Assembly (NCBI RefSeq): GCF_019331695.1
Contig: NZ_JAHBBI010000004.1
Span: 1 to 64,000, forward strand
From: Bifidobacterium pluvialisilvae
Lineage (GTDB): Bacteria; Actinomycetota; Actinomycetes; Actinomycetales; Bifidobacteriaceae
Direction: 5' to 3'
DNA: 64,000 bases
Made by a program: the position numbers and the translations under genes
Shown here: positions 1-64,000 of the stretch, piece by piece
Numbering within the stretch: the stretch's first letter is position 1
Layout of the letters: every line of letters begins with the position of its first letter
Notes under the pieces: model-generated
What the model saw: the letters and a program-made list of their open reading frames with translations, nothing else
Databases searched by the model: none
Told to the model about the DNA's origin: nothing

Positions 1-371
1 AAGCCAACCCGAAAAGTCAAGCACCCCGCCGGATTAACACCCAAAACGTTAATCACACCCCGACACGCAAGACCGGAGAACACCTCACCACGGATTTAAG
101 ACCCACGTTTTGACCCTTAACCCCTATAATCGGTATCTTCCCATGCTTATGGGGCGAAAACGTCATTCGTGCCGGCCGGTTCCCATCCCATGAATAAGCG
201 GGGACGGAGGTACGCCGTTGTCCGCCCGTCTCCTTGGTCTACGATAGTCCATGCCCCGCCTGATTGCTATCATCAGGCATGTCGCGTGTAACGTTCGACG
301 CGACCGGGCGGCATGCCCTCCGACAGAGTGGGGCATGCATGCCTGCAGCAGGAGAGAATCGTAGGGAAGCC
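1..371. other. Non-coding region upstream of the CapA-like gene
   Basis: No convincing gene is seen here. A short inverted repeat (gattaac at 32-38, gttaatc at 48-54) and a consensus-like TATAAT at 125-130 are visible. A TTGACC at 110-115 is only 9 nt from the TATAAT, too close to act as its -35 box, so a promoter here is weakly supported. If used, it would give a 5' UTR of about 235 nt for the CapA-like gene. Confidence 0.35.
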
Positions 372-1712
372 ATGCGTCATAGGGGAGAGTCCGGTCACCA
401 TGTTGCCGGGGGTGGAATCGCGCCAAGGAGACCGATCATCGCAATCGTCGTCTGTCTCGTCGTCATCGTGGCCGTGGCCGGCGTGGTCTGGGCCATGCGG
501 ATGCATGCCGAGGAAGGTCGGAACGCCGGACCGCAGGTGATCGCCGCCGATATCGACCGCACGACCGCGGTGCCGAAGCCCGTCGTCGAGCATCACGGCA
601 ATTCGCCGGACTGCCCGGACACCGACTGCATCTCGCTGATGGTCAATGGCGACCTGTTGTTCCATCCGCATCTGTGGGAGCATTTCCAAGGAGCGAACAC
701 CGCCGCCAAGGACGGCTCCGCATTCGACTTCGTGCCCCTGCTGCAACCCATGCAGCGGTATATGAAGGCGTCCGACATCTCCGTATGCGAATTCGAGACC
801 CCGATTGCTCCCCGGGGCGGCCCCTACACCGGATACCCCGTCTTCGCGATTCCGCCCGAAGTGGCGGATGCGGCCGCCAAGGTCGGATTCCAGGCATGCA
901 CCCACGCCACCAACCATTCATGGGATCAGGGCGCAGCCGGCGTGAACCGCCTGTGGGACACGCTCGCCGGACTCGGCGTCCAACAAACCGGCTCCTACAA
1001 GACCGAAGCCGACTCCAAGAAGCCGCTCGTCATCGAATCACCCACCGGCGGCGGCAAACTCGGCCTCGTCACGGGCACCGTCTCGCTCAACGGCTTCGAG
1101 GCCGACACCGAATGGCGCGTCGACAGGCTGCGCGAGGCCAGTGACCCGCATCACCGGTCTGATATCGACAAAGCCGTCGCCAAAGCCAAGGCCGCCCGTC
1201 AGCAAGGCGCCGACGTCGTGGCCATAGCCATGCATTCCGTACAGGAATACATCGACGACGCCGACGACTGGCAGGTAAGCGAGGCCCACGAGCTCGCCGA
1301 CACGGGCGCGTTCGACGTGATCTACGGCGCCGGATGCCATTGCGTGCAGCCCATCGAGAAATACAAGAACACGTGGATCATCTACGGCACCGGCAACGCC
1401 GTCACCACCGACGCCCCCGCCGAACGCATCGTCAACAACCAGGGCATGACCGCCCGCATCCAGTTCGCCGGCAGAAAAGGAGAGGAAGGGTCGTGGCGCG
1501 TCAGCCGCATCGACTGGCTGCCCACCGCCAACCGCCGCGGCGCCGACTACCGATGGTGCCCCATATCGGCCGACCATCCGGACGGCACCTGCTGGTCCAC
1601 CGAACAGGACGCCCAGGTACGACAGCGCATCCATGACGTGATCTACAAGCGCGGCGCCGACCCCAACGTCGTGCATGAATGGCTCATCACCAAGGAGGGC
1701 TCCGCCAAATAG
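372..1712 (+). CDS. CapA-like (PGA_cap family) membrane-anchored protein
   Basis: This is a calcineurin-like/CapA-fold protein of about 446 aa, of the family named after poly-gamma-glutamate capsule protein CapA. From the chosen ATG at 372 (GTAGGGA upstream) it has a short basic N-terminus, one hydrophobic segment (IIAIVVCLVVIVAVAGVVWA, about residues 21-40) and an extracytoplasmic domain. Family motifs are recognisable but divergent: NGDLLFHP, EFETP, TNHSWDQG, a MHSVQEY stretch where HWGxEY is usual, and GCHCVQPIEKY where GxHPHxxQ is usual. The key histidines and the NH-D signature remain. The frame is open to 264, but starts before 372 would place extra residues ahead of the membrane anchor. 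There is no cap/pgs operon beside it. A wall- or polymer-linked metallophosphatase-like role is inference. Confidence 0.8.
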   Translation: MRHRGESGHHVAGGGIAPRRPIIAIVVCLVVIVAVAGVVWAMRMHAEEGRNAGPQVIAADIDRTTAVPKPVVEHHGNSPDCPDTDCISLMVNGDLLFHPHLWEHFQGANTAAKDGSAFDFVPLLQPMQRYMKASDISVCEFETPIAPRGGPYTGYPVFAIPPEVADAAAKVGFQACTHATNHSWDQGAAGVNRLWDTLAGLGVQQTGSYKTEADSKKPLVIESPTGGGKLGLVTGTVSLNGFEADTEWRVDRLREASDPHHRSDIDKAVAKAKAARQQGADVVAIAMHSVQEYIDDADDWQVSEAHELADTGAFDVIYGAGCHCVQPIEKYKNTWIIYGTGNAVTTDAPAERIVNNQGMTARIQFAGRKGEEGSWRVSRIDWLPTANRRGADYRWCPISADHPDGTCWSTEQDAQVRQRIHDVIYKRGADPNVVHEWLITKEGSAK

Positions 1713-1797
1713 ACCGACCGGAAACGAGCGTCACGAAGGGAAGTAGACTGGCGGAGGACAATCGTCGCCGGACGTCCAAGCGAGCAAGGAGCAACCG

Positions 1798-2805
1798 ATG
1801 GTCATCGAAATCGACATGGAACGCACCGAACTGCCGCTGGCGGTGATCCCCAGCTGCTTCCCCTCCATGGTCGAGCCGTTCCGACGCCGCCTCGACGCCT
1901 TCTCCGGCCTCGCCCGCGTACGCATGTACACCGACATGCCCGCCGACGCCGACGGCAGGGCCGACGACGCCGAACTCGTACGACGCATGGAACCCGCCAC
2001 CGTGGCCCTGACCACCGGCGTCCACTTCTCCGACGCCATGCTCGCCCAACTTGCCCCGACCACGCGTTGCATCACCTTCGGCGGCACCGGCGTCGCCAAC
2101 TTCGTCGACGTCGACGAGGCGCGCCGTCTCGGCATCCGCGTCTGCAACGCCGTCCACTACGGCGACAACGCGGTGGCCGAACACGCCATCGCGCTCCTGT
2201 TCGAGATCACCCACCGCGCCGGCACGCTCAACGCCCGCATGCACACGGAGCCATGGCCGGGCGAGGACATCACCGAGATCGGCGGCATGACCATGGGACT
2301 CGTCGGATTCGGCGGCATCGGACACCGCGTGGCCGAACTCGCCCACGGACTGGGTATGAACCTGCTCGTCTGGGCGCGCCACCCCGACCGGGACGCCTAC
2401 GAACGACTCGGCATCCAAGCCGCCCCCACCATCGACGACGTATTCGCGGACGCCGACGTCGTCAGCCTCCATCTCGCTCTCAACGACGCCACACGTGGCA
2501 TCATCGGGCCGGAACGGCTCGACCTGCTCAAGCCGGGGGCGATCCTCATCAACACCGCCCGCGCGGAACTCATCCGTCCCGGCGCGCTCGAGGACCGCCT
2601 GCGACGCGGAGACATCCACGCCGGACTCGACGTCTTCGCGCCCGAACCACTGCCCGCCGACGACCCGCTGCGCGACCTCGACAACGTCATACTCACCCCG
2701 CACGTCGCCTGGCGCTCCGACCGGGCGCTCGCCGGCATTGTCGACCAATGCGTCACCGCGGCCACGTCGTATCTGACCGGCGGGTCATACAACGTCGTCG
2801 CCTGA
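1798..2805 (+). CDS. D-2-hydroxyacid dehydrogenase, NAD-binding family
   Basis: This is a 335-aa cytosolic oxidoreductase of the D-isomer-specific 2-hydroxyacid dehydrogenase family, which interconverts 2-keto acids and D-2-hydroxy acids with NAD(P)H. The Rossmann motif GFGGIG lies near residue 165. The catalytic triad is visible as Arg in NTARAEL, Glu in APEPLP and His in LTPHVAW. The start at 1798 follows AAGGAG with good spacing. The substrate cannot be read from sequence: phosphoglycerate dehydrogenase, glyoxylate/hydroxypyruvate reductase or D-lactate-type activity are all possible. The length fits a single-domain pair without the ACT domain of SerA, which argues against SerA. Confidence 0.88.
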   Translation: MVIEIDMERTELPLAVIPSCFPSMVEPFRRRLDAFSGLARVRMYTDMPADADGRADDAELVRRMEPATVALTTGVHFSDAMLAQLAPTTRCITFGGTGVANFVDVDEARRLGIRVCNAVHYGDNAVAEHAIALLFEITHRAGTLNARMHTEPWPGEDITEIGGMTMGLVGFGGIGHRVAELAHGLGMNLLVWARHPDRDAYERLGIQAAPTIDDVFADADVVSLHLALNDATRGIIGPERLDLLKPGAILINTARAELIRPGALEDRLRRGDIHAGLDVFAPEPLPADDPLRDLDNVILTPHVAWRSDRALAGIVDQCVTAATSYLTGGSYNVVA

Positions 2806-2850
2806 CCTTCCGCCGACCGACACCGCGCCCGCACACCACGAAAGACCATC

Positions 2851-3498
2851 ATGCGCACCATTCTGAACACGCCGGACGCGCCCGCCCACGACAGCCTCGT
2901 CGAAAAGAAGTCCGAATTCATCGGCGACGCCTGCCACATCGACTCCCAGGACGACGCCATGGCGTTCGTGGAGCTCATCCGCGAACAGCATCCCAAGGCC
3001 AGGCACGTGGCCTTCGCCGCGGTATGGGGCGGCTCCGACGGCCAGCTCGGCGAACGCATGAGCGACGACGGCGAACCGTCCGGAACCGCCGGCAAGCCCA
3101 TCCTCGACGTGCTGCGCCAGTCCGGCCTCACCGACTGCGTGGTATGCGTCACCCGGTACTTCGGCGGCATCCTGCTCGGCTCCGGAGGCCTGATCCGCGC
3201 CTACTCATCGGCCGCATCCCTGGCCGTCAAGGCGGCCAAGGGCGCGAACATCGTGCCATGCCGACGCTACGGCACGACCATCGGCTACCCGCAGCTCACC
3301 ATGATGCGGCAGCTCGTGTCCCGGGCCGGGGGAACGGTCGAGAACGAGGACTTCACCGACCGCGTCGCCATGACCATCGCCATCCCCGCCGACGCGGCCT
3401 CCACATTCGAGACGCGCGTTCGGGAGACGTTCAACGCCGCGGTGGCGCTGGACCCCTGCGGCACGCTGAACAGTCCCGTCGCCGATCAGGCCGGTTAA
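2851..3498 (+). CDS. IMPACT/YigZ family protein
   Basis: This is a 215-aa member of the YigZ/IMPACT (UPF0029) family. The family signature RYFGGILLGSGGLIRAY is present about half way along, and the N-terminal region carries the EKKSEFIGDA stretch typical of YigZ. The C-terminal third matches the small alpha/beta domain (DUF1949-like) of bacterial members. Eukaryotic IMPACT acts on GCN1/GCN2 translational control; the bacterial function is not settled. It lies 45 nt after the dehydrogenase. Its stop codon TAA forms part of a putative -10 element for the next gene. Confidence 0.85.
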   Translation: MRTILNTPDAPAHDSLVEKKSEFIGDACHIDSQDDAMAFVELIREQHPKARHVAFAAVWGGSDGQLGERMSDDGEPSGTAGKPILDVLRQSGLTDCVVCVTRYFGGILLGSGGLIRAYSSAASLAVKAAKGANIVPCRRYGTTIGYPQLTMMRQLVSRAGGTVENEDFTDRVAMTIAIPADAASTFETRVRETFNAAVALDPCGTLNSPVADQAG

Positions 3499-3507
3499 GC
3501 TGAGCGT
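3496..3507 (+). promoter_or_regulatory. Possible leaderless -10 element (TTAAGCT) for the LRV/HEAT-like gene
   Basis: TAAGCT at 3496-3501 is followed by exactly 6 nt and then the ATG at 3508. This geometry would place the transcription start on or next to the start codon. The same motif and spacing are found before malQ. No clear -35 box is visible. Confidence 0.35.
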
Positions 3508-4185
3508 ATGACCGAACACGACGAAACCGCGGCAGAGCCCACCGACGCCGCCGAAAACGGCGCCAACGCCGAACCCGCCGAACCCATCGACCATGAGCCG
3601 CTTACCGTGACCTACGAACGGCTGCGCCACTCCGAGGACCCGCAGGAACTGGGGGAGTTCGCCCGCCGTCCGCTGCCCGACCGCAACGACGCCGCGGCGT
3701 TCTCCCGAGCCACCGCACTGCTGGAGGCCGTGGCGGGCAACCACCACACCGCCCTCGAGGACCGCATCTACCTTGCGCAGACCATGCCGTTCCCGAACGT
3801 GCTCGTCAAACTCAGCGAGGATCCCGAATCGGCGGTGCGCAAGGCCGTCGCCGAAAACACCAACGACAAGAACTGGCTCGTCGGGCGGCTCACCAAGGAC
3901 GATGACGACGACGTGCGCGCGGCGGCGCTCGCCAACCCGAAGACGTCGTGGAAAATGCGCATGGAGGGGGCCGAGGACGACCGCAACGGCGCCGACGTGC
4001 TCGAACGGCTGTCGCATTTCGGCGTGGACGACGACAAGCCCGGCCCCGACGTGCTGACCGCCATGATCCGCCGGGCCGTCGCGTTGAACCCGAACACCGG
4101 CGAGGAGACCCTCACGCGTCTGGCCGACGACCCGGACATCCAGGTCCGTCACGCCGTGGAGCGCCGCCGGGGAACCCGGTCGTAG
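3508..4185 (+). CDS. HEAT/LRV-type repeat protein of unknown function
   Basis: This 225-aa soluble protein has a disordered acidic, Ala-rich N-terminus (about 35 residues) followed by helical repeats. The repeat signatures are NVLVKLSEDPESAVRKAVAE, then WLVGRLTKDDDDDVRAAALA, and near the C-terminus LTRLADDPDIQVRHAVERRR. This fits leucine-rich-repeat-variant/HEAT-like scaffolds that bind proteins or nucleic acid. No catalytic motif is seen. It starts 9 nt after the YigZ-family stop and may be leaderless. Similar Bifidobacterium proteins are generally called hypothetical, and no function is proposed here. Confidence 0.7.
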   Translation: MTEHDETAAEPTDAAENGANAEPAEPIDHEPLTVTYERLRHSEDPQELGEFARRPLPDRNDAAAFSRATALLEAVAGNHHTALEDRIYLAQTMPFPNVLVKLSEDPESAVRKAVAENTNDKNWLVGRLTKDDDDDVRAAALANPKTSWKMRMEGAEDDRNGADVLERLSHFGVDDDKPGPDVLTAMIRRAVALNPNTGEETLTRLADDPDIQVRHAVERRRGTRS

Positions 4186-4261
4186 GAGGGGCGACGCCGT
4201 TGTGGAGCCGGGGCGGCGCAACTTTTTCGTATCCGGCAGGTTAACTTGGGTATGTCAAACG

Positions 4262-4295
4262 TTGCAGGTGCCGATTTCGGGGTTAAGCTGGTCGT
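4262..4295 (+). promoter_or_regulatory. Candidate promoter for malQ, probably leaderless
   Basis: TTGCAG at 4262-4267, a 16-nt spacer and TAAGCT at 4284-4289 form a plausible sigma-70-type promoter. Six nt separate the -10 from the ATG at 4296 and no Shine-Dalgarno sequence is visible, which fits a leaderless mRNA of the kind common in Actinobacteria. Confidence 0.45.
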
Positions 4296-6467
4296 ATGGA
4301 AGAACTGCGAGAAGAATCCGCCGAGCGACTCTCCCGGCCACTGATTCGCCTGGCGAAGGCGAAGGGTGTCGCCACGTATTACGTGGGGCAGCAGGATGAG
4401 TACGTTGAGATCGACGATGACGTCCTTGTCAACGTGCTGCACAGCCTCGGCGTCGATGCATCGACCGACGACGCCATCGCCGAGGCGCTGGCGCAGACCG
4501 AACGCGACCGTTACAGCCGGCTGATTCCGCCGACCATCCTGCACATCGCCGGACAGGAAAGCCGCGTGCGCGTCAACCATGGCGTCACCGACATCCCCTC
4601 GGCGCGCCTGATGCTGGAGAACGGCACGGAATACGGCACGCTGGAAGGCGACGCCGGCGACGGCGCGATGGCCAAGGCCGTCAATGGCCGATTCGTCGTC
4701 AACTCGTCCATCGTGATTCCCGCCGACGTGCCGCTCGGCTACCACACGCTGACCGTCACCGTGGGCACGCACAGCGATTCCGCCACGCTGATCTGCGCGC
4801 CCGACAAGATCGAACTGCTCGACCCCATGAAGGACGGCCATCTGTGGGGTTGGATGGCGCAGTTCTACTCCATCCGTTCCTCGAACTCGTGGGGCGTCGG
4901 CGACTTCAACGACCTGAAGAACATGCTGCGCGACTCCAAGCAGAAGACCGACGCGGACTTCATCCTCATCAACCCCGTGCACGCCGGCGAGCCGTGCACG
5001 CCGCTGACCCCCTCGCCGTATCTCCCCATCTCGCGCCGGTTCGTCAACTTCACGTACATCAACCCCGAAAGCGTTCCCGAGTATTCGGAGCTGTCCGAAG
5101 AGGCGCAGGCGAACATCAGGCAGCTGCACGCCGCCGTCGAGGCGTTGAACGACGACCCCGACAAGATCGACCGCGACGCCATGTGGGCGGCCAAGATGCC
5201 GGCCCTGTGGGCGCTGTTCAAGGCACCCCGCACCGCGGGGCGTCAGAAGGAGTTCGAGGTATTCAAGGCCCTCGCCGGCGACGACCTCGAGGGCTACGCC
5301 ACCTGGTGCCTCGCCTATGACAAGTGGGGTGCGCCCACCGACGCCGCCGACTCATGGGTGAAGACCACCACGCGCGATTCGGACGAGATCGCACGACTGC
5401 GCGGACAGTACCCCGACACACTCGAGTTCTACCGCTGGCTGGAATGGATCGCCGACGAGCAGCTCGCCGACGCCCAGCAGACCGCCTATGATGCGGGCAT
5501 GCGCATCGGCATCATGGCCGATATGGCCGTGGGCGTGCATCCCTACGGCTCCGACGTGTGGTGGAACCCCGAACGGTTCGCCTACGGCGCCACCGTCGGC
5601 GCGCCGCCGGACTTCTACAACCAGCAGGGCCAGAACTGGAGCCAGCCCCCGCTGAACCCCGAATACCTCGCCAGGACCGGATACAAGGCGTACCGCGACA
5701 TCGTCGCCGGCATGTTCGCCCACGCCGGCGGCGTGCGCATCGACCATGCGATCGGCCTGTTCCGCCTGTGGTGGATTCCCGAAGGCCGCAGCGCCAAGGA
5801 AGGCACCTACGTGTACTACGACTCCGCCGTGATGCTCGGCATCCTGGCGCTCGAGGCCACGCGCGCCCATGGCGTGGTCGTGGGCGAGGACCTCGGCGTC
5901 GTGCCGGACTACATGGCCAAGTCGCTGGCCGCCCACGGTCTGCTCGGCTGCGCCATCGAATGGTTCGAACAGCGTGACGGCAAGTTCCGCAGGCCGCAGG
6001 ACTGGCGTCCGCTCACGCTCGCCTCCGTCACCACGCACGATATCCCGCCCACCGCCGGATACCTGCGCTACGAGCACGTGAAGCTGCGCAGCAGGCTGCA
6101 TCTGCTCACCGGCAGCGAGGAGGAGTTCATGGCCGACGCCAAGCGCGAGCACGACGCGCTGCTCTCCATGCTGGCCGACGGCGGATGGATCCAGCGGGAA
6201 TGGCTTGACGACGAGGAGGCCCACGAGCAGGACCTCATCGAAGGCATGCACCGTGCGTTGTGCGCGTCGCCGTCGAAGCTGCTGTGCGCCACCATCACCG
6301 ACGGCGTGGGGGAGCGTCGCACGCAGAACCAGCCCGGCACGAACAACGAATACCCGAACTGGCGTATCCCGCTGGCCGACGGCGACGGCAACTCCGTTTC
6401 GCTCGACGGGCTGTTCGACAATCCCCGCGTGCAGTCCCTCGCCGCCGTCATGCGCGGCGAGAAGTAG
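4296..6467 (+). CDS. malQ: 4-alpha-glucanotransferase (amylomaltase, GH77)
   Basis: This 723-aa cytosolic enzyme transfers alpha-1,4-glucan segments between maltodextrins, releasing glucose, in maltose and glycogen breakdown. The N-terminal ~150 residues form the beta-sandwich-like extension of actinobacterial and proteobacterial MalQ. The GH77 catalytic barrel follows, with the nucleophile Asp in GVRIDHAIGLFR, the acid/base Glu in VVVGEDLGVVP and the third Asp in SVTTHDIPPTAGY. The length fits the long MalQ form. It stands alone behind a probable leaderless promoter and ends at a strong terminator. Together with glgX at 8.6-11.3 kb it marks active alpha-glucan turnover. Confidence 0.95.
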   Translation: MEELREESAERLSRPLIRLAKAKGVATYYVGQQDEYVEIDDDVLVNVLHSLGVDASTDDAIAEALAQTERDRYSRLIPPTILHIAGQESRVRVNHGVTDIPSARLMLENGTEYGTLEGDAGDGAMAKAVNGRFVVNSSIVIPADVPLGYHTLTVTVGTHSDSATLICAPDKIELLDPMKDGHLWGWMAQFYSIRSSNSWGVGDFNDLKNMLRDSKQKTDADFILINPVHAGEPCTPLTPSPYLPISRRFVNFTYINPESVPEYSELSEEAQANIRQLHAAVEALNDDPDKIDRDAMWAAKMPALWALFKAPRTAGRQKEFEVFKALAGDDLEGYATWCLAYDKWGAPTDAADSWVKTTTRDSDEIARLRGQYPDTLEFYRWLEWIADEQLADAQQTAYDAGMRIGIMADMAVGVHPYGSDVWWNPERFAYGATVGAPPDFYNQQGQNWSQPPLNPEYLARTGYKAYRDIVAGMFAHAGGVRIDHAIGLFRLWWIPEGRSAKEGTYVYYDSAVMLGILALEATRAHGVVVGEDLGVVPDYMAKSLAAHGLLGCAIEWFEQRDGKFRRPQDWRPLTLASVTTHDIPPTAGYLRYEHVKLRSRLHLLTGSEEEFMADAKREHDALLSMLADGGWIQREWLDDEEAHEQDLIEGMHRALCASPSKLLCATITDGVGERRTQNQPGTNNEYPNWRIPLADGDGNSVSLDGLFDNPRVQSLAAVMRGEK

Positions 6468-6518
6468 GAGGCCGTCCCGCCGCGTCGCTCGCATTGTCCG
6501 TGTCGGTCGTAACGTCGA

Positions 6519-6555
6519 GGCTCCCCCTGTGGAAAACAGGGGGAGCCGTTCGTTA
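6519..6555 (+). terminator. Rho-independent terminator after malQ
   Basis: A perfect 12-bp stem (GGCTCCCCCTGT at 6519-6530, its complement at 6536-6547) with a 5-nt loop is followed by a T-containing run. Confidence 0.75.
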
Positions 6556-6626
6556 TATGACGGACCACGAGGCATCGGAATCGTGTATGAAACGCCGTCC
6601 AAGATCGGTGCGGACGGCTACCATCG

Positions 6627-7097
6627 ATGGCGATGACAGTCAGGAAACCGCAACGGAGGAGCAGGGCTAAGCGTCCGGAGAAATACGAACGCGGCACACG
6701 AAGCTATACGATGTCGCACATCCGAGGCAAGGATACGTCCATCGAGGTGCTTACGCGCAGCTACCTGTTCCGCCGTGGTCTGCGATTCCGCAAGAACGAC
6801 AGACGATATCCCGGTCATCCGGATATCGTCCTGCCGAAATGGCATGTCGTCGTATTCGTCAACGGTTGTTTCTGGCATATGCATGAAGGCTGTTCCAAGC
6901 ATTCGATGCCGAAATCGAATGTGGAATTCTGGACGGCCAAACTCACCCGCAACCGCGATCGAGACCGTCGTCAATGCGCCGAACTCGAGGCCATGGGCTG
7001 GCACGTCATCACCGTATGGGAGTGCGAGCTCGACAAGGCGCATCGCGAGGAGCGGCTCGCCCGGCTTTACGACGAAATCACCGGCGTGTCGCATTGA
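6627..7097 (+). CDS. vsr: Very short patch repair (Vsr) endonuclease
   Basis: This 156-aa protein of the Vsr family nicks DNA 5' of the T in T:G mismatches created by deamination of 5-methylcytosine. Hallmarks are MSHIRGKDTSIE near the N-terminus, the catalytic Asp in GHPDIVLP, and the zinc/active-site segment GCFWHMHEGC followed by KLTRNRDRD. Family members are usually encoded beside a Dcm-type cytosine methyltransferase, but none is present in the window, so it is an orphan here. ATG 6627 is used; ATG 6633 is nearly equivalent, and neither has a clear Shine-Dalgarno sequence. Confidence 0.9.
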   Translation: MAMTVRKPQRRSRAKRPEKYERGTRSYTMSHIRGKDTSIEVLTRSYLFRRGLRFRKNDRRYPGHPDIVLPKWHVVVFVNGCFWHMHEGCSKHSMPKSNVEFWTAKLTRNRDRDRRQCAELEAMGWHVITVWECELDKAHREERLARLYDEITGVSH

Positions 7098-7107
7098 CCT
7101 CGACGTT

Positions 7108-7135
7108 TTGACGAACGAATAAAAAGCGGTACACT
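7108..7135 (+). promoter_or_regulatory. Promoter of the rplM-rpsI operon
   Basis: TTGACG at 7108-7113, a 16-nt spacer and TACACT at 7130-7135 give a good sigma-70-type promoter. The inferred transcript has a leader of about 140 nt before rplM, which could carry regulatory structure. Confidence 0.6.
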
Positions 7136-7281
7136 AGTGGATTGTTGTGTTTCCCAGGGGTCCTTCAAAGCGCTGTCCCACTCGCCAATAGGACTTTCAG
7201 GGAGCCCACGGATAATGCGGCAAGAGAGGACCTAACCAATCCGCGATTGCCCGGAACACAATAGTAAAGAAAAGGTATATC

Positions 7282-7731
7282 GTGAAAACTTTCACACCGA
7301 AGCCTAACGATCTGACCCACGAGTGGTACGTCATCGACGCCACCGATGTGGTTCTCGGCCGTCTTGCGACCACCGCCGCCAACCTGCTGCGCGGCAAGAA
7401 CAAGCCGACGTTCGCCCCTCACGCCGATGGTGGCAACCATGTCATCATCATCAACGCTGAGAAGATCGCCCTGTCCGGCAACAAGCTGGGCAAGAACCTG
7501 TACATGCACTCCGGCTTCCCGGGTGGTCTGCGCGCCGACAGCTACGGCGAGCTGCTCGAGAAGAACCCCGAGCGTATGATCAAGGCCGCCGTCAAGGGCA
7601 TGCTGCCGAAGAACCGTCTGGCCAAGGTCCAGCTGGGTCGTCTGCGCATCTTCAAGGGTGCCGAGCACCCGCACACCCCTCAGAAGCCCGTTGAGTACGA
7701 GATCAAGCAGATCTCCCAGCAGGCTAAGTGA
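7282..7731 (+). CDS. rplM: 50S ribosomal protein L13
   Basis: L13 (149 aa) is an early-assembly 23S rRNA-binding protein of the large subunit. The sequence has the family hallmarks [16 protein letters not shown] at the N-terminus, the [22 protein letters not shown] region, [13 protein letters not shown] and the C-terminal [11 protein letters not shown]. The start is GTG at 7282 behind a purine-rich AAAGG. It is the first gene of the rplM-rpsI pair, 26 nt from rpsI, a layout conserved across bacteria. Confidence 0.97.
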
Positions 7732-7757
7732 TCTAGGACCGAAAGGAGACACCGATT

Positions 7758-8246
7758 ATGGCTGAAAACACTAACTCCGCGGTCCAGGAGACCGAAGAGG
7801 AGCTCACGCAGTACACTTCCGAGACCAATGCCGGCGCTGGCACCGGCACCTCCGCCATCGCCCCGGGCTACGGCACCGGTCGTCGTAAGGAGGCCGTCGC
7901 CCGCGTTCGCCTGATTCCGGGTACCGGCAAGTGGACCATCAACGGTCGCACCCTGGAGGAGTTCTTCCCGGGCAAGATCCAGCAGCGTGAGGTCAACTCC
8001 CCGATCGTTCTGCTCAAGCTCGAAGGCAAGTTCGACGTGGTCGTGCTCGTCAACGGCGGCGGCACCACCGGTCAGGCCGGCGCCATCCGTCTTGGCGTCG
8101 CCCGTGCGCTGAACGCCATCGACCGCGACTCCAACCGCGCCGCCCTGAAGAAGGCCGGTATGCTGACTCGTGACGCCCGTGCGGTGGAACGCAAGAAGGC
8201 CGGTCTGCACAAGGCTCGTCGCGCCCCGCAGTACTCGAAGCGTTAA
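7758..8246 (+). CDS. rpsI: 30S ribosomal protein S9
   Basis: S9 (162 aa) has a C-terminal tail that reaches the ribosomal P site. The core begins at [15 protein letters not shown] and ends in the typical basic tail [17 protein letters not shown]. About 35 acidic, Thr/Glu-rich residues precede the core, an extension seen in Actinobacteria. A strong AAGGAGA lies upstream of the ATG. It is cotranscribed with rplM and closed by a strong terminator. Confidence 0.97.
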
Positions 8247-8290
8247 GTTTCGTGCATTGCCGGCAATGCGATTTGTCGCATTGCTTTGCA

Positions 8291-8326
8291 AAAAATCCCC
8301 TCGTCCATTTGGGCGAGGGGATTTTC
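8291..8326 (+). terminator. Rho-independent terminator of rplM-rpsI
   Basis: The left arm AAATCCCCTCG continues to a stem of about 14 bp, with an ATTT loop and a complementary arm ending in GGGGATTTT. The symmetric A and T tracts could let it work in both directions. Confidence 0.85.
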
Positions 8327-8334
8327 GTATGGGG

Positions 8335-8545
8335 AGAAAGATCCTTCGACTCGCTTCGCTCGCTCAGGATGACACAAACAGGTGTGCTTGCTCAGGATGG
8401 CACGAACAGGCGTGCTTGCTCAGGATGACACGAACAGGTGTGCTCGCTCAGGATGACATGGCGCTATTTCGCCATCCTGGGCGGTGCCTTGGTGCTTGTT
8501 GTGTCATCCTGAGCGGAGGCCGCAGGCCGGAGTCGAAGGATCTTC
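8335..8545. repeat. Dispersed intergenic repeat, family A (TCCTTCGACTC...CTCAGGATGAC)
   Basis: The sequence contains the sense motif GATCCTTCGACTCGCTTCGC and CTCAGGATGAC, several short tandem units (GCTCAGGATGACACGAACAG-like, about 30 bp) and the inverse motif GTCATCCTGAGCGGAGGCCG...GTCGAAGGATC at 8502-8542. The inverted motifs could fold together. The same family recurs at 45.8-46.1 and 51.4-51.6 kb. No ORF is supported. Confidence 0.75.
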
Positions 8546-8600
8546 ACGCACGGGGTCGGGGCCGCCTGTCCGGAGCGGAGTCCGTCGACGGTCTCCACCG

Positions 8601-11285
<2,685 letters not shown>

Positions 11286-11503
11286 ATGTCCACCCTACCC
11301 CGTGCGTCAGAACGCCGTCGGGCCTGTGCTGCATTGGTCCCCCGTTCCCGGGCCCGTTCCTTTGGCCAAGGGCCGTTCATAGGGGGAGTGTCCGGTTGCA
11401 TGGTTCATCCGACGCATATACCTGTCCGACAGCGAAAACATGTACTTTTTCTCCCTCTGCGCCCACTTATAAAAATACTTTTGTAAAAGTTTTCGTGTCG
11501 GTT

Positions 11504-11531
11504 TTGCGTTCTGATTCATTGGTGTTATTGT
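11504..11531 (+). promoter_or_regulatory. Candidate adhE promoter
   Basis: TTGCGT at 11504-11509, a 16-nt spacer and TATTGT at 11526-11531. The -10 is overlapped by the candidate Rex palindrome. Confidence 0.45.
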
Positions 11532-11545
11532 GACTTGTGTCACAA
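11528..11545. promoter_or_regulatory. Candidate Rex (redox-sensing repressor) operator
   Basis: TTGTGA-CTTGTG-TCACAA is an 18-bp sequence with perfect 6-bp half-sites, matching the established Rex consensus TTGTGA-n6-TCACAA. It overlaps the putative adhE -10 box, where Rex would block transcription when NADH/NAD is low. Rex control of adhE is known in other Gram-positive bacteria; it is inferred here. Confidence 0.7.
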
Positions 11546-11712
11546 CCCAAGGGTGTGATGCAGCCCATGCCGCAGCCAACGGCAGGACGAAAAAAGGCAT
11601 GACACGTCGCCGCTTCCCGGTTGAATCCGCATAACCGATTCCATTCTTCGGATCCGATGGGGAGCGCCGTATGCCGACAAACCAGACTTGGCTACCCGAT
11701 CGAGGAGGACAC

Positions 11713-14442
11713 GTGGTCGCAGCTAAGAAGAAGACGGACGAAGCCGTCAAGCCCCAGGAGAACGCCGTTTCCGCAGAACAGGAGGTCGACGCCCTCGTCA
11801 AGAAGGCGCAGGTCGCCCTCAAGAAGTTCGAGGAGCTCGATCAGAAGCAGGTCGACCACATCGTCGCCAAGGCTTCCGTCGCGGCCCTGAACAAGCACCT
11901 CGTGCTCGCCAAGCTCGCCGTCGAGGAGACCAAGCGCGGTCTGGTGGAGGACAAGGCCACCAAGAACATCTTCGCGTGTGAGCACATCACCAACTACCTG
12001 GCCGGCCAGAAGACCGTCGGCATCATCCGCGAGGACGACGTCGAGGGCATCACCGAGATCGCCGAGCCCGTCGGCGTGGTCGCCGGCGTCACCCCGGTCA
12101 CCAACCCGACCTCCACCGCCATCTTCAAGTCGCTCATCGCGCTGAAGACCCGCTGCCCGATCGTCTTCGGCTTCCACCCCGGCGCCCAGCAGTGCTCCGT
12201 CGAGGCCGCCCGCATCGTGCGCGACGCCGCCATCAAGGCCGGCGCCCCCGAGGACTGCATCCAGTGGATCGAGCACCCGTCCATCGAGGCCACCGGCGCC
12301 CTGATGAAGCATCCGGGCGTGGCCACCATCCTCGCCACCGGCGGCCCCGGCATGGTCAAGGCAGCGTACACCTCCGGCAAGCCCGCCCTCGGCGTGGGCG
12401 CCGGCAACGCCCCGGCCTACGTGGCCCCGGACGCCGACATCGTGCGCACCGCCAACGACCTCATCCTCTCCAAGCACTTCGACTACGGCATGATCTGCGC
12501 CACCGAGCAGGCCGTCATCGCCGACAAGTCCGTGTACGAGCCGCTGCTGGCCGAACTCAAGAAGCGCAAGGCCTACTTCGTCAACGCGGAGGAGAAGGCC
12601 AAGCTCGAGAAGTTCGTGTTCGGCGTCACCGCCTACGAGAGCCCGGACCAGAAGACCAAGCTCAACGCCTGGGTGCCCGGCAAGTCCCCGCAGGCCATCG
12701 CCCACGCCGCCGGCTTCGAGATCCCGTCCGACGCCACCATCCTCGCCGCCGAATGCAAGGAGGTCGGCGAGATGGAGCCGCTCACCATGGAGAAGCTCTC
12801 CCCGATCCAGGCCTTCCTGAAGTCCGACAACAAGGAGCAGGCCTTCGAGATGTGCGAGAAGATGCTCGTGCACGGCGCCGGCCACACCGCCGCCATCCAC
12901 ACGAACGACCAGGCCCTGGTCGACGAGTACGGCAACCGCATGCACGCCTGCCGCATCATCTGGAACCAGCCCTCCTCCCTCGGCGGCATCGGCGACATCT
13001 ACAACGCCATCGCCCCGTCGCTGACCCTCGGCTGCGGCTCCTACGGTGGCAACTCGGTCTCCGGCAACGTCCAGGCGGTCAACCTCATCAACATCAAGCG
13101 CGTCGCTCGGAGGAACAACAACATGCAGTGGTTCAAGATCCCGGCCAAGACCTACTTCGAGCCGAATGCCATCAAGTACCTGCGCGACATGGCCGACGTC
13201 AACCGCGTCGTCATCGTCTGCGACAAGGTCATGCTCGATCTGGGCGTCGTGGAGAAGGCCATCCAGCAGCTGCGCCTGCGTCCGAACAACGTGCAGTACC
13301 GCATCATCGACTACGTCGAGCCCGAGCCCTCGGTCGAGACCGTCGAGCGCGGCGCCGCCATGATGCGCGACGAGTTCCAGCCCGACACCATCATCGCCAT
13401 CGGCGGCGGCTCCCCGATGGACGCCTCCAAGATCATGTGGCTGCTCTACGAGCACCCGGAAATCGAATTCGCCGACATCCGCGAGAAGTTCTTCGATATC
13501 CGCAAGCGCGCGTTCAAGCTGCCCGCCCTCGGCAAGAAGGCCCGCCTGGTCTGCATCCCGACCTCGTCCGGCACCGGCTCCGAGGTCACGCCGTTCGCCG
13601 TGATCACCGACCACAAGACCGGCTACAAGTACCCGGTCACCGACTACGCGCTGACCCCGTCCGTGGCCATCGTGGACCCGGTGCTCGCCCGCACCCAGCC
13701 GCGCAAGCTGGCCTGCGACTCCGGCTTCGACGCCCTGACCCACTCCTTCGAGGCCTACGTCTCGGTGTACGCCAACGACTTCACCGACGGCATGGCGCTG
13801 CACGCCGCCAAGCTGGTCTGGGAGAACCTCGAGACCTCCGTGAAGGAGGGCGCCGCCAACCCGATGGCCCAGGAGAAGATGCACAACGCCGCCACCATGG
13901 CCGGCATGGCCTTCGGCTCCGCGTTCCTCGGCATGTGCCACGGCATGGCCCACACCATCGGCGCCCTGTGCCACGTGGCCCACGGCCGCACCAACTCCAT
14001 CCTGCTGCCGTACGTGATTCGCTACAACGGCCAGATCCCCGACGAGCCGACCAGCTGGCCGAAGTACAACAAGTACGTCGCCCCGCAGCGCTACCAGGAG
14101 ATCGCCAAGAACCTCGGCATCGACCCCGGCAACACCGTCGAGGAAGGCGTCGAGAACCTGGCCCGCGCCGTCGAGGACTACCGCGACAACAAGCTCGGCA
14201 TGGACCGCTCCTTCCAGGCCGCCGGCGTAGACGAGGACTACTTCTGGAGCGTGCTCGAGCAGATCGGCATGCGCGCCTACGAGGACCAGTGCACCCCGGC
14301 CAACCCGCGCATCCCGATGATCGAGGACATGAAGGACATCGCCATCGCCGCCTACTACGGCGTGCCGCAGGCCGAAGGCCACCGCATCCGCGTCGAGCGT
14401 GAAGGCGCCGCCGCGGTCGAGGAAGCCTCCCAGCGCGACTGA
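11713..14442 (+). CDS. adhE: Bifunctional acetaldehyde-CoA / alcohol dehydrogenase
   Basis: AdhE (909 aa from GTG 11713) reduces acetyl-CoA to acetaldehyde and then ethanol, regenerating two NAD+, which is the ethanol branch of the bifid-shunt fermentation. The N-terminal ALDH half includes GVVAGVTPVTNPTSTAIFKS and the catalytic Cys in DYGMICATEQAV. The C-terminal iron-dependent ADH half has IAIGGGSPMDASK, IPTSSGTGSEVTPFAV, the metal-binding HSFEAYVS and GMCHGMAHTIGALCHVAHG. AdhE proteins typically polymerise into spirosomes. GGAGG 4 nt before GTG 11713 supports that start; an upstream ATG (11671) in the same frame lacks a good Shine-Dalgarno sequence. A likely Rex site lies upstream. Confidence 0.96.
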   Translation: MVAAKKKTDEAVKPQENAVSAEQEVDALVKKAQVALKKFEELDQKQVDHIVAKASVAALNKHLVLAKLAVEETKRGLVEDKATKNIFACEHITNYLAGQKTVGIIREDDVEGITEIAEPVGVVAGVTPVTNPTSTAIFKSLIALKTRCPIVFGFHPGAQQCSVEAARIVRDAAIKAGAPEDCIQWIEHPSIEATGALMKHPGVATILATGGPGMVKAAYTSGKPALGVGAGNAPAYVAPDADIVRTANDLILSKHFDYGMICATEQAVIADKSVYEPLLAELKKRKAYFVNAEEKAKLEKFVFGVTAYESPDQKTKLNAWVPGKSPQAIAHAAGFEIPSDATILAAECKEVGEMEPLTMEKLSPIQAFLKSDNKEQAFEMCEKMLVHGAGHTAAIHTNDQALVDEYGNRMHACRIIWNQPSSLGGIGDIYNAIAPSLTLGCGSYGGNSVSGNVQAVNLINIKRVARRNNNMQWFKIPAKTYFEPNAIKYLRDMADVNRVVIVCDKVMLDLGVVEKAIQQLRLRPNNVQYRIIDYVEPEPSVETVERGAAMMRDEFQPDTIIAIGGGSPMDASKIMWLLYEHPEIEFADIREKFFDIRKRAFKLPALGKKARLVCIPTSSGTGSEVTPFAVITDHKTGYKYPVTDYALTPSVAIVDPVLARTQPRKLACDSGFDALTHSFEAYVSVYANDFTDGMALHAAKLVWENLETSVKEGAANPMAQEKMHNAATMAGMAFGSAFLGMCHGMAHTIGALCHVAHGRTNSILLPYVIRYNGQIPDEPTSWPKYNKYVAPQRYQEIAKNLGIDPGNTVEEGVENLARAVEDYRDNKLGMDRSFQAAGVDEDYFWSVLEQIGMRAYEDQCTPANPRIPMIEDMKDIAIAAYYGVPQAEGHRIRVEREGAAAVEEASQRD

Positions 14443-14502
14443 TTCGTCCTCCCCGAACCCATGACCGGCGCCGTTGGTTTGTCGGCCCCGGTCATGGTCC
14501 CG

Positions 14503-14563
14503 CCGGCTCCTCGGAGCCGGTGTTTTCATACACCCCGCTGTGTTTCCCGCAGCGGGGTTTCTT
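14503..14563 (+). terminator. Tandem terminators between adhE and acetolactate decarboxylase
   Basis: A first hairpin (CCGGCTC / GAGCCGG, 14503-14520) is followed by TGTTTTC. A second (ACCCCGCTG at 14532-14540, CAGCGGGGT at 14550-14558) is followed by TTCTTCG. They separate the convergent genes adhE and budA. Confidence 0.7.
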
Positions 14564-14588
14564 CGTCTTCGAAGTATCCGTCCGTTCG

Positions 14589-15338
14589 TCACTCCGCCTT
14601 GGCGATGGCCTCCGCGATCTGGTCATTCGAGAAATCATGGCTGCGGTATTCGGGGTTGTCCACGGGCAGATGCTGCACCAGCGTATCGAACACCTGGCTC
14701 AATATGTCGCCGCGTTCGAGCACGGCGTCGAGCACATGGCCGCCGATGGACCGGTCGTCGGCAAGGAAATGCTCATGGAACCCGGCCACCGCCGCACCGT
14801 TGAACATGATGGGGGAGAAGTAGCCGAGCATCGTGCCCTTCACGTCGTGGCCGAGGAACATGGCCTGCTGGTCGGCCACCTCCTCCAGCGTGGGGTACGG
14901 CGCCTGTTGCTTGATGACGGCGCGCGTTTTGATGAAGCTGAACGTGCCCCGCACGATGACCGCGAAGAACGTGTTCGCCCGGCCGTTCGCCTCCACGATC
15001 TTCTCATTGAGATCCTCGAGGCCGATGTCGTTGCGCTCGCACTGGTATTGGAACGCCGCGCGATGCACGTTGGCGAACGGGACGGTGAAGTCGTCGGGCA
15101 GGATCTCCGCCACGCCCGATTGCCCGATCTTGTAGGCCACCCCGTCGAGGATGATGAGCTCGCCGTCGAGCCCCTCTCCGGTGCCGATGCCCGTGTCGCC
15201 ATGCGTGAGCAGCTCGCCGATGGTGGTGGTGCCCTCCAGCAGTCCGGGTACGAGCTGGGCGAGCGTGCCATGCTGGTAGAGCACGTTCGCATCACGGTCA
15301 TGAATCGGTCTGATGTTCGCGGCAGCGGATTTCGTCAT
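14589..15338 (-). CDS. budA: Alpha-acetolactate decarboxylase
   Basis: This enzyme (249 aa from ATG 15338) converts alpha-acetolactate to acetoin, diverting pyruvate-derived carbon from valine/leucine synthesis into a neutral overflow product. Family features are the N-terminal LYQHGTLAQLVPGLLEGTTT, the GDTGIGTGEGLDGE segment, and the zinc-binding/catalytic stretch GFHEHFLADDRSIGGHVLD with its three histidines. An in-frame GTG at 15347 is possible, but GGGGA sits better for the ATG. No acetolactate synthase or butanediol dehydrogenase lies next to it, so it acts as a stand-alone gene. Confidence 0.93.
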   Translation of the reverse strand: MTKSAAANIRPIHDRDANVLYQHGTLAQLVPGLLEGTTTIGELLTHGDTGIGTGEGLDGELIILDGVAYKIGQSGVAEILPDDFTVPFANVHRAAFQYQCERNDIGLEDLNEKIVEANGRANTFFAVIVRGTFSFIKTRAVIKQQAPYPTLEEVADQQAMFLGHDVKGTMLGYFSPIMFNGAAVAGFHEHFLADDRSIGGHVLDAVLERGDILSQVFDTLVQHLPVDNPEYRSHDFSNDQIAEAIAKAE

Positions 15339-15391
15339 ATTCCCCACGATAATTCGTGGTTGTGTCCGTTTTCAACCAATCATGCAAAGTC

Positions 15392-15480
15392 CGACAACGA
15401 CGATTCGGATAACAACGATGATGATTTGGACAACGACGACGATTCGAACAACGACGATTCCAGCAACGCCGATTCGGAGG
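15392..15480. repeat. Low-complexity GAC/AAC-rich tract
   Basis: An imperfect trinucleotide-like run of AACGAC, GACGATTCG and AACAACGACG units lies between budA and the sugar transporter gene. It would read as an Asp/Asn/Ser-rich stretch on the plus strand, but that frame runs antisense through all of budA and has no start of its own, so I treat the tract as a non-coding repeat. Confidence 0.6.
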
Positions 15481-15619
15481 CGTCATGGCTTTCGGGCGTC
15501 ATCGCCTTCCGGATGGTCGGCATCTCCGATATCGGACGTGTCGAAGGATTTTTCATGAGTTTGGATACACTGTCGGGTGGCAATTCGTCTAGAACGTTCA
15601 AACAGGGGAGAGACCAACC

Positions 15620-16501
15620 ATGGATTTGATATTGGCCGCCACGCCTTCGCTGCTATGGGGCATCTACGCCCTGATTCTGCCGGTGATCGGCGGATCGTCA
15701 CAGCGGCAGATACTCGGCGTCACCGCGGGATGCCTGGTGTTCGCCTTGGCCGCGTTCCCGTTCGTGCCACACTCCTACACATGGCTTACGGTGTTCATCA
15801 GCTTCCTGTCGGGAATCCTGTGGACCATCGGATGCTACGGGCAGATCTGCGGATTCAAGGAGATCGGCGTCTCCAGCACCATGCCCATCTCCACCGGCGA
15901 GCAGCTGGTCGGCACCAGCCTGGTCGGCGTGCTGTTCCTCGGCGACTGGGCGTCCATGCAGGCGAAGACGGTCGGATTCGTCGCCATCGCGTTGTTCATC
16001 GTCGGTGTGGCGTTCACATCGTACGTGGAGCGGCACGGCGTCGCGGGTGGCGTCGAGGACGGCGACACAAAGGCGAACAACATGATCACGGGACTGACCG
16101 TCGTCACGATCTCCTCGTTCGGCTACATCGGCTACGTCGCGATCATCCAGATATTCTCCATCAACTCGTTCGACGCCATGCTGCCGCAGGCGGTCGGCAT
16201 GTTCGTCGGCGGTCTGGTGATGGGACGGCGAGAGACGAACAAGCTCACCCGACAGACCGCGTTACTGCTGATTCCCGGCGTGCTGTGGGGCATCGGCAAT
16301 CTTATTCTCATGATCTCCGACAGCAGGCTCGGCGTGGCCATCGCGTTCCCGATGTCGCAGATGGGCCTCATCATCTCCACCATCGGCGGCATGGTGCTCC
16401 TGCACGAAAGCAAGACGCGCAAGGAGAAGCTCTCCATATCCGTCGGGCTGATTCTGGTCGTCATCGGCATCATGCTGATCGCCCTGACCAAGACCCTGTA
16501 G
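15620..16501 (+). CDS. GRP-family (GlcU/RbsU-type) sugar transporter
   Basis: This 293-aa integral membrane protein has about ten predicted hydrophobic segments, belonging to the DMT superfamily branch that includes Bacillus GlcU and Staphylococcus RbsU. Characteristic sequences are the start MDLILAATPSLLWGIYALIL, LSGILWTIGCYGQICGFKEIG and STMPISTGEQLVGTSLVGVLF, with a repeated half in the C-terminus. Such carriers import glucose or ribose by proton symport; the substrate here is undetermined. GGGGAGAG lies upstream of ATG 15620. It is monocistronic. Confidence 0.85.
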   Translation: MDLILAATPSLLWGIYALILPVIGGSSQRQILGVTAGCLVFALAAFPFVPHSYTWLTVFISFLSGILWTIGCYGQICGFKEIGVSSTMPISTGEQLVGTSLVGVLFLGDWASMQAKTVGFVAIALFIVGVAFTSYVERHGVAGGVEDGDTKANNMITGLTVVTISSFGYIGYVAIIQIFSINSFDAMLPQAVGMFVGGLVMGRRETNKLTRQTALLLIPGVLWGIGNLILMISDSRLGVAIAFPMSQMGLIISTIGGMVLLHESKTRKEKLSISVGLILVVIGIMLIALTKTL

Positions 16502-17082
16502 ACGCTTGGCCGGTTTGTCGGGGACGATAGCTCATGGTCTCCTCACGTCTTCGAGGGCAGACTCTCGGTCCGGTCCGGCAGAGGCCGGTTACGCCGCACC
16601 GACATCCTAGATCTGCTGTCTGCCACGAATCGACATACCCGTTCATATAGGGGTTTGTGGGTCTCCCGTGTCGCTATTTGTGGGTCTTCTGTATTGCTGC
16701 TTGCTGCTGTGGTTGTCCCGCATCGGCATAGTGGGTCTGTCGCATCGGTTCGTGGGTCTCTCGCGTCGGTTTGTGGGTCTGTCACGTCGGTTCGTGAGGT
16801 CTCCCGCGTCACGGCTGTAGGGTCTGCGGTGTTGTGGGCCTGCTGTGACGCGTTCGTGGGTCTCTCGCGTTGGCGTTATGGGTCTTCCGCGTCACTATTG
16901 TGGTTGCCCGCTGGCGTTGTAAGTCTCCCCGTGTTGACTTGTGGGTCTGTGGCATCGGCATAGTGGGTCTGTCGCGTTACGACTATGGAATCTGCGGTGT
17001 TGTGGGCCTACTGCATCGCTGTTGTGGGTCTTCTGTTTCGGTTCGTGGGTCTGTCGTTTCGCGTTTGTGGGTCTTCTGCGCT

Positions 17083-17290
17083 GGTTTGTGGGTCTTTCCG
17101 ATTATGGTGGCGGTTTTGTGGGTCTGGCATGTTCAATAACCGTGGGCAAAGTCGTTCATATAGGGGTTTGTGGGTCTGTGAAGTACATGAGGAGCCGAAA
17201 AATCGTGTCCTCGCGAACCGATGGACCCACAAGCCGAAATTGGCGTGTGCATAGACCCACAAAACCGAGAGTGGCGGACCGTTGGACCCA
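17083..17290. repeat. Long direct repeat flanking the AbiEi-like gene, left copy
   Basis: About 208 bp closely match 18960-19165 by eye. Shared stretches include TTTCCGATTATGGTGGCGG and GTGGGCAAAGTCGTTCATAT and the core element. The two copies bracket a 1.9-kb unit containing the AbiEi-like gene. Confidence 0.8.
17170..17230. repeat. GTGGGTCT-N45-(G/A)GACCCAC core element, copy 1
   Basis: GTGGGTCT at 17170-17177 faces GGACCCAC at 17223-17230 with 45 nt between them. The inner sequence contains TACATGAGG and GTGTCCTCGCGAACCGAT. It marks the point where array orientation flips. Confidence 0.75.
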
Positions 17291-17429
17291 TAAATCGAGA
17301 GTGGTGAGCCGGTAGACCTATAAAACCGAAGAGGGGCAGGATAATAGGTCGATTTGCGTATGAATCGTATGGATGACGAATGGCATGCCATATATTTCGT
17401 ACATCGTCGTCTACTCGTGCATTGTCTTC

Positions 17430-17580
17430 GCTGAGCAAGGGAGCGAGGTTGCGTGAGGCTGGGCGCGATCGTGTGAAGCTGAGCGAGGTCTCGTAAGGTT
17501 GTACAAGGCCGAGCGAGGCCGAGCAAGAACGCGTGAGGCTGGGCGAGGCTGCGTGAGGCTGAACAGACTGAATTAATCTG
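17430..17580. repeat. Degenerate tandem repeat (GCGTGAGGCTG-GGCGAG type)
   Basis: Repeated GAGCGAGG, GCGTGAGGCTG and GGCGAGGC words recur every ~10-25 bp over about 150 bp between the left array and the AbiEi-like gene. No gene is supported on either strand. Confidence 0.55.
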
Positions 17581-17771
17581 AGCGGAGGAGCTTTGTGAAG
17601 GTGGGTTGCCCGTATAACCATGTATATGTGTGCATGCATACGTATATCTATATGCATATATAGGGCGCGGCACTATGGACGACACATTGGCGCATTGTGG
17701 ATAATGATCCCATTCGTCCACATGGTCCGTTTTTCGTATGCCGGCCGTGGATGATTCGATATCGTCGGCGT

Positions 17772-18725
17772 ATGAGAACCAATATTGAATTGAATGACCG
17801 CCTTCGTAAGGCGGAAACCGACGGATTGTGCGTATGGGGTGTCGACAGCGCCCAGCGGCAGGTGCTGCGTAGGAGAGAGAAATCGGGGGAACTGATACGT
17901 GTCGGCGCGCGATGTTTCGCCCGCGCCGACTACTGGAAACGTCTTTCCCATACGGAACGGTTTCGTCATTATATCCGGACATTGGCCCGTATCCATCCGC
18001 ATTGGGTGTTCGGTGGTCCTACCGCTGCGGCGATACATGGCATCAGCGATTCGAGAAGACTGATGAGCACGGTGCACAGGATGACCAACCGCAATGCGAT
18101 GACGCGGGGTGGCGATATCGTTCGATGCCATTTCATCAAGGAGATGGAATACGTCGTTGTGGATGGCGTCCGTGTCACGACGCTGGAGAAGACCGCGTTC
18201 GACTGCTCCCGTTGGCTGGATCTTCCTGATGCGCTGCCGATTCTCGAGGAGATTCTTCGGCAGCGGCGAATGGGCAAGCAGCTTCTGGAACGTTTCTTCC
18301 TCACCGCGTCGGGGCACCATCGTGGAAAGGCTCTTCGTGCGTTGCGGTATGCGAACGGCAGAACGGAGAACGGTGGGGAAGCGTACGTCTTCGGTGTGAT
18401 TGTGGATGAGGGGTATATGCCGCCGCGGTTGCAGGTGCCGTTGCCGTGCGTGAATGAGAACGGCAATCCCGACCGTGTCGATTTCTTCTGGCGAGCCGAG
18501 GACGGACGGACCATAGCGGGTGAACTTGATGGCCGTATCAAGTATCGAGACCCTTCCATGTATAGAAACGGCAGTCTGCCTGACACGATCATCGCGGAAA
18601 AGGAACGGGAGGAACGTGTGCGTCTCGTGGTCGACGCCATGTTCCGATGCTCCTTTGCGGAGGCGTTGCAACGGGGTCCATTGATTCGAAAGCTCGACCA
18701 TGCCGGGGTTCCGAAGATTCGATGA
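17772..18725 (+). CDS. AbiEi-type antitoxin-domain protein with nuclease-like C-terminus
   Basis: This protein (317 aa from ATG 17772; GTG 17697 and ATG 17751 are in-frame alternatives, none with a strong Shine-Dalgarno sequence) has two apparent parts. The N-terminal ~110 residues resemble the winged-helix AbiEi/type IV antitoxin domain: LRRREKSGELIRVGARCFA, then FGGPTAAAIHGI. The C-terminal part contains PDRVDFFWRAEDGRTIAGELDGRIKY, in which spaced D, E, D and K residues recall a DUF559/Vsr-like PD-(D/E)XK nuclease core. No AbiEii nucleotidyltransferase toxin is adjacent. It stands alone between two GTGGGTCT arrays. Codon use is less GC-rich than its neighbours. Function is unknown; a defence or repeat-binding role is inference. 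Confidence 0.6.
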   Translation: MRTNIELNDRLRKAETDGLCVWGVDSAQRQVLRRREKSGELIRVGARCFARADYWKRLSHTERFRHYIRTLARIHPHWVFGGPTAAAIHGISDSRRLMSTVHRMTNRNAMTRGGDIVRCHFIKEMEYVVVDGVRVTTLEKTAFDCSRWLDLPDALPILEEILRQRRMGKQLLERFFLTASGHHRGKALRALRYANGRTENGGEAYVFGVIVDEGYMPPRLQVPLPCVNENGNPDRVDFFWRAEDGRTIAGELDGRIKYRDPSMYRNGSLPDTIIAEKEREERVRLVVDAMFRCSFAEALQRGPLIRKLDHAGVPKIR

Positions 18726-18959
18726 TGATGGTGATTCGGAATGGTGGTCCGTTTACTCCAGGGATTGCACGATTTGCGGGTCTCCTATTTCGGTTCGTGG
18801 GTCTTCCGCGTTACGGCTGTATGGGGTCTGCGGTGTTGTGGGTCTGCCGTGACGCGTTCGTGGGTCTCTCGCGTGCATTGTGGGTCTGTCGTTGGCATTG
18901 TGGGTCTGTCGTTTCGCGTTTATGGGTCTGCCGCGTCGCGCCTGTGGGTCTCTCGCGTC

Positions 18960-19165
18960 GGTTTGTGGGTCTTTCCGATTATGGTGGCGGTTTTGTGGGT
19001 CTGGGATGTTCAATAATCGTGGGCAAAGTCGTTCATATAGGGGTTTGTGGGTCTGTGAGGTACATGAGGGGCCGGAAATCCGTGTCCTCGCGAACCGATA
19101 GACCCACAAGCCGAAAATGGTGTGTCAGCAGACCCACAAACCCGAGAGTGGCGAACCGGTGGGCC
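18960..19165. repeat. Long direct repeat flanking the AbiEi-like gene, right copy
   Basis: The partner of 17083-17290, in the same orientation and with only scattered substitutions by eye. Recombination between the copies would remove or duplicate a 1877-bp unit containing the AbiEi-like gene. Confidence 0.8.
19047..19107. repeat. GTGGGTCT-N45-AGACCCAC core element, copy 2
   Basis: GTGGGTCT at 19047-19054 and AGACCCAC at 19100-19107 are separated by 45 nt. They extend to a 10-bp perfect inverted repeat (TTGTGGGTCT / AGACCCACAA). Confidence 0.8.
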
Positions 19166-19612
19166 CACAACACCGAGAACGACGTTTCGATGGACCCACT
19201 AAACCGAGGATGGCGTACGGGTGGGTCCGCAACGCCGAGAGTAACGAGCCGATAGGCCCATAACGCCGAGAGTGGAGGATTGATGGACTCACAACGCCGA
19301 GGATGGCGTACGGATGGACCCACAAAGCTGAGAGTGACGTATCAATAGACCCACAAAACCGAGATTGACGTTTCGATGGACCCGCGAAGCCGAAATTGGC
19401 ATATCGACAGACCCACAAAACGGTGGGTGGTCGGTCGTTTGGTCACAACGGGTGGGGCGGTTGGCGGCGAGCAATGCGGAAATACGTCGTGAAGGCTTGA
19501 AAATCAAGGTGATTATGACGGTCGGACATGATTGGACATCGCGCGACACGCCCGAATTCTGCTAGGGGCAGGGGTTGTGCTTTAATAATCAAGTTGCCTG
19601 TTTTGGGCTCGC

Positions 19613-19740
19613 AAAATTGTTTATTCAAAAGCGAGCGTGGCACGAGGATTCCGACATCCTCGCATGGCCACGCACTGATACGGTTCGGCCGCCACGGGGA
19701 GGGATCCCGAAGTCGGCCACGCCTTGACGTGCCCTAGAGA
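19613..19740 (+). promoter_or_regulatory. Structured leader of the S10 operon
   Basis: Upstream of rpsJ a two-tier hairpin is visible: GCGTGGC (19635-19641) pairs with GCCACGC (19667-19673), and inside it CGAGGAT (19643-19649) pairs with ATCCTCG (19656-19662) around a TCCGAC loop. A shorter GCTCGC/GCGAGC pair precedes it. In other bacteria S10 operons are autoregulated by an r-protein (L4 in E. coli) binding such a leader; that role is inferred here. Confidence 0.45.
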
Positions 19741-19787
19741 AACAGGCTGGTAAACAGTAATTCATTCGCAAGAAAGGGCGGACGGCA

Positions 19788-20096
19788 ATGGCGGGACAGA
19801 AAATCCGCATCAGGCTTAAGTCCTATGACCACGAGGTCATCGACCAGTCGGCGAAGAAAATCGTCGAGACGGTCACGAACGCGGGCGCAACCGTAGTTGG
19901 CCCGGTTCCTCTGCCGACCGAGAAGAACGTGTTTGTTGTTATCCGTTCTCCTCACAAGTACAAGGATTCCCGCGAGCATTTCGAGATGCGCACTCACAAG
20001 CGCCTCATTGACATCGTTGACCCGACGCCTAAGGCTGTCGATTCTCTGATGCGTCTCGACCTGCCGGCGGACGTGAACATCGAGATCAAGCTGTAA
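19788..20096 (+). CDS. rpsJ: 30S ribosomal protein S10
   Basis: S10 (102 aa) belongs to the small-subunit head and, as NusE, to antitermination complexes. The full family sequence is present: [19 protein letters not shown], the [10 protein letters not shown] loop, [13 protein letters not shown] and the C-terminal [16 protein letters not shown] 19788 has GAAAGGGCGGA upstream. It is the first gene of a long unidirectional cluster, so its leader probably controls the whole S10 transcript. Confidence 0.98.
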
Positions 20097-20113
20097 GGAA
20101 GGGGGGAACCGTT

Positions 20114-20761
20114 ATGAGCAACAACATCAAGAATGCACTGCTGGGCAAGAAGCTCGGCATGTCCCAGGTGTGGGACGAGAACGGCTTCTTCGTTCCCGTC
20201 ACGCTGGTCGACGTTTCCACCAACGTGGTGACCGCTGTCAAGACCGAGGAGACCGACGGCTACAAGGCCGTCCAGATCGGCTACGGCCAGATCGACCCGA
20301 CCAAGGTGACCAAGCCGCTCGCCGGCCACTTCGCCAAGGCTGGTGTGACCCCGCGTCGTCACCTCGTCGAGTTCCGCACCGACGAAGCCGAGAGCTTCGA
20401 GCCGGGCCAGGAACTGAGCGCCGAGGTCTTCGCCGAGGGTTCCAAGGTCGACGTCACCGGCACCACCAAGGGCAAGGGCTTCGCCGGCACCATCAAGCGT
20501 TGGGGCTTCAAGTCCTACCGCCGTACCCACGGCTCCCACAAGAACGAGCGTCGCCCCGGTTCCGTCGGTGCATGCGCCACTCCGAGCCGTATTCTCAAGG
20601 GCAAGCGCATGGCCGGTCGCATGGGCCATGTCACCAACACCACGCTGAACCTGACCGTCGTCTCCAATGATGTTGAGAACGGCGTCATCGCCATCAAGGG
20701 TGCCATCCCGGGCCCGAAGGGCGCCATCGTCGTGGTTCGTACCGCTGTGAAGGGAGCCTGA
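20114..20761 (+). CDS. rplC: 50S ribosomal protein L3
   Basis: L3 (215 aa) is an early-assembly protein near the peptidyl transferase centre. Diagnostic segments are [15 protein letters not shown] at the N-terminus, [15 protein letters not shown] and [20 protein letters not shown]-like residues in the central extension, and [16 protein letters not shown]. The spacer after rpsJ is 17 nt and contains a very strong AAGGAAGGGGGG Shine-Dalgarno region. Confidence 0.98.
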
Positions 20762-20766
20762 TAATC

Positions 20767-21426
20767 ATGGCTATTTCTCTGAACATCACCAGCGCTGAAG
20801 GCCAGACCGGCACCGTCGAGGCTCCTGAGGAACTGTTCGGCATCTCCGCTGAGGAAGTGCAGAACCACGTTCCGCTGGTGCACCAGGTCGTCATCGCGCA
20901 GCTGGCTGCCGCCCGTCGCGGCACCCACGCCGTGAAGAACCGCGCCCGCATCTCCGGCGGCGGCAAGAAGCCGTGGAAGCAGAAGGGCACCGGTCGTGCC
21001 CGTCAGGGCTCCATCCGCGCCCCGCAGTGGGCCGGCGGCGCCGTGGTCCACGGTCCGGTTCCGCGCGACTACTCCCAGCGCACCCCCAAGAAGATGAAGG
21101 CTGCAGCCCTGCGCTACATGCTGTCCGATCGCGCCAACGCCGGTCGCGTGCACGTGGTTGATTTCGGCATCGCCGAGACCCCGTCCACCAAGACCGCCAA
21201 GGCCGTTCTGCAGTCCGTGGCCGCCGAGCGCTTCGTCACCGTCGTGTTCTCTCGCGAGAACATCAACGAGTGGCTGTCGGTCCGCAACCTGCGCACCGTG
21301 CACCCGATCTTCGCCGACCAGCTCAACACCTACGATGTGGTGACCGCCGAGGACATCGTCTTCACCAAGGAAGGCTTCGACGCCTTCGTCGCGGCGAAGA
21401 CCGCCCCGGCCGCTAAGGAGGACTAA
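20767..21426 (+). CDS. rplD: 50S ribosomal protein L4
   Basis: L4 (219 aa) lines the exit tunnel and in enterobacteria represses its own S10 operon. The long tunnel loop is recognisable as [20 protein letters not shown] followed by [20 protein letters not shown]. The C-terminal part ends in a Lys/Ala-rich tail. It lies 5 nt after rplC. If the hairpin upstream of rpsJ is an autoregulatory leader, L4 would be the natural candidate ligand. Confidence 0.98.
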
Positions 21427-21428
21427 TC

Positions 21429-21725
21429 ATGGTCGCAATCCACAAGCCCGCACACGACATCATCATCAAGCCTGTCGTTTCCGAGAAGAGCTACGCCAAC
21501 TCCGACATGGGCCAGTACACCTTCGTGGTGAACCCCAAGGCGAACAAGGTGCAGATCAAGCAGGCTATCGAGCAGATCTTCAATGTCAAGGTGACGAACG
21601 TCAACACCCTCAACCGCGCTGGCAAGCGCACTCGCACCCGCATCGGCTACGGCCAGCGTGTGAACGAGAAGCGTGCCATCGTTACCGTGGCCGAGGGCCA
21701 GACCATCGACATCTTCGGTAACTGA
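21429..21725 (+). CDS. rplW: 50S ribosomal protein L23
   Basis: L23 (98 aa) sits at the tunnel exit and is the docking site for trigger factor and SRP. The sequence shows [14 protein letters not shown] at the N-terminus and [22 protein letters not shown] with the basic GKRTRTR loop. It begins 2 nt after the rplD stop, implying translational coupling. Confidence 0.97.
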
Positions 21726-21755
21726 AGGCTAGCCGAGAAAGTTAGGAACTAAATT

Positions 21756-22586
<831 letters not shown>

Positions 22587-22601
22587 GGAAGTGTCTGACA
22601 G

Positions 22602-22880
22602 ATGACTCGTAGCATCAAGAAGGGCCCATTCGTCGACGCCCACTTGCAGAAGAAGGTCGACGAGCAGAACGAAAAGGGCACGAAGAACGTCATCAAGACG
22701 TGGTCGCGCCGTTCGATGATCACCCCCGATTTCATCGGACACACGTTCGCAGTTCACGATGGTCGCAAGCATGTCCCGGTGTTCGTCACCGAGGCCATGG
22801 TTGGCCACAAGCTCGGTGAGTTCGCCCCGACGCGCACCTTCAAGGGTCACGTCAAGGACGACAAGAAGGCACGCCGCTAA
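22602..22880 (+). CDS. rpsS: 30S ribosomal protein S19
   Basis: S19 (92 aa) forms a head complex with S13. The sequence begins [18 protein letters not shown] and contains the conserved [20 protein letters not shown] and [18 protein letters not shown]. The length is standard for the family, and the gene lies 15 nt after rplB. Confidence 0.98.
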
Positions 22881-22901
22881 AGGCGAGGAGAGTAAAGACA
22901 C

Positions 22902-23261
22902 ATGGAAGCTAAAGCAATCGCCCGTCACGTCCGCGTGACGCCGCGCAAGGCTCGCCGCGTCGTCGACCTCATCCGAGGCAAGCAGGCGACCGAAGCGGTG
23001 ACCATTCTCAAGTTCGCTCCGCAGGACGCGGCCGTTCCGGTCCGCAAGGTCCTGGAGAGCGCCATCGCCAACGCTCGTGTTAAGGCCGATCGCGCCAACG
23101 AGCCGTTCCGCGAGAACGAACTGGTGGTCAAGGAGACGTACGTCGATGAGGGCGTCACGTTGAAGCGTTTCCGCGCACGCGCCCAGGGCCGTGCCGCTCG
23201 CATCAACAAGCGCACCAGCCACATCACGGTTATCGTCGCCGACAAGGAAGGAGCCCGATAA
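22902..23261 (+). CDS. rplV: 50S ribosomal protein L22
   Basis: L22 (119 aa) has an extended beta-hairpin that contributes to the tunnel constriction where macrolides act. Family segments are [20 protein letters not shown], the [14 protein letters not shown] helix and the hairpin [32 protein letters not shown] lies upstream of the ATG. The next gene, rpsC, starts 3 nt downstream. Confidence 0.98.
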
Positions 23262-23264
23262 AAA

Positions 23265-24068
23265 ATGGGTCAGAAGATTAACCCGTTTGGGTACCGTCTT
23301 GGCGTAACCGAATCCCACCGCAGCCGTTGGTTCTCCGACTCCAACAAGGCCGGCGAGCGTTACAGCGACTTCATCCTTGAGGACGACAAGATCCGCAAGG
23401 TCCTGAACGCCGATCTCGAGCGTGCGGGCGTTTCCCGCATCGTCATCGAGCGTACCCGCGACCGCGTGCGTGTGGACATCCACACCGCCCGCCCGGGCAT
23501 CGTCATCGGCCGTCGCGGCGCCGAGGCCGACAAGGTCCGCGCCAAGCTCGAGAAGCTGACTGGCAAGCAGGTCCAGCTCAACATCTTCGAGGTCAAGAAC
23601 GCCGCCATCGACGCCCAGCTCGTCGCTCAGGGCATCGCCGAGCAGCTCACCAACCGCGTCACCTTCCGTCGCGCCATGCGCAAGGCCCAGCAGGACGCCA
23701 TGCGCGCCGGTGCCAAGGGCATCCGAATCAAGCTCTCCGGCCGCCTCGGCGGTGCCGAAATGAGCCGTTCGGAGTTCTACCGCGAAGGCCGCGTGCCGCT
23801 GCAGACGCTGCGCGCCCTCATCGACTACGGCTTCTTCGAAGCCCGTACCACCTACGGCCGCATCGGCGTGAAGGTGTGGATCTACAAGGGCGACATGACC
23901 GAGCGTGAGTTCGAGGAGCAGCAGGCCCAGCAGAACAACGGCCGTGGTCGTCGTGGCGACCGCCGCCCGCGTCGTGGCGCCCGTCGTGACGCCCAGAAGG
24001 CCGCTCCGGCTCAGGCTGAGGCGAAGCAGGAAGCCGCTGCTCCTGCCGCCAAGGAAGCAAAGGAGTAA
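23265..24068 (+). CDS. rpsC: 30S ribosomal protein S3
   Basis: S3 (267 aa) lines the mRNA entry channel and contributes to helicase activity of the ribosome. It begins [20 protein letters not shown]. The KH domain includes [20 protein letters not shown], and the C-terminal domain has [20 protein letters not shown]. The last ~50 residues form an Arg/Gly- then Ala/Glu/Lys-rich extension typical of Actinobacteria and longer than in E. coli. Confidence 0.98.
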
Positions 24069-24073
24069 ACCAG

Positions 24074-24493
24074 ATGCTTATTCCGAAGAGGACTAAATAT
24101 CGCAAGCAGCATCGTCCTGTCCGCAAGGGCATGTCCAAGGGCGGCAACGAGATCGCCTTCGGCGATTACGGCATCCAGGCTCTGGCTCCGGCTTACGTGA
24201 CCAACCGCCAGATCGAGGCCGCTCGTATCGCCATGACTCGTTACATCAAGCGTGGCGGTCGTGTGTGGATTACGATCTTCCCGGATCGTCCGCTCACCAA
24301 GCACGCTCTCGGTGCCCGAATGGGTTCCGGTAAGGGTGCCCCGGAGTTCTGGGTCGCCAACGTGCGCCCCGGCCGTGTGATGTTCGAAATCGGCGGTGTC
24401 TCGGAGGAAATCGGTCGCGAGGCCCTGCGCCGCGCCATCGACAAGCTCCCCATGAAGTGCAGGATCATTGCTCGTGAAGGCGGTGACAACTGA
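24074..24493 (+). CDS. rplP: 50S ribosomal protein L16
   Basis: L16 (139 aa) organises the A-site region of the large subunit. The sequence opens [20 protein letters not shown] and contains [40 protein letters not shown] and [19 protein letters not shown]. Its stop overlaps the rpmC start by one nucleotide, indicating coupled translation. Confidence 0.98.
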
Positions 24494-24744
24494 TGTCAGT
24501 CGGTACAGCTGATTACACCATCAAGAACCTCAACGAAAAGACCAATGCCGAGATCGAGGCTGCGCTCAAGCAGTCCAAGGAAGAGCTGTTCAACCTGCGC
24601 TTCCAGGCTGCCACCGGTCAGCTCGAGAACACTTCTCGTCTGAAGGCCGTCAAGCGCGACATCGCTCGCATGTACACGGTCCTTCGCGAGCGTGAGCTTG
24701 GCATCAGCGAGGCTCCCGCAGAAGATAAGACCGAGGAGAAGTAA
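24493..24744 (+). CDS. rpmC: 50S ribosomal protein L29
   Basis: L29 (83 aa) is a two-helix protein near the tunnel exit beside L23. The core motif [20 protein letters not shown] and the following [20 protein letters not shown] are standard. N- and C-terminal extensions (ending in an acidic [10 protein letters not shown]) make it slightly longer than the E. coli protein. It starts inside the rplP stop region (TGATG). Confidence 0.97.
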
Positions 24745-24746
24745 GC

Positions 24747-25007
24747 ATGGCTGAAGAGCGTAACTTCCGCAAGGTCCGCCGTGGCTACGTCGTGTCCGAC
24801 AAGATGGACAAGACCATCACGGTGGAGATCGAGCACCGTTCGACCCACCCGCTGTACGGCAAGGTCGTTCGCACCACCAGCAAGGTCAAGGCTCATGATG
24901 AACACAACGAGGCCCACATTGGCGACCTCGTGAGTATTATGGAGACTCGACCCCTGAGCAAGACGAAGCGTTGGCGTCTGGACGCCATCGTGGAGCGCGC
25001 CAAGTAA
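24747..25007 (+). CDS. rpsQ: 30S ribosomal protein S17
   Basis: S17 (86 aa) is an early-binding 16S rRNA protein. Recognised by [20 protein letters not shown], the [19 protein letters not shown] segment and the C-terminal [22 protein letters not shown]. It lies 2 nt after rpmC and is the last gene before a 94-nt spacer holding a hairpin, so it probably ends the S10 transcription unit proper. Confidence 0.97.
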
Positions 25008-25030
25008 TACAAGTTCGGCAAGGCTCGCCA

Positions 25031-25069
25031 TTCACCCGGCGGCCGGGTTCATCTCGGCCGCCGAGTGAA
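25031..25069 (+). terminator. Hairpin between the S10 and spc gene blocks
   Basis: TTCACCCGGCGGCCG at 25031-25045 pairs with CGGCCGCCGAGTGAA at 25055-25069 with one mismatch. There is no T-run, so it may be an attenuator, a processing site or a regulatory leader for rplN rather than a full terminator. Confidence 0.5.
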
Positions 25070-25101
25070 TGGGGAGGACCAGCTCGGCTTAAGGAGAATC
25101 A

Positions 25102-25470
25102 ATGATTCAGCAGGAATCGCGACTTCGTGTCGCCGACAACACGGGTGCCAAGGAACTCTTGACCATCCGCGTGCTCGGTGGTTCGAAGCGCCGTTATGCA
25201 GGCATTGGCGACGTCATCGTCGCCACTGTCAAGGACGCCATTCCCGGCGGATCGGTCAAGAAGAGCGACGTTGTCAAGGCAGTGGTCGTTCGCACCGTGA
25301 AGGAAACCCGCCGCGCCGATGGCTCCTACATCAAGTTCGACGAGAACGCCGCCGTTATTCTCGGCTCCGGCCGTGAACCCAAGGGCACTCGTATTTTCGG
25401 ACCGGTCGCTCGTGAGCTGCGCGACAAGCGCTTCATGAAGATCGTGTCCCTCGCCCCGGAGGTGATCTGA
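25102..25470 (+). CDS. rplN: 50S ribosomal protein L14
   Basis: L14 (122 aa) contacts the small subunit at an inter-subunit bridge. The sequence starts [19 protein letters not shown] and includes [41 protein letters not shown] and [20 protein letters not shown], all standard. TAAGGAG precedes the ATG. It opens the spc block after a hairpin-containing spacer. Confidence 0.98.
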
Positions 25471-25806
25471 GTGGTAGCCAAGATCAAGACCGGTGATGAG
25501 GTCAAGGTCATCCGCGGCAAGGACCGCGGCAAGGAAGGCAAGGTCGTCAAGATCCTGCCGAACGACCGCCTGATCGTCGAAGGTGTTCAGATCGTCAAGA
25601 AGCACGTCCGCGCCACCCAGCAGGGCCAGCAGGCCGGCATCGTGTCCGTCGAGGCCCCGATCCATCGCTCCAACGTGATGGTCATCGACCCCGAGACGAA
25701 GCAGCCGACCCGCGTCGGCGTCATCGTCAAGGAAGAAGCCCGCGACGGCAAGGTCAAGAAGGTGCGCGTCCGCGTTGCCAAGAAGTCCGGAAAGGAGCTG
25801 GCATGA
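25471..25806 (+). CDS. rplX: 50S ribosomal protein L24
   Basis: L24 (111 aa) is an assembly initiator of the 50S subunit. A KOW motif is seen in [20 protein letters not shown], followed by [20 protein letters not shown] and [17 protein letters not shown] 25471 immediately follows the rplN stop, and the end overlaps rplE in ATGA. Confidence 0.97.
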
Positions 25807-26375
25807 CCGATACCACTATCGAAGCGCCGGCAACCCCGCGCTTGAAGCAGCAGTACAACGAGGTCATCGTTCCTGAGCTGGAGAAGGAGTTCAAGTACTC
25901 CAACCCCATGCAGGTCGCCCGCGTCGAGAAGGTCGTCGTCTCCATGGGTGTCGGTGCCGCAGCCCGCGACTCCAAGCTCATCGAGGGCGCCGTCTCCGAC
26001 CTGACCAAGATCACCGGCCAGAAGCCGAAGATCACCAAGGCCAAGAAGTCCGTCGCGCAGTTCCACCTGCGTGAAGGCCAGGCCATCGGTGCGTACGTCA
26101 CCCTGCGTGGCGAGCGCATGTGGGAGTTCCTCGACCGCCTTCTGACCCTGGCTCTGCCTCGTATTCGTGATTTCCGCGGCATCAACGGCAATCAGTTCGA
26201 TGGCAACGGCAACTACAACTTTGGTCTGACGGAACAGACGATGTTCATCGAGATCGACCCCGATGAGGTCGACCACCAGCGTGGTATGGACATCACCGTC
26301 GTTACCTCGACCAAGAACGACCAGGAGGCCAAGGTCCTGCTCAAGCACCTCGGCTTCCCGTTCAAGGAGAACTGA
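25803..26375 (+). CDS. rplE: 50S ribosomal protein L5
   Basis: L5 (190 aa) binds 5S rRNA and the P-site tRNA region. The conserved core reads [59 protein letters not shown] and the C-terminal [17 protein letters not shown]. It starts within the rplX stop (4-nt overlap), which couples the two. Confidence 0.98.
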
Positions 26376-26376
26376 T

Positions 26377-26562
26377 ATGGCAAAAACCGCTCTGAAGAAC
26401 AAGGCGGCCGGCAAGCCTAAGTTCAAGGTTCGCGCTTACACGCGCTGCCAGGTCTGCGGTCGTCCCCATTCCGTGTACCGCAAGTTCGGTCTCTGCCGCG
26501 TCTGCCTTCGTGAGAAGGCCCACCGCGGAGAGCTTCCCGGCGTCACGAAGTCCAGTTGGTAA
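26377..26562 (+). CDS. rpsZ: 30S ribosomal protein S14, zinc-binding type
   Basis: S14 (61 aa) is the short C+ form. Four cysteines in two CxxC pairs (CQVC and CRVC, in [20 protein letters not shown]) form the zinc ribbon, and the C-terminus is [11 protein letters not shown], as in Gram-positive zinc-dependent S14. The gene starts 1 nt after the rplE stop. Actinobacteria may carry a second, zinc-free S14 elsewhere for zinc limitation; none is in this window. Confidence 0.97.
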
Positions 26563-26584
26563 ATATCGACGCTGAAGGTCCACT

Positions 26585-26612
26585 GCTTCACGGCCATGCA
26601 AGGCCGTGAAGC
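26585..26612 (+). other. Hairpin between rpsZ and rpsH
   Basis: GCTTCACGGCC at 26585-26595 pairs perfectly with GGCCGTGAAGC at 26602-26612 around a 6-nt loop in the 85-nt gap. There is no T-run. It could be an attenuator, an RNA-processing site or a binding site for the spc-operon regulator (S8 in E. coli). Confidence 0.5.
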
Positions 26613-26647
26613 GGCGGAAACCACGGCGAGGAAGGGCATAAGCCCAC

Positions 26648-27046
26648 ATGACAATGACAGATCCGATCGCAGACATGCTTACGCGTCTGCGTAACGCGAG
26701 CACGGCTAAGCACGAGACCGTCGACATGCCGTACTCCAAGTTCAAGGCGGCCATCGCCGCCATCCTGAAGCGTGAAGGCTACATCAAGGACTTCACCGCC
26801 AAGGAAGCCAAGGTCGGCCAGACCCTTGAGGTCACCCTCAAGTACGGCCCGAACGGCGAGCGTTCCATCGAAGGCATCAAGCGCGTTTCCAAGCCGGGCC
26901 TTCGTCGTTACGCCAAGTCCGACTCCCTGCCCATGCCGCTGGGCGGTCTTGGCATCGCTATCATCTCGACCAGTTCGGGACTGATGACCCAGAAGGAATG
27001 CCTCAAGGAAGGCATTGGCGGCGAGATCGTCGCCTACGTGTGGTGA
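26648..27046 (+). CDS. rpsH: 30S ribosomal protein S8
   Basis: S8 (132 aa) is a primary 16S rRNA-binding protein and the spc-operon repressor in E. coli. Family segments are [40 protein letters not shown] and [23 protein letters not shown] 26648 and 26654 are both possible starts. The hairpin just upstream is a reasonable candidate for feedback control, but this is inference. Confidence 0.97.
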
Positions 27047-27066
27047 GAAAGGAGAGCTGATTACTT

Positions 27067-27606
27067 ATGGCATCGCATATCGGTAAGCTCCCCGTCGCCA
27101 TTCCGGCTGGGGTTGAGGTCAAGCTCGACGGCCAGGCGTTCACCGCCAAGGGCCCGAAGGGTTCCGACTCCTACACTATCCCCGAAGGCATCACCGCCGT
27201 CGTCGAGAACAACGAGATTGTTCTCACCCCGGCCGATGATCTTCGTCCCACCCGCGCCAAGCATGGCCTGAGCCGCTCCATCATCGCCTCGATGGTCAAG
27301 GGCGTGCACGAGGGCTACGCCAAGCGCCTGCTCATCGTCGGCACCGGTTACCGTGTGGTCGCCAAGGGCAAGGGCCTCGAGTTCTTCCTGGGCTACTCCC
27401 ACACCATCACCGTGAACCCGCCGGAAGGCATCGAGTTCGAGATCGTCAACCCGAACGAGCTCGTCGTCAAGGGCATCGACAAGCAGGTCGTCGGCCAGGT
27501 CGCAGCGAACATCCGCAAGCTGCGCGCCCCGGAACCCTACAAGGGCAAGGGCGTCAAGTACGCGGACGAGCGTATTCTGCGCAAGGCTGGAAAGGCTGGT
27601 AAGTAA
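27067..27606 (+). CDS. rplF: 50S ribosomal protein L6
   Basis: L6 (179 aa) has two repeated alpha/beta domains near the factor-binding site. Recognised by [40 protein letters not shown] and the C-terminal signature [20 protein letters not shown]. An AAAGGAGAG Shine-Dalgarno sequence precedes it. The length is standard. Confidence 0.98.
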
Positions 27607-27607
27607 T

Positions 27608-27979
27608 ATGACCGTCAAGATTTTCGGTAAGGGCAAGAAGGTTGCCCGCCTGCGCCGTCACGCTCGTCTTCGCAAGAGGATCGTCGGCACTCCCGAGCGT
27701 CCGCGTCTGGTCGTTACCCGCACCAACCGCAACATGTTCGCTCAGGTCGTGGATGACACCAAGGGCATCACCCTGGTGAACGCCTCCACGATGAACGAGG
27801 AGTTCTCCGGCTTCGAGGGCACCAAGACCGACGCCGCCAAGAAGGTCGGCGAGCTTGTCGCCGAACGTGCCAAGGCCGCAGGCATCACCGCCGTCGTCTT
27901 CGACCGCGGTGGCAACAAGTACCATGGTCGCGTTGCAGCTGTTGCTGAAGGCGCCCGCGAGGGAGGTCTGGCACTGTGA
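27608..27979 (+). CDS. rplR: 50S ribosomal protein L18
   Basis: L18 (123 aa) binds 5S rRNA with L5. The N-terminus is basic ([20 protein letters not shown]). The core has [20 protein letters not shown] and the C-terminal [20 protein letters not shown] with the expected GLAL end. It starts 1 nt after rplF and overlaps rpsE by 4 nt. Confidence 0.97.
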
Positions 27980-28707
27980 GCGACAACGAAGTGAAGGAAA
28001 CCCAAGTGGCTGAAGATTCGCAGAAGAACGAAACCGAAGCCGGCGCCAAGAACGAGGAGCGCAAGGGCCGTCGCGGTGGTCGTGGCGAAGGCCGTCGAGG
28101 CGAGCGTCGCAACCGTCGCGAGGAGAACCGCGGCGACGAGCTGCTGGACCGCGTGGTCACCATCAACCGTGTGGCCAAGACCCACAAGGGTGGTCGTACG
28201 TTCAGCTTCGCCGCTCTCGTGGTCGTCGGTGACGGCAATGGCACCGTGGGCGTTGGCTACGGCAAGTCCCGTGAGGTCCCTGCCGCCATCGCCAAGGGCC
28301 AGCTCGACGCCAAGAAGCACATGTTCACCATCCCGCGCGTCCGCGGCACCATCACCCACCCGGTGCAGGGCCACGACGCCGCCGGCACCGTGCTGCTCCG
28401 TCCGGCCGCCCCGGGAACCGGCGTTATCGCCGGTGGTCCGGTCCGCGCCGTCCTCGAGTGCGCCGGTGTGACCGACATCCTGTCCAAGTCCATGGGCTCG
28501 GCCAATTCCATCAACGTGGTGAACGCCACCGTTGCCGCCCTCAAGCAGCTTGAGGAGCCGGAAGAGGTCGCCGCCCGCCGTGGCCTGAGCCTTGAAGAGG
28601 TCGCCCCCGAAGCCCTGCTCCGTGAGCGTGCCGCCGGTATCGCCGAGGCCCGCAAGGCCCGCGAGGAAGCCGCCGCCAAGGCTGCTGAAGAGAAGGACGG
28701 TGAGTGA
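27976..28707 (+). CDS. rpsE: 30S ribosomal protein S5
   Basis: S5 (243 aa) is involved in decoding fidelity and mRNA unwinding. After an N-terminal extension of about 55 charged, Arg/Glu/Gly-rich residues, the core reads [20 protein letters not shown] and later [19 protein letters not shown], then [22 protein letters not shown]-terminal Ala/Glu-rich tail is also longer than in E. coli. GTG 27976 overlaps the rplR stop. Confidence 0.97.
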
Positions 28708-28709
28708 GC

Positions 28710-28892
28710 ATGGCAAACATCAAGATCACTCTGAACCGCGGTTTCGTCGGCAAGACCGAAGCGCAGAAGGAGACCGCCAAGTCTCTCGGCCTGCACAAGA
28801 TCGGTCAGTCCGTCGTCCGTGAGGACAACCCTGTCTACCGTGGCATGGTCGCCAAGATCCGCCACATGGTCACCGTTGAGGAGGCAGACTGA
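28710..28892 (+). CDS. rpmD: 50S ribosomal protein L30
   Basis: L30 (60 aa) is a small large-subunit protein. The sequence shows [40 protein letters not shown] and [13 protein letters not shown], the standard family layout. The likely ATG is 28710, 2 nt after rpsE; an upstream ATG at 28704 overlaps the rpsE stop and would add two residues. Confidence 0.96.
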
Positions 28893-28894
28893 TT

Positions 28895-29359
28895 ATGGCT
28901 GAAAACAACGAAGAAGTCACGATCATCCGCATGCATGACCTGCGTCCTGCCCCCGGCGCCAACAAGGACCGCATCCGTGTCGGTCGAGGCGAAGGCTCCA
29001 AGGGTAAGACCTCCGGTCGTGGCACCAAGGGCACGAAGGCCCGCTACCAGGTTCGTCCTGGCTTCGAAGGTGGTCAGCTTCCGCTGTACATGCGCCTTCC
29101 GAAGCTGCGCGGCTTCAAGAGCCCGTTCAAGAAGGTCTACCAGGTCGTCAACGTCTCCACGCTCGTCGAGCTCTTCCCCGAGGGCGGCGAAGTGTCCGTT
29201 GAGACCCTGGTCGCCAAGGGCGCCGTTCGCGCCAACCAGCCGGTGAAGATTCTCGGCGACGGCGAGACCACGGTCGCCTTCACGCTCAAGGGCGTCAAGG
29301 CCTCCGCTTCCGCCAAGGCCAAGATCGAAGCCGCGGGAGGCTCCATCTCCGAAGAGTAA
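28895..29359 (+). CDS. rplO: 50S ribosomal protein L15
   Basis: L15 (154 aa) is a late-assembly large-subunit protein. Conserved parts are [40 protein letters not shown] and [20 protein letters not shown]. It begins 2 nt after rpmD, and a strong hairpin follows before secY. Confidence 0.97.
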
Positions 29360-29389
29360 TCTCTCGGGAGAAGCGCTTCCATAGGCAGT

Positions 29390-29421
29390 ATGACCCTCCC
29401 CAAGAATTTGGGGAGGGTCAT
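29390..29421 (+). terminator. Strong hairpin between rplO and secY
   Basis: A perfect 14-bp stem (ATGACCCTCCCCAA, its complement 29408-29421) closes around a GAAT loop. The following sequence TTGCATAT is not a clean T-run, so partial termination or attenuation before secY is more likely than full termination. Confidence 0.6.
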
Positions 29422-29485
29422 TGCATATGAGTACACTGTTTGCCTGTGCGCCTTCACAACGCGAGGCGTACTAAGGGAGGAACAC

Positions 29486-30823
<1,338 letters not shown>

Positions 30824-30824
30824 T

Positions 30825-31391
30825 ATGCGACTGTTAATCATGGGACCCCAGGGCGTCGGCAAGGGCACGCAGGCAGCCCTCCTCGCCAAGCACTACGACA
30901 TTCCGACCATCTCCACCGGCGACATCTTCCGCTTCAACATCAAGAACAAGACGGAACTCGGCGTCGAGGCCCTCAAGTACATCGACAAGGGCGAGCTCGT
31001 CCCCGATGAGCTGACCAACCGTATCGTCGAGGACCGTCTGGCCCAGGACGACGTGAAGAACGGCTGGATTCTCGACGGCTACCCGCGCAACGCCTCCCAG
31101 GTCGAGGCCCTCGACGGCATCACCGCCAAGCTGGGCACCCCGCTCGACGCCGTCGTCGCGCTCGACGCCGACCATGACGTGCTCATGGCCCGCATGAAGA
31201 AGCGCGCCGAGATCGAAGGCCGCTCCGACGACACCCCCGAGGCCATCGCCAAGCGCCTCGACGTGTACGCCAAGGAGACCGCTCCGCTGCTCAACACGTA
31301 CGAGCAGCGCGGCCTGCTGGTCAAGATCGACGGCACCGGCGACATCGACGCCATCCAGGCGAACATCGTCAGCGCCCTCGACGCCCGCTGA
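30825..31391 (+). CDS. adk: Adenylate kinase
   Basis: Adenylate kinase (188 aa) interconverts ATP, ADP and AMP in the cytosol. The P-loop is [11 protein letters not shown], the AMP-binding region is [18 protein letters not shown], and the signature [15 protein letters not shown] is intact. The 188-aa length and the absence of a Cys4 zinc LID show it is the short-LID actinobacterial form. It starts 1 nt after secY and ends at a strong terminator. Confidence 0.97.
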
Positions 31392-31413
31392 ATCTTTTCG
31401 CGGCGATAATAAC

Positions 31414-31456
31414 AACACGGCGATTACGCACAGGTTGCGTAATCGCCGTGTTTCTG
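31414..31456 (+). terminator. Rho-independent terminator after adk
   Basis: A perfect 17-bp stem (31414-31430 with 31436-31452) around the loop CAGGT ends in GTTTCTGTTATTCT. This separates the spc/secY/adk unit from infA. Confidence 0.85.
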
Positions 31457-31528
31457 TTATTCTATCTATTTGGTGTGTCTTCGGGCATATCTTTAAGTAA
31501 TCGTAGCCAAGGATCGGATCGGGAGCTC

Positions 31529-31747
31529 ATGGCAAAAGACGGTGTGATTGAAGTAGAAGGTCGTGTTGTCGAAGCATTGCCGAACGCAATGTTCCGTGTC
31601 GAACTGGAAAACAAGCACATCGTTCTGGCGACCATCTCCGGAAAGATGCGTAAGAACTACATTCGCATCCTCCCGCAGGATCGCGTCGTGCTCGAGATGA
31701 GCCCGTACGATCTCAACCGAGGCCGCATTACCTACCGTTACAAGTAA
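31529..31747 (+). CDS. infA: Translation initiation factor IF-1
   Basis: IF-1 (72 aa) is an S1-fold protein that occupies the A site during initiation. The sequence begins [20 protein letters not shown] and includes [20 protein letters not shown] and the C-terminal [15 protein letters not shown]. The in-frame region upstream to 31448 derives from the terminator and leader, so ATG 31529 (GGGAGC upstream) is used. It heads the infA-rpmJ-rpsM-rpsK-rpoA-rplQ block. Confidence 0.97.
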
Positions 31748-31757
31748 AAGGAAAACC

Positions 31758-31871
31758 ATGAAGGTCAGCCCCAGTGTGAAGAAGATCTGCGACAAGTGCC
31801 GCGTGATCCGTCGTCACGGCCGCGTCATGGTGATCTGCGAGAACCCGCGCCACAAGCAGCGTCAGGGCTGA
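31758..31871 (+). CDS. rpmJ: 50S ribosomal protein L36
   Basis: L36 (37 aa) is the smallest ribosomal protein and a zinc-ribbon structural element of the 50S subunit. It reads [20 protein letters not shown] and then [17 protein letters not shown], with zinc ligands C-x2-C, C and H. This is the zinc-containing form. It lies 10 nt after infA behind AAAAGGAAAA. Confidence 0.95.
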
Positions 31872-32015
31872 AGCAGACCCCAGCGGCAATTATCATCAGA
31901 CGCTGAATCACAGTGTTCGCATCACCACGTGCGGCATTGAACCCCAGGTGCGGAGGCCTGGGCCGTGAACTCGGACGATTTGGCGTAAGACCTCCGATGA
32001 ACAGAAGGAATCGCA

Positions 32016-32390
32016 ATGGCACGTCTTGCCGGAGTCGACATCCCCAATGAGAAGCGCATCGAGATCGCCCTCACCTACATCTTCGGTGTTGGTCGTACTC
32101 GTGCCAAGGAAACGCTCGCAGCGACCGGTATCAATCCGGACACCCGCGTCAAGGATCTCTCCGATGAGCAGCTGATCACGCTGCGTGATTACCTCGAGGG
32201 TAACTACAAGATCGAGGGTGATCTCCGCCGTGAGGTGGATGCGGATATCCGCCGTAAGATCCAGATCAACTGCTACCAGGGTATGCGTCACCGCAGGCAT
32301 CTGCCTGTCCGTGGCCAGCGTACCAAGACCAATGCCCGTACCCGCAAGGGTCCGAAGCGCACGGTCGCCGGTAAGAAGAAGGCCGCCTGA
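32016..32390 (+). CDS. rpsM: 30S ribosomal protein S13
   Basis: S13 (124 aa) is a head protein contacting the P-site tRNA and bridging to L5. Conserved segments are [40 protein letters not shown] and [16 protein letters not shown]-like residues near the basic C-terminus. AGAAGGA precedes the ATG. The 144-nt gap after rpmJ holds no further gene. Confidence 0.97.
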
Positions 32391-32476
32391 TATCCAGGCG
32401 CCCGCTCAGGCCACGAGGCGTTCGCCCTCATCGCCTGACATAGCAAACAATTCGTATAACTAGGAAACGAGGATCC

Positions 32477-32875
32477 ATGGCAGCTGCGAAGCAGGCCACG
32501 CGCAAGCCCCGTCGTAGGGACCGTAAGTCGGTTCCCGTCGGACAGGCGCACATCAAGTCCACATTCAACAACACGATCATCTCGATCACCGATCCGTCCG
32601 GAGCCGTCGTCTCCTGGGCCTCCGGTGGCGATGTCGGCTTCAAGGGCTCCCGTAAGTCTACGCCGTACGCCGCTGGCATGGCCGCCGAGGCCGCCGCTCG
32701 TAAGGCTATGGAACACGGCGTCAAGAAGGTCGACGTGTTCGTCAAGGGCCCGGGTTCCGGTCGTGAAACCGCCATCCGCTCCCTGCAGTCCGCAGGCCTT
32801 GAGGTCGGTTCCATCTCCGACGTCACCCCGCAGGCTCATAACGGCGTTCGTCCTCCGAAGCGCCGCCGCGTCTGA
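32477..32875 (+). CDS. rpsK: 30S ribosomal protein S11
   Basis: S11 (132 aa) is part of the platform near the E site. Hallmarks are [60 protein letters not shown] and the C-terminal [18 protein letters not shown]. No rpsD follows, unlike in many bacteria; the next gene is rpoA. Confidence 0.97.
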
Positions 32876-32956
32876 AGCACTGACCTACAGAATTCATCAT
32901 CCAACCCGCGAAAACCGACGAGTGCACGGTCGGTTTGAGCTGAAAGGATAGTACAA

Positions 32957-33955
32957 GTGCTTATTGCACAGCGTCCGACCCTGACTGAGGAAGTCCTCAA
33001 TCCCCAGCGTTCCCGCTTTACCATTGAGCCGCTGGAGCCTGGTTTTGGCTACACGCTCGGTAATTCGCTGCGCCGCACGCTGCTGAGCTCCATCCCTGGA
33101 GCCGCAGTGACTTCGGTCCGCATCTCCGGCGCCCTGCACGAGTTCACCACTCTGCCGGGTGTCAAGGAGGACGTCACCGAGATTCTTCTGAACATCAAGG
33201 GTATCGTTCTTACCAGCGAATATGACGAGCCTGTCGTCATGTACCTGCGCAAGAGCGGCGAAGGCGAGGCCACCGCCGGAGACATCACTCCGCCGGCCGG
33301 CGTCGTCATCTCCAACCCGGATCTTCACATCGCCACCCTCGCCGAGGACGGCGAGCTGGAGATCGAGTTCACCGTCGAGCGTGGCCGCGGTTACGTTCCT
33401 GCACAGATGAACAAGCAGGATACGGGCGAGATCGGTCGCATTCCGGTGGATTCCATCTACTCTCCGGTGCTCAAGGTGAGCTACAAGGTCGAGGCTACTC
33501 GTGTCGAGCAGCGCACCGACTTCGACAAGCTCATCCTCGACGTGGAGACCAAGCCGGCTATTTCCCCGCGCGACGCCGTGGCGTCCGCAGGCTCCACCCT
33601 TGTCGAGCTGTTCGGCCTGTGCCGCGAGCTCAACAACCAGGCGGAGGGCATCGAGGTCGGCCCGGTTCCGGTAGTGGAGGAAACCAACCCCGAGATGGCG
33701 GTCCCGATCGAGGACCTCAACCTGACGCAGCGTTCTTACAACTGCCTCAAGCGCGAGGGCATCCACACGATCGGCGAGCTGGTCTCCCACACGGAGCAGG
33801 ACCTGCTCGACATCCGCAATTTCGGTATGAAGTCCATCGACGAGGTCAAGGAAAAGCTGCAGACCCTCGGGCTGTCGCTGAAGGCCTCCCCGCTGGGCCT
33901 CGACAACATCAATCTCGAAGGAGGCACGTTCTTCTCTCCCGAAGACGAAGCCTGA
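32957..33955 (+). CDS. rpoA: DNA-directed RNA polymerase subunit alpha
   Basis: The alpha subunit (332 aa) dimerises to nucleate RNA polymerase assembly. The N-terminal domain includes [20 protein letters not shown] and [18 protein letters not shown]. The C-terminal domain, which contacts UP elements and activators, is seen as [40 protein letters not shown] and [18 protein letters not shown]. The start is GTG 32957 behind AAAGGA. Confidence 0.97.
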
Positions 33956-34071
33956 CGGCTGAACGTCTTTCGGAGGGGAAGAGCGTCTTCCTCGAACAAA
34001 CGCCGTTTCGTGCCGCACAGACGTTTGGGCATATGCCCTCCTGGCGGCATGGAACATAAGGAGTAACTACA

Positions 34072-34596
34072 ATGCCTACACCCAAGAAGGGCCCGCGCCT
34101 GGCTTCCAGCCCCGCTCATGAGCGCCTGATGCTCGCCAACATGGCGACCAGCCTCTTCCAGCACGGCCGCATCACCACCACGCTGCCCAAGGCCAAGCGC
34201 CTTCGTCCGCTCGCCGAGCGTCTCATCACGTTCGCCAAGCGTGGCGACCTGCATTCCCGTCGTCGCGTGATGCGCGTCATCCGCAACAAGAGCGTCGTGC
34301 ACGCCCTGTTCACCGACATCGCCGAGATGATGGAGCAGCGTGAGGGTGGCTACACCCGCATCGTCAAGATTGGTGCCCGCCGTGGCGACAACACGCCGCA
34401 GGCCGTCATCGAGCTCGTCACCGAGCCGCTGAGCGCCAAGAAGGCCACCGTCGCCGAGGCTGAGGCCGCCACCAAGGTCGCCGCCGACAAGGAAGCCGAA
34501 GAGGCTCCTAAGGCCGAGGCCACCGAGGCCGAAGCTCCGGCCACCGAAGCCACCGAGGCTCCGGCCGAGGCTGCCGCCGAGGAGAAGGCCGAGTGA
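34072..34596 (+). CDS. rplQ: 50S ribosomal protein L17
   Basis: L17 (174 aa) sits near the tunnel exit. The core begins [20 protein letters not shown] and has [20 protein letters not shown] and [20 protein letters not shown]. The last ~55 residues are an Ala/Glu/Thr-rich acidic extension found in actinobacterial L17. It follows rpoA as usual and ends at a hairpin terminator. Confidence 0.97.
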
Positions 34597-34636
34597 ATCT
34601 GACCCACGTCAGATGATCCGGTTTCAATACCGCTGG

Positions 34637-34668
34637 AGGTCCGAGATCGCAAGGTCTCGGACCTCTTC
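34637..34668 (+). terminator. Terminator after rplQ
   Basis: AGGTCCGAGA at 34637-34646 pairs with TCTCGGACCT at 34655-34664, followed by CTTCGTAT. The T tract is weak, but the position at the end of the alpha operon supports the call. Confidence 0.65.
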
Positions 34669-34687
34669 GTATATGCAGGCCTATCCA

Positions 34688-34736
34688 ATCGTCAAACCGT
34701 AAAGTCGTCAAACCGTAAAATCGTCAAAACCGTAAA
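34688..34736. repeat. Three tandem CGTCAAACCGTAAA-like units
   Basis: About 14-16-bp units (CGTCAAACCGTAAAG, CGTCAAACCGTAAAA, CGTCAAAACCGTAAAG) lie immediately before the third GTGGGTCT core element. Confidence 0.7.
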
Positions 34737-34797
34737 GTGGGTCTCATCGATTATGAGGGAGGACTTGGTGACGTCTCCATGTATGTCCTAGACCCAC
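34737..34797. repeat. GTGGGTCT-N45-AGACCCAC core element, copy 3 (upstream of truA)
   Basis: GTGGGTCT at 34737-34744 and AGACCCAC at 34790-34797 are separated by exactly 45 nt, as in the two array arms 15 and 18 kb away. The inner sequence shares an ATGAGG word at a similar offset. Here it stands alone, without array units around it. Confidence 0.75.
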
Positions 34798-34854
34798 AAA
34801 CCTCGTTATGAACGATTTGACTCGCCAAGTAGGACGTATGGCAAAGTAGTACGT

Positions 34855-35823
34855 ATGCGTTTGAGGATTGACTTGGGATATGACGGCGGCGGATTCTACG
34901 GATGGGCCCGCCAACCGCAGTTGCGCACCGTGCAAGGGGAGATCGAACAGGCCATCCGCACCGTGCTGCATCTGAACCGGGGGAGCAGGCGGAATCGCCC
35001 GTCCGACTCCGTCGCGGGCGATGACGTTGCCAACGAGGCCGCCAACAATGCCGACGCAACATCCACCGACATCCGTCTCGTCGTCGCCGGACGCACCGAC
35101 ACCGGCGTGCACGCGCTCCACCAGGTCTGCCATCTCGACATCGACGAACGGCTGCTCGCACGATGCGTCGGCCACATGAACGTCACCCCCGTCGTGGCAT
35201 TGGAACGACGACTCCAACGGGTCCTTCCCGACGACATCGCCATCCATCGCATCAGCGAGGCCCCCGAAGGATTCGATGCGCGCTTCTCCGCGTTGGAACG
35301 CACGTACGTGTACCGCGTCTGCGACAACGAACGCTTCGTCGACCCGAGGACCCGCGGATTCGTCGTCGCCATCGACGAACGGCTCAACGTCGACGCCATG
35401 AACGAAGCCGCCGCCCTGACCATCGGACTGCACGACTTCGGCTCGTTCGCCACGCCGAATCCGGGAGGGACCACCATCCGCGAGGTCAAATACGCACGAT
35501 GGGAGCGGGCGGATCCGCGGACGCCGTTGCACGGCGCGTACGGCGAGCCGGTACCGTATGCGGAGTCCGGGTTGCTGTGCTTCACCATCGTGGCCGACGC
35601 ATTCGCCCGCAACATGGTCCGGTCGTTGGTCAACGGCTGCCTGCAGGTCGGCCGCGGGAGGAAGACCGTCGCATGGTTCGCCGAAAAGATGGCCGAACCC
35701 AAGCGGGAGGGCTCCACCGGACCGGCCGCCGCAAAGGGACTCACCCTCGAATACGTGGCCTACCCGCCCGACGACCAACTCGCCGCCCGGGCGCAGGCCA
35801 TTCGCGCGGTGCGCACGCTGTAG
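34855..35823 (+). CDS. truA: tRNA pseudouridine(38-40) synthase TruA
   Basis: TruA (322 aa) makes pseudouridine at positions 38-40 of the tRNA anticodon arm. The catalytic Asp lies in AGRTDTGVHALHQV. Other family parts are LRIDLGYDGGGFYGWARQPQ, FDARFSALERTYVYRV, HDFGSFATPNPGGTTIREV and the C-terminal FARNMVRSLVNGCLQVGRG. A polar insertion after residue 40 (NRGSRRNRPSDSVAGDD region) makes it longer than E. coli TruA. It follows rplQ after a repeat-bearing spacer. Confidence 0.95.
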   Translation: MRLRIDLGYDGGGFYGWARQPQLRTVQGEIEQAIRTVLHLNRGSRRNRPSDSVAGDDVANEAANNADATSTDIRLVVAGRTDTGVHALHQVCHLDIDERLLARCVGHMNVTPVVALERRLQRVLPDDIAIHRISEAPEGFDARFSALERTYVYRVCDNERFVDPRTRGFVVAIDERLNVDAMNEAAALTIGLHDFGSFATPNPGGTTIREVKYARWERADPRTPLHGAYGEPVPYAESGLLCFTIVADAFARNMVRSLVNGCLQVGRGRKTVAWFAEKMAEPKREGSTGPAAAKGLTLEYVAYPPDDQLAARAQAIRAVRTL

Positions 35824-36074
35824 CCGGCCGCCCACCGCACCTCGCCGCCATCCACTGCCAGCCGCCAGCAGCCACGCTCTTCATCCCCACGAAGCATACT
35901 CGAAACATTGCGATGAGGGTTTCGTTAACGACCGGCGTCTACGGTTATGTACCAGTGCGCGGACGTCGTTCCCGTCCATTCCTCCCGGGGAATTCCGGCG
36001 CGGGACGGACGCCATGGACGTTAGGAACGTCTGGAACGCCGCGTCCGCAGGATTCGTGGGAAAAGGAGTGATCA

Positions 36075-38258
36075 GTGATTCAGTCGTTGGCACAGAAAGT
36101 GGCTTCGGAGCTCGTCGACCGTCGGGATGCCATCAACCGTGAGCTCAGCCGCAACGGAGTACGGTTCGGCATCTACAAGAACGGCCAGTACCACGACCAG
36201 CTCTTCCCCTATGATCCGATTCCCCGCGTCATCGAATCCGATGACTTCGACATGCTCGAACTCGGACTCAAGCAGCGCGTCGACGCGCTGAACGCCTACC
36301 TGCGCGACATCTACTCCGACAAGCGCATCATCCAGGACGGCGTCATCCCCGAGGAATACGTGTACACGTCGTCCGGATACTTCCCGCAGGTCAACGGCGT
36401 GACGCCCCCCGGCGGCGTATTCGCCCACATCGCCGGCGAGGACCTCGTCCAGGGCGAGGACGGCCGCTGGTGGGTGCTCGAGGACAACCTGCGTATCCCC
36501 TCCGGCGCCAGCTACCCGCTGTTCGTGCGCGACATCGAACGTCGCATCTCGCCTCGCCTGTTCCGCGACGTGCGTGTGCGCGACAACCGCGCCTACCCGA
36601 TGCTGCTGCGCCGCTCCATGGACTTCGTCTCCACCGAGGGCATCGCCGTCGTGCTCACGCCCGGCCGGTTCAACTCCGCGTTCTTCGAGCACGCGTACCT
36701 GGCCGAGAAGACCGGTGCCATCCTTGCGTTCCCCGAGGATCTGGAAGTCGAGCACGACCAGCTGTACTTCATCGACTACTCCGGCAACAAGCATCGCGTC
36801 GGCGTCGTCTACCGCCGTCTCTCCGACGAATACCTCGATCCGTTCGCCTTCAACGCCGACTCCGTGATCGGCGTGCCCGGACTGCTCGGCGCCTACCGCG
36901 CCGGCAACGTGGCCATCATGAACGCGCCCGGCAACGGCGCGGCCGACGACAAGGCCATCTACTACTTCGTGCCGGCCATGATCCAGTACTATCTGCACGA
37001 GGACCCGATCCTGCACAACGCGCCCACGTACATGCCGATGTTCGACCAGGACCGCAAGACCGTGCTCGACCGTCTCGGCGAACTCGTCATCAAGGACGTG
37101 GCCGAGGCCGGCGGCTACGGCGTCGTGTTCGGCTCGTCGCTCGACGCACGCCAGCGCGAGGAGCTCGCCGACAAGATCAAGGCCGAGCCGCGCCGCTTCA
37201 TCGCCCAGGAGGTCATCCAGTTCCGCGACATCGACGTGGTCGACCCGGCCACCGGCAAGCACGAGCCGCGCAAGGCCGACCTGCGTGCGTTCGTCGTCAC
37301 CGGTTCCGACACGCGCGTCTGGTATTCCGGTCTGACCCGCTACTCGTCCGTGCCCGGCCAGATGATCGTCAACTCGTCGCAGGGCGGCGGATTCAAGGAC
37401 ACGTGGGTGCTGGCCGACAAGGGCACCACGCTCAAGGACATGTACGACGAGTTCAAGCACGAGAAGATCTCCATCGCCACGCAGACCCAGCGCCACTCCC
37501 TCTCGCTGCTCACCGCCACCAAGGCCGAGGACCTCTACTGGCTGGGACGCTACACCGAACGCGTGTTCACCACGCTCACCCGGTTCTTCCCGTTCTACGA
37601 CCATGTGATGGACACCGACGTGGACGCGTTCCGCCCCTTCGCCCGCGCCCTCGACCTGCCTGAGGACTTCGAGGACTTCGACGCGTTCATCCACAGCTTC
37701 CTCTACGACGCCGCCAACCCGAACTCCGTGCGTTCGGCCATGGACTGCGCGTTCAACAACGCCGTCGTACTGCGTCCGGAGCTCAGCTCCCGCGTGCTGC
37801 AGTACGTGGAGCTGGCGTTGAGCAGCATCGCCGACGGCTCCGAACGCGCATCCGCCGCCGAGGACATCTACGACCAGCGCGACGTCACCGACTACATGCT
37901 CGCGTTCTGGGGCGCCATCGAGAACTCCGTCGTCGACCAGACGCTCAAGTCGTTCCTCTTCGTGGGCAAATACCTCGAACGACTCGACCTCTACACGCGT
38001 CTGCACGCCGACGCCGCAGACCTCAAACCCGCCCTGCGCAAGCTCGTCGACTACGCCGTCACGCTCGACGGCCTGCCCGTGCCGCAGTGCTTCGTCTCCG
38101 GCACCCGCTGGCTCATCGGCCAACTGCCCAGCCGCGGCTACGATGACCTCGCCGCAACGCTCACGAAGTTCCAGGACGGCTTCTCCGACCACGTCATCGC
38201 GGAGACGCTGAAGCCGCTCGCCTCCATCAGCACGATGAACCTCGCCCGTCGGGCGTAG
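36075..38258 (+). CDS. Fused circularly permuted ATP-grasp / alpha-E protein
   Basis: This 727-aa protein joins two conserved but uncharacterised domains. Residues ~1-470 are the circularly permuted ATP-grasp of the COG2308/DUF404-407 type: NELSRNGVRFG-like start, YTSSGYFPQVNGVTPPGGVF, WVLEDNLRIPSGASYPLFVR, LVIKDVAEAGGYGVVFG and RADLRAFVVTG-like core. Residues ~475-727 are the alpha-E (COG2307) helical domain, starting with LLTATKAEDLYWLGRYTERV. In many bacteria these are separate adjacent genes. Comparative work predicts peptide amide-bond formation for such ATP-grasps. GTG 36075 has AAGGAG 6 nt upstream. It is followed by a transglutaminase-like gene, the usual partner. Confidence 0.85.
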   Translation: MIQSLAQKVASELVDRRDAINRELSRNGVRFGIYKNGQYHDQLFPYDPIPRVIESDDFDMLELGLKQRVDALNAYLRDIYSDKRIIQDGVIPEEYVYTSSGYFPQVNGVTPPGGVFAHIAGEDLVQGEDGRWWVLEDNLRIPSGASYPLFVRDIERRISPRLFRDVRVRDNRAYPMLLRRSMDFVSTEGIAVVLTPGRFNSAFFEHAYLAEKTGAILAFPEDLEVEHDQLYFIDYSGNKHRVGVVYRRLSDEYLDPFAFNADSVIGVPGLLGAYRAGNVAIMNAPGNGAADDKAIYYFVPAMIQYYLHEDPILHNAPTYMPMFDQDRKTVLDRLGELVIKDVAEAGGYGVVFGSSLDARQREELADKIKAEPRRFIAQEVIQFRDIDVVDPATGKHEPRKADLRAFVVTGSDTRVWYSGLTRYSSVPGQMIVNSSQGGGFKDTWVLADKGTTLKDMYDEFKHEKISIATQTQRHSLSLLTATKAEDLYWLGRYTERVFTTLTRFFPFYDHVMDTDVDAFRPFARALDLPEDFEDFDAFIHSFLYDAANPNSVRSAMDCAFNNAVVLRPELSSRVLQYVELALSSIADGSERASAAEDIYDQRDVTDYMLAFWGAIENSVVDQTLKSFLFVGKYLERLDLYTRLHADAADLKPALRKLVDYAVTLDGLPVPQCFVSGTRWLIGQLPSRGYDDLAATLTKFQDGFSDHVIAETLKPLASISTMNLARRA

Positions 38259-38288
38259 GCCATAGGGCGCAGGCCGCAGAAACCACCC

Positions 38289-38342
38289 CGTCCGCATGCC
38301 CCGTCCCGTATCCATACCGGATGACGGACGGACATGCGGACG
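38289..38342. repeat. Inverted repeat between the ATP-grasp and transglutaminase genes
   Basis: CGTCCGCATG at 38289-38298 and CATGCGGACG at 38333-38342 flank a 34-nt GC-rich loop. It may be an intercistronic hairpin; no T-run follows. Confidence 0.45.
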
Positions 38343-38446
38343 AATCGCGTTTCCCCGACGGCCACGGTAGAATACCGTATGATTCGCGTAAAGGTTTTCG
38401 CAGGACCGTCCCGCGTTGGAACGATGCCGAAAAGGAGCTGAAGCCG

Positions 38447-39253
38447 TTGAAGAAACTGTACTTTGATTACGAGATGAGGCTGGATTTCAGCTCGCCCGTA
38501 ACCGATCACCGTTTCCAGCTCAGATGCATCCCCGCCACGGGGCCGCGACAGCAGGTCATCGACACCAAGGTCGTCATCGACCCGTTCGTCGAGGCCAGTC
38601 AGTCCATCGACTCGTTCGACTCCGTCGTCATGACCGGATACCTCCCCGAACCGCACACGCACTTCGGATACAAGGTCACGGGCATCGCGTTCGTCGACAA
38701 CGCCAACATCAAATCCGAGATATACAAGCCGCTGTATCGTTTCGACTCCGCGCTCACCATCCCCGGCCCGGCCGTCAAGGCGCTGACCGCACGGTGCGCC
38801 GACCGCTTGCGGCACGAACGCAACACCGGTTCGCCGGTCGCCGTGGCCACCGTCATCATGGACGAGGTCTACAAATCGTTCGTCTACACGCCGAAGTCGA
38901 CCACCATCTACACCACCGCCGAGGAGGCGCTCGCCCAAGGCAAGGGCGTATGCCAGGACTATGCGCACGTGATGCTGTCCGTATGCCGTCATCTCGGCCT
39001 GACCGCGCGCTACATCGCCGGCCTGCTGGGCGGCGAGGGCGCCACGCACGCATGGATCGAGGTATATCACAAGGACCGTTGGATCGGCCTCGACCCCACG
39101 CACAACCGGCTCGTCGACGACAACTACATCACCATCGCCCACGGACGCGACTATCGCGACTGCATGCTCGACATCGGCGTGTTCTCCGGCAACGATGTCA
39201 AGCAGACGCAGTGGGTCAACGCCTCCGTGCATGAGAAAAAGCCCGAGGAGTAA
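38447..39253 (+). CDS. Transglutaminase-like family protein
   Basis: This 268-aa cytosolic protein (from TTG 38447, AGGAG 9 nt upstream; the frame is open to ATG 38321) has the COG1305 transglutaminase core. The catalytic Cys is in AQGKGVCQDYAHVMLSVCRH, the His in GGEGATHAWIEVYHKDRWIG and the Asp in LDPTHNRLVDDNYITIAHGR. The N-terminal beta domain (YFDYEMRLDFSSPVTDHRFQ) is the bacterial transglutaminase N-domain. Members next to ATP-grasp/alpha-E genes are predicted peptidases or peptide ligases. The start is the main uncertainty. Confidence 0.85.
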   Translation: MKKLYFDYEMRLDFSSPVTDHRFQLRCIPATGPRQQVIDTKVVIDPFVEASQSIDSFDSVVMTGYLPEPHTHFGYKVTGIAFVDNANIKSEIYKPLYRFDSALTIPGPAVKALTARCADRLRHERNTGSPVAVATVIMDEVYKSFVYTPKSTTIYTTAEEALAQGKGVCQDYAHVMLSVCRHLGLTARYIAGLLGGEGATHAWIEVYHKDRWIGLDPTHNRLVDDNYITIAHGRDYRDCMLDIGVFSGNDVKQTQWVNASVHEKKPEE

Positions 39254-39371
39254 ATAGGACGACACGATTTCTGCCGATGATTTTGCATTGTCCGCAAAAC
39301 GTGGCATACTATTCAAGTTGTCTTTTCAACAAGGGACCGTTGCATGACGGTTCGTTGATATGACGACGAAT

Positions 39372-39457
39372 GGATAAGTGTCCGAGCGGTCTAAGGAGCA
39401 CGCCTCGAAAGCGTGTGAGGGCAACCCCCTCCGCGAGTTCGAATCTCGCCTTATCCG
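39372..39457 (+). tRNA. tRNA-Ser (anticodon CGA)
   Basis: The acceptor stem GGATAAG (39372-39378) pairs with CTTATCC (39450-39456), with discriminator G. The anticodon loop CTCGAAA gives CGA, decoding UCG. A long variable arm (TGAGGGCAACCCCCTCCGC) and the T-loop GTTCGAATC fit a class II tRNA. CCA is not encoded directly after the discriminator. Confidence 0.95.
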
Positions 39458-39462
39458 CCCAT

Positions 39463-39496
39463 GGGGATTCCGGTGGTTCGCCGGAATCCCTTTTTT
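39463..39496 (+). terminator. Terminator after tRNA-Ser
   Basis: A stem from GGGGATTCCGG and CCGGAATCCC, a 7-nt loop, then six T residues. Confidence 0.9.
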
Positions 39497-39499
39497 CAT

Positions 39500-39830
39500 A
39501 ACGAAACCGGCTGAAGGACGGCGTGGCTGAAGGACGAACGCGGAGAACATCGAATTTGCACCGTCGTCCATCGGAATTGCCGCATTCATGAAGGACGAGC
39601 GATGATTTTCGTCGAAAACCGTCGTGGTCCATCGTCCGGTACAGTGATGTCGTCGCAAAACCGCATGATTTCAACGTTTCTGAAATCACTTCGACTGATT
39701 TTTGAAGGACGACGGCGATAATCGCCGAAAAATCGCCGTCGTCCATCGGATATGGCGCGATTGTGGAGGACGACGGCGACTGTTGGGTGAAAAGAGGCCG
39801 TAATCCATGGGATATGTTGCCGGATATGCC
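39500..39830. repeat. Imperfect repeats with GGACGACGGCGAT palindromes
   Basis: Four diverged ~60-110-bp units share the pattern GAAGGACGA...CCGTCGTCCATCGGA. The clearest is 39704-39750, where GGACGACGGCGAT (39707-39719) and ATCGCCGTCGTCC (39732-39744) form a 13-bp perfect inverted repeat. Other units start near 39512, 39590 and 39768. Nothing coding is seen between the tRNA terminator and the 3' end of the minus-strand gene. Confidence 0.65.
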
Positions 39831-39832
39831 GA

Positions 39833-40837
39833 TTACTTGAGCAGAAGGGAGTCCTCGGCGGGGTAGCCGTCGGACAGGGCCTGGTCGATATGGCCGGCGA
39901 TCAGCGAGGACACGATTCGCATGCCGGGCTTCTGGGCGTCGGTGATGCCGGCGTCGGCGTTCGATGATGATTGCGTGGCCCCGGATGTGGCCGCGGATGC
40001 GGAACCGTCGGATTCCGCCGCTTCGGCATCGCCGCCGGAGAACGCGTCCAGCTGTTCGAGTGCGCAGTTCATCTCGACCACGGCGGTGGTGGGCGCGGAC
40101 AGTCCGGTGCCCGGGTCCGTGGCCTCGGCCGGATTCTTCGCGATGGCGTCGATGGAATAGATCTTCTGCCGCGGGTCCTTCTCCTGCTTGACCGCGGTGG
40201 CCAGAAGCTGTGCGTTGGTCTTGCGTTCGTTGCTCAGCGAGTAGAGACGGGAGTCCGCACCACGTTTGGCGGCGAGGATCTCGTAGGCGAATCCGGCGCG
40301 GTCCTCGGCCAGAGACATCGCGGCCAGGGCGTCGGCATCGAGTTTGAGACCGCTGTTGTCGTCGAGACGGGTGCCGGGGATGGCGACGATGTCGGCGATG
40401 CCGAGGTTGGAGGCCAATGATTCGGCGGCGTACGCGGCGTAGGCGCTGCGTACCGTGCCTTCGGAGAACCGCTGCGGGCAGTTCAGGGCGACCGTCGTCC
40501 AGTCGTTCTTGGCGCTCATCGCGGCCAGCAGTCGCGTCGACGACGGCATCGACGATTGGTAGATTGCATGGTTGCGGTATCCGGATTGCAGCGCCCGCTC
40601 GCAGGGGCCGAGCTCGGTGTCGTCGCCTCGTCCGGCGAGGCCAGGCAGCGCGTGCGCGGGAATCGAGAGGACGAGCATGCAGATGACGGCGGCCGTCGCG
40701 GCCAGGACCATGGCGGCGAACGACGATGCGCGGAAGCGGAGACGTCGCGAAGCGAGCGGAACGGAAGCGTACGGGCCATCCGTGGGAACACGCTTGGTGG
40801 GGGCCGTGGATTCGCCGTGGGCGCATAGTGTCTGCAT
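39833..40837 (-). CDS. Membrane-anchored or secreted protein of unknown function
   Basis: This 334-aa protein has a basic N-terminal region (~38 residues), one hydrophobic segment (FAAMVLAATAAVICMLVLSI, about residues 40-59) ending in AHA, which could be a signal-peptidase site, and a soluble extracytoplasmic part. Helical, Ala-rich sequence with few Cys (CERAL, NCPQR, NCALE) and a Ser/Ala-rich linker (SGGDAEAAESDGSASAATSG) near the end are visible. I do not recognise a family. It is divergent from nusA with 78 nt between start codons; no strong Shine-Dalgarno sequence is seen. Confidence 0.65.
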   Translation of the reverse strand: MQTLCAHGESTAPTKRVPTDGPYASVPLASRRLRFRASSFAAMVLAATAAVICMLVLSIPAHALPGLAGRGDDTELGPCERALQSGYRNHAIYQSSMPSSTRLLAAMSAKNDWTTVALNCPQRFSEGTVRSAYAAYAAESLASNLGIADIVAIPGTRLDDNSGLKLDADALAAMSLAEDRAGFAYEILAAKRGADSRLYSLSNERKTNAQLLATAVKQEKDPRQKIYSIDAIAKNPAEATDPGTGLSAPTTAVVEMNCALEQLDAFSGGDAEAAESDGSASAATSGATQSSSNADAGITDAQKPGMRIVSSLIAGHIDQALSDGYPAEDSLLLK

Positions 40838-40915
40838 GAATCGTTAGACTAGTAGCCGTTGCAGACCAGTGCGGGCAAGGTGCCCGCGTATAACTTCATA
40901 TGGGAGGTCTTGGGC

Positions 40916-41971
40916 ATGGAATTGGACTTGGCAGGCATTCACAAACTCGCCGCTGAGCAGGGCATAGATGCCGAGACTCTGGATAACGCATTGGCGGAGG
41001 CCCTGCGTCTCGCTTACCTGAAGACCGCTCACGCGGCAAAGCACGCTCGTGTAGAACTGGATTCCCGCGCCGGAACGTTCACCGTATGGGCCCAGGATGA
41101 GATTCCCCAGGAACCGACCGACGAGGATCCCCATCCGGCCCCGGTGCTCGGCGAGGAATACGACGACACCCCCCACAACTTCGGTCGTCTCGCCGCCGCC
41201 ACGGCTCGTCAGGTCATTTCGCAGCTGTTCCGCAAGGCCGCCGACGAAAAGGTGTTCGGCGCGTTCTCCGGGCAGAAGGGCAATCTCATCACCGGCATCG
41301 TCCAGCAGGACGCCAAGGATCCGGGCAACGTGCACGTGGCCGTCGGCGACGTGGAGGCCATCCTTCCCCGCCGCGAGCAGGTGCCGGGTGAGCGTTACCG
41401 CCATGGCGAGCGCATCCGCGTCTACGTGGTGAACGTCAACCGCGGCCTGAAGGGCCCGGAGATCATCGTCTCGCGTTCTCATCCGGAGCTTGTCCGTCGT
41501 CTCTTCGAGCGTGAGGTGCCGGAACTGGCCAGCGGTGCGGTGTCGATTATGTCGATTGCGCGCGAGGCCGGCGCCCGCACGAAGATCGCGGTGCGCGCCA
41601 ATGCGCAGGGCGTGAACCCGAAGGGCGCGCTGATCGGCCCCGGCGGCTCGCGTGTGCGTGCGGTGATGGAGAACCTCGGCCAGGAGAAGATCGACATCGT
41701 CGACTGGTCGGCCGACCCGGCGCAGTTCGTCGCCGCGGCGCTGTCCCCGGCGCACGCCACCAAGGTGCAGGTCGTCAGCGAGAAGAACAAGACGGCCATC
41801 GCGTTCATCCACGACGACCAGCTGTCGCTCGCCATCGGCAAGGAGGGCCAGAACGCCCGCCTCGCCGCCAAGCTGACCGGCTGGAAGATCGGCATCGAAT
41901 CCGAGGAGGTGCGCGCCCGCAAGGCCGCGCAGGCCGCCAAGGAGGCCGCCGCGGAATCCCCCGAGGAGTGA
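40916..41971 (+). CDS. nusA: Transcription termination/antitermination protein NusA
   Basis: NusA (351 aa) binds RNA polymerase and nascent RNA to modulate pausing, termination and antitermination. The N-terminal domain begins MELDLAGIHKLAAEQGIDAE. The S1 domain spans FSGQKGNLITGIVQQDAKDP, and the KH domains include GVNPKGALIGPGGSRVRAVM and LSLAIGKEGQNARLAAKLTG. It lacks the acidic AR repeats of E. coli NusA, as usual in Actinobacteria. ATG 40916 with GGGAGG 8 nt upstream is chosen over the longer frame from 40859. A TAGACT at 40845-40850 may be its -10 box. Confidence 0.96.
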   Translation: MELDLAGIHKLAAEQGIDAETLDNALAEALRLAYLKTAHAAKHARVELDSRAGTFTVWAQDEIPQEPTDEDPHPAPVLGEEYDDTPHNFGRLAAATARQVISQLFRKAADEKVFGAFSGQKGNLITGIVQQDAKDPGNVHVAVGDVEAILPRREQVPGERYRHGERIRVYVVNVNRGLKGPEIIVSRSHPELVRRLFEREVPELASGAVSIMSIAREAGARTKIAVRANAQGVNPKGALIGPGGSRVRAVMENLGQEKIDIVDWSADPAQFVAAALSPAHATKVQVVSEKNKTAIAFIHDDQLSLAIGKEGQNARLAAKLTGWKIGIESEEVRARKAAQAAKEAAAESPEE

Positions 41972-42000
41972 CCCTCCGGTTCATAGTCAGGGTTTCAAGA

Positions 42001-42048
42001 ACGCCGAAGGATGGTTCGTCGGATGCGACGACACCTTCGGCGTTTTTC
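42001..42048 (+). terminator. Terminator after nusA
   Basis: ACGCCGAAGG (42001-42010) pairs with CCTTCGGCGT (42034-42043), and TTTT follows. It isolates infB from nusA at least partly. Confidence 0.7.
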
Positions 42049-42252
42049 GTATGCCTGCAATCCATAGGCATGAGTATGCTTATGTCGGAGTCTGATGATG
42101 AGGGCATCCATGCCTTCTTTCAGGATTTTTCAGAATGAGGTAACAAACCATGGTCGCACGATGAGACAGCACATGTTCGCCATCAGTGATCAGTGATCGC
42201 GCGGTAATTCGTAAGGGAATCGTATGCGCGCGGTCGGGAATAGGAGATATTA

Positions 42253-45162
42253 GTGCCCAAAGCACGCGTATATGAATTGGCCAAGGAGTTTGGCGTAGAG
42301 AGCAAGACCGTTCTTGACAAGCTCAAGAACATGGGCGAGTTCGTGAAGTCGGCCTCGTCAACCGTGGAAGCGCCGGTCGTGCGCAAACTGAGGAACGAAT
42401 TCCAGCAGTCCGGGGGAGACAAGGGCGGTCACAAGCCCCAGGCCCCGCGCCGTCAGCAGCCGAAGCCGGCCGCGCACAAGCCCGCGGCATCCGAGAGCTC
42501 CGCTGCCGTTCCCACCCCGGGTCCGCGTCCCGCGGCCCCGAAGCCGGGGCATCGCGCCGGCGGCGAATCCGGTCGTGGCGGCGCCGTGCCGCACGCGCCG
42601 CGCAACAACTTCCGTGACGGCCATCATGAGGACCGTCATGAATCCCGTCGTGACCGCGAGGGCACTCGCGGCCAGCATGAATCCCGTGGGGGAGAGCGCC
42701 GTGGCGGCGGCCGTCCGCACACTCCCGGTCCTCGTCCCGGCGATCGCCGCGGCGGCGGCCGCGGCCGCAACGAGGAGCGCTCGCAGCAGGGGCGTCCCCA
42801 GCAGCGTGGACCCCGTCCGGGCGGCAACGGCCAGCGTCCGACCCCCGGCAACGGCGGTTCCTCGGCGGCCGCGCCGCGTCCGCACACGACCGGCACGCCG
42901 CGTCCGGGCAACAACCCGTTCAGCCGCAAGCAGGGCATGAGCGTGCCCACGCCGGGTGACATCCCGCGTCCGCATCCGATGGCGCGTCCGACCGTGAACA
43001 ACAGCCGCGGCCGTGGCGGTCGTCCCCGCCCGGGTCAGGGTGGTCGTCCGCGTCCGGGTCAGGGCAGGCCGGGCCAGTGGGGCCACAGCCGTCCGGGTCA
43101 GGGCGGTACCGGCGCAGGCTCCCGTACCGGCGGCAGCCGCTTCGGCGGCGCCCGTCCGGGGCAGGGCGGCGGTCCGAACAACGGACCCCAGAACAGTGGC
43201 GGTCGTCCGGGCGGTCGCGGAGGCCGCGGCGGCACCGCCGGCGCCTTCGGACGTCAGGGTGGTCGTTCCTCCAGGGCTCGTAAGCGCCAGCACGCCAGGA
43301 GGCAGGAGTTCGAGGAGATGAAAGCACCCGTTATCGGCGGTGTGCGCATCCCCACCGGTAACGGCAAGACCATCAAGCTTCGTCAGGGCGCCACGCTGGC
43401 CGATCTCGCCGAGAAGATCAACGTCAACGCCGCGTCCCTCGTCACCGTGCTCTTCCACCTGGGCGAGATGGCCACGGCCACGCAGTCCCTGGACGAGTCC
43501 ACGTTCCAGATCCTCGGCGAGGAGATCGGCTGGAACATCAAGATCGTGTCCGCCGAAGAGGAGGACAAGGAGCTGCTCCAGCAGTTCGACATCGACCTTG
43601 ACGAGGAGGAGCTGCAGGACGACGAGAACCTCAAGCCCCGTCCGCCGGTCGTCACCGTCATGGGCCACGTCGACCACGGTAAGACCCGACTGCTCGACAC
43701 GATCCGCAAGACCAACGTCATCGCACGCGAGGCCGGCGGCATCACTCAGCGCATCGGCGCCTACCAGGTGTCCGTGGACCTCAACGGCGAACACCGCAAG
43801 CTCACGTTCCTCGACACCCCTGGCCACGAGGCGTTCACCGCCATGCGTGCCCGTGGTGCCGAGCTCACCGACGTCGCGATCCTCGTGGTCGCGGCCGACG
43901 ACGGCGTGATGCCGCAGACGGTCGAGGCCATCAACCACGCCCAGGCCGCCAACGTGCCGATCGTGGTCGCCGTGAACAAGATCGATAAGCCGGGCGCCAA
44001 CCCCGAGAAGGTGCGCGGCCAGCTCACCGAGTTCGGTCTGGTGCCGGAGGAGTACGGTGGCGACACCATGTTCGTCGACATCTCCGCCAAGCAGAACATC
44101 AACGTGGACAAGCTCCTCGAAGCCGTGCTGCTCACCGCCGACGCGACGCTCGACCTGCGCGCCAACCCCGACATGGACGCCCGCGGCGCCACCGTCGAGG
44201 CCCGACTCGACAAGGGTCGCGGCGCCGTGGCCACCGTGCTCGTCCAGCAGGGCACCCTGCACATCGGCGACGCCATCGTGGCCGGTACCTCGTACGGCCG
44301 CGTCCGCGCCATGCTCGACGAGAACGGCCAGCAGATGAAGGAGGCCGCGCCCTCCACGCCTGTGCAGGTGCTCGGTCTGATCTCCGTGCCCACGGCCGGC
44401 GACCTCTTCCTCGTCGCCCCGGACGACCGCACCGCCCGCCAGATCGCCGAGAAGCGTCAGGCCACCGAACGCGCCGCCCAGCTGGCCAAGCGCCGCAAGG
44501 TCGTCTCGCTCGAGAGCCTCAAGGAGCAGTTCGCCAAGTCCGAGATCGACATGCTCAACATCGTCATCAAGGGCGATTCCTCCGGCTCCGTCGAGGCGCT
44601 CGAGGACTCCCTGATGAAGATCGAGGTCTCCGACGAGGTCGGCATCCAGGTCATCCACCGCGGCGTCGGCGCCATCACGCAGAACGACGTCAACCTCGCC
44701 ACGGTCGACAAGGCCGTCATCATCGGCTTCAACGTGCGTCCGAACCGTCAGGTCGCGGACCTCGCCGAACGCGAAGGCGTGGAGATCAAGTACTACTCGA
44801 TCATCTACAAGGCCATCGAGGACGTCGAGGCATCCCTCAAGGGCATGCTCAAGCCGGAATACGAGGAGGTCGTCACCTCCCACTCCGAGATCCGCGAGAT
44901 CTTCCGCTCCTCCAAGTTCGGTAACATCGCCGGCGTCATGGTGCAGGACGGCGAGGTCAAGCGCGGAACGAAGTGCCGTATCCTGCGCAACGGCGTCGCC
45001 ACGGTCAACGACCTCGAGATCTCCTCGCTGCGTCGCTTCAAGGATGACGTCCAGTCGGTCAAGGAAGGCTACGAGGCCGGTATCAACCTCGGCTCCTTCA
45101 ACGACATCCAGGAAGGCGACATCATCGAGACCTTCGAGATGCGCGAGGTCGAACGCAAGTAG
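42253..45162 (+). CDS. infB: Translation initiation factor IF-2
   Basis: IF-2 (969 aa) is the GTPase that places initiator tRNA and promotes subunit joining. The IF2-N motif starts [21 protein letters not shown] long (~330 residues) Gly/Arg/Pro-rich low-complexity region follows, then the second IF2-N domain and the G domain with [12 protein letters not shown] (G1), [15 protein letters not shown] (G3) and VNKIDKPG (G4). Domains II-IV run to the C-terminal [19 protein letters not shown] 42253 is the start. No ylxR gene lies between nusA and infB. Confidence 0.97.
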
Positions 45163-45196
45163 TCGATGAGTCGATTATTCGACTCGAACGATTCCC

Positions 45197-45225
45197 ATTG
45201 GCTCCCCCTCAACGAGGGAGCCAAT
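45197..45225 (+). terminator. Hairpin between infB and rbfA
   Basis: ATTGGCTCCC (45197-45206) pairs with GGGAGCCAAT (45216-45225) around CCTCAACGA. It is followed by TGTAT rather than a strong T-run, so attenuation is likely. Confidence 0.55.
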
Positions 45226-45246
45226 TGTATATGTGAAAGGAACACC

Positions 45247-45732
45247 ATGGCTGGTACGAATCCCCGGGCCGTGCGCATCGCCGGCCTCATCAAGCGCGTG
45301 GTCGCGCAGTCCATCGAAACCGAACTCCACGATCCGCGCCTCTTCGGCGTCACCATCACCGACGTGCGCGTGACCAACGACATGCAGATCGCCCGCATCT
45401 TCTGGACCCAGCTGGGCGAGGAAGGCAAGGAGCAGGGCCAGCGCAAGCGCGCAGCCCAGGCCCTCAATCAGGCCAAGGGCCGTCTGCGCTCCCACGTCGG
45501 TCGCAAGGCCGGACTGCGTCTGACGCCCGTCCTTGAGTTCAAGTACGACGAGGTGCCCGGCGAGGCCACCGAAATCGAGGACATCCTCATCGCCGCCCGC
45601 AAGCGCGACGAGGAGCTCGCCAAGCAGCGCGCCACCGCCCAGTACGCCGGCGACGCCGACCCATACAAGCATCCCGACGAGGACGACGATACTGACGACG
45701 TCGCCGACGTCGAGACCAACGACGAAGAGTAG
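45247..45732 (+). CDS. rbfA: 30S ribosome-binding factor RbfA
   Basis: RbfA (161 aa) is a KH-like factor for late 16S rRNA maturation and cold adaptation. Recognised by NPRAVRIAGLIKRVVAQSIE, DPRLFGVTITDVRVTNDMQI, and LRSHVGRKAGLRLTPVLEFK. The C-terminal ~45 residues are an acidic tail (HPDEDDDTDDVADVETNDEE). ATG 45247 has GAAAGGA upstream; the in-frame upstream part lies in the hairpin and is not coding. Confidence 0.95.
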   Translation: MAGTNPRAVRIAGLIKRVVAQSIETELHDPRLFGVTITDVRVTNDMQIARIFWTQLGEEGKEQGQRKRAAQALNQAKGRLRSHVGRKAGLRLTPVLEFKYDEVPGEATEIEDILIAARKRDEELAKQRATAQYAGDADPYKHPDEDDDTDDVADVETNDEE

Positions 45733-45764
45733 TCCGTCTTTGTCCTCCCAAGCGGAGAAGCCCG

Positions 45765-46068
45765 CGCCAATGTCATCCTGAGCGGAGGGCGTAACTCCTA
45801 CCCCTGTCATCCTGAGCGAAGGACGGAGTCCGGAGTCGAAGGATCTTTTCGTCCGGCCCTCAGGTTGGATGCAGATCCTTCGACTCGCTGCGCTCGCTCA
45901 GGATGACAAGGTGGGTGTTGTGCTCGCTCAGGATGACAAGGTGGGTGTCGCGCTCGCTCGGGATGACAAAGTAGGTGCTTTCTCCCGCTCAGGATGACCA
46001 AGGTGGCGGCTCGTCGTTCGGGGTGGCAACAGTGGTGGACCACCATCCGGGATGACAATGTATAAGGA
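45765..46068. repeat. Dispersed intergenic repeat, family A, between rbfA and truB
   Basis: This stretch holds inverse motifs (GTCATCCTGAGCGGAGGGCG at 45771, again near 45806), a GTCGAAGGATC...GATCCTTCGACTC pair at 45835-45885, and then a ladder of CTCGCTCAGGATGACAAGG-like units about 30 bp apart to 46060. Nothing coding is seen in the 342-bp gap. Confidence 0.75.
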
Positions 46069-46074
46069 GCGTTC

Positions 46075-47208
46075 ATGACCAATCCATCCGAATCCGGAAT
46101 CCTCATCGTCGACAAGCCGCAGGGCGTGACCAGCCACGACGTCGTGGCCGCCATACGCGGCGGATTGCGCATGAAACGCGTCGGTCACGCCGGCACGCTC
46201 GACCCCATGGCCACCGGCGTACTCGTCGTCGGATTCGGCAACGCCACACGACTGCTCAACTACATCGTCGGCGCCGACAAGACCTACGAGGCCACCATCC
46301 GGCTCGGCCAATTCACCACGACCGACGACGCCGACGGCGACGTCATGGCATGGTCCGACAAAGTCGCCCACGGCGGGTTTTCCCCAGTAATCCACCCTGA
46401 TGCGAACATGTCTGGGGATATCGCGACGCTGAGCCAGGAGACCATCGAACAGGCCATCGCCGGGGACTTCACCGGGCGTATCGAACAGACGCCGACCATG
46501 TTCTCCGCCATCAAAATCAACGGCAAGCGCGCCTACGACCTGGCACGCGAAGGCAAGGACGTGGAACTCAAGGCCCGTCCCATCACCATCCGCGAGTTCA
46601 CCATCATCGATGGACCAGTGCCGGCAACTGCGCACAACGGCGAACCGGCGCTCGACCTCACCGTACGCGTCACCTGCTCGTCGGGCACGTACATCCGCGC
46701 GCTCGCCCGCGACCTCGGCTATCGGCTCGGCGTCGGCGGACATCTGACCATGCTGCGACGCACGCGCGTCAGCGCATTCGACGCGGCCACGGCCGACGTC
46801 GTCACCGCGCACGCCGAAAGCCGCACGTTCACCAACCGAGACGGCGAAACCATCACCCGCAACCGGTGCGTCATCGACTATCCCAATAGCGACGAAACCA
46901 CCGATGCCGACGCCGATGCCTCCCACGACACCAGCAATCCGCGGCGCGACTATCTCCTCGGCCACGCCCTGCCGATGGCCGCGAGCGCACGGCTCACCAT
47001 GCCCTGTGCCGACATCACCGCCGACGAGGCCCGTGAACTGCGGTTCGGCCGGTGGATTCCGCGACGTGGCGACGGAACGGCGGCGGCCATCGTCCCGGCA
47101 TCGTCCGCGGGAGACTCCCGCGGCGACGAACTCGTGGCCATCATCGAGCCCGCGAACCGGCGGCTGGCGAAACCCGTCGTCGTATTCCCCGCCGAACAGC
47201 CGGACTAG
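46075..47208 (+). CDS. truB: tRNA pseudouridine(55) synthase TruB
   Basis: TruB (377 aa) forms pseudouridine-55 in the T-loop of tRNAs. The catalytic Asp is in RVGHAGTLDPMATGVLVVGF. Also seen are GILIVDKPQGVTSHDVV, KTYEATIRLGQFTTTDDADG and VTCSSGTYIRALARDLGYRL. The C-terminal ~110 residues include a Thr/Asp-rich insertion and a PUA-like end. AAGGAG precedes the ATG. It is paired with ribF, as in most bacteria. Confidence 0.95.
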   Translation: MTNPSESGILIVDKPQGVTSHDVVAAIRGGLRMKRVGHAGTLDPMATGVLVVGFGNATRLLNYIVGADKTYEATIRLGQFTTTDDADGDVMAWSDKVAHGGFSPVIHPDANMSGDIATLSQETIEQAIAGDFTGRIEQTPTMFSAIKINGKRAYDLAREGKDVELKARPITIREFTIIDGPVPATAHNGEPALDLTVRVTCSSGTYIRALARDLGYRLGVGGHLTMLRRTRVSAFDAATADVVTAHAESRTFTNRDGETITRNRCVIDYPNSDETTDADADASHDTSNPRRDYLLGHALPMAASARLTMPCADITADEARELRFGRWIPRRGDGTAAAIVPASSAGDSRGDELVAIIEPANRRLAKPVVVFPAEQPD

Positions 47209-47334
47209 GCGAACAATCGAACAGCCGAATAGCCGAATAGCCCGGCGGCGCGGCGAACCGACGTTCGCCGGCCCCGTTAAGCTTGTGCCTCAGCAGAAAG
47301 CGTCATCCCAACGAAACACTGGAGTAGAACATTG

Positions 47335-48495
47335 ATGCGAATCAACACCCTCGTCCCCGACACCGACGGCGATCTGGCCTGGCCGCCGTTCGGCCAGAAC
47401 AAGCGGTCCATCGTCGCCGTCGGCAATTTCGACGGCGTGCACCGCGGCCATCAGGCCGTACTCAAGCGCACCGTCGACCTGGCGAAAAGCTACGGATGCG
47501 AGTCGGTGGCGGTCGTGTTCGACCCCCGTCCGACCGTTGTACGCAAGTACGCGCAGGAGCATGACGGCGCCGAACTGCCCGTCGACGAATTCTACGACGA
47601 CCCATACGCGCTCACCGACATCGGCACACGGCTCGACCTCATCGAGAAACTCGGCATCGACCGCGCGCTCGTGATCCGCTACACGATGGCGTTCGGCGCG
47701 AAATCGTACCAGTACTTCCTCGGCCAGCTCGTCGGCAAGATCGGCATGCGCAACATCGTGCTCGGCAAGGATTCGCGCATGGGCGCCGGACGCGCCGGCG
47801 ACCCGAAGTCCATCGACTCCATCGCCCAGGCCACCCGCATGTTCGAGGTCGACGTGGTCGACGACCGTGGCCCCGGCGAAGTGCGCGTGCCGCTGGTCAA
47901 CACGCCCGAGGCCGCCGAGATCATGGACAAGGTCAACGACCCCGACAACGGCCTGACCAAGGCCGAACGCCGTGCCCTGAGCAAAAGCGTGCCGAACCAT
48001 CCGGCGCGCGTATGGAGCTCCACGTACGTGCGCTACCTGCTGTCGCACGGCCATGTGGAGAAGGCCGCGGAGATCCTCGGCCGTCCGCATGAGGTCAAGG
48101 GCCGCGTGGTCGGCGGCAAGCAGCGCGGCCGCACGCTCGGATTCCCCACCGCCAACGTGGCCGAGGAGGTGAGCGGATTCATGCCTGCCGACGGCGTGTA
48201 CGCCGGATGGCTCATCGACATCAACCCCGATACGCAGGAGGAGACGCGATACGCCTCCGCCATCTCCATCGGCACCAAGGTGACGTTCGGCGAACCGGAG
48301 GCCCGCGTGCTCGAAGCCTACGCCATTCCGCCGCTCGACGCCGACGGCAACCCCGAATGGCTCGACCTCTACGGACACCGCACGCGCGTGGAGTTCGTGA
48401 AGTTCCTGCGTCCGCAGGTGCATTTCGACGGTGCCGACGAACTCGTCGCCGAACTCAAGCGCAACGTCGAACAGACCAAGGAGATCTGCAAGTAG
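47335..48495 (+). CDS. ribF: Bifunctional riboflavin kinase / FAD synthetase
   Basis: RibF (386 aa) makes FMN and FAD from riboflavin. The N-terminal nucleotidyltransferase has AVGNFDGVHRGHQAVLKRTV and the later VWSSTYVRYLLSHG. The C-terminal kinase domain has GKQRGRTLGFPTANVAEEVS and GHRTRVEFVKFLRPQVHFDG. A TTG at 47332 is in frame, but ATG 47335 behind GGAGTAG is preferred. A TAAGCT at 47278-47283 may be a -10 box. The insertion around residues 190-215 (NDPDNGLTKAERRALSKSV) is longer than usual. Confidence 0.95.
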   Translation: MRINTLVPDTDGDLAWPPFGQNKRSIVAVGNFDGVHRGHQAVLKRTVDLAKSYGCESVAVVFDPRPTVVRKYAQEHDGAELPVDEFYDDPYALTDIGTRLDLIEKLGIDRALVIRYTMAFGAKSYQYFLGQLVGKIGMRNIVLGKDSRMGAGRAGDPKSIDSIAQATRMFEVDVVDDRGPGEVRVPLVNTPEAAEIMDKVNDPDNGLTKAERRALSKSVPNHPARVWSSTYVRYLLSHGHVEKAAEILGRPHEVKGRVVGGKQRGRTLGFPTANVAEEVSGFMPADGVYAGWLIDINPDTQEETRYASAISIGTKVTFGEPEARVLEAYAIPPLDADGNPEWLDLYGHRTRVEFVKFLRPQVHFDGADELVAELKRNVEQTKEICK

Positions 48496-48539
48496 GTTTC
48501 CGTCCTGTGAGCCTGCCTCCGAACGCATTCGTAATGGAA

Positions 48540-48567
48540 CGTCCCTCCCCTTTGGAGGGGCGTTTTT
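48540..48567 (+). terminator. Terminator after ribF
   Basis: A stem formed by CGTCCCTCC and GGAGGGGCG (one wobble) with a 5-nt loop is followed by TTTTT. Confidence 0.75.
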
Positions 48568-48629
48568 CGTCTGCGGTTCTAGTGGTCGGAAGGGCTCCGG
48601 CTGGGAGCGGTGGCAACTGACCGCTAAAT

Positions 48630-48739
48630 CGCGAGTTGTGGGTGTTTGATTTGCGATAACGGTACTTGGCTCTACGGTATTGCAACGTTTCTTCCTCTCT
48701 AATCGGCATTCTCTCCGAATCAAACACCCACAACTCGCG
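48630..48739. repeat. 110-bp element with perfect 22-bp terminal inverted repeats
   Basis: CGCGAGTTGTGGGTGTTTGA plus TT at 48630-48651 is exactly inverted at 48718-48739, enclosing 66 nt without an ORF. The size and perfect ends look like a MITE-type or structured RNA element. The GTGGGTGT core resembles, but is not identical to, the GTGGGTCT motif of the arrays. It fills most of the 309-bp gap between ribF and the SDR gene. Confidence 0.8.
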
Positions 48740-48804
48740 TTTTCGGGTTTGGGGACGGGGATAATAGTGGGGGAATCTGAGGTTTTGGCGGCAAGGAGGC
48801 CGAG

Positions 48805-49650
48805 ATGGGCGGAAAAGCGAACGGGAACGGGCGTGGAATCGTGGGACGGGGCGCGAACGTCATCGTGGTGACGGGCGCGTCGAGCGACATGGGACGCGAG
48901 TTCGTGCAGCAGATCGCCTACTGGGCTGCGGTGGGCCGCGTCGACGCCGACGAGATATGGGTGATCGCGCGGCGTGAGGAGCGGCTGCGCGGGCTTGTGG
49001 GAAGCGTGCCGGTGACGGTACGCCCCGTCGCGCTTGACCTCGCCGACGCCGACGGCCTCGAGACATACCGCGGTCTGCTCGTCGAGAAACGGCCGAACAT
49101 CGTGATGCTCGCCAACTGCGCCGGCTTCGGCAGAATGGACCACTTCGAGAACGTGCCTCTCGGCGACGAGCTCGCCATGGTGGACCTCAATGTGAAGGCG
49201 CCGGTCGCCATGGTCTCGCACAGCCTGCCATACATGCGCGCCGGGTCGCGGATCATGAACCTGTGCTCAATCAGTGGATTCCTGCCCTGCCCGTACATCA
49301 ACGTGTACGCGGCCACGAAGGCGTTCATGGTCAGCTGGTCGCGGGCGCTCGGCCGCGAGCTCGCCCATCGCGGCATCAAGGTGACGGCCGCATGCCCGTA
49401 CTGGGTGCGCACCGAATTCTTCGACCGGGCACAGCCGAAACCGGGGGAGCGTCGACCGTTCCACAACTTCGTCGGCATCATGGACGCACGCGCCGTGGTG
49501 CGTCAGATCATCGAGGACACGTTCCACGGGCGGGCGCTGTCGCTGCCCGGATGGCCGGCGAAGGTCATCTTCGCGGCGACGAAACTGCTGCCGGTGCGGG
49601 CGCTCATGTGGTCGCAGCTGCGGTTGCAGGAGCTGGACGGGCGGCCGTAG
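48805..49650 (+). CDS. SDR-family NAD(P)-dependent oxidoreductase
   Basis: This is a 281-aa classical short-chain dehydrogenase/reductase. The cofactor motif is TGASSDMGRE (TGxxxGxG-like, with the last Gly replaced by Glu). The structural motif LANCAGFG replaces NNAG. The catalytic residues are Ser in LCSISGFLPC and Tyr/Lys in YAATK. CPYWVRTEFF follows as the usual P-x-x-V-x-T step. The C-terminus is hydrophobic (VIFAATKLLPVRALMW). The start follows AAGGAGGCCGAG. The substrate is unknown. Confidence 0.85.
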   Translation: MGGKANGNGRGIVGRGANVIVVTGASSDMGREFVQQIAYWAAVGRVDADEIWVIARREERLRGLVGSVPVTVRPVALDLADADGLETYRGLLVEKRPNIVMLANCAGFGRMDHFENVPLGDELAMVDLNVKAPVAMVSHSLPYMRAGSRIMNLCSISGFLPCPYINVYAATKAFMVSWSRALGRELAHRGIKVTAACPYWVRTEFFDRAQPKPGERRPFHNFVGIMDARAVVRQIIEDTFHGRALSLPGWPAKVIFAATKLLPVRALMWSQLRLQELDGRP

Positions 49651-50117
49651 CGCAGGGTTCTCATGGTCGTTGTGCTTTCGTGAAGGTGCGGCGGGATGGG
49701 TGTGGCGTCGAGTCTCTCCCTCCGTCACGCCTGCGGCGTGCCACCTCCCTCGTCAGAGGGAGGTTGGTTTGTTTGGGTTGTGCTTTCGTGAAGGTGCGGC
49801 GGGATGGGTGTGGCGTCGAGTCTCTCCCTCCGTCACGCCTCTGGCGTGCCACCTCCCTCGTCAGAGGGAGGTTATTAAGGAATGGACTAAATATCTAATA
49901 TCGTGAGAATGATTGGACGAAGTGGCGTGTCGGTGTCATCTCGGGGACACATAAACGCGTCCACGAGGTAACAAGCCGAACTTAGACTCCGTTCTAGATT
50001 GCACAGCAAGGCGGTCGTCGAACGTCGCAACGAACGGTATTCGACGACCTGCAAGCGCGTGATCGAACGAACACCTGCATCGACGTGGAAGCCACGTCAC
50101 AGCGGAAGGAGCATGAG
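49651..50117. other. Intergenic region upstream of the aminotransferase
   Basis: No gene is seen. It contains the tandem family B repeat (49673-49875) and, nearer the aminotransferase, an inverted repeat GTCGTCGAA (50014-50022) / TTCGACGAC (50040-50048) that could be an operator or leader hairpin. Confidence 0.55.
49673..49875. repeat. Dispersed repeat family B, two tandem ~108-bp units
   Basis: Two head-to-tail copies of a unit starting TGCTTTCGTGAAGGTGCGGC and containing CTCCCTCCGTCACGCCT, GGCGTGCCACCTCCCTCGTC and AGAGGGAGG. Unit starts are at 49673 and 49781. CCTCCCTC and GAGGGAGG can pair. The same two-unit arrangement recurs at 55.97-56.13 kb. Confidence 0.8.
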
Positions 50118-51344
50118 ATGAAGCTTGCGGATACGGGTCTCACCCAGGACGAGCTCAAGGGCCTCGTCAAGAAGTACATGATCGAGACGTACGAGCGTTA
50201 CGATTTCGTCGCCGAACGCGCCGAGGGCATGTACCTCTACGATCCGGACGGCAACGCCTACCTTGATTTCTACGGCGGCATCGCCGTGAACAACGCCGGC
50301 AACTGCAACCCGAAGGTCGTGGCGGCCGTGCGCGACCAGGTGGGCGACATCATGCACACCTTCAACTACCCGTACACCATCCCGCAGGCGTTGCTGGCCA
50401 AGAAGGTCTGCGACCTCGCCGGCTTCGACAAGATCTTCTACCAGAACTCCGGCACCGAGGCCAACGAGGTGGCCATCAAGCTCGCCCGCAAGTACGGCAT
50501 CGACCACTTCGGCCCGCACAAGTACGAGATCCTCTCCGCACTGCACTCCTTCCACGGCCGCACCTTCGGCGCCCTGGCCGCGACCGGCCAGCCCGGATCG
50601 CTCGCCCAGGACGGCTTCGGCGACATGACCCCCGGCTTCGCCTACGCCGAGTTCAACAACCTTGAGGACTTCAAGGCCAAGATCACCGACAACACCATCG
50701 CCATCATGGTCGAGCCCGTGCAGGGCGAGGGCGGCGTGCACCCGGCCACGCAGGAGTTCCTCGAAGGCCTGCGCAAGCTGTGCGACGACAACGGCCTGCT
50801 GCTCATCTTCGACGAGGTCCAGACCGGCTGGGGCCGCACCGGCTCCCTGTTCGCCTGGCAGGGCTACGGCGTCGAGCCCGACATCTTCACCATGGCCAAG
50901 GGCCTCGGCGGCGGCGTCCCGATCGGTGCCATGGTCACCAAGGACCCGATCGCCGCGTCCCTCACCCCCGGAACCCACGGCACCACGTTCGGCGGCTCCC
51001 CGATGTGCACCGCCGCCGCGCTCGCCGAGGTCGACGAGATCGTCAGCCGCAAGCTGCCGGAGAACGCCGCCAAGATGGGCGAGTACTTCATCGAGCAAGG
51101 CAAGAGCCTGCCGCACATCAAGGAATCCCGCGGCCGTGGCCTGCTCGTCGGCTTCGAGTTCGACGGCACCGTCAATGCCGTGGACGTCAAGCACGCCGCC
51201 CTCAAGCGCGGCCTGCTCACCACCGCCATCGGCAACGACATCATCCGCTGCATCCCGCCGCTGATCGTCACCAAGAAGCAGATCGACGAGGCCATCGAGA
51301 TCCTCATCGACTCCGTGAACGCCGTCGCCGCCGGCAAGGAGTGA
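50118..51344 (+). CDS. Class III PLP-dependent aminotransferase (acetylornithine/GABA-type)
   Basis: This is a 408-aa fold-type I aminotransferase. The PLP lysine is about residue 261 in FTMAKGLGGGVPIG, preceded by LLIFDEVQTGWGRTG and NSGTEANEVAIKLAR. The family covers acetylornithine, ornithine, 4-aminobutyrate and related omega-amino transaminases, and the substrate cannot be decided here. It is not beside arg or gab genes. The start ATG 50118 has GGAAGGAGC upstream. Its stop codon is part of a perfect hairpin. Confidence 0.85.
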   Translation: MKLADTGLTQDELKGLVKKYMIETYERYDFVAERAEGMYLYDPDGNAYLDFYGGIAVNNAGNCNPKVVAAVRDQVGDIMHTFNYPYTIPQALLAKKVCDLAGFDKIFYQNSGTEANEVAIKLARKYGIDHFGPHKYEILSALHSFHGRTFGALAATGQPGSLAQDGFGDMTPGFAYAEFNNLEDFKAKITDNTIAIMVEPVQGEGGVHPATQEFLEGLRKLCDDNGLLLIFDEVQTGWGRTGSLFAWQGYGVEPDIFTMAKGLGGGVPIGAMVTKDPIAASLTPGTHGTTFGGSPMCTAAALAEVDEIVSRKLPENAAKMGEYFIEQGKSLPHIKESRGRGLLVGFEFDGTVNAVDVKHAALKRGLLTTAIGNDIIRCIPPLIVTKKQIDEAIEILIDSVNAVAAGKE

Positions 51345-51377
51345 TGTTGTATTGCGGATTATCCGCAATACAACATC
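51343..51377 (+). terminator. Perfect hairpin overlapping the aminotransferase stop
   Basis: Sixteen base pairs (51343-51358 with 51362-51377) around a TTA loop begin within the last bases of the stop codon region (GTGATGTTGT...). There is no T-run; it directly abuts a family A repeat. Confidence 0.6.
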
Positions 51378-51575
51378 ATCCTGAGCGAAGGGCGCAAGCC
51401 CGAAGTCGAAGGATCTTGACCGAGTCGATGGTGCTGCGTGCGGCATTGTCGAGGGCATAGCCCGAAGTCGAAGGATTGTTGACGCTGCGAAAGGTGTCAA
51501 AGATCCTTCGACTCCGCCGCAAGCGGCTCCGCTCAGGATGACAATAGAGGGGCGCCGCTCAGGATGACAGTGGAG
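51376..51575. repeat. Dispersed repeat family A after the aminotransferase
   Basis: It carries CATCCTGAGCGAAGGGCGCA...GTCGAAGGATC at 51376-51415, a partial second copy (GCCCGAAGTCGAAGGAT near 51460) and the inverse GATCCTTCGACTCCGCCGC...CTCAGGATGAC at 51500-51543, followed by a short CGCTCAGGATGAC unit. The opposed copies could form a long stem-loop. Confidence 0.8.
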
Positions 51576-51589
51576 GGCTTTCCTCAGAC

Positions 51590-51900
51590 CGCCTGTGGCG
51601 GCCGGCTCCCCTCGATTATGAGGGGAGCCGGTTGGACGGGACGGGTTCTGGCAATGGGCTCCCCTCGGTGAGGGGAGCTGTCGGCGAAGCCGACTGAGGG
51701 GAGGGACGCCTACGCAGTCCACACGTCAACTCCCCTCGACGCGCCGCATCGGTGTCGGACCACCCCCAGTCCGCCTGCGGCGGACAGCCCCCGCCGGCGG
51801 GGGCGGATCTCATCCCATCGGCGCCCCTCTGGATTATTATCGTTGACGCTCCTATGCTGGGAACCGCGGTGACGACGCCGCAGATCGAAAGGCACAAACC
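51590..51900. repeat. GC-rich palindromic repeats (family C) upstream of the iron-ADH gene
   Basis: GGCTCCCCTCGATTATGAGG / GGAGCC and CTCCCCTCGGTGAGGGGAG palindromes at 51601-51670, then CCCCCGCCGGCGGGGGC near 51790. Together with family A they fill the 556-bp gap between the aminotransferase and alcohol dehydrogenase genes, where no gene is seen. Confidence 0.65.
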
Positions 51901-53043
51901 ATGCTCAAGTTTTCCATACCGCAGAACATCATCGTCGATTACGGCGGGGTGAGCCGCCTCGGCACGTACGCAGGCGAACTCAAGATGACGAACGTGCTCA
52001 TCATCGCCGACCCGTTCCTCGCCGACGCGCCGCTCGCCAAGCAGGCCACCGATTCGCTCGACGAAGCCGGCATCAAGCACACCATGTTCACCGACGTCAA
52101 GCCCAACCCGACCGCCGTATGCGTGGACGAGGCAGCCAAACTGTTCAAGGACGGCGGCTGTGACTCCATCATCGCCATCGGCGGCGGCTCCTCGCTCGAC
52201 GTGGCCAAGGCCGTCGGCGTGGTCGTCAAATACGGCGGCGAGATCGGCGACTACGAAGGCATGAACACCGTGCCCGGCCCCATCGTGCCGTTCATCGCCA
52301 TCCCCACCACCGCCGGCACCGGCAGCGAGGTCACGTCGTTCTCCGTCATCACCGACGAGGCCCGCAACTACAAGCTCACCGTCGGCTCCAAGCTGCTGCT
52401 GCCCGCCTACGCCATCCTCGATCCCGGCGTGCTCGCCACCGTCCCCGCCCGTGTGGCCGCCGCCTGCGGCACCGACGCCATGGTCCACGCCATCGAATCG
52501 TTCACCAACACCGTGGACTCCACCTTCTCCGGCATGTATTCGCTGGAGGCGCTGCGCCTCATCGGCAAGTACCTGCGCCGCTTCTACGCCCGTCGTGACG
52601 ACGCCGAGGCCGCGCGCGGCATGATGGTCGCCGCCACCATGGCCGGCATCGCCTTCGAATCCACGCGTCTCGGACTCGTGCATGCCATGAGCCACCCCAT
52701 CTCCGCGTTCTTCCACGTGGCGCACGGCGAGGCCAACGGCCTGCTGCTGCCCAGCGTGCTCGAATTCAACGCGCTCGCCGACAAGGGCCAGTACCGGCTC
52801 ATGCACGAGGCCCTGTTCCCCGACTCCGAATACGACTACCCGGAGGACTTCATCGACGAGATCCGTTCGCTGCTTGCCGAGATTAGCATCCCCGATTCGC
52901 TGGAGGCGGCCGGCGTCGACCGCGAGGCGTTCCCCGCGGTCGTCGACCAGATGACCAAGGACGCCATGGCGTCCGGCAACATCGCGGTCAACCCGCGTGC
53001 CGTCACCCCGAAGGATGTGGAGGCGATCTATCGAGCATTGTGA
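51901..53043 (+). CDS. Iron-containing alcohol dehydrogenase
   Basis: This 380-aa group III (iron-activated) dehydrogenase shows the NAD-binding IIAIGGGSSLDVAKAVGVVV, FIAIPTTAGTGSEVTSFSVI, and metal-ligand regions AMVHAIESFTNT and LGLVHAMSHPISAFFHVAHG. It reduces aldehydes or ketones to alcohols, like 1,3-propanediol, butanol or lactaldehyde dehydrogenases. The substrate is not fixed. AAAGG lies upstream of the ATG. It is monocistronic and ends at a hairpin shared with the convergent GH127 gene. Confidence 0.9.
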   Translation: MLKFSIPQNIIVDYGGVSRLGTYAGELKMTNVLIIADPFLADAPLAKQATDSLDEAGIKHTMFTDVKPNPTAVCVDEAAKLFKDGGCDSIIAIGGGSSLDVAKAVGVVVKYGGEIGDYEGMNTVPGPIVPFIAIPTTAGTGSEVTSFSVITDEARNYKLTVGSKLLLPAYAILDPGVLATVPARVAAACGTDAMVHAIESFTNTVDSTFSGMYSLEALRLIGKYLRRFYARRDDAEAARGMMVAATMAGIAFESTRLGLVHAMSHPISAFFHVAHGEANGLLLPSVLEFNALADKGQYRLMHEALFPDSEYDYPEDFIDEIRSLLAEISIPDSLEAAGVDREAFPAVVDQMTKDAMASGNIAVNPRAVTPKDVEAIYRAL

Positions 53044-53116
53044 CTGTTGTGCCGCAGTCGTTATGATTGCGTATTGACGGCGTCGCTCCTCTCTGCGACA
53101 CCGTGTTGTGGGAATT

Positions 53117-53157
53117 GAAGCGCCGTGAACTACCTGTTCGGTTGTTCACGGCGCTTC
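53117..53157. terminator. Bidirectional hairpin between convergent genes
   Basis: GAAGCGCCGTGAAC (53117-53130) pairs perfectly with GTTCACGGCGCTTC (53144-53157). It sits between the 3' ends of the iron-ADH and GH127-like genes. T-runs are weak on both sides. Confidence 0.65.
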
Positions 53158-53189
53158 GCTATTCGCTCCAGGCATTATTCGGTCGTCAT

Positions 53190-55892
53190 CTATTCGATTT
53201 CGTCGTTTATTCCGTTTTCGCCGATGCGGCAATACAGATGGTATGGCACGTCGGCCGGGATCTGCGCGATGGGCTCGAACCGCAGAGAGCCGCCGCGGGC
53301 GTCATGATAGGCGAAAGCGACGGGATGGTCGGCGTCGGACGGTGGAATTCGTGCGAATGATGCGGCGACGTCGTCGGGGTCCACGACGATATGCGGCATC
53401 GCCGGGGTGAGGGCTTCACCGCTGGCATGGCCGTTGGAAGAGCCGCCGCCGCGCTCGTCGTGGTCATTGTCGCCGGCAAGCGCGGCCAGTACGTACGGCC
53501 CCCACATGACCGACGCCACGTCAATGTCGTCGGGCGTGCGGACGAGGCCCAAATCGATGGGGAATCGGATGATGATGTCGGACAGGGGATTGCTGTCCAG
53601 CTGTTTCACGGGAAACACGAGTTCATGCGCGACGGCATCGTAATCGACGTCGTCGAATCGCCGGCCGTTGATAGTGACGATGGTGTCCGTCGGGAGGCTT
53701 TCGCCGTCGTCGGCGTCATCGAAGGCGGGGAACGCGCGACCGAGCGCCCACCACGGCACGCGGACGCGCAGCGTCGCGGCCGTCAGGTGGTCGATACGGA
53801 TATGGACGACGTTCGGCGTCTCGTCGGCCACGTCGATACGCATGGCGATGCCGTCGTCCGGTGAATCGACGCGCATGGATTCCAGCAGTTGGATGTGTAC
53901 GGCGTCCATTCGGTCGTCGACGAGCAGCGCGCCGTCGCCGGCACGGAAATGGGCTTCCAATCCGGTGCCATGGCAGCAGGTGTCGCCGTCGAGGTCGAAG
54001 GATTTGCGGCCGGCCGGCCGGGTCGGCAGGAAATACGTGCTGCCGCCGTTCGGCGCCGAACGGTCGATGGACGCGGCGATGTGGTTGCGCAGCGCCAGTT
54101 CGATATAGTCGCCGTATTCGGGGGAGGGGACGGTGGCCCCGCCATCGTCGTGTATGCCGTCGAATGTGTTGCCATGGTCACGCAGTCCGGCGGCGAGCTT
54201 GATGAGATTGTAGGTGGCGCATGTCTCGGCCGTGTCGTCGTCGAGCAATGCGGCGATGACGTTCGACGTGCGGAACATCTCACCCTGCCCGACGCCGCCG
54301 ACCGCATACATGTGCGAGGCCATGACCTCATGCCAGAAACGTTCCGACGTCCGGAGATACGCGGCGTCGCCGGTCCGTTCGGCGATGGCGAGATGGCCGA
54401 TGACCTGGGGGATGTGCTGGTTCGCATGCATGCCGTCCAACGCGTCGACGTGCTGTCGGAGCGGCTCGAGCAGCCGGTCGTTGTCGAACCATCGCGCGGC
54501 GTCGAGGAACCTCGCGGCATCGGTGTCGTCGTCGGCATCGGAGACTGTGCCGTCGTCACCGGCATCGGCGGCCATGGCCGCGTGCCGGCGGACGATGCCG
54601 GCGAGGCGTGCCATCGATTCGTTCATGCCGCCGAATTCGCCGGCGATGTACGTGCCCCACATGCGTTGCCGCAGTCGCGGGTCCAGTCGTCCCAATCGGT
54701 CGACGACCCAGCGGCCGATGCCTTCGACGACGGGCAGCGCCTCGTCGACGCCGGTCTCGTAGGCGTCGATAAGGCCGGCGATGATTTTGTGCAGCGTATA
54801 GTACGGCGCCCATACGTCGGGGTAGGGGACGAGCCGTTCGAGATCGTCGAACTGCCGTTCGTCGTAGGCGCTGAGAAAACCGGGATGGCAGTCGGGCCGT
54901 CGCGCGAACGCCCGCTGCACTTCGGCGAGGCCGTGCACGAGTTCGGCGAGCTTGCCGCGAACCTGTTCGTCGCCGGTCGATTGCGCGCACAGGGCGTATG
55001 CGGAGAGCACGTGGCCGGTGGTATGGCCGCGCAACAGACAGTCCGGCGAATCCCAGCCGGTCATCGGCTCCGCGCCGCGCGTGTCGAGTCCGGCGGCCGC
55101 ACGGAACGCATACAGCAGCCGGTCGTTATCCAGGGAACGCAGATAATCACGGCGAAGCCGCTGGTCGTGGCCGATGACGGAACGTTCGCCGAAGCGGATG
55201 GCGGTGAGGGGGATGCCGCGCAGCGTCGGCTTGGTTGGGGAACCATTGGAATGGTCGGCATCGATATCGTCGTCGACGCCGTTGCCATCGTCGTGGCCGA
55301 TGACGACGTCGATGACCGCCTGCACGGGGTGCGACGGTTCGGCGCCGGTATGGCCGTCGACGACGAACCGTCGTGATGACGATGATGCCGATGATGATAA
55401 TGATGTCGATGACGGTGACGGCACGTCGATGACGGCTTCGGGCTCCGGCCATTGCAACGGCACGGCGATGGCGCCGATGCCGGTGACGGCCGCGCCCCAC
55501 GAGGGCAGGGGAATGCGTCGCGGACCAGCGTCGCCGGGGGAGACGACGATTCGTCGCCTGACCGGCGGCACGGATTCGATGGCTGCCCGGTATGGCTGCT
55601 GCAGGACGGTGACGTGGAATTCGCGGGTCGCGGTGGCGTCGCCGTTCGTGACCGTGGCGGTGAGCGTGACCTTGCGGTTGCCGCGGCCGAACACCGGCCG
55701 GCGCACGCGGCCGGCATCGTCCAGCCAGCGGTCGTCCGAGGAACGCCACGTGATGCGGGAGCCCCGACGGCCGGTCGTGGGCAGGTCGAGGTCGAATTCC
55801 ACGGTGGCGAGATTGCCGAGGGAGATCGCCTCGGCGTCGGATTGTGCGGTGCCGTCGGATTGTGCGAAGGTGGGGCGTGCGGTATCGGTCAT
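53190..55892 (-). CDS. GH127-like beta-L-arabinofuranosidase
   Basis: A ~900-aa glycoside hydrolase of the DUF1680/GH127 type. Residues ~25-95 look like an atrophied bacterial Ig domain (ITWRSSDDRWLDDAGRVRRP). A Ser-rich low-complexity insert (SSSTSLSSSASSSSRR) lies near residue 180. The catalytic (alpha/alpha)6 part has GHTTGHVLSAYALCAQSTGD, WAPYYTLHKIIAGLIDAYET, GEFGGMNESMARL (candidate metal-ligand Glu), AETCATYNLIKLAAGL (Cys) and DLDGDTCCHGTGLEAH (adjacent Cys pair). These match the zinc-cysteine centre known from HypBA1. No signal peptide is seen, so it probably acts inside the cell on imported arabinosides. ATG 55892 is chosen; a longer frame to 55985 runs into repeat DNA. Confidence 0.8.
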   Translation of the reverse strand: MTDTARPTFAQSDGTAQSDAEAISLGNLATVEFDLDLPTTGRRGSRITWRSSDDRWLDDAGRVRRPVFGRGNRKVTLTATVTNGDATATREFHVTVLQQPYRAAIESVPPVRRRIVVSPGDAGPRRIPLPSWGAAVTGIGAIAVPLQWPEPEAVIDVPSPSSTSLSSSASSSSRRFVVDGHTGAEPSHPVQAVIDVVIGHDDGNGVDDDIDADHSNGSPTKPTLRGIPLTAIRFGERSVIGHDQRLRRDYLRSLDNDRLLYAFRAAAGLDTRGAEPMTGWDSPDCLLRGHTTGHVLSAYALCAQSTGDEQVRGKLAELVHGLAEVQRAFARRPDCHPGFLSAYDERQFDDLERLVPYPDVWAPYYTLHKIIAGLIDAYETGVDEALPVVEGIGRWVVDRLGRLDPRLRQRMWGTYIAGEFGGMNESMARLAGIVRRHAAMAADAGDDGTVSDADDDTDAARFLDAARWFDNDRLLEPLRQHVDALDGMHANQHIPQVIGHLAIAERTGDAAYLRTSERFWHEVMASHMYAVGGVGQGEMFRTSNVIAALLDDDTAETCATYNLIKLAAGLRDHGNTFDGIHDDGGATVPSPEYGDYIELALRNHIAASIDRSAPNGGSTYFLPTRPAGRKSFDLDGDTCCHGTGLEAHFRAGDGALLVDDRMDAVHIQLLESMRVDSPDDGIAMRIDVADETPNVVHIRIDHLTAATLRVRVPWWALGRAFPAFDDADDGESLPTDTIVTINGRRFDDVDYDAVAHELVFPVKQLDSNPLSDIIIRFPIDLGLVRTPDDIDVASVMWGPYVLAALAGDNDHDERGGGSSNGHASGEALTPAMPHIVVDPDDVAASFARIPPSDADHPVAFAYHDARGGSLRFEPIAQIPADVPYHLYCRIGENGINDEIE

Positions 55893-55965
55893 GGTTGCGG
55901 CTTTCGTGAGTGATGGTGTGGAATCGGCCTGTGGCCGATGCTGGGTTGATTGCGGCCTTGCGGCC

Positions 55966-56126
55966 GCGGTCTCTCCCTCCGTCACGCCTGCGGCGTGCCA
56001 CCTCCCTCGTCAGAGGGAGGTTGGTTTGTTCGGGTCGTGTTTTCGTGAAGGTGTGGCGGGGTGGGGTGGTGTCGAGTCTCTCCCTCCGTCACGCCTTTGG
56101 CGTGCCACCTCCCTCGTCAGAGGGAG
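55966..56126. repeat. Dispersed repeat family B, second locus
   Basis: Two ~108-bp-spaced copies of TCTCTCCCTCCGTCACGCCT...CCTCCCTCGTCAGAGGGAGG between the two glycosidase genes, oriented as at 49.7 kb. The second copy ends at the 3' end of the GH36 gene, which may use part of it as stop context. Confidence 0.8.
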
Positions 56127-58486
56127 GCGTCGACGGCGGTGAGGATGAAGAGGCGCGAGGAGCCGTCGCCGGGGAAGGGATCCCGCCCCCAGGTGACGGT
56201 GGTGCGGTCGGTCAACGGCAGACCGGCATGCATGAGCTCGTCCCCGTACCGCGGCCGCCATGGTGTGAACCCCCTGCCGGCCATGGCGGTGTCGCCGGCG
56301 TCGGCGACGGCCGTGTCGACCTCCGTGACGGCATAGCGCATATCGGCGTCGAGGCCGGCGAGCCGCAGCCATGGCACGGGCGCGTTCACGCCGGTCAACG
56401 CCCGGTACCATCCGACGACGGCGTTGCGACGGTCGGCCGAGACGACCATCCATGCGGCGTCGGCGGCATCGAATCCGGGCCGTGGCGCGAACGGGCTGCG
56501 CAGCCGCCAGAACGTGCCGGACCGCATCAGCGGTCCCAGACGCTTCGACCAGTCGATCTGGCGGCTGATCCGCGCACACTCGCCGTCGTCGAGCAGGGCG
56601 GGGTCGAGCTCGTATCCGAACGTGCCGAACAACGCCACGTCACCACGCATCTTCAGCGGCAGGCGTCTGCCGGTCTCCTCGTTGGGAACCGCGGAGACAT
56701 GGTTGGAGCATGCTCCGACGGGATACATCATCGACGTGCCGTACTGGATCTTCACCCGTTCCAGCGCATCGGTGTCGTCGGATATCCACGCCTGCGGCGC
56801 ATAGGCGAGCGTGCCGGCGTCCACGCGGGCGCCGCCGCTCGCGCACGATTCGATGAGCAGGTCGGGGAACCGTGCGGCGAGACCGTGCAGCAGCCGATAA
56901 TATCCAAGCGCGTACCGGTGGAACACCTCGCCCTGCCGGTCGGGCGGCAGGGCGCGCGAATACGCCTCGGAGAGCGACCGGTTCATATCCCATTTGATGT
57001 AGTCGACGCCGGCCTTCCCGATGACGTCGCCGATCGTCCGCCGCAGATATGCGACGACGTCCGGACGGGTCATGTCCAACACATACTGGCATCGTTGCAC
57101 GCCCAGCGCATGCAACGGCAGCCGCGGGTCGCCGAGCACCCAGTCGGGGTGGGTACGGTACAGGTCGCTGTCCTCGCTGATCATCTCCGGTTCGAACCAC
57201 AGGCCGAAGCCCATGCCCATACGATGTACGGCGTCGGCGAGCGGCTTCAGGCCGTTCGGGAACTTGCGGCGGTCGGCGAACCAGTCGCCCAACGACGAAT
57301 CCGCACGGTCGCGGTGGCCGAACCATCCGTCGTCCACGACCAGCATCTCCATGCCGAGTTCCTTCGCCGACCGCGCCATGGCCGTGAGCGACGTCTCGTC
57401 CATCGCCATGTGCACGGCCTCCCACGTGTTGACGACGATGGGGGAGCGGCACGCGTTCCATGGCCGGCGGATGAGATTGCGGCGGTATAGCGCGTGCAGC
57501 GCCTGGCTCAGCCCGTTGAACCCGGCGCCGCTGTAGGCGAGGATCGCCTCCGGCGTCTGGAACGTCTCACCGGGGGCGAGCCGCCATGAGAACGGTTCCG
57601 GGTTGATGCCGATGCGCAACCTGGTGCGGGCGTACGAATCCACGAACACCGAGGCGTCGAAATTGCCGCTGTACACCAATGTGGCGGCCATGGCCTCGCC
57701 CTGCATCTCGTCGGCGTTCGGCCGGGCGAGTGCAAGATACGGGTTCGCGTGCTGGCTGCTGTGCCCGCGGATGGACGAGACGCCCTGCAGTCCGGTGCGC
57801 AGCGGCGTGCGTTCGACATGCGCCTCGCGTGCCCATGCCCCGGTGAGCGTGAGCATGTCCCAATCGGCGTCGGGAAGGTCGAGGCTGGCGCTGTATGCGG
57901 ATTCCACGGTCTGCGGCAGGTGTGAGACGTTCGTGACGCGCACGCTGCGCGCGACGACGGGCAGGCCGTCGAACATCGTCTCCGACAGCGTGACCCTGAG
58001 GCCGAACGACGCGTCGGCGAGGTCGATCTCCAGCGTCGCGCAGTCGGCGTCGTCCCCGGTGCCGTTGGCGAATGTGGACGGCAGTCCGTCGAGCGGAACC
58101 TTTCCGGAAACGATGCGATACGCGTCGTACGCGAGTTTCACGGCGTGCGACCCCGCCGCGTCACCCACGTCCAGGGCGCACGGCCGCAGGTCCGACGAAC
58201 CGCCCTGCGGATACTCCCGTCGTATCTGCTCCAGCGAGAGGCCGGGATGGCCGGCGTCCGTCTGCAACGTGTCCCGGACGGCGAGCTCCTGCAGGTCGGA
58301 GAAGTCATCACGGTCGTGAATCGCTGGACCGAAGTATATGGTGTTGGGTTCCCCGCCGGGAAGGATGCGGATGACATGGCTGACCAGGCCGTTGGTCACG
58401 TGGAACTGGCCATCATGCGTGATGATTCGTGTTTCCAAGCCCCTCACCCCCTGCGTGGTCGTTCGGATGCGTGGCCACGTTACCAC
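56117..58486 (-). CDS. Alpha-galactosidase (GH36)
   Basis: This 789-aa enzyme hydrolyses alpha-1,6-galactosides such as raffinose, stachyose or melibiose. The GH36 nucleophile Asp lies in VDYIKWDMNRSLSEAYS and the acid/base Asp in AWISDDTDALERVKIQYG. ESCASGGARVDAGTLAYAP and EMLVVDDGWFGHRDRADSS are also diagnostic. No signal peptide is seen, so it is cytoplasmic. The frame opens at GTG 58486 without a Shine-Dalgarno sequence; TTG 58438 behind AGGGGGT may be the real start. It is downstream of no sugar ABC operon but divergent from an oligopeptide-type transporter and upstream of the GH127 gene on the same strand. Confidence 0.92.
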   Translation of the reverse strand: MVTWPRIRTTTQGVRGLETRIITHDGQFHVTNGLVSHVIRILPGGEPNTIYFGPAIHDRDDFSDLQELAVRDTLQTDAGHPGLSLEQIRREYPQGGSSDLRPCALDVGDAAGSHAVKLAYDAYRIVSGKVPLDGLPSTFANGTGDDADCATLEIDLADASFGLRVTLSETMFDGLPVVARSVRVTNVSHLPQTVESAYSASLDLPDADWDMLTLTGAWAREAHVERTPLRTGLQGVSSIRGHSSQHANPYLALARPNADEMQGEAMAATLVYSGNFDASVFVDSYARTRLRIGINPEPFSWRLAPGETFQTPEAILAYSGAGFNGLSQALHALYRRNLIRRPWNACRSPIVVNTWEAVHMAMDETSLTAMARSAKELGMEMLVVDDGWFGHRDRADSSLGDWFADRRKFPNGLKPLADAVHRMGMGFGLWFEPEMISEDSDLYRTHPDWVLGDPRLPLHALGVQRCQYVLDMTRPDVVAYLRRTIGDVIGKAGVDYIKWDMNRSLSEAYSRALPPDRQGEVFHRYALGYYRLLHGLAARFPDLLIESCASGGARVDAGTLAYAPQAWISDDTDALERVKIQYGTSMMYPVGACSNHVSAVPNEETGRRLPLKMRGDVALFGTFGYELDPALLDDGECARISRQIDWSKRLGPLMRSGTFWRLRSPFAPRPGFDAADAAWMVVSADRRNAVVGWYRALTGVNAPVPWLRLAGLDADMRYAVTEVDTAVADAGDTAMAGRGFTPWRPRYGDELMHAGLPLTDRTTVTWGRDPFPGDGSSRLFILTAVDASL

Positions 58487-58717
58487 CGCGTTCGTTTCGG
58501 GGACTTAAAGGTCGCGTAACGACAATACTGCCGGCTAGACCATAGTTCACTTGTGTTTTACATATCGGCAAATCTTATGGCGAATTCAAAACGTTATATG
58601 TATCCCAACATCTCCACCCACGGAAATGCGGGACCGGTGTTATCGCGGTCCATGTCTCCGACGTTCCGACGATCATTCCCACAATCGCGAAACGCCGTTC
58701 ACAGAGAGGAAAATACG

Positions 58718-60466
58718 ATGAAAAAGCAAATGACGGCGCTGGCGGCGTTGGTCGCCGTATGCGCCATGACGTTGAGCGGCTGCGGCGGCTCGGGCTCCAG
58801 CGACTCCGGCACGGCCAAGACCGGCGGTACCATCAAGCTGGTCGGCACCGACGACATCGACCACCTCGACCCGACCGGCAGCTCACTGGTGAGCACCTAC
58901 ACGTTCCAGCGCGCCATCAGCCGCCAGCTCATCAGCTACAAGGCCAGCAACGACGCCAAGGAGCAGGTCGAGGCCCAGCCCGACCTCGCCGCATCCATGC
59001 CCGAGGTCTCCTCCGACGGCCTCACCTACACGTTCAAGCTGCGCACGGACGCCATGTGGAGCACCAGCCCCGCCCGCGCCATCACCTCCGAGGACGTGGC
59101 CAACGGCTTCAAGAAGGTGTGCAACCCGCTGCTGCCCTCCGCCGCCGCCAGCTACTACAACGTCATCCAGGGCATGGAGGAGTACTGCGCCGCATACGAC
59201 ATCAAGAACCCCACCACCGCGAACGTGAAGAAGCACATCCTCGACGACAAGGTCTCCGGCATCACCACGCCCGACGACCACACCATCGTGTTCAAGCTCA
59301 AGGAGAAGGCCTCCGACTTCATCTACATGGTGTCGCTCGACAACGTCTCCCCGGTGGCCAAGGAATCGCTCGACTACGAGCCCGACAGCCCCGACTACCG
59401 CAAGAACTACATCTCGTCCGGCCCCTACACCGTAGACGACTACAAGGCCGACAGCCACCTGTACCTCAAGCGCAACCCCAACTGGAAGAAGGCCTCCGAC
59501 CCGCTGCGCGCCGCCAACGCCGACCGCATCGAGTTCACGTTCGGCGTCAGCGCCGACAACGCCCTCCAGCAGGTGTCCAACGGCGACGCCGACGGCCTAT
59601 GGGCCATGAACGTGCCCGCCGCGCAATGGGGTACCCTCAAGGCCACCAACGGCGACAGCATGAGCGCGTTCTCCCAGGGAGGCACCAACTTCCTGTGGTT
59701 CAACACCCTCTCCAACAACAACGGCGGCGCATTGAAGAAGACCGAGGTGCGCAAGGCCCTGCAGTACTCCGTCGACAAGGCGGCGTTCGTGCAGAAGCTC
59801 GGCGGCTCCGAACTCGCCGAGCCCGCGGTCGGCATCTTCGGACGCGGCGTCATCGGCTTCAACGAGAACAGCGACCCGTACAAGACCGATGGCAACAAGG
59901 GCGACCCGGCCAAGACCAAGGAGCTGCTCGCCAAGGCCGGCGCCAGCAACCTCACGCTCAAGCTCGCCTACCGCTCCGACAACGCGACCGAGCCCTCCAT
60001 CGCCCAGATCATCCAGCAGGACATGAAGAAGGCCGGCGTGAACGTGCAGCTCGTGCCCGTGCCCGCCTCCGACTTCTACGCCAGCTTCATGACCACGCCC
60101 GACAACACCAAGAACGGCAAGTGGGACATCGCCCTGTGCGGATGGAACCCCGACTGGGTCGGCGGCGCCGCACGCTCCGTCTTCCAGCCGCAGTTCACCT
60201 ACACCGGCACCGCCCAGGTCTACAACTACGACAACTACAACAACGACAAGGCCAGCGAACTCGCCAAGAAGGCGCTCGCCAGCTCCAGCACCTCGGACGC
60301 CGAGAAGATCTGGGGCCAGGTCAACGACGCCGTCATGGACGACCCGCCGGTGCTGCCGCTCTACTCGGTGAAGGCCACCCTGATCCACAGCAGCGCGATC
60401 AAGAACGCCTCCATCTTCGCCCTGTCCGCCGGCTACGACTGGACCAACGTCTCGGTCGAACGATAG
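58718..60466 (+). CDS. ABC transporter substrate-binding lipoprotein (DppA/OppA family)
   Basis: This 582-aa SBP_bac_5 family protein captures oligopeptides or, in some family members, oligosaccharides outside the membrane. A signal peptide (MKKQMTALAALVAVCAMTLS) ends in the lipobox LSGC with Cys at residue 21, so it is lipid-anchored. Family regions include IDHLDPTGSSLVSTYTFQRA, TYTFKLRTDAMWS and WDIALCGWNPDWVGGA. ATG 58718 with AGAGGA upstream is chosen; the frame is open to 58553. It is the first gene of the transporter operon, followed by a GC-rich hairpin. Confidence 0.93.
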   Translation: MKKQMTALAALVAVCAMTLSGCGGSGSSDSGTAKTGGTIKLVGTDDIDHLDPTGSSLVSTYTFQRAISRQLISYKASNDAKEQVEAQPDLAASMPEVSSDGLTYTFKLRTDAMWSTSPARAITSEDVANGFKKVCNPLLPSAAASYYNVIQGMEEYCAAYDIKNPTTANVKKHILDDKVSGITTPDDHTIVFKLKEKASDFIYMVSLDNVSPVAKESLDYEPDSPDYRKNYISSGPYTVDDYKADSHLYLKRNPNWKKASDPLRAANADRIEFTFGVSADNALQQVSNGDADGLWAMNVPAAQWGTLKATNGDSMSAFSQGGTNFLWFNTLSNNNGGALKKTEVRKALQYSVDKAAFVQKLGGSELAEPAVGIFGRGVIGFNENSDPYKTDGNKGDPAKTKELLAKAGASNLTLKLAYRSDNATEPSIAQIIQQDMKKAGVNVQLVPVPASDFYASFMTTPDNTKNGKWDIALCGWNPDWVGGAARSVFQPQFTYTGTAQVYNYDNYNNDKASELAKKALASSSTSDAEKIWGQVNDAVMDDPPVLPLYSVKATLIHSSAIKNASIFALSAGYDWTNVSVER

Positions 60467-60472
60467 GCGGAC

Positions 60473-60507
60473 CGACGCCCCGCCCGCCCCGCACGGGCGG
60501 GGCGTCG
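60473..60507 (+). terminator. Attenuating hairpin after the substrate-binding protein gene
   Basis: A perfect 14-bp, all-but-AT-free stem (CGACGCCCCGCCCG at 60473-60486, its complement at 60494-60507). Such structures often raise binding-protein mRNA above that of downstream transporter genes. Confidence 0.7.
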
Positions 60508-60548
60508 CCCTTTCCCTCCATCCATCAGGAGCACAAGGAGCTACGGAA

Positions 60549-62459
60549 ATGTCCATTCTTCAGGTACACGACGTCAGCGTGGATCTGCCCACCGAGGACG
60601 GCGTCGTCCATGCGGTGCAGCACGTGTCATTCGACGTCGACAAAGGCGAGGTGTTCGGCATCGTCGGCGAATCCGGCTCCGGCAAGAGCGTGCTCACCCA
60701 GGCCATCACCGGCCTCATGCCCGGCGCCGAGGTCCACGGCACCGCCGTATTCGACGGCGTCGACCTGCTCAAGGCCACGCCCCGGCAGCTGCGGTCCATG
60801 CGCGGCAACAAGATCGGCATGATCTTCCAGGACCCGCTGTCCAGCCTGCACCCATACTTCACTATCGGCTCGCAGATCGTCGAGGTCATCAGGACCCACG
60901 AGCCGAAGACCTCCCGCGACGACGCGAAAGCCCGGGCCATCGAAATGCTCGAGATGGTCGGCATCAAGAACGCCGACAAACGCTTCGGCGACTACCCGCA
61001 CCAGTTCTCCGGCGGCATGAGGCAGCGCGTGATGATCGCCATGGCCCTCGTGCTGCGGCCCGAGATCATCATCGCCGACGAACCGACCACCGCACTCGAC
61101 GTGACCATCCAGAAGCAGGTGCTCGACGTGCTGCGCGACATGTCCGACAAGCTCGGCACCACCGTGGTCATGATCTCCCACGACCTCACCCTGCTCGGCT
61201 CGTTCGCCGACCGGGCCATGGTCATGTACGCCGGCCACCAGCTGGAGATGGGACCGGTCTCCGCACTGTTCTCCCGCCCCGCCCACCCGTACACGCTCGG
61301 CCTGCTGCACTCCTCACCCGACGCCGAGAACGACCGCAAGCGGCTCACCCCCATCGAAGGCCGTATGCCCAGCCTGCTCGACATCCCCGTCGGCTGCGTG
61401 TTCGCGCCACGCTGCCCCAACGCCACCGACCGTTGCGGGCTCACCGCCCCGCCGCGCCGCACGCTCAGCGACGGCGTGACCGTGAGCTGCTGGCGCCGGG
61501 CCGACCCCACCCCGGCCGAGGCCAAGCCGGAGATCGACGAATTCGTGCTCCAACGCGCCCGCGACCGCGCCGAGGAGCAGGCCGCCGCCAAGGATGCCGC
61601 CGCCAACGGCACCGAGGAATGGCCGCTCGACAAAAACGCGCCCATCGCGCTCGTCGAGGACCTCCACCTCACCTACAACGCCGGCACCCGCAAGGCGGTC
61701 GAGGTGCTCAAGGGCATCGACCTGACCGTCAACCGCGGCGACTCCATCGGCCTCGTCGGCGAATCCGGCTGCGGCAAGACCACGCTCGCCCGCGTGATCG
61801 CCGGACTGCTGCCCGCCACCAGCGGCAAGGTCATGCTGCTCGGCCAGGACAACAGCACCGTCAGCCGTGCCGAATGGCGCGAACAGCGCCGCCACGTGCA
61901 GCTCGTGTTCCAGGACCCGTACGGCTCGCTCAACCCGCGCCGCCGCGTCGGCTCCATCATCGGCGAACCCATCCGCATCCAGCATCACTGGTCCGGCAAC
62001 CGGCTGAAGAAACGCGTGCAGGAGCTCATGGAGCTCGTCGGACTCAACCCCGAACACTACAACCGGTACCCCGGCGAATTCTCCGGCGGCCAGCGCCAGC
62101 GCATCGGCATCGCCCGCGCGCTCGCCCTCGACCCCGAGCTCATCATCTTCGACGAACCGGTCTCCGCGCTCGACGTCTCCATCCAGGCGCAGATCCTCAA
62201 TCTCATCCAGGACCTGCAGGACGCGTTCGGCTACACCTACCTGTTCATCTCGCACGACCTCGCCGTCGTGCGCCACGTGTGCAGCCGCGTCGTCGTCATC
62301 GAAAACGGCCGGATCGTGGAACGCGGCGACACCGAACGGATCTACGACGCCCCGCAGGCGCCCTTCACCAAACGCCTGCTTGCCGCGTCCATCCGAGCCG
62401 TGCCCCCGGAGTCGCAGGAAACGGCCCATCGCACACTCGTCAAGGAGGTGGTGGCATGA
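60549..62459 (+). CDS. Fused dual ABC ATPase (DppD-DppF type)
   Basis: This 636-aa protein contains both nucleotide-binding domains of an Opp/Dpp transporter in one chain. The first has Walker A GESGSGKSVL, signature FSGGMRQRVM and Walker B IIADEPTTALDVT, then the oligopeptide-specific region PVGCVFAPRCPNATDRC. The second has Walker A GESGCGKTTL, signature FSGGQRQRIG and Walker B IIFDEPVSALDVS. GGAGC precedes ATG 60549. It overlaps the next gene by 4 nt (ATGA). Confidence 0.95.
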   Translation: MSILQVHDVSVDLPTEDGVVHAVQHVSFDVDKGEVFGIVGESGSGKSVLTQAITGLMPGAEVHGTAVFDGVDLLKATPRQLRSMRGNKIGMIFQDPLSSLHPYFTIGSQIVEVIRTHEPKTSRDDAKARAIEMLEMVGIKNADKRFGDYPHQFSGGMRQRVMIAMALVLRPEIIIADEPTTALDVTIQKQVLDVLRDMSDKLGTTVVMISHDLTLLGSFADRAMVMYAGHQLEMGPVSALFSRPAHPYTLGLLHSSPDAENDRKRLTPIEGRMPSLLDIPVGCVFAPRCPNATDRCGLTAPPRRTLSDGVTVSCWRRADPTPAEAKPEIDEFVLQRARDRAEEQAAAKDAAANGTEEWPLDKNAPIALVEDLHLTYNAGTRKAVEVLKGIDLTVNRGDSIGLVGESGCGKTTLARVIAGLLPATSGKVMLLGQDNSTVSRAEWREQRRHVQLVFQDPYGSLNPRRRVGSIIGEPIRIQHHWSGNRLKKRVQELMELVGLNPEHYNRYPGEFSGGQRQRIGIARALALDPELIIFDEPVSALDVSIQAQILNLIQDLQDAFGYTYLFISHDLAVVRHVCSRVVVIENGRIVERGDTERIYDAPQAPFTKRLLAASIRAVPPESQETAHRTLVKEVVA

Positions 62460-63640
62460 GCGAGGCCACCGTACGCAACACCACATCGGCCGACGCCAAG
62501 ACCAGCCTCGGCTCGGTCGGCGCCGCAAGCAACAAGCCGAAGCCCGCGCGCAAGATCGAACAGCTGAGCACCGGACAGGCCACATGGCGCAGGCTCCGCC
62601 ACGACAAGGCCTCGATGATCGCCCTCGGATTCATCGTGTTCCTCGTGCTCATGGCCGTCTTCGCGCCCGTGCTCGCCTCCATCACCGGACACGACCCCGC
62701 GCAGCAGTACCGCGAGATCGGCCTGACCGCCACCGGTCTGCCCACCGGTCCGGGCAAGGCGTTCTGGTTCGGCGCCGACCAGCTCGGCCGCGACGAGCTC
62801 GTCCGCATCGCCTACGGCGCGCGCGTATCGCTGCTGGTCGGCGTGGTCGCCTCCATGTGCGGCTCGCTCATCGCCGTCATCATCGGCGTATTGGCCGGCT
62901 ACTTCGGCGGCTGGGTCGACAACGTGCTCTCCCGCATCACCGACTTCGTCATGACCATCCCGTTCCTGCTGTGCGCGCTGGCCCTCGTCTCCGTGTTCGG
63001 CGCGAGCATCCGCATGTGCCTGTTCGTCGTCATCTTCTTCTCATGGGCCGTCACCGGGCGAGTCATCCGCGCCCAGGTGCAGGTGCTCAAGAAGAAGGAG
63101 TTCGTCGAGGCGGCACGGTCGCTCGGTGCCTCCGACGCGTCCATCATCGTCAAGGACATCCTGCCGAACCTCACCGAAACGATCATCGTCTACACCACGC
63201 AGGGCATCCCCAGCTGCATCGTGTTCGAGGCGTCGCTGTCGTTCCTCGGCATGGGCATCGTGCCGCCGACGCCAAGCTGGGGCGGTATGCTCTCCGAGGC
63301 CGCCGGCAACTCCATCTACATGGTCGCGCCATGGCTCGTGTTCTTCCCCGGCCTGTTCCTGCTCATGACCACGCTTTCGTTCAACATCCTCGGTGACGGC
63401 CTGCGCGACGCCCTCGATCCGAAGGCCGGCCGGCGCATGCTCGCCAAACGACGCAGGAAGAAGGGCGCGGCCGCCGTGGCCGCGGTCACACCGGTGGCGG
63501 CGCAGATCGCCGCCGCGAACGACGACATCGCCGCGGCGACGGCCGATTCGGCACCGTTGGCATCATCCATGACGTCGGCGTCGGCGACATCGTCGACCTC
63601 ATCAACGACGTCATCAACGACGACCAAGGAAGGCGACTGA
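62456..63640 (+). CDS. ABC transporter permease (DppC/OppC type)
   Basis: This 394-aa inner-membrane permease starts with a soluble polar N-terminus, then an OppC_N-type first membrane segment (MIALGFIVFLVLMAVFAPVL). The BPD_transp_1 core contains WFGADQLGRDELVRIAYGAR, FVEAARSLGASDASIIVKDI and SLSFLGMGIVPPTPSWGGML, the EAA-loop region typical of DppC. The last ~70 residues are Ala/Ser/Thr-rich and unusual for the family. It is translationally coupled to the ATPase gene, with the DppB-type gene 1 nt after its stop. Confidence 0.93.
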   Translation: MSEATVRNTTSADAKTSLGSVGAASNKPKPARKIEQLSTGQATWRRLRHDKASMIALGFIVFLVLMAVFAPVLASITGHDPAQQYREIGLTATGLPTGPGKAFWFGADQLGRDELVRIAYGARVSLLVGVVASMCGSLIAVIIGVLAGYFGGWVDNVLSRITDFVMTIPFLLCALALVSVFGASIRMCLFVVIFFSWAVTGRVIRAQVQVLKKKEFVEAARSLGASDASIIVKDILPNLTETIIVYTTQGIPSCIVFEASLSFLGMGIVPPTPSWGGMLSEAAGNSIYMVAPWLVFFPGLFLLMTTLSFNILGDGLRDALDPKAGRRMLAKRRRKKGAAAVAAVTPVAAQIAAANDDIAAATADSAPLASSMTSASATSSTSSTTSSTTTKEGD

Positions 63641-63641
63641 C

Positions 63642-64000
63642 ATGGTCAAGCAGATTCTCCGGCGGCTCCTCTTCGCCGTCATCATCCTGTTCCTGCTGAG
63701 CATCTTCGTGTTCGCGCTGTTCTACATCGCGCCCGGCAACCCCGCCCGACTCATCGCCGGCGAAAAGGCCAGCCAGGAGGTGCTCGACCAGGTCACCCGC
63801 AACCTCGGCCTCGACAAACCCCTGTGGCAGCAGTACATCCGGTTCATCACCCACGCGTTCCAAGGCGACTTCGGCATCTCCTACCGCAACCAGACGCCCG
63901 TAACCGAACTCATCCTCTCCCGACTGCCCGTCACGTTCTCGCTCGTCGGCGGCGCCGTCATCATCTGGCTGCTCATCGGCGTGCCGCTCGGCGTGGTCTC
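63642..64000 (+). CDS. ABC transporter permease (DppB/OppB type), cut by window end
   Basis: About 119 residues are visible: MVKQILRRLLFAVIILFLLS, then FALFYIAPGNPARLIAGEKA, NLGLDKPLWQQYIRFITHAF and GDFGISYRNQTPVTELILSR, the normal start of a DppB/OppB permease. AAGGAAGG lies upstream. Gene order (binding protein, ATPase, DppC, DppB) is the reverse of the common DppA-B-C-D-F order. Confidence 0.93.
   Translation, partial: MVKQILRRLLFAVIILFLLSIFVFALFYIAPGNPARLIAGEKASQEVLDQVTRNLGLDKPLWQQYIRFITHAFQGDFGISYRNQTPVTELILSRLPVTFSLVGGAVIIWLLIGVPLGVV

What the first reader, a model, noticed from the sequence alone, without database searches (positions are those of the whole stretch)
16628..19432. Two-armed GTGGGTCT octamer array around an AbiEi-like gene
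Both sides of one gene carry degenerate arrays: 14 exact forward GTGGGTCT octamers on the left and 9 on the right, then a polarity switch at a core element to reverse ACCCAC units (about 33-bp period on the right arm, about 21-bp period for many forward units). Forward and reverse halves are complementary, so DNA or RNA from each arm could form a large multi-hairpin or cruciform. I know of no named element with this layout. A binding platform for the enclosed protein, a structured non-coding RNA, or a repeat-expanded mobile element are all possible.
Basis: partly seen in the sequence, partly recalled or inferred. Interest (0 to 1): 0.78.

Follow-up and report, generated by a model that had tools for sequence, protein, structure and literature searches.

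The report
Nuclease gene with its own repeats
A bacterial gene for a DNA-binding, nuclease-like protein sits between arrays of its own short DNA word, and the same word is scattered through the genome; relatives of the gene have different words of their own, which suggests an unrecognised family of paired nucleases and dispersed repeats in bifidobacteria and some other gut bacteria.

Summary
In detail: 14 and 9 exact GTGGGTCT octamers lie left and right of the gene. But the two "arms" are two complete elements: forward boxes, a roughly 98-bp near-palindromic core, reverse boxes. The 11-bp box occurs 167 times in the genome (reversed control 0), 14 of them beside the gene, in 40 arrays in the stretches read.

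Best reading: a REP/RAYT-like pairing of a gene and its dispersed repeats, with a non-transposase nuclease. DNA binding and mobilisation are inferred.

The parts
16655..17262 (+). Array element 1: 17 forward TTGTGGGTCT-type boxes (at most 1 mismatch), core, then 2 reverse boxes
   Evidence: repeat families
17138..17235 (-). Near-palindromic core of element 1 (polarity switch)
   Evidence: model R1, 83.8 bits, E 2.4e-25; this core is one of the 24 the model was built from
17772..18725 (+). AbiEi-like protein, 317 aa: residues 2-195 AbiEi fold, 199-314 Vsr-like PD-(D/E)XK fold
18774..19418 (+). Array element 2: 11 forward boxes, core, then reverse units of 31 bp (5 boxes with at most 1 mismatch)
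19015..19112 (-). Near-palindromic core of element 2, same orientation as core 1
   Evidence: model R1, 79.7 bits, E 4.6e-24; also one of the 24 cores of the model
34733..34825 (+). Solo core element without a long array, in a second intergenic region of the window
   Evidence: model R1, 72.4 bits, E 9e-22 (one of the 24 cores of the model); at this site G005 has the same kind of element, G004 a palindrome with another word (read by eye), G002 none seen
48636..48733 (.). Possible remnant: one forward and one reverse box 88 bp apart
   Evidence: one-mismatch boxes only; not found by model R1 at E <= 0.01

Best explanation
A gene-plus-cognate-repeat system that works like the REP/RAYT pairs of other bacteria but with an unrelated enzyme. 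SHOWN: AbiEi-like genes whose products keep the residues of a Vsr/PD-(D/E)XK-like C-terminal domain are, in about 60% of the loci examined, flanked on both sides by arrays or palindromes of a word particular to that gene lineage; the five such words tested are dispersed through genomes whose gene carries them; words change between species while the layout (forward boxes, palindromic core, reverse boxes) persists; the gene is under purifying selection in the nine pairs tested. INFERRED: the N-terminal winged helix binds the word, repeated on one face of the helix; the nuclease domain nicks or cuts at or near the palindromic core; repair or recombination then copies the element, which keeps arrays growing, spreads them between intergenic sites and rewrites them when a new gene variant takes over. 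The array-flanked gene would be the autonomous unit, and the dispersed arrays non-autonomous ones.
For: Flank association: 61 of 102 loci against 58 of 4040 permuted flank pairs, 0 of 152 same-genome windows and 0 of 85 ordinary genes; after collapsing at 60% protein identity 26 of 51 against 18 of 2998, with Bifidobacteriaceae 20 of 36 and Coriobacteriia 6 of 15 (taxa assigned by me from record titles). Dispersal of five words read from gene flanks, with copies lying beside the gene in brackets (counted by me from the listed places, for the first word): TTTGTGGGTCT 167 in own genome [14]; ACGGATGGGAACC 18 in G000 [3] and 24 in G005 [5]; GGTTATAACGCA 48 in G002 [14] and 44 in G004 [8]; GTGCGGGTTGYGGACGG 44 in Thermophilibacter mediterraneus [8] and 0 in 3 other genomes; GTGGGCATAGACSG 59 in B. 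biavatii [6], 45 in B. miconis [6] and 0 in 2 others. Reversed-pattern controls were 0-2 per strand and genome. Switch at one locus: one chromosomal site (flanks on both sides align) has the ACGGATGGGAACC variant in G000 and G005 and the TATAAC variant in G002 and G004, and genome-wide copies follow (18/24/7/4 against 3/17/44/48 for G000/G005/G004/G002). Beside rpsJ G005 has a solo element where G004 has element-gene-element. Of eight G000 array sites whose flanks align to freshly fetched G004 stretches, six show no GTGGGTC box and no R1 match there, one has a TTGGCCGAACC palindrome and one an array of GGTTATAACGCA. Protein: E203, D237, E251, D253 and K257 kept in 98-99 of 99; dN/dS 0.065-0.25 in 9 of 9 pairs; 55-63% identical to orthologues in five genomes while the neighbours found there are 87-99%.
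Confidence: 0.72

Rival explanations
1. Regulatory or chromosome-organising system: the AbiEi-like protein is an architectural or regulatory DNA-binding protein, and the dispersed arrays are its maintained binding sites (autoregulation at its own gene, regulation or compaction elsewhere); the nuclease domain is secondary.
For: Spacings are close to multiples of one helical turn; arrays are intergenic by a home-made gene caller, one overlapping a gene end by 22 bp; AbiEi and Rv2827c are reported to bind inverted repeats and autoregulate (PMC7319586, abstract seen); boxes are more alike than spacers between orthologous arrays, 0.70 against 0.57 of aligned sites (biased by the aligner and by choosing boxes in G000; flanks are 0.71).
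Against: Words and array positions turn over between sister species; only 3 of the 50 arrays with both flanking genes called lie between divergent genes, where promoters would be regulated; active-site residues are near-invariant; two paralogues in one genome (G000; G002) have different words.
Confidence: 0.17
2. The arrays are ordinary dispersed repeats (MITE-, BIME- or RAYT-driven, or slippage products) spread by another enzyme, and AbiEi-like genes are passengers or frequent insertion neighbours.
For: Single arrays are tandem and could grow by duplication; copies persist in genomes without a gene flanked by that word; RAYT genes were not looked for.
Against: Specific two-sided association with this gene family, 61 of 102 against 0 of 85 and 0 of 152, with a different word per lineage and joint change of gene variant and word at one locus.
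Confidence: 0.08
3. Structured non-coding RNA: each arm is transcribed into a multi-hairpin RNA that guides or inhibits the protein.
For: The cores are near-palindromes; outer words of the two arms change together between species.
Against: Within the G000 family the covariation term is 0.12 kcal/mol with one of 13 pairs showing a double change, and the predicted pairs leave the inner arms largely unpaired; one sub-threshold Rfam match outside the arrays. Paired change between species fits a DNA dyad equally well.
Confidence: 0.03

Closest known systems
REP elements / BIMEs with RAYT (TnpA-REP) genes, 'REPtrons'
   Same: Gene flanked by its cognate palindromic repeats, the same repeats dispersed in intergenic DNA, copy number correlated with presence of the gene, co-divergence of gene and repeat, gene evolving faster than neighbours (PMC2817692: abstract and the section 'Evolution of RAYTs and REPs' read; PMC8266576: abstract and outline).
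   Different: The protein is AbiEi-like plus PD-(D/E)XK-like, not an HUH tyrosine transposase; repeats are arrays of 8-12-bp boxes at near-whole helical turns switching polarity at a core; the two cores around the window gene are in direct, not inverted, orientation.
AbiE type IV toxin-antitoxin, antitoxin AbiEi
   Different: No toxin gene recognised beside the window gene (flanks not searched with a toxin model), an added nuclease-like domain, and dispersed arrays.
Vsr / DUF559-type endonucleases
   Different: Fused to an AbiEi-like part; no such Pfam model reported at E <= 1.
Homing endonucleases (recalled, no call)
   Same: A nuclease gene lying inside its own recognition sequence and spreading by repair would look alike.
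   Different: Here the sites are arrays with many copies per genome that lack the gene.

Membership tests
REP/RAYT (REPtron) | HUH/Y1 tyrosine transposase encoded between the repeats | tested here: not met
   Window protein: only a sub-threshold AbiEi_4 hit in Pfam at E <= 1; model is AbiEi fold plus Vsr-like fold
REP/RAYT (REPtron) | Gene flanked on both sides by cognate repeats | tested here: met
   window gene; 61 of 102 relatives against 0 of 85 and 0 of 152 controls
REP/RAYT (REPtron) | Cognate repeats dispersed in the genome, tied to presence of the gene | tested here: met
   five words; exceptions: GTGGGTCT copies in G004 and G005 and GGTTATAACGCA copies in G005 without a gene flanked by them
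REP/RAYT (REPtron) | Flanking repeats in inverted orientation | tested here: not met
   both cores around the window gene are on the minus strand; other loci not scored
REP/RAYT (REPtron) | GTAG or CGTC tag before a 20-40-nt palindrome | not tested
   -
AbiE type IV toxin-antitoxin | AbiEi antitoxin fold | tested here: met
AbiE type IV toxin-antitoxin | AbiEii nucleotidyltransferase toxin gene next to it | tested here: inconclusive
   the gene stands between the two arrays; the next genes are a sugar transporter (Pfam) and rpsJ (name recalled); no AbiEii model was run on the flanks
Vsr/DUF559 endonuclease | PD-(D/E)XK fold with conserved active-site residues | tested here: inconclusive
Vsr/DUF559 endonuclease | Endonuclease activity | not testable with these tools
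   needs a biochemical assay
MITE / insertion sequence | Defined termini and target-site duplication | tested here: inconclusive
   flanks of the empty sites in G004 are too diverged to place a boundary by eye

The most novel reading that the evidence does not exclude
A previously unrecognised class of nuclease-repeat pairs: proteins made of an AbiEi fold and a Vsr-like nuclease domain, present in Bifidobacteriaceae and Coriobacteriia, each lineage propagating its own private array word through the host genome, with the resident variant overwriting older words in place. A second, independent origin of the REPtron principle, using cleavage by a PD-(D/E)XK nuclease instead of an HUH transposase.
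Probability: 0.6. Interest if true: 0.88.

Novelty: categorically new. Interest (0 to 1): 0.82.

Why it matters
Family models read this protein as a toxin-antitoxin part, yet the window gene stands alone between arrays of a private DNA word. Pairing such proteins with their words gives them a testable substrate and function, explains an otherwise orphan class of dispersed intergenic arrays, and supplies many natural protein-word pairs for working out how AbiEi-type winged helices read DNA. If the arrays are mobilised, it is a way unrelated to HUH transposases for a bacterial gene to seed a genome with palindromic repeats.

Tried and rejected
Polar transcription roadblock or terminator: if arms faced incoming transcription, arm length should follow the flanking gene that points at the array. 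It does not (my tally: both genes rightward, forward boxes exceed reverse in 7, the opposite in 8, 1 tie; both leftward, 6, 3 and 2 ties). Structured RNA. Word recognition by the N-terminal domain alone: not separable. Foldseek against PDB gave no match at E <= 0.001; PDB sequence search with A2 gave none at E <= 1; NCBIfam none at E <= 1. Footprint test on seven orthologous arrays favours boxes over spacers but is biased, so little weight is put on it. Literature: ten searches, all in the open-licence PMC library; no listed row was about these arrays or about AbiEi-nuclease proteins with repeats. That is no proof of absence: only listed rows were seen (20 of 905, 20 of 27, 8 of 11, 10 of 112). 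One passage of PMC11418510 lists an AbiEi gene as up-regulated in a bifidobacterial co-culture; nothing more of that paper was read.

Rows dropped: two false palindrome centres (L001 3034, L018 7611); of the 27 cores printed there, L005 (weak match) and L011 9438 and L020 4009 (99 nt, orientation wrong) before alignment A1 (24 left). In one search two genus hits (L130, L131, taken as pieces of one broken gene) were left out and 22 of 24 used with all 80 loci; records shared between the two sets were collapsed. (residues) and 86 used 99 proteins (L128 and L026 not included, proteins of 200 aa or less left out). A2 holds 20 of the 24 genus hits. Gene counts rest on a home-made gene caller that missed the window's AbiEi-like gene.

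Full report
1. The observation. The window carries 14 exact GTGGGTCT octamers in 16628-17200 and 9 in 18726-19432; the remaining ~61 kb has 1 forward and 3 reverse copies. The gene between them is 17772-18725. The right reverse arm has a 31-bp period. Each side is a complete element of the same build: forward boxes, a core, reverse boxes. The two share 253 bp at 88% identity and both cores lie on the minus strand.

2. It is genome-wide. TTTGTGGGTCT occurs 89 + 78 times in the 2.66-Mb genome, the reversed pattern 0 + 0; 14 of the 167 are in the two elements beside the gene. I read 32 stretches besides the window and found 40 arrays of two or more boxes, intergenic by a home-made gene caller, one overlapping a gene end by 22 bp. 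With 13 arrays of the relative G004, flanking genes were convergent in 20, tandem in 27, divergent in 3 and not called on one side in 3. Same-strand spacings of neighbouring boxes up to 130 bp apart (n = 273) are close to multiples of 10.35 bp (resultant 0.70), and the + to - switch within 130 bp is 55-56, 84-89 or 115-116 bp in 44 of 44 cases.

3. The core. Aligning 24 cores gives a near-palindrome of about 98 bp with nearly invariant GTGGGTC and invariant GACCCAC arms. RNAalifold finds almost no covariation (0.12 kcal/mol), so conservation is of sequence rather than of RNA pairing. A sequence-only model (R1) finds strong cores in G000, G004 and G005, weak ones in G001, G002, G006, G007 and G008 (best E per genome 3e-7 to 1.2e-3) and none in G003. 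In the weak genomes the same layout and a similar centre carry a different outer word: TTGGCCAACCCG, TTTGGTC, CTGGGTATA or TTGGGTGTATCC (read by eye).

4. The gene family. A protein search in the nine genus genomes gave 24 hits. Flanks of several relatives show arrays or palindromes of their own words on both sides, for example ACGGATGGGAACC (G000, G005), CGTTATAACC (G002, G004), AACCCGCAG (G007; in G001 downstream only), CGCCCCAAA (G008, G001) and GACTACCAA (G008); others, such as L024 and L026, show none. A scan of genomes of 84,980 species added 80 named loci in Bifidobacterium, Galliscardovia, Bombiscardovia and Coriobacteriia such as Olsenella, Collinsella and Thermophilibacter (the tool keeps the best 80 of 210 relatives). 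Statistic: a 9-mer found at least twice in each 480-bp flank. Result: 61 of 102 loci, against 58 of 4040 flank pairs taken from different loci, 0 of 152 windows of the same genomes and 0 of 85 ordinary genes. With proteins collapsed at 95, 80 and 60% identity: 54 of 92, 46 of 80 and 26 of 51, permuted 1.4, 1.0 and 0.6%.

5. Dispersal of the flank words. Besides GTGGGTCT, four words read from gene flanks were counted genome-wide (in brackets the copies beside the gene, counted from the listed places). ACGGATGGGAACC: G000 18 [3], G005 24 [5], G004 7, G002 4, five other genomes 0. GGTTATAACGCA: G002 48 [14], G004 44 [8], G005 17, G000 3, five others 0. GTGCGGGTTGYGGACGG: 44 [8] in Thermophilibacter mediterraneus, 0 in three other genomes. 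GTGGGCATAGACSG: 59 [6] in B. biavatii, 45 [6] in B. miconis, 0 in two others. Reversed controls for these four were 0 or 1 per strand. The first two words belong to variants of the gene at one chromosomal site in four species (flanks on both sides align), and copy numbers follow the resident variant. The rule is imperfect: G004 (38) and G005 (24) keep GTGGGTCT copies and G005 keeps 17 of GGTTATAACGCA, although none of their genes found has that word beside it.

6. Turnover at fixed sites. Beside rpsJ, G004 has element-gene-element with a TTTGGTC-type word, while G005 has one element and no gene; the flanks are 86% and 96% identical. 7 of 13 G004 arrays have both neighbouring genes in common with a G000 array, so many arrays are old. 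Eight further G000 arrays could be placed between aligned flanks in newly fetched G004 stretches. In six of them (L004, L006, L016, L059 and both of L015) G004 has no GTGGGTC box and no R1 match at E <= 1. L019 has a palindrome with TTGGCCGAACC arms instead (R1 14 bits), and L067 an array of GGTTATAACGCA beside one GGCCCACAA box. At window 34733 G000 and G005 have the GTGGGTCT-type core, G004 a TTTGGTC-type palindrome and G002 none seen. Whether this is replacement in place or repeated insertion at favoured sites is open.

8. Mechanism. Gene inside its repeats, dispersed copies, private words and joint turnover match the logic described for RAYT and REP (PMC2817692 abstract; PMC8266576 abstract). 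The enzyme is different, so it is not a member of that family. The likeliest working model is binding of boxes by the AbiEi-like part, cutting at or near the palindromic core by the Vsr-like part, and copying by repair. Binding is supported only by analogy with AbiEi and Rv2827c (PMC7319586 abstract); cutting and copying are inference. A host function as a DNA organiser remains possible.

9. Limits. Literature was searched ten times in an open-licence library only. Genome-wide counts cover five words. The domain that reads the word could not be singled out. RAYT genes and toxin partners were not searched for.

Noticed in passing
window 17441-17562: Degenerate 20-bp tandem repeat (GAGCGAGGCCGCGTGAGGCT type, about 6 copies) between array 1 and the AbiEi-like gene, unlike the boxes in sequence.
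   Followed up: no
L012 near 6567, L015 near 132, L020 near 3159: Other long near-perfect palindromes (arms such as GGTGCCAAATGGTCGTTTTT) that may be a further dispersed family or terminators.
   Followed up: no
window 8358-8458, 45889-46006, 51525-51577; L214 1657-1948: Tandem repeats sharing the motif CTCAGGATGACA at three places of the window and a similar stretch in G004, possibly another dispersed repeat family.
   Followed up: no
window 49669-49873: 108-bp unit in 1.9 copies at 97% matches.
   Followed up: no
L197 (B. saguini) and L208 (B. colobi): Both have the core AACGAATTYCGTTGGAAATCC with different outer words (CTACAGTC and CCGTCAGTC) on both sides of their AbiEi-like genes: again a kept core and a changed word.
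   Followed up: partly
L129 (G001): AbiEi-like gene with one word (AACGTAATC type) upstream and another (AACCCGCAG) downstream, possibly caught in a change of word.
   Followed up: partly
L219 (G004) 3988-4292 and G000 C21 near 103624-103828: Site with a GTGGGTCT core in G000 and one GGTTATAACGCA copy about 100 bp away, but a GGTTATAACGCA array with a single leftover GGCCCACAA box in G004: a mosaic of two words.
   Followed up: partly
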